Part shown: positions 1 through 27,319 of the stretch, piece after piece
Layout of the letters: each line of letters opens with the position of its first letter
Position numbering within the stretch: position 1 is the stretch's first letter
IMG/VR virus record: IMGVR_UViG_3300005532_000036
Location: 1-27,319 of that record
Source: a virus
Length of the DNA: 27,319 bases
Strand: one strand, 5' to 3'
The notes under the pieces: model-generated
Databases searched by the model: none
Seen by the model: only the letters and a program-made list of their open reading frames with translations
Told to the model about the DNA's origin: nothing
Translations under genes and position numbers: made by a program

Positions 1-84
1 TCGCGCGCACGCGCAAAGCAAGCGACACTTCATGCTGTGGTTAGCGATCAGTAAACAATCCACGATGACCATGGATCGCGCGAG

Positions 85-104
85 ATTGTTTGTATGCAAA
101 CAAT
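85..104. repeat. Inverted repeat, possible operator
   Basis: Perfect 8-base arms (ATTGTTTG at 85-92 and CAAACAAT at 97-104) flank a 4-base centre. A further copy of AAACAAT lies just upstream at about 53-59. The dyad symmetry and AT-rich arms inside a GC-rich context resemble a repressor or activator site, but no regulator gene is visible in the window, so the role is inference. Confidence 0.4.
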
Positions 105-123
105 TCGATTGCGGTCGGCATTT

Positions 124-145
124 CCGCCCGTCACGGTTCGGGCGG
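124..145. repeat. GC-rich hairpin
   Basis: Seven-base arms CCGCCCG (124-130) and CGGGCGG (139-145) enclose an 8-base loop. No T tract follows directly, so it is not a standard intrinsic terminator. Together with the hairpin at 177-197 it forms a structured block that could end transcription entering from the left or mark a protein-binding site. Confidence 0.45.
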
Positions 146-176
146 GCGCGGCGAAAAGACCGGGGTGGGTGGCGGC

Positions 177-197
177 CGGGCTCCCGATTCGAGCCCG
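177..197. repeat. GC-rich hairpin
   Basis: Seven-base arms CGGGCTC (177-183) and GAGCCCG (191-197) enclose a 7-base loop. A run of six T occurs about 37 bases further on (234-239), too far for a simple terminator. The loop is not a tRNA T-loop and no acceptor stem is present. Confidence 0.45.
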
Positions 198-366
198 CGC
201 GCGGTTGGGCTGTGTTAACTTTCTTTCGCGCCCTTTTTTCCCAAAATCCAAAAACACCAATAAAATCAATAAGTTAAAAAATTACCGCAGAACCCGCGTC
301 GTAATCTCAGCCCAATCTCCGCAAAATTGCGTTAACCTTCGTTAATTATTAGGTTTTCCGCCGTGC

Positions 367-395
367 TTGATTCCCGCCAGACCATGGCCTACACT
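367..395 (+). promoter_or_regulatory. Sigma70-like promoter for the packaging operon
   Basis: A -35 box TTGATT (367-372) and a -10 box TACACT (390-395) are separated by exactly 17 bases. The predicted start at about 402 gives a 20-base leader containing the AGGA ribosome site (408-411) of the terminase small subunit. It matches two other candidates in this window in spacing and in the ACT-ending -10 box. Confidence 0.5.
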
Positions 396-421
396 GGTAA
401 TTGTTGTAGGAATATTCACCA

Positions 422-1120
422 ATGGCAGACCCCGACCGACCGAACGCAATTCCGGAGCCCATGGGCCAGCCGGAACCTTCGACATCCCTCACCCTGGCTG
501 GCACACGGAGAGCGGTGGCGAACAAGAAGCGGCGATCAACGCTGGACATCATCGACCTTCCCGCCGAAGTTCCGGATGAAGATTGCGGTCCCGCCATGCG
601 TGCGCTCAACCAGCGGCAGCGGAAGTTCGTCCTGGCCTATCTGGCATTTGGATCGAAAGCGACGACCTTGTACGGTCTGGCTACTCGTGCTGCCAGGGCC
701 GCCGGCTACAAGGCGTCCTCGCGGCAATCCATGTCCAAGCAGGGATTCATCCTGATGCACAATCCGAAGGTGCTGTCGGCCCTTCGGGAGGAAGCGATGG
801 TCAAGAGCGCCTTGATTGGTCCTTTGCTCATGGAGCAACTGGCGCTCATGGCAATCAGCGAAAAAGACCCGAGACTTCGGTTCCAGGCCATGCTGGCGAC
901 GCTGGACCGTACTGGCTATCACGTGGTCACGGAGCATCACGTGAAGACCGAGGATGTGTCGAAGACCGAGGAAGCCTTGATCGCCAGATTGCGTCAGCTT
1001 ATTGCGCGCAATCCGGAGAACTTGAAGCTCGTTCCGATCACGCTGCGCGAGCGGCTTGGCCTGCCGATGCCGGAAGTCATAGATGCCAAGGCAAAAGAAG
1101 TCTCCCCGGCGGAGTCCTAA
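422..1120 (+). CDS. terS: Terminase small subunit
   Basis: This 232-residue protein is the likely DNA-recognition subunit of the packaging motor; it binds the phage packaging site and hands DNA to the large subunit. The middle of the protein (about residues 60-125) has the family pattern: a LNQRQRKFVLAYL-like helix, an ARAAGYK helix-turn-helix segment, then HNPKVLSALREEA, as in Terminase_2-type small subunits. The first 60 residues are polar and proline-rich, probably flexible; the C-terminal third is charged and may contact TerL. ATG at 422 is preceded by AGGA at 408-411. The gene overlaps terL by 38 bases, so translation is probably coupled. The family call is firm; the exact DNA site is unknown. 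Confidence 0.9.
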   Translation: MADPDRPNAIPEPMGQPEPSTSLTLAGTRRAVANKKRRSTLDIIDLPAEVPDEDCGPAMRALNQRQRKFVLAYLAFGSKATTLYGLATRAARAAGYKASSRQSMSKQGFILMHNPKVLSALREEAMVKSALIGPLLMEQLALMAISEKDPRLRFQAMLATLDRTGYHVVTEHHVKTEDVSKTEEALIARLRQLIARNPENLKLVPITLRERLGLPMPEVIDAKAKEVSPAES

Positions 1121-2603
1121 GGAAGAAACGGTTGCTCATCTTACCGCCGCGCACGCCAAGAGCAGCGGCGGTACGCTGGATGAAACCGTTGAACTTCTGG
1201 AATTGCTGGAGCGCCACAAGCGCGACTATCGCGCAACGTACTTCGTGCCGCAGAAGTATCAGGCGGAATTTTTCGATTTGGGCGAGAAGTACAGGGAACG
1301 CATGCTCCAGGCGGGCAACCGTGTCGGCAAGACCGAAGCCGGAGCATACGAGGTCACCTGCCATCTCACTGGCGAATATCCTTCCTGGTGGAAGGGTCAC
1401 AGATTCGAGCACCCTGTTGTGTGTTGGGTCGCCGGCGTTACCAGTCTTGCCGTGCGTGACGTGATCCAGACAAGGTTGTGCGGTCCTTACGGTCTCCCGG
1501 AAGCGCTCGGGACCGGCATGATTCCGAAAAGCGCGTTCAAGGAGAAACCATCCCTGGCGCGCGGTATCACGGACGCATACGACACCGCGTTCGTCTATCA
1601 TCGCACGAACGGCGAGATTGATGGCGTCTCGACGTTATCCTTCAAATCGTATGAACAGGGCGCCGGCAAGTTCGTCGGCGGTACTGTCGATCTCGGATGG
1701 GCTGACGAGCCTCCGCCCGAGGATGTGTACGGCGAGTTCCTGACGCGCATTCGCCCTGGCGGAAGGATGATCATCACGGCCACGCCGTTGCAGCATGTGT
1801 GGGTTGCCAACAGATTCCTGGAGCCGCATCCGGATCGCGCAGTCGTCTACGCCGGTCTGGACGACTGCACGTTCTATACCGAGGAGGAGAAGCAGCGGAT
1901 ATTGGAGAGCTATTTGCCGCACGAGCGTGATGCGCGACGGAAAGGACTGCCGATCCTTGGTACGGGAGCGGTGTTCCCGATTGATGAAAGTCTCATCAAA
2001 TGCGATCCGATATTCCCGATACCTTCATACTGGCGAAAGCTGTGGGCGGTTGACTTCGGCATTTCGCACCCGTTCGGTGCGGTACTGTTGGCGCACGATG
2101 CCGACAGAGACATAATCTACGTCGTCCACTGCATTCGGATGAAGGACGCCATGCCGATGCAGCATGCGGAGGCGATGAAGAATGTATGCGCTTCCGCCCC
2201 TGTGGCGTGGCCGCACGACGGTCACATACGCGACAAAGGTTCCGGCATTCCGCTGGCCCAGATTTACAAGAGCTACGGATTGAACATGCTGCCTACGCAT
2301 GCGACGTTCCCGGACGGGGGGATTTCATTCGAAGGCGGCATCATGGAGATGTACAACCGCATGACTGCTCAGCGGTTGCGGGTCTACAACTATTGCACCG
2401 AATGGTTCCAGGAGTTCAGATATTACTACCGGGACAAGAACGGGAACGTGGTCAAGAAGGATGACGACCTCCTGTCGGCAACCCGGATCGGCGTCATGAC
2501 CATCCGTTCCGCCCGCGCCGTGGAGATGGGGTCTGTAAATCGCGGGAAGCACCGGGAGTCGTTCCTGGGAGACTATGTTGACTTCGATCTCTTCAAAGTA
2601 TAG
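1083..2603 (+). CDS. terL: Terminase large subunit (ATPase and nuclease)
   Basis: This 506-residue protein is the packaging motor ATPase and DNA-cutting nuclease. A Walker A motif (GNRVGKT, residues 78-84) and a Walker B motif ending in Asp208-Glu209 followed by two prolines mark the ATPase domain; ITATP about 30 residues later fits the coupling motif. The nuclease domain starts near WAVDFG (Asp324); Asp379 and the acidic cluster Asp460-462 are good candidates for the remaining metal ligands. Length and motif order fit podovirus TerL proteins. ATG at 1083 lies inside the end of terS with GGAAG at 1072-1076 six bases upstream, which decides the start. All expected catalytic features are present, so it looks functional. 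Confidence 0.95.
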   Translation: MPRQKKSPRRSPKEETVAHLTAAHAKSSGGTLDETVELLELLERHKRDYRATYFVPQKYQAEFFDLGEKYRERMLQAGNRVGKTEAGAYEVTCHLTGEYPSWWKGHRFEHPVVCWVAGVTSLAVRDVIQTRLCGPYGLPEALGTGMIPKSAFKEKPSLARGITDAYDTAFVYHRTNGEIDGVSTLSFKSYEQGAGKFVGGTVDLGWADEPPPEDVYGEFLTRIRPGGRMIITATPLQHVWVANRFLEPHPDRAVVYAGLDDCTFYTEEEKQRILESYLPHERDARRKGLPILGTGAVFPIDESLIKCDPIFPIPSYWRKLWAVDFGISHPFGAVLLAHDADRDIIYVVHCIRMKDAMPMQHAEAMKNVCASAPVAWPHDGHIRDKGSGIPLAQIYKSYGLNMLPTHATFPDGGISFEGGIMEMYNRMTAQRLRVYNYCTEWFQEFRYYYRDKNGNVVKKDDDLLSATRIGVMTIRSARAVEMGSVNRGKHRESFLGDYVDFDLFKV

Positions 2604-2611
2604 AGTCTCCG

Positions 2612-2746
2612 ATGGAGAGTCGAATCAACTCGCTGGATTTGCCAATGCTTGGGTTTCTGATCGGTGTCGGGGCCGGTATCGCCGTCGTGGTTCTGGTTGT
2701 GTGGCTTGCCAAGAAGTACGGCGTCGTATTCCCCGACCTTCACTGA
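2612..2746 (+). CDS. Single-TM small membrane protein
   Basis: This 44-residue ORF has a short polar N-terminus, one strongly hydrophobic segment (about residues 12-35, rich in G, V, I and L) and a KK pair just after it. It starts 8 bases after the terL stop, with a weak purine-rich stretch overlapping that stop as ribosome site. The basic residues after the membrane segment suggest N-out/C-in topology. It precedes a secreted protease, an endolysin and a holin-like protein, so a role in lysis (holin, pinholin or antiholin) is possible, but no family is recognised. It could also be a superinfection-exclusion peptide. Confidence 0.6.
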   Translation: MESRINSLDLPMLGFLIGVGAGIAVVVLVVWLAKKYGVVFPDLH

Positions 2747-2751
2747 AAACA

Positions 2752-2827
2752 GGGGGCCTGCCGGCATTGTCCCTTCCTTCCTGACACATGCGATCTCCCC
2801 ATGTGGCTGGCCGGCCCCCACCCTTTT
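2752..2827 (+). terminator. Possible terminator or attenuator hairpin
   Basis: Arms 2752-2765 and 2806-2819 pair over 13 positions with one mismatch and one G-T pair; the outer seven are all G-C (GGGGGCC with GGCCCCC). ACCC and a short TTTT (2824-2827) follow. The 40-base loop is long and the T tract short, so termination would be partial at best. It lies between the small TM gene and the secreted protease gene and could lower or separate expression of the lysis-type genes. Confidence 0.35.
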
Positions 2828-2840
2828 CCAGGGAAGTGAC

Positions 2841-3581
2841 ATGAAAAGACTGGCCGCCCTTGCGTTCCTCCTGATCTCTCCACCCTCCATCGCTGCCGTT
2901 CCTTCTCCGGTCGTCCAGGCCGTCGAGGCCAACTGGATCGTTGATCGCGGCTGCTCGGGCACGCTGCTCGACAAGGACAAGGGTCTGTTCCTGACCGCCT
3001 ATCATTGCATCCAGTCGTCCTACATCGTCGTGGAGAAAGACGACATCAAATCGGATGGCACGGTCGACCACAAGAAGGTGAGAGTCTCGGTTCCCGGCCG
3101 CGTCTGGAAGATGAATTACCGGGCGATGCTGGAAGTCTCGGAGAAGGCGCTGGTGTATTCGATTGAGAAGTCCGACTGGCGTCTCGATCTCGCCCTTCTC
3201 AAGACCGATCCGGTTCCGAATGGTGTTGCGGTCAAGGTTGCTTGCCAGCCTGCCCAGTTGGGTTCGGATGTCTACGCTGTCGGCAATCCATATGGGATTC
3301 TCGACTCCACGCTCACTGCCGGCACGGTGTCGTCCGTGACGCGCAGCTACAGGGATTTGCATATCGCCGGCGACCTGGGCGACGTGACTGATCCCGGCGA
3401 CCATGGTCTGGTTCAGCATACGGCGACCATCGCACCCGGCAATTCGGGCGGGGCGCTCCTGAATGCGAACGGCGAACTGGTCGGCGTCAACGTGCGCGGT
3501 CTTGCTGGCGTCGTTGCGTTTGCGGTGCCGCTCCAGGATGTGCGCGAGTTTCTCGGGGATGTGATCCCCAAGTGTAAGTGA
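2841..3581 (+). CDS. Secreted trypsin-like serine protease
   Basis: The 246-residue product begins with a typical Sec signal peptide (MKR, then a hydrophobic core, cleavage likely after SIAA near residue 19). The mature part has the S1/trypsin_2 (DegP-type fold) triad: His55 in TAYHC, Asp116 in LDLALLK and Ser202 in PGNSGGAL, with all local context intact. Cysteines near residue 38 and directly after His55 could form the disulfide seen next to the catalytic His in chymotrypsin-like enzymes, which fits export to the periplasm. There is no PDZ domain. AGGGAAG at 2830-2836 sets the ATG at 2841; a longer in-frame extension upstream lacks a site and would hide the signal peptide. Its stop overlaps the endolysin start. 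Such a protease is unusual in a phage late operon. It may act on envelope proteins during lysis or on surface receptors; the substrate is unknown. Confidence 0.88.
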   Translation: MKRLAALAFLLISPPSIAAVPSPVVQAVEANWIVDRGCSGTLLDKDKGLFLTAYHCIQSSYIVVEKDDIKSDGTVDHKKVRVSVPGRVWKMNYRAMLEVSEKALVYSIEKSDWRLDLALLKTDPVPNGVAVKVACQPAQLGSDVYAVGNPYGILDSTLTAGTVSSVTRSYRDLHIAGDLGDVTDPGDHGLVQHTATIAPGNSGGALLNANGELVGVNVRGLAGVVAFAVPLQDVREFLGDVIPKCK

Positions 3582-4498
3582 TGAATGACGACCTGTATCA
3601 TCATTACCTGTGGCTTGTGCGTCTGTGCGCACAGCGATGGAATGATTGTTCCATTGTTAATTCATATTACAAAAAGGCGCTTCAAGCGGCTCACAAGATA
3701 ATCGACAATTGCAGCCGTTACGAGAAAATCAGCGCGGTCGTTTCCGTTCCCTGGTACGTCATCGGGATCATCCACTATCGCGAGGCCGACCTGGATTTCT
3801 CCAGGAGCCCGGCACAGGGCGATCCCTGGTCGCGAAGGTCGATCCATATTCCTAAGAACCGGGGACCGTTTCCTTCCTTCGAGGCGGCGGCGATTGATGC
3901 TTTCGCCAACTGCCCGCCGAAGCTTGCCGAATGGCCGGATTGGTCGGTAGGCGGCCTGCTTGCGGCGTGCACGCTCTACAACGGCACGGCCTACGAGGTT
4001 TACCATGACATCGCCTCGCCCTACGTGTGGGCCGGCACATCGGCCTACAAGAAAGGTTTCTACATCGAGGATGGGAAATTCAGCGAGAAGGCGGTTGACC
4101 AGCGCCCCGGTTGCGCCTGCCTGCTCAAGGCGCTGATCGCGCTCGGCGTCAAGGTTGACGAAACTGAGTTGCCTTCCACACCGCCGTCGCCCAAGGCTCC
4201 TACCGGTGCCGATACGCCTGAGCCTCAACCGCCGCAATCGCCTTCCGAGACTCAGGATAATACTCAGGACGAGAATCCCATCGACACCGGCGAAAGGGTG
4301 GTTAGCCTGTTGGAAAGATTGAAGGCGTTGTTCAAATCCTGGCCGCTGTGGATCACGGGTGGGGCAACCATCAGCAGCGCGCAGCCGCTCGACAACGTGG
4401 TCTCCCTGCTTCACAACCCTGCCTTCTGGTTCGTCCTCATGGTGCTGGCGTTCCTCATCCTTCTGGCGGTCCACTGGATCGAAAGCGGCAAACGATGA
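3581..4498 (+). CDS. Muramidase-like endolysin with C-terminal membrane anchor
   Basis: The 305-residue protein has three parts. Residues 1-190 resemble phage lysozyme-family proteins, with the block VPWYVIGIIHYREADLDF holding the likely catalytic Glu68, followed by GDP, PKNRGPFPSFEAAAIDA and later a SPYVWAGTSAYKKG-like segment. Residues about 194-237 are a proline, serine and acidic linker. The C-terminus ends with one strong TM helix (about 281-300) and a short basic tail. I infer a cell-wall hydrolase tethered to the inner membrane by its tail. There is no N-terminal signal peptide. ATG 3581 shares a base with the protease stop (TGATG); a GTG one codon earlier is possible. It overlaps the next gene by ATGA. 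The family assignment is from remembered motifs and is good but not certain. Confidence 0.75.
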   Translation: MNDDLYHHYLWLVRLCAQRWNDCSIVNSYYKKALQAAHKIIDNCSRYEKISAVVSVPWYVIGIIHYREADLDFSRSPAQGDPWSRRSIHIPKNRGPFPSFEAAAIDAFANCPPKLAEWPDWSVGGLLAACTLYNGTAYEVYHDIASPYVWAGTSAYKKGFYIEDGKFSEKAVDQRPGCACLLKALIALGVKVDETELPSTPPSPKAPTGADTPEPQPPQSPSETQDNTQDENPIDTGERVVSLLERLKALFKSWPLWITGGATISSAQPLDNVVSLLHNPAFWFVLMVLAFLILLAVHWIESGKR

Positions 4499-4806
4499 CG
4501 TGGACCTTACTCACGACCCTGTTTCATCTGGCGGCCTATTGGATTGCCTTGATCGTTGTTCTGGCGATTGCGGTCGTTGGCGTTCTTTATTCGCCAATCG
4601 GCAAGCTTCTGTTCGTCGGTATCGGCGTCGGGGCTCTCCTGACCGTGGGTTTGCAGTACGGCTGGATACGCTGGCGTCCCGAAGTCCAGGAATGCCGGAA
4701 TCCGGCTTATGATCCGAATGGTCCGGCCTGCCGGAAGTGGGTTTCTACCGATTCCGACCGTGGTTACGGGTATTGGGTAACTATTCCTTGCCCCGATTCC
4801 CGATAA
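4495..4806 (+). CDS. Two-TM holin-like membrane protein
   Basis: The product has 103 residues with two long hydrophobic segments (about 5-31 and 36-57) joined by a short SPIGK turn. The C-terminal 45 residues are soluble and contain three cysteines and several aromatic residues. It starts within the endolysin stop (ATGA), so the two are translationally coupled. Position directly after an endolysin makes a holin or lysis-accessory role the best guess. The cysteine-bearing tail is unlike simple holins and could lie in the periplasm. No family is recognised; an alternative is a membrane partner for the anchored endolysin. Confidence 0.65.
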   Translation: MTWTLLTTLFHLAAYWIALIVVLAIAVVGVLYSPIGKLLFVGIGVGALLTVGLQYGWIRWRPEVQECRNPAYDPNGPACRKWVSTDSDRGYGYWVTIPCPDSR

Positions 4807-4816
4807 TGCTTATACT
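4788..4816 (+). promoter_or_regulatory. Sigma70-like promoter before the portal operon
   Basis: -35 TTGCCC (4788-4793), a 17-base spacer and -10 TATACT (4811-4816). The -35 lies in the last codons of the holin-like gene. The expected transcription start, seven bases after the -10 box, is 4823, which is exactly the A of the ATG of the next gene. Confidence 0.5.
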
Positions 4817-4822
4817 TCAAGC

Positions 4823-5023
4823 ATGCCGCTGATGAATCAGAAGAACATGATGCTGTCGCCGGCAGCGATTGATCTTGGTCTTGGCGCCAGTCTCCAGACT
4901 CAGGTGCAGGACGAGATTGAGGAGATTCGCAAGCGCCGCAAGCAGCAGAATACCGGCATGCTCCTGTCGCCGGCCGGCGTGACGCTTCTCCAGCTTGGAG
5001 GTCTAGGTGGCTCGCAACTCTAA
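4823..5023 (+). CDS. Small conserved pre-portal protein
   Basis: The 66-residue protein has a LSPAAIDLGLG block, a charged helix with QVQDEIEEIRKRRKQQ and a repeated LLSPAG phrase near the C-terminus. Small proteins of this kind sit just before the portal gene in related podoviruses; their role is not known to me. No Shine-Dalgarno sequence precedes ATG 4823, and the promoter at 4788-4816 would start transcription at this ATG, so it may be read from a leaderless mRNA; ATG 4832 is an alternative with the same problem. It overlaps the portal gene by 17 bases, so its translation may help set portal expression. Confidence 0.7.
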   Translation: MPLMNQKNMMLSPAAIDLGLGASLQTQVQDEIEEIRKRRKQQNTGMLLSPAGVTLLQLGGLGGSQL

Positions 5024-6749
5024 GGATGTTCGGAACGACGAGGAGTTGTTCCGCGACATCATGCGCGAGTTCAACGAATTGCAGGTCTGGCGGCATACGA
5101 CTGCCGGCCAGTGGGAGGAAATTGCCGAACTGATTCTGCCGAATTTCCGAAATACGTTCTTCTACGGCAACTACAATTTCCCCGGCCAGAAGAAGACTCA
5201 GCGGCAGATCGACGCCAATGGGCAGGTCGCGCTCAGTCGCTTCGCCGCCATCTGCGATAGCCTGCTGACGCCGCGCAATATGTTCTGGCACCATCTGTCC
5301 ACCATGGACAAGACGCTGGCTCGCCGGCGCGATGTGCGTCTCTACTTCGAGGCCGTGACGCACACGCTGTTCCAGTATCGCTATGCGGCGCTTTCCAACT
5401 TCGCTTCTCAGAACAATGCCGTGTTCACGTCGGTCGGTGCATTCGGCACCGGCGGTCTCTATTGCGAACCGTTGTTTGCTCCGTATGGGCAGCGCGGTTT
5501 GCGATACTGCTCCATCCCGCTCGGAGAGTTGTTCATCCGCGTCAACTACCAGAACCAAGTCGATGGCTTCATTCGCTGGTTCCGTCTGACTGCCCGGCAG
5601 GCGGCACAGAAGTTCGGTTACGACAATTTGCCCGAGGTGTTGAAGTCGGCAATCGAGAAAGGAAGTGAGCAGCCTTACAACTTCCTGCATCGCGTCGTGC
5701 CGCGCGATGACTACGATCCGCAACGGCTGGATCACAAGGGCATGTTCTACACGTCGCAGTACGTCTCCATCGAAGGGCAGACGATTCTGCGAGAGGGCGG
5801 CTATCACACGTTGCCCATTGCCGTGGCGCGTTACGATCAAGCTCCTGGCGAGGTCTACGGACGCTCGCCGGCCATGAATGTCCTTCCTGCGCTGAAAACC
5901 TTGAATGCGCAGAAGGCGACATTCCTGAAACAAGGACACCGCGCATCCGATCCGGTCTATCTGGTTGCCGATGATGGCCTCATGTCCATGGACATGCGCC
6001 CCGGCGCATTCAACCGTGGCGGCGTCAGCCCCGAGGGTCGTCTGCTCGTTCAAATGCTGCCTACCGGCAACATCCAGATCAACGAGAAGATGATGGAGGC
6101 GGAGCAGAAGTTGATTGGCGACGCCTTCCTGGTGACGCTGTTCCAGATTCTGGAGGAGACACCGCAGATGACTGCGACGGAGGTCATCGAGCGTGTCAAT
6201 GAGAAGGGCATTCTGCTGGCACCGACCGTTGGCCGGCTGCAATCGGAGTATCTTGGCCCGCTCATTGATCGCGAGCTTGATGTCCTCTCGCAGTTGAAGC
6301 TGCTGCCACCGATGCCTCAAATCCTTAGAGAAGCGGGGGCGGAGTATCATGTCGTCTACACGTCGCCGTTGGCGCGAGCTATGCGAGCGCAAGAAGCGGC
6401 TGGTTTCATGCGTACAGTGGAAAGCGTTAAAGAGTTGGTTAATATTACGGGTGATCCTTCTCTGCTGGACCCTTTCAATTTTGATGTTGCTGTCCCTGCT
6501 ATCGCTGATATACAGGCAGTCCCCGAAAGCTGGCTTGCCACACCTCAAGAGATTCGGGCAAAACGACAGGCACGCGCCAAAGCGCAACAGCAGCAGGCGC
6601 AAATCCAGTCGCTACCAGCCCAAGCGGCGATGCTCAAAGCGCAAGCCGTTGTGGCAAAGAACATGCCTGGAATTACGCCGGGTGAGCGAGGAATTGGCGG
6701 CCCTATGACTCAACCGCAGACTCCAGTTCCGCCGCCTAGAAACGTGTAG
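5007..6749 (+). CDS. Portal (head-tail connector) protein
   Basis: The 580-residue protein is the T7-type portal that forms the dodecameric ring at one capsid vertex, docks the terminase and leads DNA out. Family signs include W..IAELILPNFR near the N-terminus, LLTPRNMFWH (about 86-95), GTGGLYCEP and the APGEVYGRSPAMNVLPALKTLN block (about 285-306), followed by the DPVYLV wing segment and a TATEVIERVNEK helix. The last 60 residues are glutamine, alanine and proline-rich. The start is GTG 5007, chosen because GGAGG at 4997-5001 sits five bases upstream. The part from about 6330 to 6560 is visibly richer in A/T codons than the rest, which hints at recombination near the 3' end. Confidence 0.93.
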   Translation: MARNSKDVRNDEELFRDIMREFNELQVWRHTTAGQWEEIAELILPNFRNTFFYGNYNFPGQKKTQRQIDANGQVALSRFAAICDSLLTPRNMFWHHLSTMDKTLARRRDVRLYFEAVTHTLFQYRYAALSNFASQNNAVFTSVGAFGTGGLYCEPLFAPYGQRGLRYCSIPLGELFIRVNYQNQVDGFIRWFRLTARQAAQKFGYDNLPEVLKSAIEKGSEQPYNFLHRVVPRDDYDPQRLDHKGMFYTSQYVSIEGQTILREGGYHTLPIAVARYDQAPGEVYGRSPAMNVLPALKTLNAQKATFLKQGHRASDPVYLVADDGLMSMDMRPGAFNRGGVSPEGRLLVQMLPTGNIQINEKMMEAEQKLIGDAFLVTLFQILEETPQMTATEVIERVNEKGILLAPTVGRLQSEYLGPLIDRELDVLSQLKLLPPMPQILREAGAEYHVVYTSPLARAMRAQEAAGFMRTVESVKELVNITGDPSLLDPFNFDVAVPAIADIQAVPESWLATPQEIRAKRQARAKAQQQQAQIQSLPAQAAMLKAQAVVAKNMPGITPGERGIGGPMTQPQTPVPPPRNV

Positions 6750-6758
6750 GAGAGTTCA

Positions 6759-6968
6759 ATGGCTGACAACGACATCGACATGGCCCACGCTGAAATTGCG
6801 CGCAGCAAGAATGATGCTCACGCGTCGAATGACACGTCGTCATTCGTCGGCAACATGGGAACGGCGATGAACTTCCTGATCATGTCGCGACCGTTCGGGG
6901 ATTCGTTCCTCCAGGCTGGTCGCGACGCGTATCGGACGTATCACGACGCCGGTGGGAATCAGACTTAA
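6759..6968 (+). CDS. Small protein, paralogue of the 10289 gene
   Basis: The 69-residue protein has AGGAGAG (6748-6754) before its ATG. Its first 29 residues match those of the small gene at 10289 closely: both have D.D.AHA.I...KNDAHAS.DTS.F. The C-terminal halves differ; this one has a hydrophobic segment (MGTAMNFLIMS) and then a polar tail. It ends in TAATG with the next gene. Function is unknown; position among portal and scaffold genes suggests a role in head assembly. Confidence 0.7.
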   Translation: MADNDIDMAHAEIARSKNDAHASNDTSSFVGNMGTAMNFLIMSRPFGDSFLQAGRDAYRTYHDAGGNQT

Positions 6969-7297
6969 TGTCTCTCACCAAGCTTGCGGAAGCTCAGCGT
7001 CGCGTATGGGCTACGCTTTCATTCCTGCGCCAGCGGAAGGCGAACTATCGTTCGGTTTTCACTTCTCCCGCCGGCGAGGAAGTTCTGCTGGACTTGGTGA
7101 AGTTCACCAAGTTTCTTGAAGGGCCTGTCGGCCGGTCGAATGAGGAGACGTGGCGCTTGATCGGTCGGCAGGATGTATTACGTCGGATTCAGCAGCACTG
7201 CAATCTGACGGTCGAGCAATTGTTCGCGCTTTACTCGGCGCAGCCTGTGCCGACGTATGCGCAATTAGCCAAAGCAAATGAGGGTGACGATGAGTGA
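6968..7297 (+). CDS. Bbp19-like phage protein
   Basis: The 109-residue protein has YRSVFTSPAGEEVLLDLVKF followed by a polar loop with an ETWRLIGRQDVLRRIQ helix and an L.VEQLF helix. This pattern of an F..P.G..VL.DL segment, a GR..V..RI helix and an aromatic C-terminal helix fits the Bbp19 family named after phage BPP-1, found next to portal/scaffold genes. Biochemical role is unknown. Start shares an A with the previous stop (TAATG); the end overlaps the scaffold start by 8 bases, so the three genes are coupled. Confidence 0.6.
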   Translation: MSLTKLAEAQRRVWATLSFLRQRKANYRSVFTSPAGEEVLLDLVKFTKFLEGPVGRSNEETWRLIGRQDVLRRIQQHCNLTVEQLFALYSAQPVPTYAQLAKANEGDDE

Positions 7298-8183
7298 CAC
7301 CACCACTACTCCGCCGGCTGGTCCGGAAAAGCCTGAGGCTGGCGCCAACACAGCGCCGCCTGCATCGGCCGGTGCGTCAGAACCTTGGTTCAAAGGTGCT
7401 GACGCTGAGATTATCGGACATCTTCAAGCCCATGGGTGGGATAAGAAAGATGCCCGAGAAGCGGCGCTCGAAGCGGTGAAGTCGTATCGTGAAGCTCAGA
7501 AGCTTCTCGGCGTTCCTCCGTCTGAGCTTGTTCGCATTCCTCGCGCGAACGACGAGACGGCGTGGCGTCAGTTTTATGAGAGACTAGGCGTCCCTCAGAA
7601 GCCTGATGACTACGACTTCTCGCAAATCAAGTTCTCAGATGGAGAGCCGCTGGATGGCGATTTCAAGACGTGGGTCGCGACGCTCGCGCACAAATATCAT
7701 CTCAACAAGAATGAAGCCTTGTCCTTTGCGCAGGACATCGTTCGACAAATGGACGGCGCGGATGCGGCTGAGCGGGCGGAACAGACAGCGAAACTCCAAG
7801 AGGAAAAAGCCAAGCTCCAGCAGAACTGGGGCGCGAACTTCGAGGTCAACAAATTCCTCGCCAATCAGGCCGCCCAACGTCTTGGCGTGACGCCGGAAGC
7901 CATCGCTGCCCTGGAGAACCAAATTGGCTATGCGGCAGTCATGGAGATGTTCCGTAAGATCGGCTCAGCCATGGGCGAGGACACGTTGATTCGTGGCAAT
8001 CGTCCAGCCGGTGGTGGCGTCATGACTCGGGAGGAAGCCATTGCCAAGAAAGCCGAGTTGATGGCTGACCCGGCATGGCGAGAGCGTTACCTGGGAGGCG
8101 GGCTCGCGGAGCGTCGCGAGATGCTGGCGTTGCAGGCCATCATCACGGGCGTTGACGTTTCGTCCGCGCTGATCCGTGCCTAG
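7290..8183 (+). CDS. Capsid assembly scaffolding protein
   Basis: The 297-residue protein is acidic and mostly helical. An unstructured P, A and T-rich start (1-35) is followed by a segment with WRQFYERLGVPQKPDDYDF (about 87-105), a phrase typical of podovirus scaffolds, a charged coiled-coil-like stretch (about 150-185) and a helical C-terminus that would bind the coat protein. Scaffolds guide coat proteins into the procapsid and leave or are degraded before packaging. AGGG at 7281-7284 points to ATG 7290; an in-frame ATG at 7278 has no site. It sits two small genes before the coat gene, as expected. No protease domain is fused to it. Confidence 0.85.
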   Translation: MSDTTTTPPAGPEKPEAGANTAPPASAGASEPWFKGADAEIIGHLQAHGWDKKDAREAALEAVKSYREAQKLLGVPPSELVRIPRANDETAWRQFYERLGVPQKPDDYDFSQIKFSDGEPLDGDFKTWVATLAHKYHLNKNEALSFAQDIVRQMDGADAAERAEQTAKLQEEKAKLQQNWGANFEVNKFLANQAAQRLGVTPEAIAALENQIGYAAVMEMFRKIGSAMGEDTLIRGNRPAGGGVMTREEAIAKKAELMADPAWRERYLGGGLAERREMLALQAIITGVDVSSALIRA

Positions 8184-8343
8184 CGTCAGCAAAGCGCAGC
8201 ACGCCTTCATGGCTATGTCCCGCACTGCGAAAGGGCGGGCGAAGCTGCGCGCCAGCGGCAAGAAGCCGGCCCCGGTATCGGTCGCCAACGAGTTTCTCCA
8301 GGCTGACCGGGGCCGGAAATTCACAAAGAAATACAAGAGGTGA
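8176..8343 (+). CDS. Small basic phage protein (MPSVSKAQ family)
   Basis: The 55-residue protein starts at GTG 8176, inside the end of the scaffold gene (8-base overlap), and reads MPSVSKAQHAFMAMS followed by a basic stretch and VANEFLQADRGRKF. The N-terminal SKAQ..FM and the VA.EF..AD.GRKF end are recurring features of small phage proteins near capsid genes, related in style to DUF3008. No separate ribosome site is visible, so translation probably depends on coupling to the scaffold. It is strongly basic and could bind nucleic acid; function unknown. Confidence 0.72.
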   Translation: MPSVSKAQHAFMAMSRTAKGRAKLRASGKKPAPVSVANEFLQADRGRKFTKKYKR

Positions 8344-8346
8344 CCC

Positions 8347-8520
8347 ATGGCAAAGAAATGGATCAAGCGGGCAATCAAGCATCCTGGGGCTCTGACCAAG
8401 AAGGCTCATGCCGCCGGCATGTCGCCCATGGAGTATGCGGAAAAGCACAAGCACGATTCCGGGACCACAGGAAAACAAGCCCGTCTGGCCCTTACTTTGC
8501 GGCGAATGCGCCACAAGTAG
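8347..8520 (+). CDS. Small basic phage protein (MAKKWI family)
   Basis: The 57-residue protein begins MAKKWIKRAIKHPGAL and ends in a basic helix (ARLALTLRRMRHK). This N-terminal phrase is widely repeated in short phage proteins located close to capsid genes. AGAGG at 8336-8340, overlapping the stop of the previous gene, gives a good site for ATG 8347. Highly basic composition suggests nucleic-acid or capsid contact, but no function is established that I know of. Confidence 0.8.
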   Translation: MAKKWIKRAIKHPGALTKKAHAAGMSPMEYAEKHKHDSGTTGKQARLALTLRRMRHK

Positions 8521-8527
8521 GACTATA

Positions 8528-8556
8528 TTGACAGTTAATCTCTGAGAACCTATACT
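8528..8556 (+). promoter_or_regulatory. Strong sigma70 promoter for the capsid gene
   Basis: A perfect -35 box TTGACA (8528-8533), a 17-base spacer and a -10 box TATACT (8551-8556, five of six) lie just after the upstream stop codon. The predicted start is about 8563. This is the best promoter in the window and matches the need for high coat protein output. Confidence 0.75.
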
Positions 8557-8563
8557 TTCTTCA

Positions 8564-8594
8564 AAGTCTGCCAGAACCGTTTGGCGGCAGACTT
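8564..8594 (+). promoter_or_regulatory. 5' leader hairpin of the capsid mRNA
   Basis: Nine-base perfect arms AAGTCTGCC (8564-8572) and GGCAGACTT (8586-8594) enclose a 13-base loop. It begins one base after the predicted transcription start of the promoter at 8528-8556. No T tract follows, so it is not an intrinsic terminator. A hairpin at the very 5' end is known to protect some bacterial and phage mRNAs from RNase E; that role is inferred here. Confidence 0.6.
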
Positions 8595-8660
8595 ACTCAT
8601 GCCCCGGCTTGGCCGACAAGGCGCTCTCAAACAAGTTAACAGGTTAGAGGGGCTGTTCCC

Positions 8661-9593
8661 ATGGCCGGTTCTTTTGATCAAGGTTTGGTCGCACTCTATA
8701 CGACCCAGTTCACGACAAACCTTGAACTTCTGCTCCAGCAGAAAGGTTCGCTTCTGCGCTCGCGTGTGAGCGAAGGAATGCACGTCGGCAAGATGGCGTC
8801 TCCGATCCAGCAGATTTCGCCCATTCAGGCGAATGCACCCGCTGGTCGCTTCGCTCCGAAGGAACTGACGCAGGCGAACTTCGTTCGTCGGTGGGTCTTC
8901 CCGCAGGAGCGGGAGATTAACCAGTTGATCGACACGTTCGACGAACTCCAGACGATTGTCGATCCGAAGTCCGCATACGTCCAGAATGCGGTGTACGCCA
9001 TCGGTCGCGCCTGGGATGACATCATCATGCAGGCGGCGGTCGGGCCGGCTCAGGTCGGTCAGGATGCTGCATCGCTTTCGACCGAGACGTTCGATACGAC
9101 CAAGTATCAGATTCCTGTCGATTTCGGGGCCGCCAGTCCGGTCGGCCTCACGGTCGATAAGCTGATCGAGGTTCGTCGGCGCTTCCGCCACTATCATGTG
9201 GACCTCGATGCTGACCCCGTGACGCTCATCATCGGGTCGCAGCAGGAAGCCGACCTGCTCCGTCAGCAGCAAATCGTGTCCGAGGAATACAACGACCGCC
9301 CCGTTCTCGTGGACGGCCGCATCAAGCGGTTCCTCGGTTTCGACATCGTGGTCTCGGAGCGTGTGCCCGAGACGACTCCGGGTTCGGTTCGCGGCGTCAT
9401 TGCGTTCGCGAAGTCGGGCCTGTACCTCGGCATGTGGAAGGACATTGTGACGCGTATCAGCATTCGCAATGATCTTTCCAGTGAGCCGTGGCAGGTCTAC
9501 AATCAGGTCATGTACGGCGCGACCCGTACGCAGCCCGGCAAGGTTATGCAGATTCTCTGCGCCGACACGTCTGGCTCTGACGTGACGCCGTAA
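8661..9593 (+). CDS. Major capsid protein
   Basis: The 310-residue protein forms the icosahedral shell. It starts with MAGSFDQGLVALYTTQFTTNLELLLQQKGSLLR-type sequence, followed by an SPIQQISPIQA segment and alternating helix/strand regions, all typical of the podovirus coat family that lies after a scaffold gene (Phage_capsid_2-like, expected HK97 fold). It has its own strong promoter and a leader of about 98 bases with AGAGGGG at 8646-8652. The nearby scaffold, portal and tail-tube genes support the call. The C-terminus is followed immediately by the AGGAGGA site of the next gene. There is no sign of a frameshifted longer form. Confidence 0.88.
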   Translation: MAGSFDQGLVALYTTQFTTNLELLLQQKGSLLRSRVSEGMHVGKMASPIQQISPIQANAPAGRFAPKELTQANFVRRWVFPQEREINQLIDTFDELQTIVDPKSAYVQNAVYAIGRAWDDIIMQAAVGPAQVGQDAASLSTETFDTTKYQIPVDFGAASPVGLTVDKLIEVRRRFRHYHVDLDADPVTLIIGSQQEADLLRQQQIVSEEYNDRPVLVDGRIKRFLGFDIVVSERVPETTPGSVRGVIAFAKSGLYLGMWKDIVTRISIRNDLSSEPWQVYNQVMYGATRTQPGKVMQILCADTSGSDVTP

Positions 9594-9606
9594 AGGAGGA
9601 TGACCA

Positions 9607-10227
9607 ATGGCTACTGCTAACGGCAAAAGCGTGAACATCGCTTTCCTCGACCAGACGGCTCCGTTTGTCCAGATGACCGCCGGCGAAGGCCGTGCCGCCC
9701 GCCTCAAGATGGTTGAGGACAAGGTGGCTCTCGATGCCGCCGGCCTCGGTGATACGGGTTCGTATTACCGTGTCTGCCGGCTGCCGGCGAACGCGAAGGT
9801 CAAGCGCCTTGACATCTTCACGGATGCGGCGCTTGATACGAACGCCACTCCGACACTTTCTCTCGACTTCGGGGTTGTGTTCTCCGATTCGACCATTGAT
9901 GGGACGCCTGTCGCCTACCAGGGGCAGGCGCCCCACAATGCCAAGAACGGCACCGTGGTCAGCCCGACCGATCCGAACCACAACAAGTTGTTCGGGTCCA
10001 AGGCTATCGGAGCGCAGCTTGGCGTGACCGAGATTACGTTCAACGGGAACCTCGTGGACCCGTTGACGCTCATGGAAACCCCGCTCGTTGACATCTTCAA
10101 TTTCGTCACCGGGCAGGGTTATCCGCAGTCTGGCCCCGGCTTCATGGACGTCCTCGTGAAAGTCGGGACTGCTGCGGCGACCGCCAATGCCGGCAATCTG
10201 TATGTCCGGGCGATCTACTCCGAATAG
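9607..10227 (+). CDS. Capsid-associated structural protein (possible decoration protein)
   Basis: The 206-residue protein follows the coat gene after 13 bases and has an excellent AGGAGGA site (9594-9600), so it is probably made in large amounts. It is rich in G, A, T and short beta-type segments, with a CRLPANAKVKRLDIFTD phrase (about 57-73) and an FNFVTGQGYPQSGPGFMDVLVKV C-terminal region. No enzyme motif or membrane segment is seen. Position, strong translation and predicted beta structure suit a head decoration or minor capsid protein. Phage proteins with this layout occur after coat genes, but the role is inferred. Confidence 0.65.
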   Translation: MATANGKSVNIAFLDQTAPFVQMTAGEGRAARLKMVEDKVALDAAGLGDTGSYYRVCRLPANAKVKRLDIFTDAALDTNATPTLSLDFGVVFSDSTIDGTPVAYQGQAPHNAKNGTVVSPTDPNHNKLFGSKAIGAQLGVTEITFNGNLVDPLTLMETPLVDIFNFVTGQGYPQSGPGFMDVLVKVGTAAATANAGNLYVRAIYSE

Positions 10228-10288
10228 GTTGTAGGCGCGTAGGCGCTGAGGGGAAATATACGGGAGTGTGGGCGTATTCGGAGGCACC
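10228..10288 (+). promoter_or_regulatory. Short leader with GGAGG site before the 10289 gene
   Basis: This 61-base gap holds short direct repeats (GTAGGCGC twice near 10231-10246), a weak 5-base inverted repeat (ATACG/CGTAT) and the GGAGG site at 10280-10284. I see no convincing promoter or terminator. The GGAGG sets ATG 10289 as the start rather than the in-frame GTG at 10268. Confidence 0.4.
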
Positions 10289-10474
10289 ATGGCTTACGAT
10301 CTCGACTCGGCGCACGCTGCAATCGGCAAGGTCAAGAACGACGCTCACGCCAGCGGCGACACGTCGCATTTCGCGGCCGCCGCTGGCGGTGGCTACGAAG
10401 CGTGGAAGAATCCTACGACGCGTGGCGTGATCATCGACCAGTTGCGGCAGATGCAGGAAAAGGCACATGGCTAA
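10289..10474 (+). CDS. Small protein, paralogue of the 6759 gene
   Basis: The 61-residue protein has GGAGG at 10280-10284 before its ATG. Residues 1-28 (MAYDLDSAHAAIGKVKNDAH and the following ASGDTSHF) match the start of the protein at 6759; the remainder is different, with a glycine/alanine stretch and a helix ending in QLRQMQEKAHG. It overlaps the next gene by 8 bases. Function unknown. The shared N-terminal motif with separate C-termini suggests a common binding target with different second functions. Confidence 0.7.
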   Translation: MAYDLDSAHAAIGKVKNDAHASGDTSHFAAAAGGGYEAWKNPTTRGVIIDQLRQMQEKAHG

Positions 10475-10694
10475 CACCAATCTGTCCATCTCCATCGCTT
10501 TGGGCGTGGAGGGCTACCGGCCGGCAGACTTCACGATTGGCACGAATGCTCCCGCCTCTGGCGATTTCGAGTTTCGGGTGAATGCCGTATCGAATGGCAA
10601 GACTGTTACCCGACGTGACATGATCCGGGCGCTGGATGCGATTCGACGCGTGATCGAGAGCAACGGCGTCTTCACCACCGATCTCGCCCAATGA
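10467..10694 (+). CDS. Small hypothetical virion-region protein
   Basis: The 75-residue protein has a beta-type first half (LSISIALGVEGYRPADFTIG) and a helical second half (VTRRDMIRALDAIRRVIESN). ATG 10467 lies in the end of the previous gene with AGGAAAAGG just upstream, and the stop overlaps the next start (ATGA). No family is recognised. The neighbouring head and tail genes suggest a small head-tail joining or assembly factor. Confidence 0.6.
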   Translation: MANTNLSISIALGVEGYRPADFTIGTNAPASGDFEFRVNAVSNGKTVTRRDMIRALDAIRRVIESNGVFTTDLAQ

Positions 10695-10963
10695 ACGTCA
10701 CACAAGGGTTTACCTTTAAGAATCTGACGGCCGACAGCCCTACCTTCGCCTTGAGGGGTGGGAAATACGCCGTCGTGTCCGTAGCGACCGCCTACGGCAC
10801 AACGAAGTTCCAAATCATGGGGCCGGATGGATCGACCTATGTGGACATTGCGACTTTGAGCGCCAATGGGATTTCGGTCTATGATCTTCCACCGGGAACG
10901 TATAAGATTGCGTCGTCTGGTGCGACTGGTCTGAACGTCAGCGTTGTCGCCGTTCCGTACTGA
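10691..10963 (+). CDS. Small beta-sandwich-like structural protein
   Basis: The 90-residue protein is almost entirely short beta-type segments: KYAVVSVATAYG, KFQIMGPDG, YVDIATLS, ISVYDLPPGTYKIAS and LNVSVVAVPY. The pattern PDGSTYVDI...LPPGTYKI is common in small phage virion proteins that may bind the capsid or tail surface. It starts in the stop of the previous gene (ATGA) and is followed by the hairpin before the tail tube gene. No catalytic motif is visible. Confidence 0.65.
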   Translation: MNVTQGFTFKNLTADSPTFALRGGKYAVVSVATAYGTTKFQIMGPDGSTYVDIATLSANGISVYDLPPGTYKIASSGATGLNVSVVAVPY

Positions 10964-10967
10964 CCGG

Positions 10968-10987
10968 GGCGGCGATTGAGAGCCGCC
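10968..10987 (+). promoter_or_regulatory. Hairpin around the ribosome site of the tail tube A gene
   Basis: Arms GGCGGC (10968-10973) and GCCGCC (10982-10987) enclose GATTGAGA and end one base before ATG 10989. The GAGAG that would bind the ribosome lies mainly in the loop. This could present or partly mask the start site; the effect is inferred. Confidence 0.45.
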
Positions 10988-10988
10988 G

Positions 10989-12134
10989 ATGATTACTGTC
11001 TCCGCTTTCACAACTCCCGAAGATATTGCGAATCGTGCATTACAGCACGTGGGAGCGGACCATAAGATTGTCAGCCTGCTGAATGACGGCACCAAGCCGC
11101 AGCGGGAAATTCTCAGCGTCTACTCCAAACTCCGGCAGGCAGAATTGCGTCGGGCTGCATGGCAGTTCGCAATTCGCTACGCTGTTTTGCGTCCCATCGA
11201 CGTGACAACTTATCAGTGGACGCCACCCGCCTGGGCGAACAACGTGACCTACCGTGTTGGAGCCGTGGTCAGTTACGACGATGGCTACGGGCTGCGCTAC
11301 TGGCAAAATCAGATTCCGGCAAACTTGAACAACGTACCGGGAAGTGGTACGGCGTGGAGAAGCTATGCGGGCACTCTCTTTGCAGTCCCTTACGACAGCA
11401 GTGAAGCATATTTTACCGGTGATCTTGTTTATGTGGCTGGCACTGGTGGCTCGGCCCAAGTCTACCTTTCGACGCAGCAAATCAATAAGAACAGTCCCTC
11501 CACGCCGCAACTCTGGAATTCTACTCAAACCTACGAGAAGGAAGACATTGTAACGGATGGCGTAAATACGTATGTCAGCCTGATTGACTTTAACCTCAAT
11601 AACACACCTGCTACGTCGCCATCCGCATGGGCAATCACATCCCTGGCTCTCGGCCCTGCTTGGGTTCTGCTTGGCGGAACGTTGACGCGGTATGAGCTTC
11701 TCTACCCGATGACCGCCGGGCCGGCCAGCCAGACCATCACCCGCAATGTCTACCCGCTGCCCTATGGGTTCCTCCGCATGGCGCGGCAGGAACCCAAATC
11801 CGGCAGCACGTCGATCTTCGGAGCGCCGACCAATCGGGCTTATGATGATTGGCTAATCGAGAGCGGGATGCTTGTGACTCGGGATAGTGAGCCGATCATC
11901 CTTCGTTTCGTGGCTGACGAACAGAACGTCAGCTATATGGACCCCATGTTCTGTGAAGGCTTGGCGTGCCGCATCGCCATGGAGATTGTGGAGGCACTGA
12001 CGCAATCGACCGAGAAGGCGCGGGAGACTTCGGCTTCCTACACGGTCTTCATGCGTGAAGCTCGATTGGTCAACGCAATCGAGGAGGGTGCCGACGAACC
12101 TGCCATGGATGACTGGATACAGACGCGCATCTAA
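10989..12134 (+). CDS. Tail tubular protein A-like with three inserted carbohydrate-binding-like modules
   Basis: The 381-residue protein resembles T7 gp11-type tail tube/adaptor proteins at both ends: an N-terminal EDIANRALQHVGA... and ELRRAAWQFAIRYAVLRP helix (1-72) and a C-terminal PAWVLLGG...YPLPYGFLRMAR and CEGLACRIAMEIVEALTQS part (about 224-381). Between them (about 80-222) are three repeats with the pattern W...TY..GD.V.Y.G..Y.....N..N.P....W (near 80-128, 131-178 and 174-220), resembling CBM5/12 chitin-binding-type modules. T7 gp11 is about half this length, and the extra length is these modules. The protein would form the ring between portal and nozzle. It overlaps the next gene by one base (TAATG). 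Confidence 0.82.
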   Translation: MITVSAFTTPEDIANRALQHVGADHKIVSLLNDGTKPQREILSVYSKLRQAELRRAAWQFAIRYAVLRPIDVTTYQWTPPAWANNVTYRVGAVVSYDDGYGLRYWQNQIPANLNNVPGSGTAWRSYAGTLFAVPYDSSEAYFTGDLVYVAGTGGSAQVYLSTQQINKNSPSTPQLWNSTQTYEKEDIVTDGVNTYVSLIDFNLNNTPATSPSAWAITSLALGPAWVLLGGTLTRYELLYPMTAGPASQTITRNVYPLPYGFLRMARQEPKSGSTSIFGAPTNRAYDDWLIESGMLVTRDSEPIILRFVADEQNVSYMDPMFCEGLACRIAMEIVEALTQSTEKARETSASYTVFMREARLVNAIEEGADEPAMDDWIQTRI

Positions 12135-15100
12135 TGCCTAACGTTACGTATCAACAGACGAACTTCCTGGGCGGCGAGTGGTCTCCTTTCTTCCAGGGGC
12201 GCACCGACCACCCTCGATATCGCACCGCGATGAACCTCTCGCGGAACGGTTTTCCTATGGAGGAGGGCGCGTGGGTGCGCCGTCCCGGAACGCGGCTGAT
12301 TGCTCCGACCGCCGGCGGCAAACCAGCCAAGTTGCTCCCCATTCACTTCACAAACTCGGCTCCATATGTTGCTGAATTTACGGACGGCTATGTCCGGTTC
12401 TACTATCAGAGTCGACCTGTTGCACGCGCAGAATTCGTTGCCGTCCTCGGCATAAGTACGGATAATCCGGCAGTACTTACGCTTCTCGTCCCTATGCCGT
12501 GGGCTCAGGGGGATGAGATCGGTTTCTTCTTCGTTGCTGCCGACATCTCTATGGCGCAGCAATTGCGCCAGCGGATTTTCAAAGTAACGCCGGTTGCGGA
12601 GACATATGCGTCATGGTCTTCATCTATCACCTACAACACGAACTCCTTGGTTACCTACAACAGCCGCAATTACATCAGCCTTCAGGATAACAACACGAAC
12701 CATCAACCTGACGTCAGCCCAACGTGGTGGTCTGACGTCACGTCCGAGACGCGGAAGTTTCAACTCTTTGACGCCGTGACCGGTGCTGCCGTTGATGGCA
12801 GCCAGTTGGTGCTGCCTCCGGCGCTCGCTATCTCGGTTTATGCTATGCGGGGGTTGAAGCTCCAGACCCCCTATACTGCCGGCTCGTGGGAGACGCTGCG
12901 TATCGTCCAGAATAAGGATGTCGCTATTCTTATGAATGGCGTGCACATTCCGCAGCTTCTTGTAATCACCCCTAACCCCGGTTCGCCGATTGCGGCGACT
13001 GCTGTTCTGAAGCCGGTTCGCTTTCTTGATGGTCCATATCTTGACCCCGTTGCCAATTCGGTTGCTGACGTTTCCGGCACGTCCGGTATTGTGACAATTA
13101 CGTGTCACTTCCAGGATTGGAATAGCGCCAACACATATGCTGCCGGTGATTATGTTCGTTTCGGAACGAACGCGTATCGGTCGCTTGCCGGAGCCAACAC
13201 TAACAATCAGCCGGATATCAGTCCAACATGGTGGGTCCAGGTCGATCCGGGCTATGCCGTGACCGGTCCCAATAACCAACAGTACGTCGGTTTCCAATCG
13301 ACGGATGTTGGCCGTCTCATACGGTTGTTCAGCGAGCCTCCGGACTATAATCCCGGCACCAACTACAGTGCCGGCACGACGGTCAAGTACAACGGGTTGT
13401 ACTACACGACGAACGTTCCGGTTTCCAACGTTCAGCCTGATCTTGATCCGGTCAAATGGGCGATCAACCCTAGTGGAGCCACATATACGTGGGCTCAGAT
13501 AACCCAAGTCATCAACTCGAACACAGTTCAGGCGCAGATTATGGGCCCGCCTATCCAGTGGCCGGGCGTAACGGTGCGTCTGTGGAGACTTGGGGTCTAC
13601 AGCGATACGACAGGATGGCCTACGTGCGGCATCTTCTCTGAGGGCCGCTTCTGGTTCGGCGGCGCCCAGTCGAACCGTTTCGACGCGTCTTATGTCGACG
13701 GTGTTGATCTGGATGGCAACATCAACATGGCACCTACCATGCAGGATGGTACGGTGACCGACGCCAACGGATTTGGTTTTACCATTGAAAGCGAGGAGCA
13801 GAACCCCATCCGCTGGATGGCTGCCGACCCTAAAGGTATTCTGGTCGGAACCGATGGCGGCGAGTTCTTGATCTTTGCGTCTCAGAATAATGATGCATTC
13901 ACGCCGACTACAACTGAAGTTCGTCTGGTCACGAAATACAGATGCGCCGACGCTCCGCCTGTACGCACAGGCATTGCGCTTCTGTTCATTCAGAAGTTCA
14001 AGCGGCGTATCATGGAGTTCCTGGCGGATATCTTCACCGGTCGGTTCGTTGCGCCCCACCTGACCGAGGCTGCGAAGCACCTAACGGCCGATGGTATAGA
14101 GGAAATATGGTATCAGGAGGAGTTGGCCCCCGTCGTCTGGTTCCGAACAGGCGCCGGTGATCTTAACGGCTGCACCTACCGCCGCACGTCAACATACATT
14201 CAGGATACGCCCGCTTTCGCCGGCTTCCATCGGCATGATCTAGGCCATGGGCGTACGATCACCAGCATCACGACCGGTCCCAGTGGTAACGGCGCGCTGG
14301 ATGCTTTGTTCATGGTTACCACCGACGGCACCACGAACTGGGTCGAGCAGATGACGCAAATGTTCGACGAGGATGACAACATCCTGGATGCGTGGTTTGT
14401 GGATGGAGGCATTGTCCCCGATCAGTACGGCGAGGACACCGTTAACGGGGTTCAAGGCATACGCTTTACTGGGCTATGGTATCTCGCCGGCAAGACGGTT
14501 TCGGTCTTTGCTGCCGGACTTGATGTTGGTGATTTCACCGTTGACGCGAACGGTACGGTGTTCGTACCGTACGGAAGCGGCGTCGCCCCACCCGTTCTCA
14601 ACTACTCGCAGCCTGGGGCTGGCGCATGGGCATTCACGCGTAACTACGTACAGACGCTTGCCAACAGCGGGTTCGTTCCGCGAAACGGTCCCGTCGGCGC
14701 CAATACAACCGGAACTGTCACCGTTACGACAAATCCTAATCCTAACCCCAATGGGTCTACGTCAAAAATTCAGTTGTTGAATTTCACGACGACACCTTCA
14801 TTGGCGTTTTCTGCGCTTGACTGGTCGACGGGATATCTGTTCGCAGCAGATCAAGCATCACCACTTCACAACATAATCCGCCTTAACATTAATACTGGCG
14901 CACAGGTTGACGTAACTAACGTTCCTACGCTTACTGGAGTTACTGGAGCCCAGTTCGATACGGCAGCGGCCGTGGACCGACAGGGGCATCTCTATTTTGG
15001 AATTAACCCAGGCAATTACGCTCAATTGGTGAAAGTTAATGAAGCTGATATGTCTCTTGGTTTTGTGTACGGAACGGGTGGCTCATTTGGACCGCCTAAT

Positions 15101-17032
15101 ACACCGGGAATTGCATCGCCAAGTTTGATGGCTGCTCCGACGGCCAATTCGCCGTGGATTATTTCAATCTCCAGCGTTGGAGCTATTACTTTTAATTCCG
15201 GTACGGATGGACATTTTGTGGCTGGCAACGCCAGCAACGATCCGAACTTTGAAGGGGTGAACGGTACTCCATGGAGTTTGCGACATATCAACTGGATGCA
15301 AAGTGGTTCGCCTACGTATGGGAATAATGTGGCTTCAACGTATGTCGTGACCACAGACAACCAACCATCGGTTAATAAAGAGCTATACTTCATTGGTGTT
15401 GCGGACGGTGTTCCGACAGAAGAACAAAATAATGTCAACCAAGGTAGTCTCGGAAAGAAGGGGAAGGGAAAGAAGGGTGCCCAACCCGGTGGTGTCACGC
15501 ATATTCCGTCGACCTCAACGCCGCTTACGTACTTCTCGAAGATTGCGAATATTTCTCATACAGATGTCGATACGAGATGGACCAACAGCGAGGTTGGCTC
15601 TTGTATCGTCGATTGGCAGGATAATAGTGTCCTGACGTTCTTTACGAATGATTTTACCAATGCGTATGCGACGTCGGATACTCAATGGAGCGCAACGACA
15701 GTTTATAGATTTGACCCGACGCAATACCCGACGTGGGCTGCGAACGTCACTTATCCGGCCGGCAGCCTTATTCGTGGGGCTACGCTGACTAATAACAAGG
15801 CTGTTCTTTATCGCAGCAAAGTGCAGACCTCTCAAAATCCAGAGGATCAATCGCAGACTGATTGGGTTATTGCCGGACATGCATTCTTGTTGTGGAGTGC
15901 GACGCAGACCTATGCAGCTAATGATTACGTTCTGTACAACAATGTGCTTTTCCAGAATACCCAAAACGGTACAGTTGGTGTGAACCCGCCAAATTCTCCG
16001 TGGGTCGCCGTCACAACTTTCACGACTGGAGTTGTGCGCGAACGCACTACCGTGTCTCGATGGTGGGACTCTGTGGCTATAAACAACCTCGGACACGACC
16101 CTGCTGACAACATCACTAACAACCTGCCGTTCCCACAGGTCGGAACATACTGGCAGCGCATACCATCAAACTATCTGGCTTCATATGACACTGGAAAGTT
16201 TTCTCGTAACAACAACACAACTTTCCATCTCAAATGGTTTGTGCCGCTACCAGACAACATTAATTCGGCATTTTTAACTGCTGGCGGGCCGAAGTTTACG
16301 TTCGTTAAGGGTGGGCTTTTGGCAATACCGATCCTGTCGCCGCCGGCCACTAAAAATACCACATTCATTTTGGTTGACACGACAACTGGCCGCTGGTTTG
16401 CTGGAGACGTTCCAGGTGTCTCATATTCTGGCGGGTTTGACTGGGATGACCAGTCGCAGAGCATAGTTCTGTACAGTTGCAGTTATGATCCGACGGTGCC
16501 CGGCGCGCCGGTTGGATTGAACGGAACTGTTGCTTTCTCCAACCAGCCGGCTCGTTTGTACCTCGGCAACTTGCAACCGAATGGGTCTTATTCATCTACG
16601 CTGCAACAGCAGCCTTCGACCTACACGTTCACAATTGTACAGACGCAGGCGCCAACGGTCGCGATCCCCTGCGCTATAGGCTACTCGTACCAGAGCCAGG
16701 GGCAGATACTTCGACAGGTTGCTCCGCCAGATAGCGGCGCTGCCAATGGCCCGGCTTTCGGTAAGATCAGGCGAGCGCACCGCTACATGGCGTTGCTGCG
16801 GAATGTTCTTGACATATCCTTCGGCACAAGCTTCTCCGCCATGATCCCGGCGAAGCTCACGGATTTCAACACCGGTCTACAACCGCAACCTACAGCCCCG
16901 TATAGCGGTATCTGGAGGGATGCACTTGAAGCTCCATATGACTTTGAGTGCGAGCTGGGCTGGCAGATTGTTCGGCCGTATCCGGCTTCGGTTGTGTCGG
17001 TCGGCGTCGCTATCAGGTCGCAAGATGTCTAA
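12134..17032 (+). CDS. Giant tail tubular protein B-like (nozzle) with five carbohydrate-binding-like modules
   Basis: The 1632-residue protein is about twice T7 gp12 length. The N-terminus (NFLGGEWSPFFQGRTDHPRY, then RNGF and a VRRPGTRLI phrase) and the C-terminus (RAHRYMALLRNVLDISFGTS and FECELGWQIVRPYP) fit podovirus nozzle proteins. CBM5/12-like modules lie near residues 158-205, 327-372, 403-445, 1198-1249 and 1252-1300; the first two both carry NT(N)xQPDxSPTWW. Residues about 860-1100 look like beta-propeller repeats, followed by a lysine-glycine linker (1108-1115). The coding region from about 14750 to 16600 is clearly more A/T-rich than its surroundings, so the module-bearing half is likely acquired. 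I infer a nozzle that also binds surface polysaccharide. Confidence 0.85.
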   Translation: MPNVTYQQTNFLGGEWSPFFQGRTDHPRYRTAMNLSRNGFPMEEGAWVRRPGTRLIAPTAGGKPAKLLPIHFTNSAPYVAEFTDGYVRFYYQSRPVARAEFVAVLGISTDNPAVLTLLVPMPWAQGDEIGFFFVAADISMAQQLRQRIFKVTPVAETYASWSSSITYNTNSLVTYNSRNYISLQDNNTNHQPDVSPTWWSDVTSETRKFQLFDAVTGAAVDGSQLVLPPALAISVYAMRGLKLQTPYTAGSWETLRIVQNKDVAILMNGVHIPQLLVITPNPGSPIAATAVLKPVRFLDGPYLDPVANSVADVSGTSGIVTITCHFQDWNSANTYAAGDYVRFGTNAYRSLAGANTNNQPDISPTWWVQVDPGYAVTGPNNQQYVGFQSTDVGRLIRLFSEPPDYNPGTNYSAGTTVKYNGLYYTTNVPVSNVQPDLDPVKWAINPSGATYTWAQITQVINSNTVQAQIMGPPIQWPGVTVRLWRLGVYSDTTGWPTCGIFSEGRFWFGGAQSNRFDASYVDGVDLDGNINMAPTMQDGTVTDANGFGFTIESEEQNPIRWMAADPKGILVGTDGGEFLIFASQNNDAFTPTTTEVRLVTKYRCADAPPVRTGIALLFIQKFKRRIMEFLADIFTGRFVAPHLTEAAKHLTADGIEEIWYQEELAPVVWFRTGAGDLNGCTYRRTSTYIQDTPAFAGFHRHDLGHGRTITSITTGPSGNGALDALFMVTTDGTTNWVEQMTQMFDEDDNILDAWFVDGGIVPDQYGEDTVNGVQGIRFTGLWYLAGKTVSVFAAGLDVGDFTVDANGTVFVPYGSGVAPPVLNYSQPGAGAWAFTRNYVQTLANSGFVPRNGPVGANTTGTVTVTTNPNPNPNGSTSKIQLLNFTTTPSLAFSALDWSTGYLFAADQASPLHNIIRLNINTGAQVDVTNVPTLTGVTGAQFDTAAAVDRQGHLYFGINPGNYAQLVKVNEADMSLGFVYGTGGSFGPPNTPGIASPSLMAAPTANSPWIISISSVGAITFNSGTDGHFVAGNASNDPNFEGVNGTPWSLRHINWMQSGSPTYGNNVASTYVVTTDNQPSVNKELYFIGVADGVPTEEQNNVNQGSLGKKGKGKKGAQPGGVTHIPSTSTPLTYFSKIANISHTDVDTRWTNSEVGSCIVDWQDNSVLTFFTNDFTNAYATSDTQWSATTVYRFDPTQYPTWAANVTYPAGSLIRGATLTNNKAVLYRSKVQTSQNPEDQSQTDWVIAGHAFLLWSATQTYAANDYVLYNNVLFQNTQNGTVGVNPPNSPWVAVTTFTTGVVRERTTVSRWWDSVAINNLGHDPADNITNNLPFPQVGTYWQRIPSNYLASYDTGKFSRNNNTTFHLKWFVPLPDNINSAFLTAGGPKFTFVKGGLLAIPILSPPATKNTTFILVDTTTGRWFAGDVPGVSYSGGFDWDDQSQSIVLYSCSYDPTVPGAPVGLNGTVAFSNQPARLYLGNLQPNGSYSSTLQQQPSTYTFTIVQTQAPTVAIPCAIGYSYQSQGQILRQVAPPDSGAANGPAFGKIRRAHRYMALLRNVLDISFGTSFSAMIPAKLTDFNTGLQPQPTAPYSGIWRDALEAPYDFECELGWQIVRPYPASVVSVGVAIRSQDV

Positions 17033-17330
17033 GGAGTTCTACGTCACCATGCTGGAGGAGGCTGGCGCCTGCGGTAAGGCGCGGGCCGATTTCCTCCGCC
17101 TGTACGGTGAAGGCGGCGTTATCACTTATGACCAATTGATGCGCGGCGCTCAGGTGTTCGACTGGATTTTTGCTGCCGACAACCTGCTGACGCCACGCCA
17201 GAAAGCTCACTTCCGCAACTTGGTGCTGAATAGATTCCGTGCTATATCTAGGGTTAACGACAGGGATGGTTCCAAACGGCGGGCCGCCCTGGCCCACTGC
17301 TTCTACGAAGCCTATTTCAGTCCGGAGTAA
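17025..17330 (+). CDS. Small virion-region protein, unknown function
   Basis: The 101-residue protein is mainly helical, with EFYVTMLEEAGACGKARADF, an aromatic FDWIFAADN segment and a RAALAHCFYEAYF C-terminal helix. ATG 17025 lies 8 bases inside the end of the nozzle gene and has AGGTCG upstream. A longer in-frame start at 16920 would run deep inside the nozzle gene and is not supported. It lies where T7-like phages keep core and ejection genes. No family is recognised. Confidence 0.65.
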   Translation: MSKEFYVTMLEEAGACGKARADFLRLYGEGGVITYDQLMRGAQVFDWIFAADNLLTPRQKAHFRNLVLNRFRAISRVNDRDGSKRRAALAHCFYEAYFSPE

Positions 17331-17336
17331 TCCCCG

Positions 17337-17831
17337 ATGGCTGGCGCACTAAGCGGATTCTTCGGTGGCATTGGGAGTGCCGTGGGCGCGTTCTTTGGCG
17401 CCCAGGGCAGCGAGGATTTGGCGCAGGGCGATTTCCAGGCGGCGAAGCTGTACGCTGACGCTGCCGACATCGCCAAGCAAAACGTTCAGATCGCCAAGGA
17501 AAGTACCATCATTCAGGAGGCGCAGCTACAGCGCCAAATCACCAAGACCATAGGGGCCGAGCAGGCAGCCATTGCCGGCAACAATCTCCAAGGCGGCTCG
17601 GCTGGTGACTTGATCCGGTCATCCATGCAGCAGGGGGCATTGGCGCGGGCTGTCCTGTCACAGCAGGGTTTCCTGGAACAACAGCAGTTCAAGCAGCAGG
17701 CTCTCGGTCTGGAGGCGCAGGAAGCGGCTGCCGTGGCTGCCGGTAATGCCGCACTCCAGTCGGCGGCGGCGCAGCGATGGGGCGGCATCTTCTCCCTGAT
17801 CGGTGGCGTCGTCGGATTGTTCGGGTTGTAA
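17337..17831 (+). CDS. Internal virion protein B-like
   Basis: The 164-residue protein has a glycine/alanine-rich hydrophobic N-terminus (GALSGFFGGIGSAVGAFFGA), a long alanine/glutamine-rich helical middle with coiled-coil character (about 30-140), and a hydrophobic C-terminus (GGIFSLIGGVVGLFGL). This layout and its place between the nozzle and the large ejection proteins match T7 gp14-type internal core proteins, which form the outer-membrane part of the ejection channel. GGAG at 17324-17327 precedes ATG 17337. The similarity is one of layout and composition, not a specific motif. Confidence 0.72.
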   Translation: MAGALSGFFGGIGSAVGAFFGAQGSEDLAQGDFQAAKLYADAADIAKQNVQIAKESTIIQEAQLQRQITKTIGAEQAAIAGNNLQGGSAGDLIRSSMQQGALARAVLSQQGFLEQQQFKQQALGLEAQEAAAVAAGNAALQSAAAQRWGGIFSLIGGVVGLFGL

Positions 17832-17832
17832 A

Positions 17833-20010
17833 ATGCCAATCATCCGCGAATACGAAGCAGGTAATGTCAGGCTCACGCCGGAGACGCAGGGCATTTCAGC
17901 CTTGCGCGAAGCTGGTTTCATGGCGACGCGGTATGCATCCCAGGCACACGCCGAGATGGACATTGCCGGTCGAGCCTTGGCAACCGGCATTGCCCATCTT
18001 GGCGCGGCTGCTCAGGAACTTTACGACAAGTGGAAAGAGCATAACGATGCGCAGGCGGAAATTGACGCTCAGCATCGGATCACCAATCTGGAATTGCAGG
18101 CTATCGGTGGGCTGAATACGGCTGGCACCCCAGTTGATCTGGCAACCGGCGAGCCTATCCAGCACAGCCCGGCTCGCGGTGGTCCCTCATTACCGCAAAC
18201 TGCCGTAGCTCCGCATCCGCAGCGATTCATGGCGTCGGCTGCCGATATTATGCAGCAGCATGACGACGCCATGAAGGAGTCGCTGACTGCTGCGCAGGAG
18301 ATGGGCGCAAGCCAGAAGGCTCAGGAGCGGATTGCCAAGCAGTGGGAGGAGAGCCGACGCCGGCTGGCACTCCATGCTGCCGTCGTCCAGGGCGAGGTTG
18401 ACATCAACCACGCCATCCACACCACGGAGCAGAACATCAACAGCATCCTGGGGTCTATCGACAAAGACCCCTCGATCCTGCCGCATGCGCTGGAGCAGAT
18501 TGACGCCGCGATCAATGCAACCGCCAGTTCTATGAGCGGTACCGTAGCCGCCAAGGGCATGGAAGCCCTGGACAAGGCTCGCATGACGGCCAAGGCTCAG
18601 GCCATTACTGCCGCCATCTACAGCCGCGCCGCTGCTGGCGATGTCAAGGGTGCGTTGAATTTAATTGAGGATGACAAGTTCGCGCCCTTCATTGGAGATG
18701 ACAAGGATAAGCTGCGCAATCACGTTCGCACGCTGGAACGTCAGGCTATCTCGGATGCTGAGACCGCCCGCCGTATTCAGACACAACAGCAGCATGACGC
18801 TGCCATGGCGCGCGTGGATGAATACTTGCAGAACCCATCTCTCAAGCTGACGGATTTGCCGCGCGATCCGGTGTTCCGTGGTCGCCCGGACCTGCTTCAT
18901 CAAGCGGAGACCATCGTCAACGCCGTCCGCAACTACAACCCCGAGAAGGTGGATGCGATGGTATCGCAGACCACCACGACGGACTTCATGCGACGGATGC
19001 TGCTGCCGGACAACGACCCGATGCAGATCAAGACGCCGGATGAGATTTATCGGGCATTTGCAGACGGCAAGCTTCGCAAGGAAGACATGAACCTGCTGGT
19101 CGGGAAGCTGAAAGATTTGCAAAGCGATCCCAATCGCAGGCCAATGGAAAAGCTCCGCGAAGAATTCCTGAAAGCAATCGAGCCGACCATTGATCCAGCC
19201 CGCGCCGCTGGAATGAAGTCTGCCATTGGTTCACAGCGTCTTTTTGAGTTGCGCGTGGCGCTGATGAAAAAGGAAGCTGAACTCGGGCCGAATGCGTCCT
19301 CACTGTACGACCCGACCTCCCCGAACTATGTCGGCAAATCGGACTTCCTGGCGCCCTTCACGACTTCGACCATGGAAGGTTTGCAGGATCGCATCCGTTC
19401 CATGACCGGCAACAAGCAGTCGGCAGTCCAGCAGCCGACGGCAACCATGACGCACGAAGAAATTGCGTCCAACTTCAAGAACTTGTTCAGTTCGGGGCGT
19501 GCGACGGCATTGGGCTATAACTTCAATCCGCACACCGATCTCGTGACCATCAACACGCCGAGCGGTAAATCTGTCACGGTCAACAAATGGGCTGCGCCGC
19601 ATTTCGCTGCCTTCCTGAAAGACCTGGAAGCCCAGGGATACAAAATCAACGACATTGGTGGTTATGCAAATCGAACGAAGCGTGGGAGCATGTTCAGCTA
19701 TTCCGAACATGCGTTCGGCAACGCTATCGACATCAACCCATCCAGCAACCCGTTCCATGGCGACAAGACTGATCTGCCGGCGAACATTGCTCAACTTGCC
19801 GCCAAGCATGGATTGATTTGGGGCGGCAACTGGTCTCCGGGAAGCCGCGACCCGATGCATTTCGAGTGGTCCGGTGTCGAAGCTCCGGAGGTTGTGAAGA
19901 TTCCTCCCTCCATGACCTTGGAGGAAGCGTTGAAGAAATATCCTCCGGGAACGCATATCGAACTCCCGGATGGTCGTCGTAAAATCCTTCTGCCGCCGGG
20001 TCAGACTTGA
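17833..20010 (+). CDS. Internal virion protein with C-terminal M15 peptidase domain
   Basis: The 725-residue protein has a long, mostly helical, alanine/glutamine-rich body (1-540), a short linker and a C-terminal M15-type zinc peptidase. Likely metal ligands are His626 and Asp633 (SEHAFGNAID) and His676 in DPMHFEW, with Asp673 and an upstream GGYANR motif also fitting. M15 enzymes cut peptide cross-links or stems in peptidoglycan. I infer a core protein like T7 gp15/gp16 that opens the cell wall during DNA ejection. The last 40 residues after the domain are proline-rich and charged. ATG 17833 follows the previous stop by one base with no clear site, so coupling is likely; the longer frame from 17803 is discarded. 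Confidence 0.87.
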   Translation: MPIIREYEAGNVRLTPETQGISALREAGFMATRYASQAHAEMDIAGRALATGIAHLGAAAQELYDKWKEHNDAQAEIDAQHRITNLELQAIGGLNTAGTPVDLATGEPIQHSPARGGPSLPQTAVAPHPQRFMASAADIMQQHDDAMKESLTAAQEMGASQKAQERIAKQWEESRRRLALHAAVVQGEVDINHAIHTTEQNINSILGSIDKDPSILPHALEQIDAAINATASSMSGTVAAKGMEALDKARMTAKAQAITAAIYSRAAAGDVKGALNLIEDDKFAPFIGDDKDKLRNHVRTLERQAISDAETARRIQTQQQHDAAMARVDEYLQNPSLKLTDLPRDPVFRGRPDLLHQAETIVNAVRNYNPEKVDAMVSQTTTTDFMRRMLLPDNDPMQIKTPDEIYRAFADGKLRKEDMNLLVGKLKDLQSDPNRRPMEKLREEFLKAIEPTIDPARAAGMKSAIGSQRLFELRVALMKKEAELGPNASSLYDPTSPNYVGKSDFLAPFTTSTMEGLQDRIRSMTGNKQSAVQQPTATMTHEEIASNFKNLFSSGRATALGYNFNPHTDLVTINTPSGKSVTVNKWAAPHFAAFLKDLEAQGYKINDIGGYANRTKRGSMFSYSEHAFGNAIDINPSSNPFHGDKTDLPANIAQLAAKHGLIWGGNWSPGSRDPMHFEWSGVEAPEVVKIPPSMTLEEALKKYPPGTHIELPDGRRKILLPPGQT

Positions 20011-23000
20011 TGGCTGACGATTGGGACAAACTGCCAGACGCCGGAGCACCGCGCGCTGACCCCTGGTCTTCGCTTCCTGATGCGAAGCCGCAGGCTTTCC
20101 CCAGTACGCCCGAATTGCCGCCACCCGCCATGGCTCAACGGCTCCAGGATGGCGAGAACTTTCGCACCTGGGCTGATATGTGGCTACGAGGTACCAAGGA
20201 GTCGATAGCCAAGCGGTTCAAGGAAGCCTACGACAAGAACCAGTGGGGCGTGGCAGCGTGGGAGTTTGCGAAGTTTTTCGGCGTCAGCACGATTGATAGT
20301 GCCTGGGATTTTCTTACTCTCGGGCACGATGTCATGAAGCAGCCGATGGAGGATAAGGAGCTTACTGCCCGTTCGCTCAATGCGGCAGAATGGATGCTTG
20401 GTCTATCCTCGGCCAGACCGGCATTGGTTAAGGGTCGGCAGATTGTACGCCTCGAAGCAGACCCGGTAACTCAGACCGTTGCTGAGCGTCCGGTGGGCAA
20501 TCTGCCAAACGAAAAGGATTTTCACGACGCCGCGACCGCCATCAACAATGGCGTCGAGGCGGAGCATACTGTCCAGAATTTGAAGCAGGAGTGGCAAAAG
20601 AACGCCGTTCATCCCTCAGAAGTTGCGGTTGATGCTGAGAAAGACCCAATCCTTCAACAGGAGATGAAGTCGGTCAACACGGCAAAACCGAAAGAGGAGC
20701 CGGAGATTGTCGAGGAGAATATTCAAGAGGCAGGCAAAAAGCTTGCTGAAAATTCTGTCAAAACCATCAACGAAGCAGCCAAGCAGACGCAGGAGGAAGC
20801 TGCTGCCAAGGCTGCCGTTGAAGCTGGCAAGGCTCTTGGAGAGAAAATCAGCGAACTGGTCAAAGGTGAGAAGCCGAAGGGGGGTGTTGAAGCCAAATCT
20901 GCTGAGGAGCCGACGGACCCGGTTAAGACCATCACGTCGATGATCTCCAAGGAGGAATCCACCCCTTCCTATTCATTCTCGAAACTCTACCGTGATTTCG
21001 TCGACCGTGGGTGGGCTCTCAAGAAAGCCGTTGATCGGCTGGCGAAGTCTCCGCTCGGAGTCGATGAAGACCCCTACAAAGCCTTCCGACTGTTCTCTGG
21101 CTGGCAAGGAAAAGCAGAAGCTTTCATCGAACATGGGCCGTATGACTTCAACACTCTCAAGACTACGGCCAAGCCGCTTTCGGAGATTTTCAAATCTTTG
21201 GATGGCAGGCTGGATGAATACCGTTCCTACATCATTGCTCGCCGCGCCCTGGAACTGGAATCCCAGGGACATAGAACCAACGTCAACCTGGATGCGGCAA
21301 ATCAGGTCATCCAGAAATACAAGAACGAATTCGAGCCGATTGCCCAGGCGCACACCGAGTATCACAATGCACTATTGAAATATCTGGCCGACAGCGGCGT
21401 CATTTCCAAAGACCTGTTCAACGAACTGGTCAAGACACATTCCACCTACATTCCGTTATTCCGGATTGGTGGGGCTGCCAACGAATTTGCCGGTAGGCTC
21501 GGGCGCTCCAGTCTCAACCTGGAAGCCTACAATCCGCTGTATGAGTTGAAGGATAAAGTGAAGCCGCTGTCTCCAGACATGCGGCAAGCAATTCTTGTCG
21601 ATCCTTTGGAAAGCTCGATTCGGTTGACGTACCTCTACATCAACCTCGCTGAGCGCAATCGTGTTGCCACGTCCATCGTCAACCTGTTCAAGAACCTTGC
21701 GCCTAAAGAGATTGTCAAGTTGGAGAAGGGTCACAACTTAACGCAAGAGCAGGTGGCCGAGAGGGCGGTGTCCGTCTATGAGAACGGCAAGCGAACCGCG
21801 TACGCCATCGACCCCGAGATTGCCGGCATGATGCGCAACCTGGACGGCGAGAGCGCCGGACTGTTAGAGCGCATCCTGGCGCCGTTGACCAAGACCCTGC
21901 GCGCCGGCAGTGTCCTCAACCCGGAGTTCCAGTTGCGGCACACTTTCCGGGATTTCTTCTACGCATTCGTTACGTCACCCGGACACTTCACACCACTTGA
22001 TATGATCCGTGGATTCAGCGGGTTGATCTTCAAAGACGAAGACTATTGGAACTGGTTGAAAAGCGGTGCAGGGCAAGTGTCATATGTGTCCATGGATCGT
22101 CGGTATCTCCAGGAGCGGCTGGACAAACTGGCCGACCAGACCGGTCTATGGACTCGGGCAAAGAACATCGTCATCGACCCGGATGCGACATGGCTCCAAA
22201 AGTCTGGCCGCATTCTTGGTCTGCCAGTCCATGCGGTCAGCCAGTACATCCTCCACCCTCTACAGGTGGTGACGGAAATGGTGACCTCCGCCAGTCACCT
22301 GGGCGTCTACAAGAAGATGCTCCGGGAAATGCCGCTTCGCGCCGGAGTTCCCGTCGTCCAGGCGGTCAATACCGGGAACTTGCCATCCAAGGGCGTGCTG
22401 TGGTTGAAGAAAGGCTACACCTTCTCCACAGCCTTCGATGGCGAAACGCTGCGCCAAGCCGCCTGGGAAGCCAGGGATGCGGCCGTGGACATGGGCCGTA
22501 TTGGCGCTCGGTTCCGTGCCTACAACATGATCTCCGCCTTCGCCAATGCGAAGGTGCAGGACACGGATCGGGTGTTCCGGGCGCTCCGCGAGAAGCCGTT
22601 CTCGTCGGCCCTGCGCATCTTGACCGGCATCACCATCCCTTCCCTGCTGCTGTGGCTCTACAACAAGGATGACAGCCGTTACCAGGAACTCCCGACCTGG
22701 GAAAAGGACATGTTCTGGATCATCCTGACCGACCGCTGGCAGCCGGCGTCGGCCAATGAGGCAGCCGTTCGTCCACCCGATCAAGTGCGCATCATCGACG
22801 GCCACATCTTCGTGAACAACGGTTTCATTTTCCGGTTGCCCAAGCCGTTTGCCATGGGCCTCTTGTTCGGCTCGCTTCCTGAGCGGCTGGCGGAGCAGTA
22901 TATCCAGGGGCGGCCGCATGCCCTGGAAAGATTCTTCAACGATTTGAAGGAAACCACCCTAGGCGACATCCTGCCGTCTGCCATTACGCCGCTTCTGGAC

Positions 23001-23723
23001 CAATATTCCAATCGTTCCGTTTTCACGGGGCGTACGCTCATTCCGGCACCGCTGGAAAAGGGTCTGCCCGAATACCAGTATTTGCCGTATACGACTGCTA
23101 CTGCCCGCGCCTTGGCGAAGGTGGTGCAAGCTTTCCCTGGCATGCGAGACCTTGCGCTTTCCCCCGACATCATGCCGGGCGCAGCGGTACGGGCGCTTTC
23201 CTCGCCTATCCTGATTGAGCACTATATCGAAGGATGGAGCGGACAGTTGGGCATGTACGCCCTTAAAACCATGGACTACGCGCTGCGCAAGGCCGGCGTG
23301 GTGCCTGAGAATGAGTACACACCCGACACCCTGGCCGACATGCCGATCATCAAGGCTTTCGTGGCTCGCTATCCCACGGCGACGACCGAGAGTCTGAACC
23401 GTTTCTATGATCGCGCCGACAAGATTCAGAAATTCTACGAAAGCTTCCGGACACAGTTACAGGCTGGCAACATCGACGCCGTGCAGGACATCATCAACGC
23501 CGGCGGTCCAGCCATGTTCTTCAAGGTAGAACAAATTCGCAAGGCTCTTGGAGTCCACACAAAGCTCATCCGTGATATAGAGATGGACAAAAACATGCAG
23601 CCGTACGAAAAGCGCCAGTTGATTGACGGCCTTTATTACGGCATGATCCGCATGGGCCAGCTTGGCGATCAACTTCTGGACCAGATTGAGGATTTGCAAC
23701 GTGCCTCGCGTTCAAAACCCTAA
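20010..23723 (+). CDS. Large internal (ejection) virion protein, LPD-type
   Basis: This 1237-residue protein is the likely counterpart of T7 gp16, travelling with the DNA into the cell. A disordered proline-rich start (1-45) leads to a charged coiled coil (about 232-290). Residues about 320-485 (LYRDFVDRGWAL, then DEYRSYIIARRALELESQG and THSTYIPLFR) resemble domains of large polyvalent/DarB-like ejected phage proteins. A hydrophobic segment (about 868-889, TGITIPSLLLWLY) may cross the inner membrane. The C-terminus is helical and polar. No lysozyme or transglycosylase motif is visible, which fits peptidoglycan cutting being done by the previous protein. Start ATG 20010 shares a base with the previous stop (TGATG). 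Domain names are from memory. Confidence 0.78.
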   Translation: MADDWDKLPDAGAPRADPWSSLPDAKPQAFPSTPELPPPAMAQRLQDGENFRTWADMWLRGTKESIAKRFKEAYDKNQWGVAAWEFAKFFGVSTIDSAWDFLTLGHDVMKQPMEDKELTARSLNAAEWMLGLSSARPALVKGRQIVRLEADPVTQTVAERPVGNLPNEKDFHDAATAINNGVEAEHTVQNLKQEWQKNAVHPSEVAVDAEKDPILQQEMKSVNTAKPKEEPEIVEENIQEAGKKLAENSVKTINEAAKQTQEEAAAKAAVEAGKALGEKISELVKGEKPKGGVEAKSAEEPTDPVKTITSMISKEESTPSYSFSKLYRDFVDRGWALKKAVDRLAKSPLGVDEDPYKAFRLFSGWQGKAEAFIEHGPYDFNTLKTTAKPLSEIFKSLDGRLDEYRSYIIARRALELESQGHRTNVNLDAANQVIQKYKNEFEPIAQAHTEYHNALLKYLADSGVISKDLFNELVKTHSTYIPLFRIGGAANEFAGRLGRSSLNLEAYNPLYELKDKVKPLSPDMRQAILVDPLESSIRLTYLYINLAERNRVATSIVNLFKNLAPKEIVKLEKGHNLTQEQVAERAVSVYENGKRTAYAIDPEIAGMMRNLDGESAGLLERILAPLTKTLRAGSVLNPEFQLRHTFRDFFYAFVTSPGHFTPLDMIRGFSGLIFKDEDYWNWLKSGAGQVSYVSMDRRYLQERLDKLADQTGLWTRAKNIVIDPDATWLQKSGRILGLPVHAVSQYILHPLQVVTEMVTSASHLGVYKKMLREMPLRAGVPVVQAVNTGNLPSKGVLWLKKGYTFSTAFDGETLRQAAWEARDAAVDMGRIGARFRAYNMISAFANAKVQDTDRVFRALREKPFSSALRILTGITIPSLLLWLYNKDDSRYQELPTWEKDMFWIILTDRWQPASANEAAVRPPDQVRIIDGHIFVNNGFIFRLPKPFAMGLLFGSLPERLAEQYIQGRPHALERFFNDLKETTLGDILPSAITPLLDQYSNRSVFTGRTLIPAPLEKGLPEYQYLPYTTATARALAKVVQAFPGMRDLALSPDIMPGAAVRALSSPILIEHYIEGWSGQLGMYALKTMDYALRKAGVVPENEYTPDTLADMPIIKAFVARYPTATTESLNRFYDRADKIQKFYESFRTQLQAGNIDAVQDIINAGGPAMFFKVEQIRKALGVHTKLIRDIEMDKNMQPYEKRQLIDGLYYGMIRMGQLGDQLLDQIEDLQRASRSKP

Positions 23724-24204
23724 CATCCGCGTTCTTGGGATTCGCAAGCCGATCCCGAGCGGCTACGTCGTGGGCCGCAGCAGTCAGGGAACCGGCGATG
23801 CGGAGTTGATCTCCATCAAATCGCTGGCAACGGCGGTCAAGCAGACGGCCGTTCTGTCGCAACAGCAATCCTACGATCTCGCCTGCTTCCTGCCCGGCCA
23901 GCCGGCCCCGAGCCAGACCGTCATGCGCGTCGTAGCTGTCCGGTCTTTCCTCCTGCCAGCGAACCTCCCATTGTCCGAGGCATTCGCTAATACGGCGCCA
24001 TCCGGTGGCTCAGCAGTCTACAACCTCGCCAAGAACGGCACGAATTTCGGAACGCTGACGTTTGCCAGCGGCAGCCAGCAAGGCGTCTTTGCTTCTGGAA
24101 GCGACACATCCTTTGCTGCTGGCGATACGCTGAGCGTCGTCAGCACCGCCACCATGAACGGCATTGCCGACGTGTCCATCACGTTCGCATGCACGAAACA
24201 GTGA
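23701..24204 (+). CDS. Tail fibre-type beta protein
   Basis: The 167-residue protein starts at GTG 23701, with GAGGA at 23688-23692 giving a good spacing; a longer frame from 23662 lies within the previous gene. The N-terminal half has IRVLGIRKPIPSGYVVGRSS and GDAELISIKSLA, phrases common in the attachment part of phage tail fibres. The second half is beta-type, with FASGSQQGVFASGSDTSF and a final ADVSITFACTK, like domains repeated in phage receptor-binding proteins. It overlaps the previous gene by 23 bases. It may connect the tail with the lectin-like protein that follows. Confidence 0.7.
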   Translation: MPRVQNPNIRVLGIRKPIPSGYVVGRSSQGTGDAELISIKSLATAVKQTAVLSQQQSYDLACFLPGQPAPSQTVMRVVAVRSFLLPANLPLSEAFANTAPSGGSAVYNLAKNGTNFGTLTFASGSQQGVFASGSDTSFAAGDTLSVVSTATMNGIADVSITFACTKQ

Positions 24205-24211
24205 GGCAGAT

Positions 24212-25180
24212 ATGGCTTTAGTTTTCATTGACGGATTCGACGGGTATGGCTCGTCGGTTCCCATTTCCTCAAAATGGCCGACACCGCCGGGGGTATCGCA
24301 GTTTCAAACAGGACGTTTTGGTGGTCAATCCCTTTCCATGTCGGTGCAAAGTGGAATTAATCTTACTTCCGGTACAGGGTGGGCTGTTGGAGTTGCTGTC
24401 AAACTCAACGGGACAATTAGCACCACCGCTCAATTAATTTCACTCAGAAATGGCACGACCCTTGTCGGTGTGATCGGTTTCAACTCTCTCAATCAGATTC
24501 TCGCTGCCACTACCTCATTAAGTTCACCATATGCTTCATCCAGCCAAAGCATCGCACAAAATGCGTGGAATTATATTGAATGGGTTGTAAACCTTGCATC
24601 GACAGGCGGAACGAGCCAAGTTTTCCTCAACGGCCAGCAAATAATCAATTTTACTGGTAATACCGGTAGTGGTGCAATTAATAACCTTCTGCTTGGAAAT
24701 TCTAACTCCGTCAGCTTCAATTTTGATGATTTCTACGTTTCATCTGGCGCAACCAGAATTGGCGAAGCTCGGGTCGAAACGCTCGCCCCGGCTTCCAACG
24801 ATGCTGTCCAATGGACGCCAAATGGTAACGCGAACAACTTCGGGTGTGTGAACGAATTGCCGTGGAACGGCGACACCACCTACATATCGTCCAGTACGCC
24901 TGGACAACAGGATACCTTCAACATCAACGCGCTGTCTTCGACACCGCTGAATATCTTTGCCGTGCAGGTGACATACGCCGCCCGCAAGGATGACGCGAAT
25001 ACTCGAACGATTGCCGGCGTTCTGAAAAGCGGTGCAGCGTCCGTCGTTGGCGCCAACAACAACCTTGCATCCACATATCAAGTCTTCTCCGACATCTACG
25101 CCAACGATCCGAATACATCGGCACCATGGTCGGCAGCCGCCGTCAACGCAGCCAAGATCGGCGTTCGTGAGGTGGTCTGA
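24212..25180 (+). CDS. LamG/concanavalin-like tail receptor protein
   Basis: The 322-residue protein starts with FIDGFDGYGS and has the jelly-roll pattern of concanavalin A/LamG-like phage proteins: WAVGVAVKLNG, a central WNYIEWVVNLA strand (about 118-128) with QVFLNGQQI, and FDDFYVSSG near residue 170. The C-terminal third (AVQWTPNGNANNFGCVNELPW to the end) is a recurrent companion domain in tail proteins. It probably binds surface sugars or protein at the tail tip. GAGG at 24203-24206 precedes ATG 24212. The first two-thirds are A/T-rich compared with neighbours, suggesting exchange. Stop and next start overlap (TGATG). Confidence 0.75.
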   Translation: MALVFIDGFDGYGSSVPISSKWPTPPGVSQFQTGRFGGQSLSMSVQSGINLTSGTGWAVGVAVKLNGTISTTAQLISLRNGTTLVGVIGFNSLNQILAATTSLSSPYASSSQSIAQNAWNYIEWVVNLASTGGTSQVFLNGQQIINFTGNTGSGAINNLLLGNSNSVSFNFDDFYVSSGATRIGEARVETLAPASNDAVQWTPNGNANNFGCVNELPWNGDTTYISSSTPGQQDTFNINALSSTPLNIFAVQVTYAARKDDANTRTIAGVLKSGAASVVGANNNLASTYQVFSDIYANDPNTSAPWSAAAVNAAKIGVREVV

Positions 25181-25428
25181 TGGCTCAACGCGTTACCGGC
25201 GTCGATGCAGAAGTCCTGCATACAGGCTCATCACAGCAACGTGTTACCGGCGTCGATGCGGAAGTGCTGCACACGGGTTCATCCAAGCAGCGCGTGACTG
25301 GCGTCGATGCGGAAGTCCTTCACGCAGGTTTTTCGCAGCACCGCGTTACCGGACTTGCGTTGGAAGTCCTTCGTTCTATATCATCGGTGCAGATCGCTGC
25401 GACACCGATGGTTGCCATGTGGGATTGA
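25180..25428 (+). CDS. Four-repeat tail-associated protein
   Basis: The 82-residue protein is almost entirely four tandem 17-residue repeats beginning QRVTGVDAEVLHTGSS, the fourth diverged. RVT...EVL repeats are seen in small phage proteins encoded next to tail receptor genes. Each unit would give one strand and one turn, so the repeats may add to a fibre or act as an adaptor. It begins in the stop of the lectin-like gene. The C-terminal 15 residues are not repetitive. There is no membrane segment. Confidence 0.75.
   Translation: MAQRVTGVDAEVLHTGSSQQRVTGVDAEVLHTGSSKQRVTGVDAEVLHAGFSQHRVTGLALEVLRSISSVQIAATPMVAMWD
25186..25389 (+). repeat. Four tandem 51-base coding repeats
   Basis: Four 51-base units encode the 17-residue repeats (25186-25236, 25237-25287, 25288-25338, 25339-25389). 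The first three are nearly identical at the protein level and differ mostly by synonymous bases, while unit four has changed strongly. Such arrays can gain or lose units by slippage. Confidence 0.85.
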
Positions 25429-25431
25429 ACC

Positions 25432-25593
25432 ATGCATCACCATCGCACAGTGCAAGTGATCGGAGACACGGTTGCGACTTCTGTGGTGGCGGCTAGTATG
25501 ACTGGAATCTTGCCCGACCTCGCTGCCGCCGCTGCGATCCTCTGGTACCTCTTGCAGTTCTACATCTGGTGGGAGGGGCGGAGGAAGAAGTGA
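25432..25593 (+). CDS. Holin-like small membrane protein
   Basis: The 53-residue protein has a polar N-terminus (MHHHRTVQVIGDTVATS), a single long hydrophobic segment (about 23-47, AAAAAILWYLLQFYIWW) and the highly basic tail EGRRKK. This layout matches short phage holins placed after the tail genes, as with T7 gp17.5. It has GGGA shortly upstream. Its 3' 101 bases overlap the minus-strand gene running towards it. With the lysis cassette at 2612-4806 the phage would have two separate sets of lysis membrane proteins; one may be an antiholin. Confidence 0.7.
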   Translation: MHHHRTVQVIGDTVATSVVAASMTGILPDLAAAAAILWYLLQFYIWWEGRRKK

Positions 25594-25882
25594 CGCCGGC
25601 AGCCTCCAGTTCCTCTTGCAACAGCGCGAGCGCACGCCACGCAACTTTGGCCGTGTGGCGCTGACCATCCGTGTCGAATTTCCCCCGCTCAATCAGGTGA
25701 CGTACAATGCAATCGGCGTGATCCGTCGATTTGCTGCGATCCCACCTGACTTCCTTTAACCCGTGCTGCTGGCTCCCAACTAGGCTGACCTCAGCTACGG
25801 CAGCGATGGCGTCCGGGAAATAATCCAGAACGCCGCGAGCAATGGGCATTCGCTTTCGTTTGTCAGATGACGTGGGGAGCAT
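25493..25882 (-). CDS. DUF5664 / MazG-like dNTP diphosphohydrolase-type protein
   Basis: The 129-residue product reads with the family pattern KYG-like: ARGVLDYFPDAIAAVAEVSLVG, then QQHGLKEVRWDRSKSTDHADCIVRHLIERGKFDTDG and an H..K.AWRALALLQEEL helix. Proteins of this type are related to all-alpha NTP pyrophosphatases (Pfam calls the domain dATP/dGTP diphosphohydrolase, N-terminal); the acidic and histidine residues would bind metal and nucleotide. ATG 25882 follows the previous stop by one base (TGACATG), which decides the start. The last 35 residues are arginine-rich, low-complexity and lie antisense to the holin-like gene, so they may be dispensable. Enzyme activity is inferred. Confidence 0.75.
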   Translation of the reverse strand: MLPTSSDKRKRMPIARGVLDYFPDAIAAVAEVSLVGSQQHGLKEVRWDRSKSTDHADCIVRHLIERGKFDTDGQRHTAKVAWRALALLQEELEAAGVTSSSAPPTRCRTARGTRGSQRRQRGRARFQSY

Positions 25883-25883
25883 G

Positions 25884-26255
25884 TCACGTTGCGTAGCTTT
25901 CCGGGAGGAACAGAACCTCAAGGCCAAGATACTTGGCGATCCTGTATTCTAGGGTTGCCCCTTTGCTGAAATTCCACCCTGGCAATAGGGCAATGGCGTC
26001 CGAGTTGATCAATGCGATGACGTCGAAGCAGAATGCAACCCGCAGATTGAAGCCATGGGCCAGCGCTTCCTTCTCATCCCCGGTCGGATTATTCCACGCT
26101 TCATGCGGGAACAGCAACCGATCATTCTCCGCCGGCGAGAAGACGTCGAAGCCTGCTTGACGAAGCCGTTCGGCAGCACGGTCGAAAGCGGGGAAGTTAA
26201 AAAACGGCTTCCCCCGCATTGGGCCGGCTAGGTACACTCGCTTTCGTCTCTCCAA
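25884..26255 (-). CDS. DUF4406, nucleoside 2-deoxyribosyltransferase-like protein
   Basis: The 123-residue protein starts RVYLAGPM and continues FNFPAFDRAAERLRQAGFDVFSPAE, a clear match to DUF4406. Glu103 in KGATLEYRIAKYLG is where the catalytic glutamate sits in nucleoside 2-deoxyribosyltransferases. These enzymes swap bases on deoxynucleosides or cleave the glycosidic bond; whether this one does is unproven. The start is TTG 26255, supported by GGAGG seven bases upstream (plus strand 26263-26267). It overlaps the metallophosphoesterase gene by 59 bases and leads straight into the DUF5664 gene, suggesting a joint role in nucleotide metabolism. Confidence 0.82.
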   Translation of the reverse strand: MERRKRVYLAGPMRGKPFFNFPAFDRAAERLRQAGFDVFSPAENDRLLFPHEAWNNPTGDEKEALAHGFNLRVAFCFDVIALINSDAIALLPGWNFSKGATLEYRIAKYLGLEVLFLPESYAT

Positions 26256-27312
26256 GAGTAATCCTCCATTGAGAGGTTACGCCCCGGGTCGGGTGCATGA
26301 ACCATAGAGCTTGACATGGCGGGGAGTACGGCGCGCGCAGAATGATGCGCGCAAACTCGTCGTAGCCTTTGAGGGTACCGTTGACGATGACCGGAATAAG
26401 ATCGCCACGCGGCTGGTATGAATGATAGTGACCGATGATCAATGTGTCGAAGGCTTTTTCTTCTTTTTGCAAAGCTGCATGAAGCTTAACCGAGCCGCGC
26501 GATATAGGTCCAACAGCACCGATAATTCCGTCTCCGCCTTTGACTCCGATTGAGTCTCCGTGCGTAAGCAGGAAAGAATGCCCGAAGATACGGAAATGGT
26601 AATCGGTTTCATCTGGAACGACGATGTTAATACTAGGACTGTTCGCGAAGTAGGCTCGCAAGTGGTGAAATATATTCCACTCGAAGGATTCGTATACACG
26701 ATTTTTCGCGCGTGGTTTTTGCGTGGTGCGACCATGGTTGCCTACGACGCACGGAACGAACACTTTCGTAAAATGCTTGCCCAGTTCCGTCAAGGCCCAT
26801 ATCAACATTTCCTCGACTTCGAGGATGGACACTTGCACCGGACCATCATTTGTCTCGCGAAGTTCTTCATGGATGGTGCCGGAAATGATGTCGCCGGCAA
26901 GACACACGACAATACCTGGATAATGCGGATCGACCACGTGGTTGAAAGCCAAATCCAGCGTTCGTTCGACAAGCAGACGAATGCGCCGTTTGGCGATGGT
27001 CCGATTGAACTCGTTCAGACCACCGGTCTGCGCAGCGTCGATCTTTTCGCCGTAGTGCCAATCCGACCAGATGGTGATCGGAACTTCTGCTTTTCCGGAA
27101 TGCTTTTTCTGTAGGTTCACGATCCACGATGGCGGCGAAACCGGAGCATCTTTCAGTTCGTATAGCTCCTGTCGGATGCGCTGAACTTCAAGCCGCTCGC
27201 GAGTTGCCTCGGCAAGCTGCTTCATCAGCGTCTTGTTCTGGAATTCCAGTTGCGAGATTTTATCCCGCAACGCAGCAATTTCTGTAGAAAGTTTTGGGTA
27301 AAGTTCTTTCAT
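26197..27312 (-). CDS. Calcineurin-like metallophosphoesterase
   Basis: The 371-residue protein has the complete metallophosphoesterase metal and catalytic set: Asp84-x-His86 (SDWHYG), Gly140-Asp141 (AGD), Gly191-Asn192-His193 (GNHGR), His251 (THGD) and Gly294-His295-x-His297 (GHYH). An N-terminal coiled coil (about 1-55) probably mediates oligomerisation. Phage enzymes of this kind are often annotated as DNA repair exonuclease-like, but the substrate may be nucleic acid, nucleotides or cyclic nucleotides. The ATG at 27312 is present; its ribosome site is cut off at the window edge, although the gene itself is complete. It heads the minus-strand operon as far as visible. Confidence 0.85.
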   Translation of the reverse strand: MKELYPKLSTEIAALRDKISQLEFQNKTLMKQLAEATRERLEVQRIRQELYELKDAPVSPPSWIVNLQKKHSGKAEVPITIWSDWHYGEKIDAAQTGGLNEFNRTIAKRRIRLLVERTLDLAFNHVVDPHYPGIVVCLAGDIISGTIHEELRETNDGPVQVSILEVEEMLIWALTELGKHFTKVFVPCVVGNHGRTTQKPRAKNRVYESFEWNIFHHLRAYFANSPSINIVVPDETDYHFRIFGHSFLLTHGDSIGVKGGDGIIGAVGPISRGSVKLHAALQKEEKAFDTLIIGHYHSYQPRGDLIPVIVNGTLKGYDEFARIILRAPYSPPCQALWFMHPTRGVTSQWRITLGETKASVPSRPNAGEAVF

Positions 27313-27319
27313 GATCCGT

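Follow-up and report, generated by a model that had tools for sequence, protein, structure and literature searches.

The lysis of Gram-negative hosts by phages is described as three steps, which are assigned to a holin, an endolysin, and a spanin. The word protease is absent from a 2018 review of the enzymes with which phages breach envelopes (PMC6116005), and our literature search found no paper describing a protease of a phage lysis cassette. Phage-encoded trypsin-type domains are known as names in databases or in a survey that mentions one or more of them (PMC10783043), namely the HtrA-like protein of Rhizobium phage AF3 and the trypsin-like protease of Rhizobium phage P10VF and Sinorhizobium phage phiM9. 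The HtrA/Deg proteases (MEROPS S1C: DegP, DegQ, DegS, and PepD) are exported enzymes with a chymotrypsin fold, a His-Asp-Ser triad, and the motif GNSGG.

Here we describe an HtrA-fold serine protease, predicted to be exported, that is encoded directly before an endolysin in a virus record of 27,319 bases, probably a fragment, the whole of which we call the window. The proteins of AF3, P10VF, and phiM9 are like the window protease in fold and gave no tblastn match to it at the thresholds used. In the papers that we searched, the repeated association of such a virus-specific, exported protease with lysis cassettes appears not to have been described.

Results

The protease gene occupies positions 2841 to 3581 of the plus strand, with a good ribosome-binding site 5′ of its ATG at 2841 (CCAGGGAAGTGACATG), and its product of 246 amino acids is predicted to be a Sec-exported serine protease. 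An earlier note, made from the letters of this DNA, had named His55, Asp116, and Ser202 as a full catalytic triad. The open reading frame indeed translates as claimed, and the three residues sit in the proper motifs (TAYHC, LDLALL, and GNSGG). The Pfam profile Trypsin_2 matches with an E-value of 3.4e-22 over all 144 of its positions and the profile Trypsin with 2.7e-13, both far past chance, and PHROG protease families are matched as well. Across the aligned family the triad is invariant (His in 46 of 46 sequences, Asp and Ser each in 47 of 47), which places the proteins in clan PA, or S1 in the wide sense. A reading as a defence protein was rejected, as weak PADLOC matches to RT-Protease (1.9e-10) stem from the trypsin domain that those longer proteins have in common with it.

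The AlphaFold (AF2) model, built from six phage sequences (pLDDT 75.7, pTM 0.75), is a double beta-barrel. It matches PepD, DegQ, DegP, and DegS with VIA Z scores of about 23, the highest being 23.4 (rmsd 2.6 over 186 residues), and HtrA proteases are the nearest solved structures by both sequence and fold. The label 'trypsin-like' that had been given to the protein holds for the fold but not for trypsin proper, with its Arg/Lys specificity: the S1-pocket Asp of trypsin, six residues before the catalytic Ser, is replaced by Thr196 in the window protease, and most relatives have Gly, Ser, or Pro there and none has Asp. All NCBIfam matches are far under their whole-protein cut-offs, and there is no PDZ domain, as the chain stops at residue 246 directly after the protease domain. 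In the closer relatives the interval from His to Asp carries an additional charged stretch, which is modelled as beta-hairpins. The fold is ordinary.

The signal peptide and the cysteines placed for a disulfide, both also noticed earlier, recur throughout the family. The former is deduced from hydropathy and conservation: a hydrophobic N-terminal 15-mer is found in 44 of the 45 relatives with an intact N terminus, and the sole exception (L017) also resembles a signal peptide. Cys38 and Cys56 are at the site of the classical S1 disulfide, which they are predicted to form, and are present in every relative having the column (45 of 45 and 46 of 46). Cys245 is retained in 40 of 47 relatives, and Cys135 is invariant among the six closest relatives only. 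Export of the protease and its action outside the cytoplasm, as had been proposed, are well-supported predictions, and we infer that its location is the periplasm. Four close pairs of protease genes give dN/dS values of 0.08-0.14 (about 0.1), with dS near saturation in two of the pairs, which indicates purifying selection on the family. Together, the triad, the cysteine pair, the hydrophobic N terminus, and the dN/dS values establish a maintained, exported, and catalytically competent enzyme.

The family is almost purely viral: it was found in about 45 IMG/VR phages, in Sulfitobacter phages, and, as a distant relative, in Microcystis phage Mae-JY35. Successive scans, each with a larger alignment, recovered 54 IMG/VR loci, including a few more remote ones (L058-L060), and single-protein scans gave identical loci only. 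The core group shares the motifs W..MN..IDQTNF..CSGTL, HC, VGNP, and GNSGGALYN. Among cultured phages, only the Sulfitobacter phages and Mae-JY35 matched, and all other matches are generic HtrA segments. A first scan of 84,980 species genomes (GTDB) yielded no family member, and a second scan of the same genomes yielded generic HtrA matches, most of which are confined to the domain's C-terminal half; both scans rest on short peptide patterns, by which a rare cellular copy could be missed. Capture of a host gene was rejected on the outcome of these two scans.

As the earlier note stated, the gene lies between a terminase and an anchored endolysin. Upstream is the gene for the terminase large subunit, TerL (1083 to 2603, plus strand; PF03237, E 2.8e-21), an order also found in L018, L023, and L026. 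Between the two is a 44-amino-acid ORF with one TM helix (2612 to 2746, plus strand; MLGFLIGVGAGIAVVVLVVWLAKKYG) that has no clear ribosome-binding site and possibly, if tentatively, encodes a small holin-like protein. The endolysin gene (3578 to 4498, plus strand) starts at GTG 3578 or ATG 3581, and the stop of the protease gene overlaps this start in TGATG at 3579-3583 (AAGTGATGAATG); in L023 the two genes overlap by 10 nucleotides. The endolysin has a C-terminal TM helix, and the best PDB matches of its model all belong to the lysozyme superfamily (MltE, goose lysozyme, and GH23 chitinase), with modest VIA Z scores of up to 7.3; a PDB sequence search with its profile gave nothing useful. 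Overlapping its stop (ACGATGACG) is a gene for a 103-amino-acid protein with two TM helices and no recognised family (4495 to 4806, plus strand), which stands where the sister phages encode their Rz-like protein. The block also contains a 66-amino-acid ORF and ends downstream at the gene for the portal, or head-tail connector (5007 to 6749, plus strand; PF12236, E 3.3e-101).

The window phage is podovirus-like, with genes for TerS, TerL, portal, a Bbp19-like protein, capsid, tail, and internal virion proteins. Its TerL is nearest to those of Rhizobium etli phages (44.8% identity), and the sole cultured-phage relative of its endolysin, which carries a peptidoglycan-binding domain, is in Bradyrhizobium phage ppBjS10J-1. 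Both resemblances point to a host that is likely alphaproteobacterial. The endolysin itself is a member of a large phage family (122 matches; L143-L222) that has no Pfam model. Elsewhere in the window, positions 17803-20010 encode a probable virion protein of 735 amino acids that has an M15 peptidase domain at its C terminus (PF13539, E 2.5e-16) and that probably supplies a second peptidoglycan-cutting activity, for entry. The 1238-amino-acid protein encoded at 20007-23723 matches phrog_9854 (E 6e-73), a family without an assigned function, and is probably a virion protein of the internal or ejected kind. An 82-amino-acid ORF at 25180-25428 consists of tandem 17-residue repeats (RVTGVDAEVLHTGSSQQ; DNA period 51, 3.3 copies), and a 53-amino-acid ORF at 25432-25593, with one TM helix, a basic tail, and weak PHROG matches, has a holin-like look and is far from the endolysin gene.

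Among neighbours lying up to 5.5 kb from the protease gene, blind clustering ranked a GH24 lysozyme as the most frequent, at 9 of 43 loci and always within 0.75 kb. When 43 whole phage records were searched for endolysins, GH24 domains were found in ten and GH108 domains in two, all no more than 1.2 kb from the protease. A subset of 32 records added a muramidase in one and an Amidase_2 domain in one, both within 1.2 kb, the latter just past that record's GH108 gene. The five M15 peptidase matches are mixed: that of the window is the virion protein, one is adjacent to the protease, one is weak and 1 kb away, and the remainder are 1.3 kb away on the other strand and 14 kb away. Neighbours this close would arise by chance with a combined probability of 1e-3 across 12 groups, each entered at its worst case and with the four non-window M15 matches counted, or of 4e-4 across the nine groups whose records reach 20 kb or more; both values presuppose that genes are placed uniformly at random within incomplete records, and they handle shared ancestry only through one value per group.

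Many of the neighbour positions derive from our own ORF calls, made without curated annotation. By these, the order is TerL, protease, endolysin, Rz-like protein, and lipoprotein in L018, L023, L026, and L028, which the window follows without the lipoprotein. In L007 and L011 the protease gene comes last, after those for a small TM protein, lysozyme, and Rz-like protein. It follows lysozyme and holin genes in L036, and muramidase and holin genes in L048. GH108, TM protein, and XhlA genes precede it in the Sulfitobacter phages, as do amidase, TM protein, Rz, Rz1, and coil genes in Mae-JY35, and in L052 it precedes GH108 and amidase genes. Because the endolysins are unrelated and the gene orders differ, we argue that the protease has become associated with lysis genes repeatedly, in unrelated lineages represented by the window with L018, L023, L026, and L028, by L007 with L011, and by L036, L048, L052, the Sulfitobacter phages, and Mae-JY35. 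The association is real but not exclusive, since at least six relatives are located among DNA-metabolism genes (L022, L025, L034, L035, L047, and L049) and since the protease is near the window-type endolysin in the window phage only, 79 of the 80 phages with this endolysin having none nearby. The protease is therefore dispensable for lysis in general.

Another gene recurs at these loci. A metallophosphoesterase/exonuclease-like gene is often 3′ of the protease gene, as in the Sulfitobacter phages, L007, L044, L048, and Mae-JY35. The window has one at 26197-27312 on the minus strand (phrog_284, E 8e-45), and a relative of it (29% identity) is 3′ of the protease gene in L011. Separately, L144 encodes at 6001-7548 a window-type endolysin and then a two-TM protein and a lipoprotein, both of which are also found 3′ of the GH24 endolysin gene of L018; these two genes move together and may represent a spanin pair not described before.

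Discussion

Its position, gene coupling, and export fit a late periplasmic lysis helper, and we tentatively favour, at a little short of an even chance, an accessory protease that helps to dismantle the protein links of the envelope at lysis. The protease would probably be expressed late, from an operon that it shares with the endolysin. Exported by Sec and stabilised by its disulfide, the enzyme would accumulate in the periplasm and cleave proteins to which the envelope owes its cohesion, such as those that in Rhizobiales take over from Lpp in joining the outer membrane to peptidoglycan, so that the envelope would rupture faster or more completely after the endolysin has acted. It would operate alongside the holin, the endolysin, and, in several relatives, spanins, and would replace none of them. 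Rhizobiales are without Lpp, and their outer-membrane proteins are tethered covalently to peptidoglycan by L,D-transpeptidases (PMC10787603); a protein tether of this kind is a plausible target. Counting against a lysis role are the relatives among DNA-metabolism genes and the protease of L015, whose gene is between portal and scaffold-like genes. Furthermore, the borders of lysis modules are frequent sites for accessory genes, which could yield the same neighbour pattern.

In this regard, a serious rival, although one that we judge unlikely, is that the protease is accessory, moron-like cargo, which would be exported while the phage infects or is lysogenic and would cleave proteins of the cell surface or periplasm. 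Its targets could be receptors, blocking superinfection or keeping progeny from sticking to debris, or colicin-like or defence proteins, and its nearness to lysis genes would reflect a late-region insertion site. The rare and patchy occurrence of the protease, its absence near nearly all related endolysins, its several contexts outside lysis modules, and its export are all as expected of such cargo, whereas the repeated closeness to endolysins of different families and the overlapping genes fit joint function, or at least joint timing.

Alternatively, the protease might activate other lysis proteins, by freeing or activating membrane-anchored endolysins or by destroying periplasmic lysozyme inhibitors or an antiholin. 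The partner endolysins of L018, L023, and L028 have an N-terminal SAR-like helix (weaker in L007, L011, and L026), and those of the window, L021, L036, and L048 have a C-terminal TM helix. Anchored endolysins occur in six of 10 lineages, as compared with 14 of the 64 window-type controls, a weak excess (p 0.02) between sets that are not strictly comparable, SAR forms being absent from the control family. For the SAR endolysin of Mu, release by a protease has been considered, and thought unlikely (PMC9239132). The endolysins of L003, L051, L052, and Mae-JY35 carry no clear anchor. We regard activation as improbable.

Could the protease alone replace outer-membrane disruption in phages without spanins, as the earlier note's remark on the missing spanin might suggest? 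We consider this very improbable. The window indeed has no recognisable spanin: among its ORFs of at least 30 amino acids the lone lipobox-like one is an implausible antisense ORF, in a 27.3-kb record that is probably a fragment, and no lipobox ORF was recognised in the Sulfitobacter cassette. However, Rz and Rz1 genes are in the protease's own cassette in Mae-JY35 (phrog_1026, E 5e-12; phrog_1275, E 3e-13), the sister phages L018, L023, L026, and L028 encode a spanin-like two-TM protein and lipoprotein, weakly recognised by PHROG, and L014 has a candidate spanin pair. Spanin replacement as a general rule was rejected on the pairs in Mae-JY35 and the four sister phages. The suggested lysis role draws strength from the relatives that adjoin recognised endolysins and holins in unrelated phages, but its original argument, the missing spanins, is unsupported.

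Finally, we give the least credence to a virion-associated or maturation protease, which would either mature a virion protein or be carried in the particle to work during entry. Its late-region gene between TerL and portal (or portal and scaffold-like genes, in L015) might suggest this, but heads are assembled in the cytoplasm, from which a protein with the conserved signal peptide and disulfide cysteines would be exported. A prohead protease, as previously argued, is ruled out by the signal peptide and trypsin fold, the known types being cytoplasmic, herpes-like, ClpP-like, or U9-like, and acting on capsid or scaffold.

If the favoured role as a lysis helper is correct, a conserved exported protease in the lysis cassettes of unrelated phages would add a proteolytic step to lysis and would hint at how phages handle hosts that anchor the outer membrane via proteins other than Lpp. 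The broader proposal, in which exported proteases that sever outer-membrane tethers form an enzymatic class of lysis proteins in Gram-negative phages, so that lysis comprises holin, endolysin, spanin, and protease, we hold to be doubtful. Regardless, the family is defined and virus-specific, and its cultured members in Sulfitobacter phages make the idea testable.

Comparison with known systems

Two-component spanins of the Rz/Rz1 type share a cassette with the protease, and both would act on the same outer barrier. Rz and Rz1, however, are membrane-fusion proteins without enzyme activity, whereas the protease has a soluble enzyme domain, an ordinary signal peptide, and no lipobox. Their presence beside the protease in Mae-JY35 shows that the two are not equivalent, and argues against a simple spanin substitute.

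From the HtrA/Deg proteases, whose fold, triad, GNSGG motif, and export it has in common, the window protease is distinguished by its length of 246 amino acids without a PDZ domain, by the charged beta-hairpin stretch between His and Asp, by Cys38 and Cys56 at the S1 disulfide position, and by a virus-specific N-terminal motif. The Trypsin_2 proteases of Sulfitobacter phages pCB2047-A, pCB2047-C, and NYA-2014a (PHROG 9683) belong to the same family, with signal peptide, triad, and the Cys38-Cys56 pair, and their genes adjoin those for holin, XhlA, and endolysin. They are about 29-34% identical to the window protease and lack both its hairpin stretch and its C-terminal cysteine. Moreover, the Sulfitobacter protease gene is 3′ of the endolysin gene, whereas that of the window is 5′ of it.

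Follow-up and report, generated by a model that had tools for sequence, protein, structure and literature searches.

Results

The window (the whole 27,319-nucleotide stretch of viral DNA analysed here, IMG/VR record IMGVR_UViG_3300005532_000036) carries an adaptor gene, placed between the capsid and nozzle genes. Nine modules with the CBM5/12 sequence pattern were counted, three in the adaptor and six in the nozzle. Module scores are those obtained with a profile built solely from other viruses, window sequences being excluded.

10989..12134, + strand: adaptor (tail tubular protein A, T7 gp11-like), 381 aa; phrog_394, E 7.9e-32
11232..11366, + strand: module A1, adaptor residues ~82-126; 32.6 bits
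11391..11510, + strand: module A2, adaptor residues ~135-174; 20.0 bits
11514..11636, + strand: module A3, adaptor residues ~176-216; 51.3 bits
12134..17032, + strand: nozzle (tail tubular protein B, T7 gp12-like), 1632 aa; phrog_376, E 1.4e-77
12614..12739, + strand: module N1, nozzle residues ~161-202; 44.2 bits
13118..13243, + strand: module N2, nozzle residues ~329-370; 44.0 bits
13346..13468, + strand: module N3, nozzle residues ~405-445; 25.5 bits
15734..15874, + strand: module N4, nozzle residues ~1201-1247; 13.6 bits
15893..16012, + strand: module N5, nozzle residues ~1254-1293; 28.6 bits
16001..16156, + strand: module N6, nozzle residues ~1290-1341; 11.1 bits (best shuffle, 8.3)

A preliminary description of this DNA had called both products tail tube proteins, and their profile and fold matches identify them as tail-ring proteins of this kind. 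The adaptor was assigned to the podophage adaptor family phrog_394 by profile match, fold, and gene order. Its nearest solved relative by sequence is the Carin1 connector (8ck1_E), on which a confident AlphaFold model (pLDDT 92.9) aligned with Z 16.6 and an rmsd of 4.1 over 188 residues. The three modules are inserted between the two parts of the adaptor core (residues ~10-72 and ~246-381), and one chain of the model holds both the podophage core and a CBM-type module. Assignment of the nozzle to the podophage nozzle family phrog_376 likewise rests on profile match and fold. The Carin1 nozzle (8ck1_A) is its nearest solved relative by sequence, and a model of residues 1-850 confirmed the core (Z 34.0, rmsd 3.8, 566 residues). 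Unsplit annotated homologues are 668 to 910 aa long, versus 1632 aa here.

Undecorated adaptors (190 to 227 aa) lack exactly the module-bearing stretch, and the 276-aa adaptor of another phage (L012) has a different insert of ~75 aa at the same spot. Foldseek with the adaptor model returned Q6RCF4 of Vibrio phage VP2, which is 741 aa long and named as Ig-like. The adaptor was also similar to many viral models, including that of a 492-aa protein from an uncultured phage with the name "ChiA1_BD domain".

Repeats of the CBM5/12 pattern had been proposed in both proteins, and both are matched by Pfam CBM_5_12 and by the non-window profile. Eight modules had been claimed; N6 (nozzle residues 1290-1341) was overlooked, and the nozzle holds six rather than five. 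In Pfam searches the nozzle scored 37.5 bits over four stretches, passing the cut-off of 26.2 as a whole protein, and the adaptor scored 18.6 bits, under that cut-off. No single window module passes it by itself, the best match to PF02839 being N5 at 24 bits. With the non-window profile, all nine modules scored 11 to 51 bits, above every one of 1,000 shuffles (500 per protein; best, 8.3 bits). The profile found 190 proteins at E<1e-3 among 13,139 ORFs from all loci, a set that includes its own training sequences, and none among reversed or shuffled sequences. A chance or low-complexity match was ruled out by these controls.

A CBM-like structure, set beforehand as a test, is predicted for A3 (model residues 172-219), which matches the binding domains of chitinase C (Z 8.0, rmsd 1.8, 46 residues) and chitinase B (Z 7.4 to 7.6 over 46 residues, a range below 8 that can arise by chance). 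Among the adaptor modules, A2 departs most from the regular pattern; its final Trp doubles as the first Trp of A3, and its slot, "YF.G.LVY", is also found in L025, L035, and L036, loci chosen for bearing modules. In the nozzle, N2 and N3 are both well modelled (pLDDT about 97 for N2) and the N1 region poorly so (below 50). The most widely shared nozzle slot is N3, occupied in 45 of 50 mapped rows, including the undecorated outgroup L198; the N2 slot is occupied in 24 of 50 and the N1 slot in none (0/50 mapped relatives). N4 and N6 are the weakest of the nine. N4, located in a large C-terminal insertion, reached 50.5 bits with a window-seeded profile that counts N4 itself among its seeds, and N6, whose pattern was read by eye, overlaps the end of N5 at a common Trp. 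By sequence profile, and for A3 also by predicted fold, these are strings of CBM5/12-family modules, inserted at constant positions into adaptor and nozzle cores that are otherwise typical of podophages.

Decoration is a lineage trait, shared by uncultivated podoviruses. The count covered the best 80 of 106 relatives by nozzle; an adaptor was captured in 64 of these, and 63 of the 64 bear one to seven modules. Both proteins are decorated in 62 of 65 loci when the window is counted, and an oddity of one genome is thereby ruled out. The sole undecorated adaptor (L170) reflects a frame break: the ORF is only the back part of the gene, and the front part, in another frame, encodes 293 aa with three modules. 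In the next nozzle group, decorated adaptors were found in 0 of 71 (among the best 80 of 591 relatives). Decorated loci form a single nozzle clade with support of 1.0 in a midpoint-rooted FastTree phylogeny of trimmed columns, in which inner nodes near the window are poorly supported (0.28 to 0.54). The nozzle query was derived from module-bearing viruses and consisted of DNA patterns outside the modules. Dropped before counting were L001 to L006 and L017 (the window itself or contigs identical where compared) and L119 and L172 (the same contigs as L036 and L035).

In 16 of the 80 loci, no adaptor ORF of 170 aa lies beside the nozzle. Upstream inspection covered 14 of these 16 (all except L183 and L190), plus L170 and L182. 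A module-bearing ORF lies further upstream in seven of the adaptor-less loci (L191, L192, L193, L169, L156, L174, and L196), and the remaining inspected ones are mostly contig ends. One locus (L032) has the same two-gene layout with proteins that match no PHROG, and it was left out of the counts. Single-sequence locus searches returned one near-identical contig only. A similarity search of a phage collection found no isolate whose adaptor is decorated, and a divergent one could escape such a search; the nozzle query there is represented by the 12 of 124 matching records listed. In the open-access PMC literature, no report placing CBM modules in the adaptor or nozzle of a podophage was found, and CBM5 literature on sea-slick and soil viruses gave no lead. 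The "CBM_5" of Oenococcus phages was set aside as a related case, the label being a serial number.

Duplication within this locus had been suggested as the source of the repeats. Once neighbours of more than 80% identity had been set aside, 335 of 344 modules had their nearest relative in another virus, which argues against recent local duplication, and 9 of 344 had it in the same virus (about 4.3 expected by random draw). Adaptor modules pair with adaptor modules (189/208) and nozzle modules with nozzle modules (123/136).

CBM12 (ChiA1) relies on a Trp for binding that is not part of the CBM5 pair. Passages of one report describe CBM5 as holding chitin by an exposed aromatic pair, Y-W or W-W, and name Tyr and Trp as its hydrophobic core (PMC8449059). 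All four buried core aromatics are kept in our 410 modules, as percentages of modules having a residue in the column: Tyr in 98% at column 7, Trp in 100% at column 40, and an aromatic in 100% at columns 1 and 21. A conserved aromatic binding surface, looked for as a test of sugar binding, did not emerge: the exposed CBM5 pair is present in 2 of 410 modules and absent from 408, any Trp in the CBM5 binding loop occurs in 2 of 410, and position 37, the nearest to the third CBM5 aromatic when counted from the last Trp, is aromatic in 4%. Conservation is limited to fold residues (W1, Y7, Y/W21, and W40, with turn residues G10, N28, and P33). Adaptor modules share 0.35 to 0.40 identity versus 0.50 for the adaptor core, and N3 shares 0.33 versus 0.44 to 0.48 for the nozzle core. 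The modules diverge faster than their cores, and therefore it is mainly the buried core residues that are held. With no aromatic clamp, the modules probably do not take chitin as their ligand in the customary CBM5 way.

Discussion

In short-tailed phages, contact with the receptor is commonly ascribed to fibres and spikes. Known complexes contain 12 adaptors and 6 nozzles, and because of this stoichiometry the virion would display ~72 modules (12 x 3 + 6 x 6) in a collar that encircles the tail. The inserts appear too big for the channel, so the modules presumably face outward. Our preferred reading, to which we give close to an even chance, is that they form a multivalent collar with putative binding activity. 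The collar would weakly touch the surface coat of the host at many points so that the particle stays and orients; fibres or spikes would supply specific, irreversible binding, and bead number (one to seven in the adaptor) and fast-changing surfaces would tune the contact. An extended version, in which an adhesion organ of ~70 beads grips a non-chitin glycan through a polar site replacing the aromatic clamp, bead number serving as an evolvable dial of avidity and host range, is speculative and on balance unlikely.

The preliminary description had proposed that binding is done along the tail rather than only by fibres, and this fits the relatives. Among six read whole, after removal of ORFs truncated at segment edges, at least three also have candidates of fibre, spike, or galactose-binding type: a fibre-like protein that itself bears two modules (G001), an F5/8-type-C (galactose-binding-type) protein (G002), and a candidate beta-helix spike (G003). 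The idea that the modules replace fibres was dropped because of these candidates. The main rival of the adhesive collar is fibre docking, in which the modules would be protein-protein sockets holding fibres or spikes at the adaptor-nozzle junction, with a borrowed fold and a protein as partner. T7-type fibres dock at this junction, the chitin-binding aromatics are absent, and the closest phage matches in solved tails lie in or beside anchoring parts. The module is matched by sequence at residues 30-53 of the Milano spike, inside its tail-binding module (1-175), and at residues 29-49 of the 7-7-1 long tail fibre, inside its anchoring region (1-120). It is matched by fold at residues 138-184 of an A-1(L) tail fibre, which would be the wedge-binding joint domain (residues 111-215 of gp33) if the chain is gp33, an identity taken from its length. 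A further match, 7b5h, belongs to the baseplate of the Anabaena injection system. Also counting against the adhesive collar, the terminal CBM of the A-1(L) neck fibre failed to bind the host of that phage (PMC10966104). Against docking, a module number that ranges from one to seven is unlike a fixed socket, although fibres may vary too, and no slot is strongly conserved (0.33 to 0.40 identity). We regard docking as somewhat doubtful.

The beads might instead be structural spacers with no binding partner, serving to make the tail stiffer or wider or to protect its joints. This would suit conservation confined to fold residues, and the unrelated L012 insert at the same adaptor site and the Foldseek pairing with the Ig-like VP2 protein suggest that any bead may therefore do. 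Yet in 63 of 64 captured adaptors the beads are of CBM5/12 type and not of other folds, and modules of this type also occur in tail fibres of unrelated phages, which makes a purely structural role improbable. Classical binding of chitin or a GlcNAc polymer in the CBM5/12 manner, suggested in the preliminary description from the shared pattern, has in its favour sequence kinship to the binding domains of ChiA1, ChiC, ChiB, and chitin deacetylase; the near-complete absence of the aromatic pair, the loop Trp, and the position 37 aromatic makes it highly improbable.

The adhesive collar would bear on host-range prediction: because ring proteins carry tandem modules lineage-wide, predictions made from fibre genes alone may overlook some of the contact surface. 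The lineage also offers a clean test case of whether a virion "CBM" annotation means sugar binding or just a structural bead put to new use, and the absence of the chitin clamp from 408 of 410 modules calls for caution with such annotations.

Compared with CBM5/12 (PF02839; ChiA1, ChiC, and ChiB), the modules have the same sequence pattern, core aromatics, and predicted A3 fold; they differ in that the exposed aromatic pair is almost always absent and the Pfam cut-off is passed only by the whole nozzle. CBM5/12 domains occur in enzymes, whereas those described here are in virion ring proteins. The podophage core folds are shared with Carin1 (8ck1) and LME-1 (9efk), at Z 16.6 and 15.8 for the adaptor and Z 34.0 and 31.3 for the nozzle; relative to T7 gp11/gp12, Carin1, and LME-1 types, the adaptor is about twice the usual length, and the nozzle is 1632 aa as opposed to the 668 to 910 aa of unsplit annotated homologues. 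In Milano, 7-7-1, and A-1(L), the same module, by sequence or fold match, is part of a fibre or spike, whereas here it belongs to the tail rings. The phi29-like Phanie gp11, with six Ig-like domains (PMC11476376), and VP2 Q6RCF4, known from its Foldseek row alone, likewise have inserts in short-tail proteins, in Phanie a string of domains, but these are Ig-like and not CBM5/12. A precedent is found in the 936 siphophages, for which one study describes CBM domains of tail and neck, two of them as GFP fusions, that bound host cells, and sugar-binding-type domains added, as here, to structural tail proteins outside the receptor-binding protein (tail tube, neck, and Dit) (PMC6669499). As described there, the 936 phages are long-tailed, infect Lactococcus, and carry BppA-like domains, in contrast with the tandem CBM5/12 beads in the adaptor and nozzle of a short tail. 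CBM decoration of siphophage tails is already known; going by the open-access literature searched, its podophage adaptor and nozzle version appears to be new.

Adaptor and nozzle genes and their modules

The window, the 27,319-base record of an uncultivated virus, contains two genes that are the adaptor and nozzle genes of a short-tailed phage, as indicated by PHROG profiles, by similarity in sequence to the connector and nozzle of Carin1, and by predicted fold. Head genes lie upstream of the pair and internal virion proteins downstream.

10989-12134 (+), adaptor, 381 aa, modules A1 to A3
12134-17032 (+), nozzle, 1,632 aa, modules N1 to N6
2664-3581 (+), trypsin-like serine peptidase (PF13365, E 5.8e-22), between the terminase and portal genes
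24164-25180 (+), 338-aa protein, phrog_2448 (unknown function; E 1.7e-42)

The phrog_2448 protein has a relative in another viral locus (L218:11587-13437; 34.7% over 121 aa) that weakly resembles polysaccharide lyases (PF21340, E 0.0014), a spike or fiber candidate. In the named phage MW202898.1, the adaptor (L007:5427-5999) is labeled "major capsid protein," an annotation that is probably wrong.

Pfam found CBM_5_12 in both adaptor and nozzle, with the cutoff passed only by the nozzle taken whole. A module profile was then built from related viruses, with every window module taken out. With this profile, A1, A2, A3, and N1 to N6 scored 11.1 to 51.3 bits, while the top of 1,000 shuffled proteins was 8.3. 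The preliminary description had counted eight such modules; their presence in both proteins is confirmed, and with N6, which had been overlooked, the finding goes beyond what was described. One Trp can serve two adjoining modules, as the final Trp of A2 and the initial Trp of A3, and likewise for N5 and N6.

Predicted folds and insertion sites

The AlphaFold model of the adaptor (65 sequences) had a mean pLDDT of 92.9 and a pTM of 0.87. Its core matched those of podophage adaptors, among them the Carin1 connector (8ck1_E) with Z 16.6 and rmsd 4.1 over 188 residues. For A3 (model residues 172-219), the matches were chitinase C with Z 8.0 and rmsd 1.8 over 46 residues, chitinase B with Z 7.4-7.6, and a tail fiber of cyanophage A-1(L) with Z 8.0, and Foldseek paired the adaptor model with chitin deacetylases bearing such domains. 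In the model of nozzle residues 1-850 (mean pLDDT 88.3), N2 and N3 were confident and N1 fell below 50; the core matched the Carin1 nozzle (8ck1_A; Z 34.0, rmsd 3.8, 566 residues). The stoichiometry of 12 adaptors and 6 nozzles was taken from the titles of solved complexes of other phages (C12 adaptor 8vb4, C6 nozzle 8vbx).

Aligned with nine named homologues (190 to 276 aa), the adaptor core is interrupted only once, by an insertion that follows the first helical part and precedes the "PAW" motif. Since the ct3Et533 adaptor (L012:1611-2498, 276 aa) carries an unrelated insert of ~75 aa at this same spot, the site tolerates cargo. Among 50 mapped nozzle rows, the N3 slot was occupied in 45 (one row being the undecorated relative L198), the N2 slot in 24, and the N1 slot in none. 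N4 to N6 lie in a C-terminal insertion of ~750 aa (residues ~850-1600) missing from annotated homologues. N3 may, judging from sequence, be an old nozzle domain.

Three distant nozzles (L009:2450-4804, L013:2483-4726, and L014:2489-4693) align a stretch of similar rhythm, W...G..v...d...Y.a...P.h..G, at the N3 place; none scored above 10 bits with the module profile. L036:3082-7032 has a weak E1_FCCH-like domain (PF16190, E 0.0017), which a stretch near the N1 region of pelagiphage nozzles (L008 and L016), ITGAT..NP..ITA..HGYS.GDE, resembles in alignment.

Decoration is a lineage trait

Searching with only two modules of the window, blind to host protein, recovered 21 viral loci. Beside the window's own contig, L025, L035, and L036 had a PHROG-recognized adaptor and nozzle, both decorated, and L032 had the same two-gene layout without a PHROG match. 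Proteins of phrog_6278 (unknown function) start with or bear such a module (L020:3591-5186, L021:5926-6828, L024:4348-6819, and L026:5188-6816).

A second query used nozzle patterns outside the modules, and the best 80 of 106 nozzle relatives were taken as loci. One to seven modules were present in 63 of 64 adaptors (ORFs next to the nozzle with a length of 170 aa or more), the sole exception being a frame break, and at least one in 74 of 80 nozzles; both proteins were decorated in 62/65 loci, window included. In another nozzle group (best 80 of 591), modules occurred in 0/71 adaptors and 11/80 nozzles, and none of nine adaptors from the named phages fetched had one. In a 165-nozzle tree, every one of the 59 decorated-adaptor loci fell inside a single 73-member clade (support 1.0); the remaining 14 loci in it lacked a scored adaptor. 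Decoration of adaptor and nozzle is thus a lineage trait. The clade includes L197, a contig binned as Planctomycetota, a bin that says little about host.

The preliminary description proposed duplication within the locus. When neighbors >80% identical were excluded, 9 of 344 modules had their nearest relative within the same virus (~4.3 expected by random draw), which speaks against recent duplication. Adaptor modules paired with adaptor modules (189/208) and nozzle modules with nozzle modules (123/136). Such pairing by slot, with same-virus neighbors so rare, indicates that the modules are old and slot bound, not fresh copies. Modules change faster than the core in both adaptor (identity 0.35-0.40 versus 0.50) and nozzle (0.33-0.39 versus 0.44-0.48).

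Possible functions of the modules

CBM5 domains are described as binding chitin through two adjacent exposed aromatics (Y-W or W-W), with a third helping, around a core formed by a Tyr and a Trp (PMC8449059). The core residues were retained almost without exception, and the exposed pair was kept in 2 of 410 aligned modules; its loop had any Trp in 2/410 and any aromatic in 58/410. Because the exposed pair and loop Trp are nearly absent, classical-type chitin binding appears unlikely, which goes against the chitin-like binding suggested in the preliminary description. A different ligand held through polar contacts is possible. Conserved alignment positions include column 28, with Asn in 80%, and column 30, with Gly or Asn in 84%, but these residues may do no more than shape the turn.

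The modules could instead serve in docking, by analogy with look-alikes in the anchoring parts of solved spikes and fibers of other phages. The Milano spike has a sequence match to this module at residues 30-53, inside the tail-binding part (1-175) described in PMC10811340, and the 7-7-1 long tail fiber has one at residues 29-49, inside the anchoring part (1-120) described in PMC12796354. A fold match places it at residues 138-184 of an A-1(L) tail-fiber chain; should this chain be gp33, as we infer, the match would be the joint domain described as binding the baseplate wedge (PMC10966104). However, module number is variable, and there is no strongly conserved slot. Other adhesion candidates occur in at least three of six relatives covered piecewise. 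Most likely, the modules would form a collar making weak multivalent contact, a reading drawn from their position, number, and variability and from the precedent described for the CBM-decorated 936 siphophages of Lactococcus (PMC6669499).
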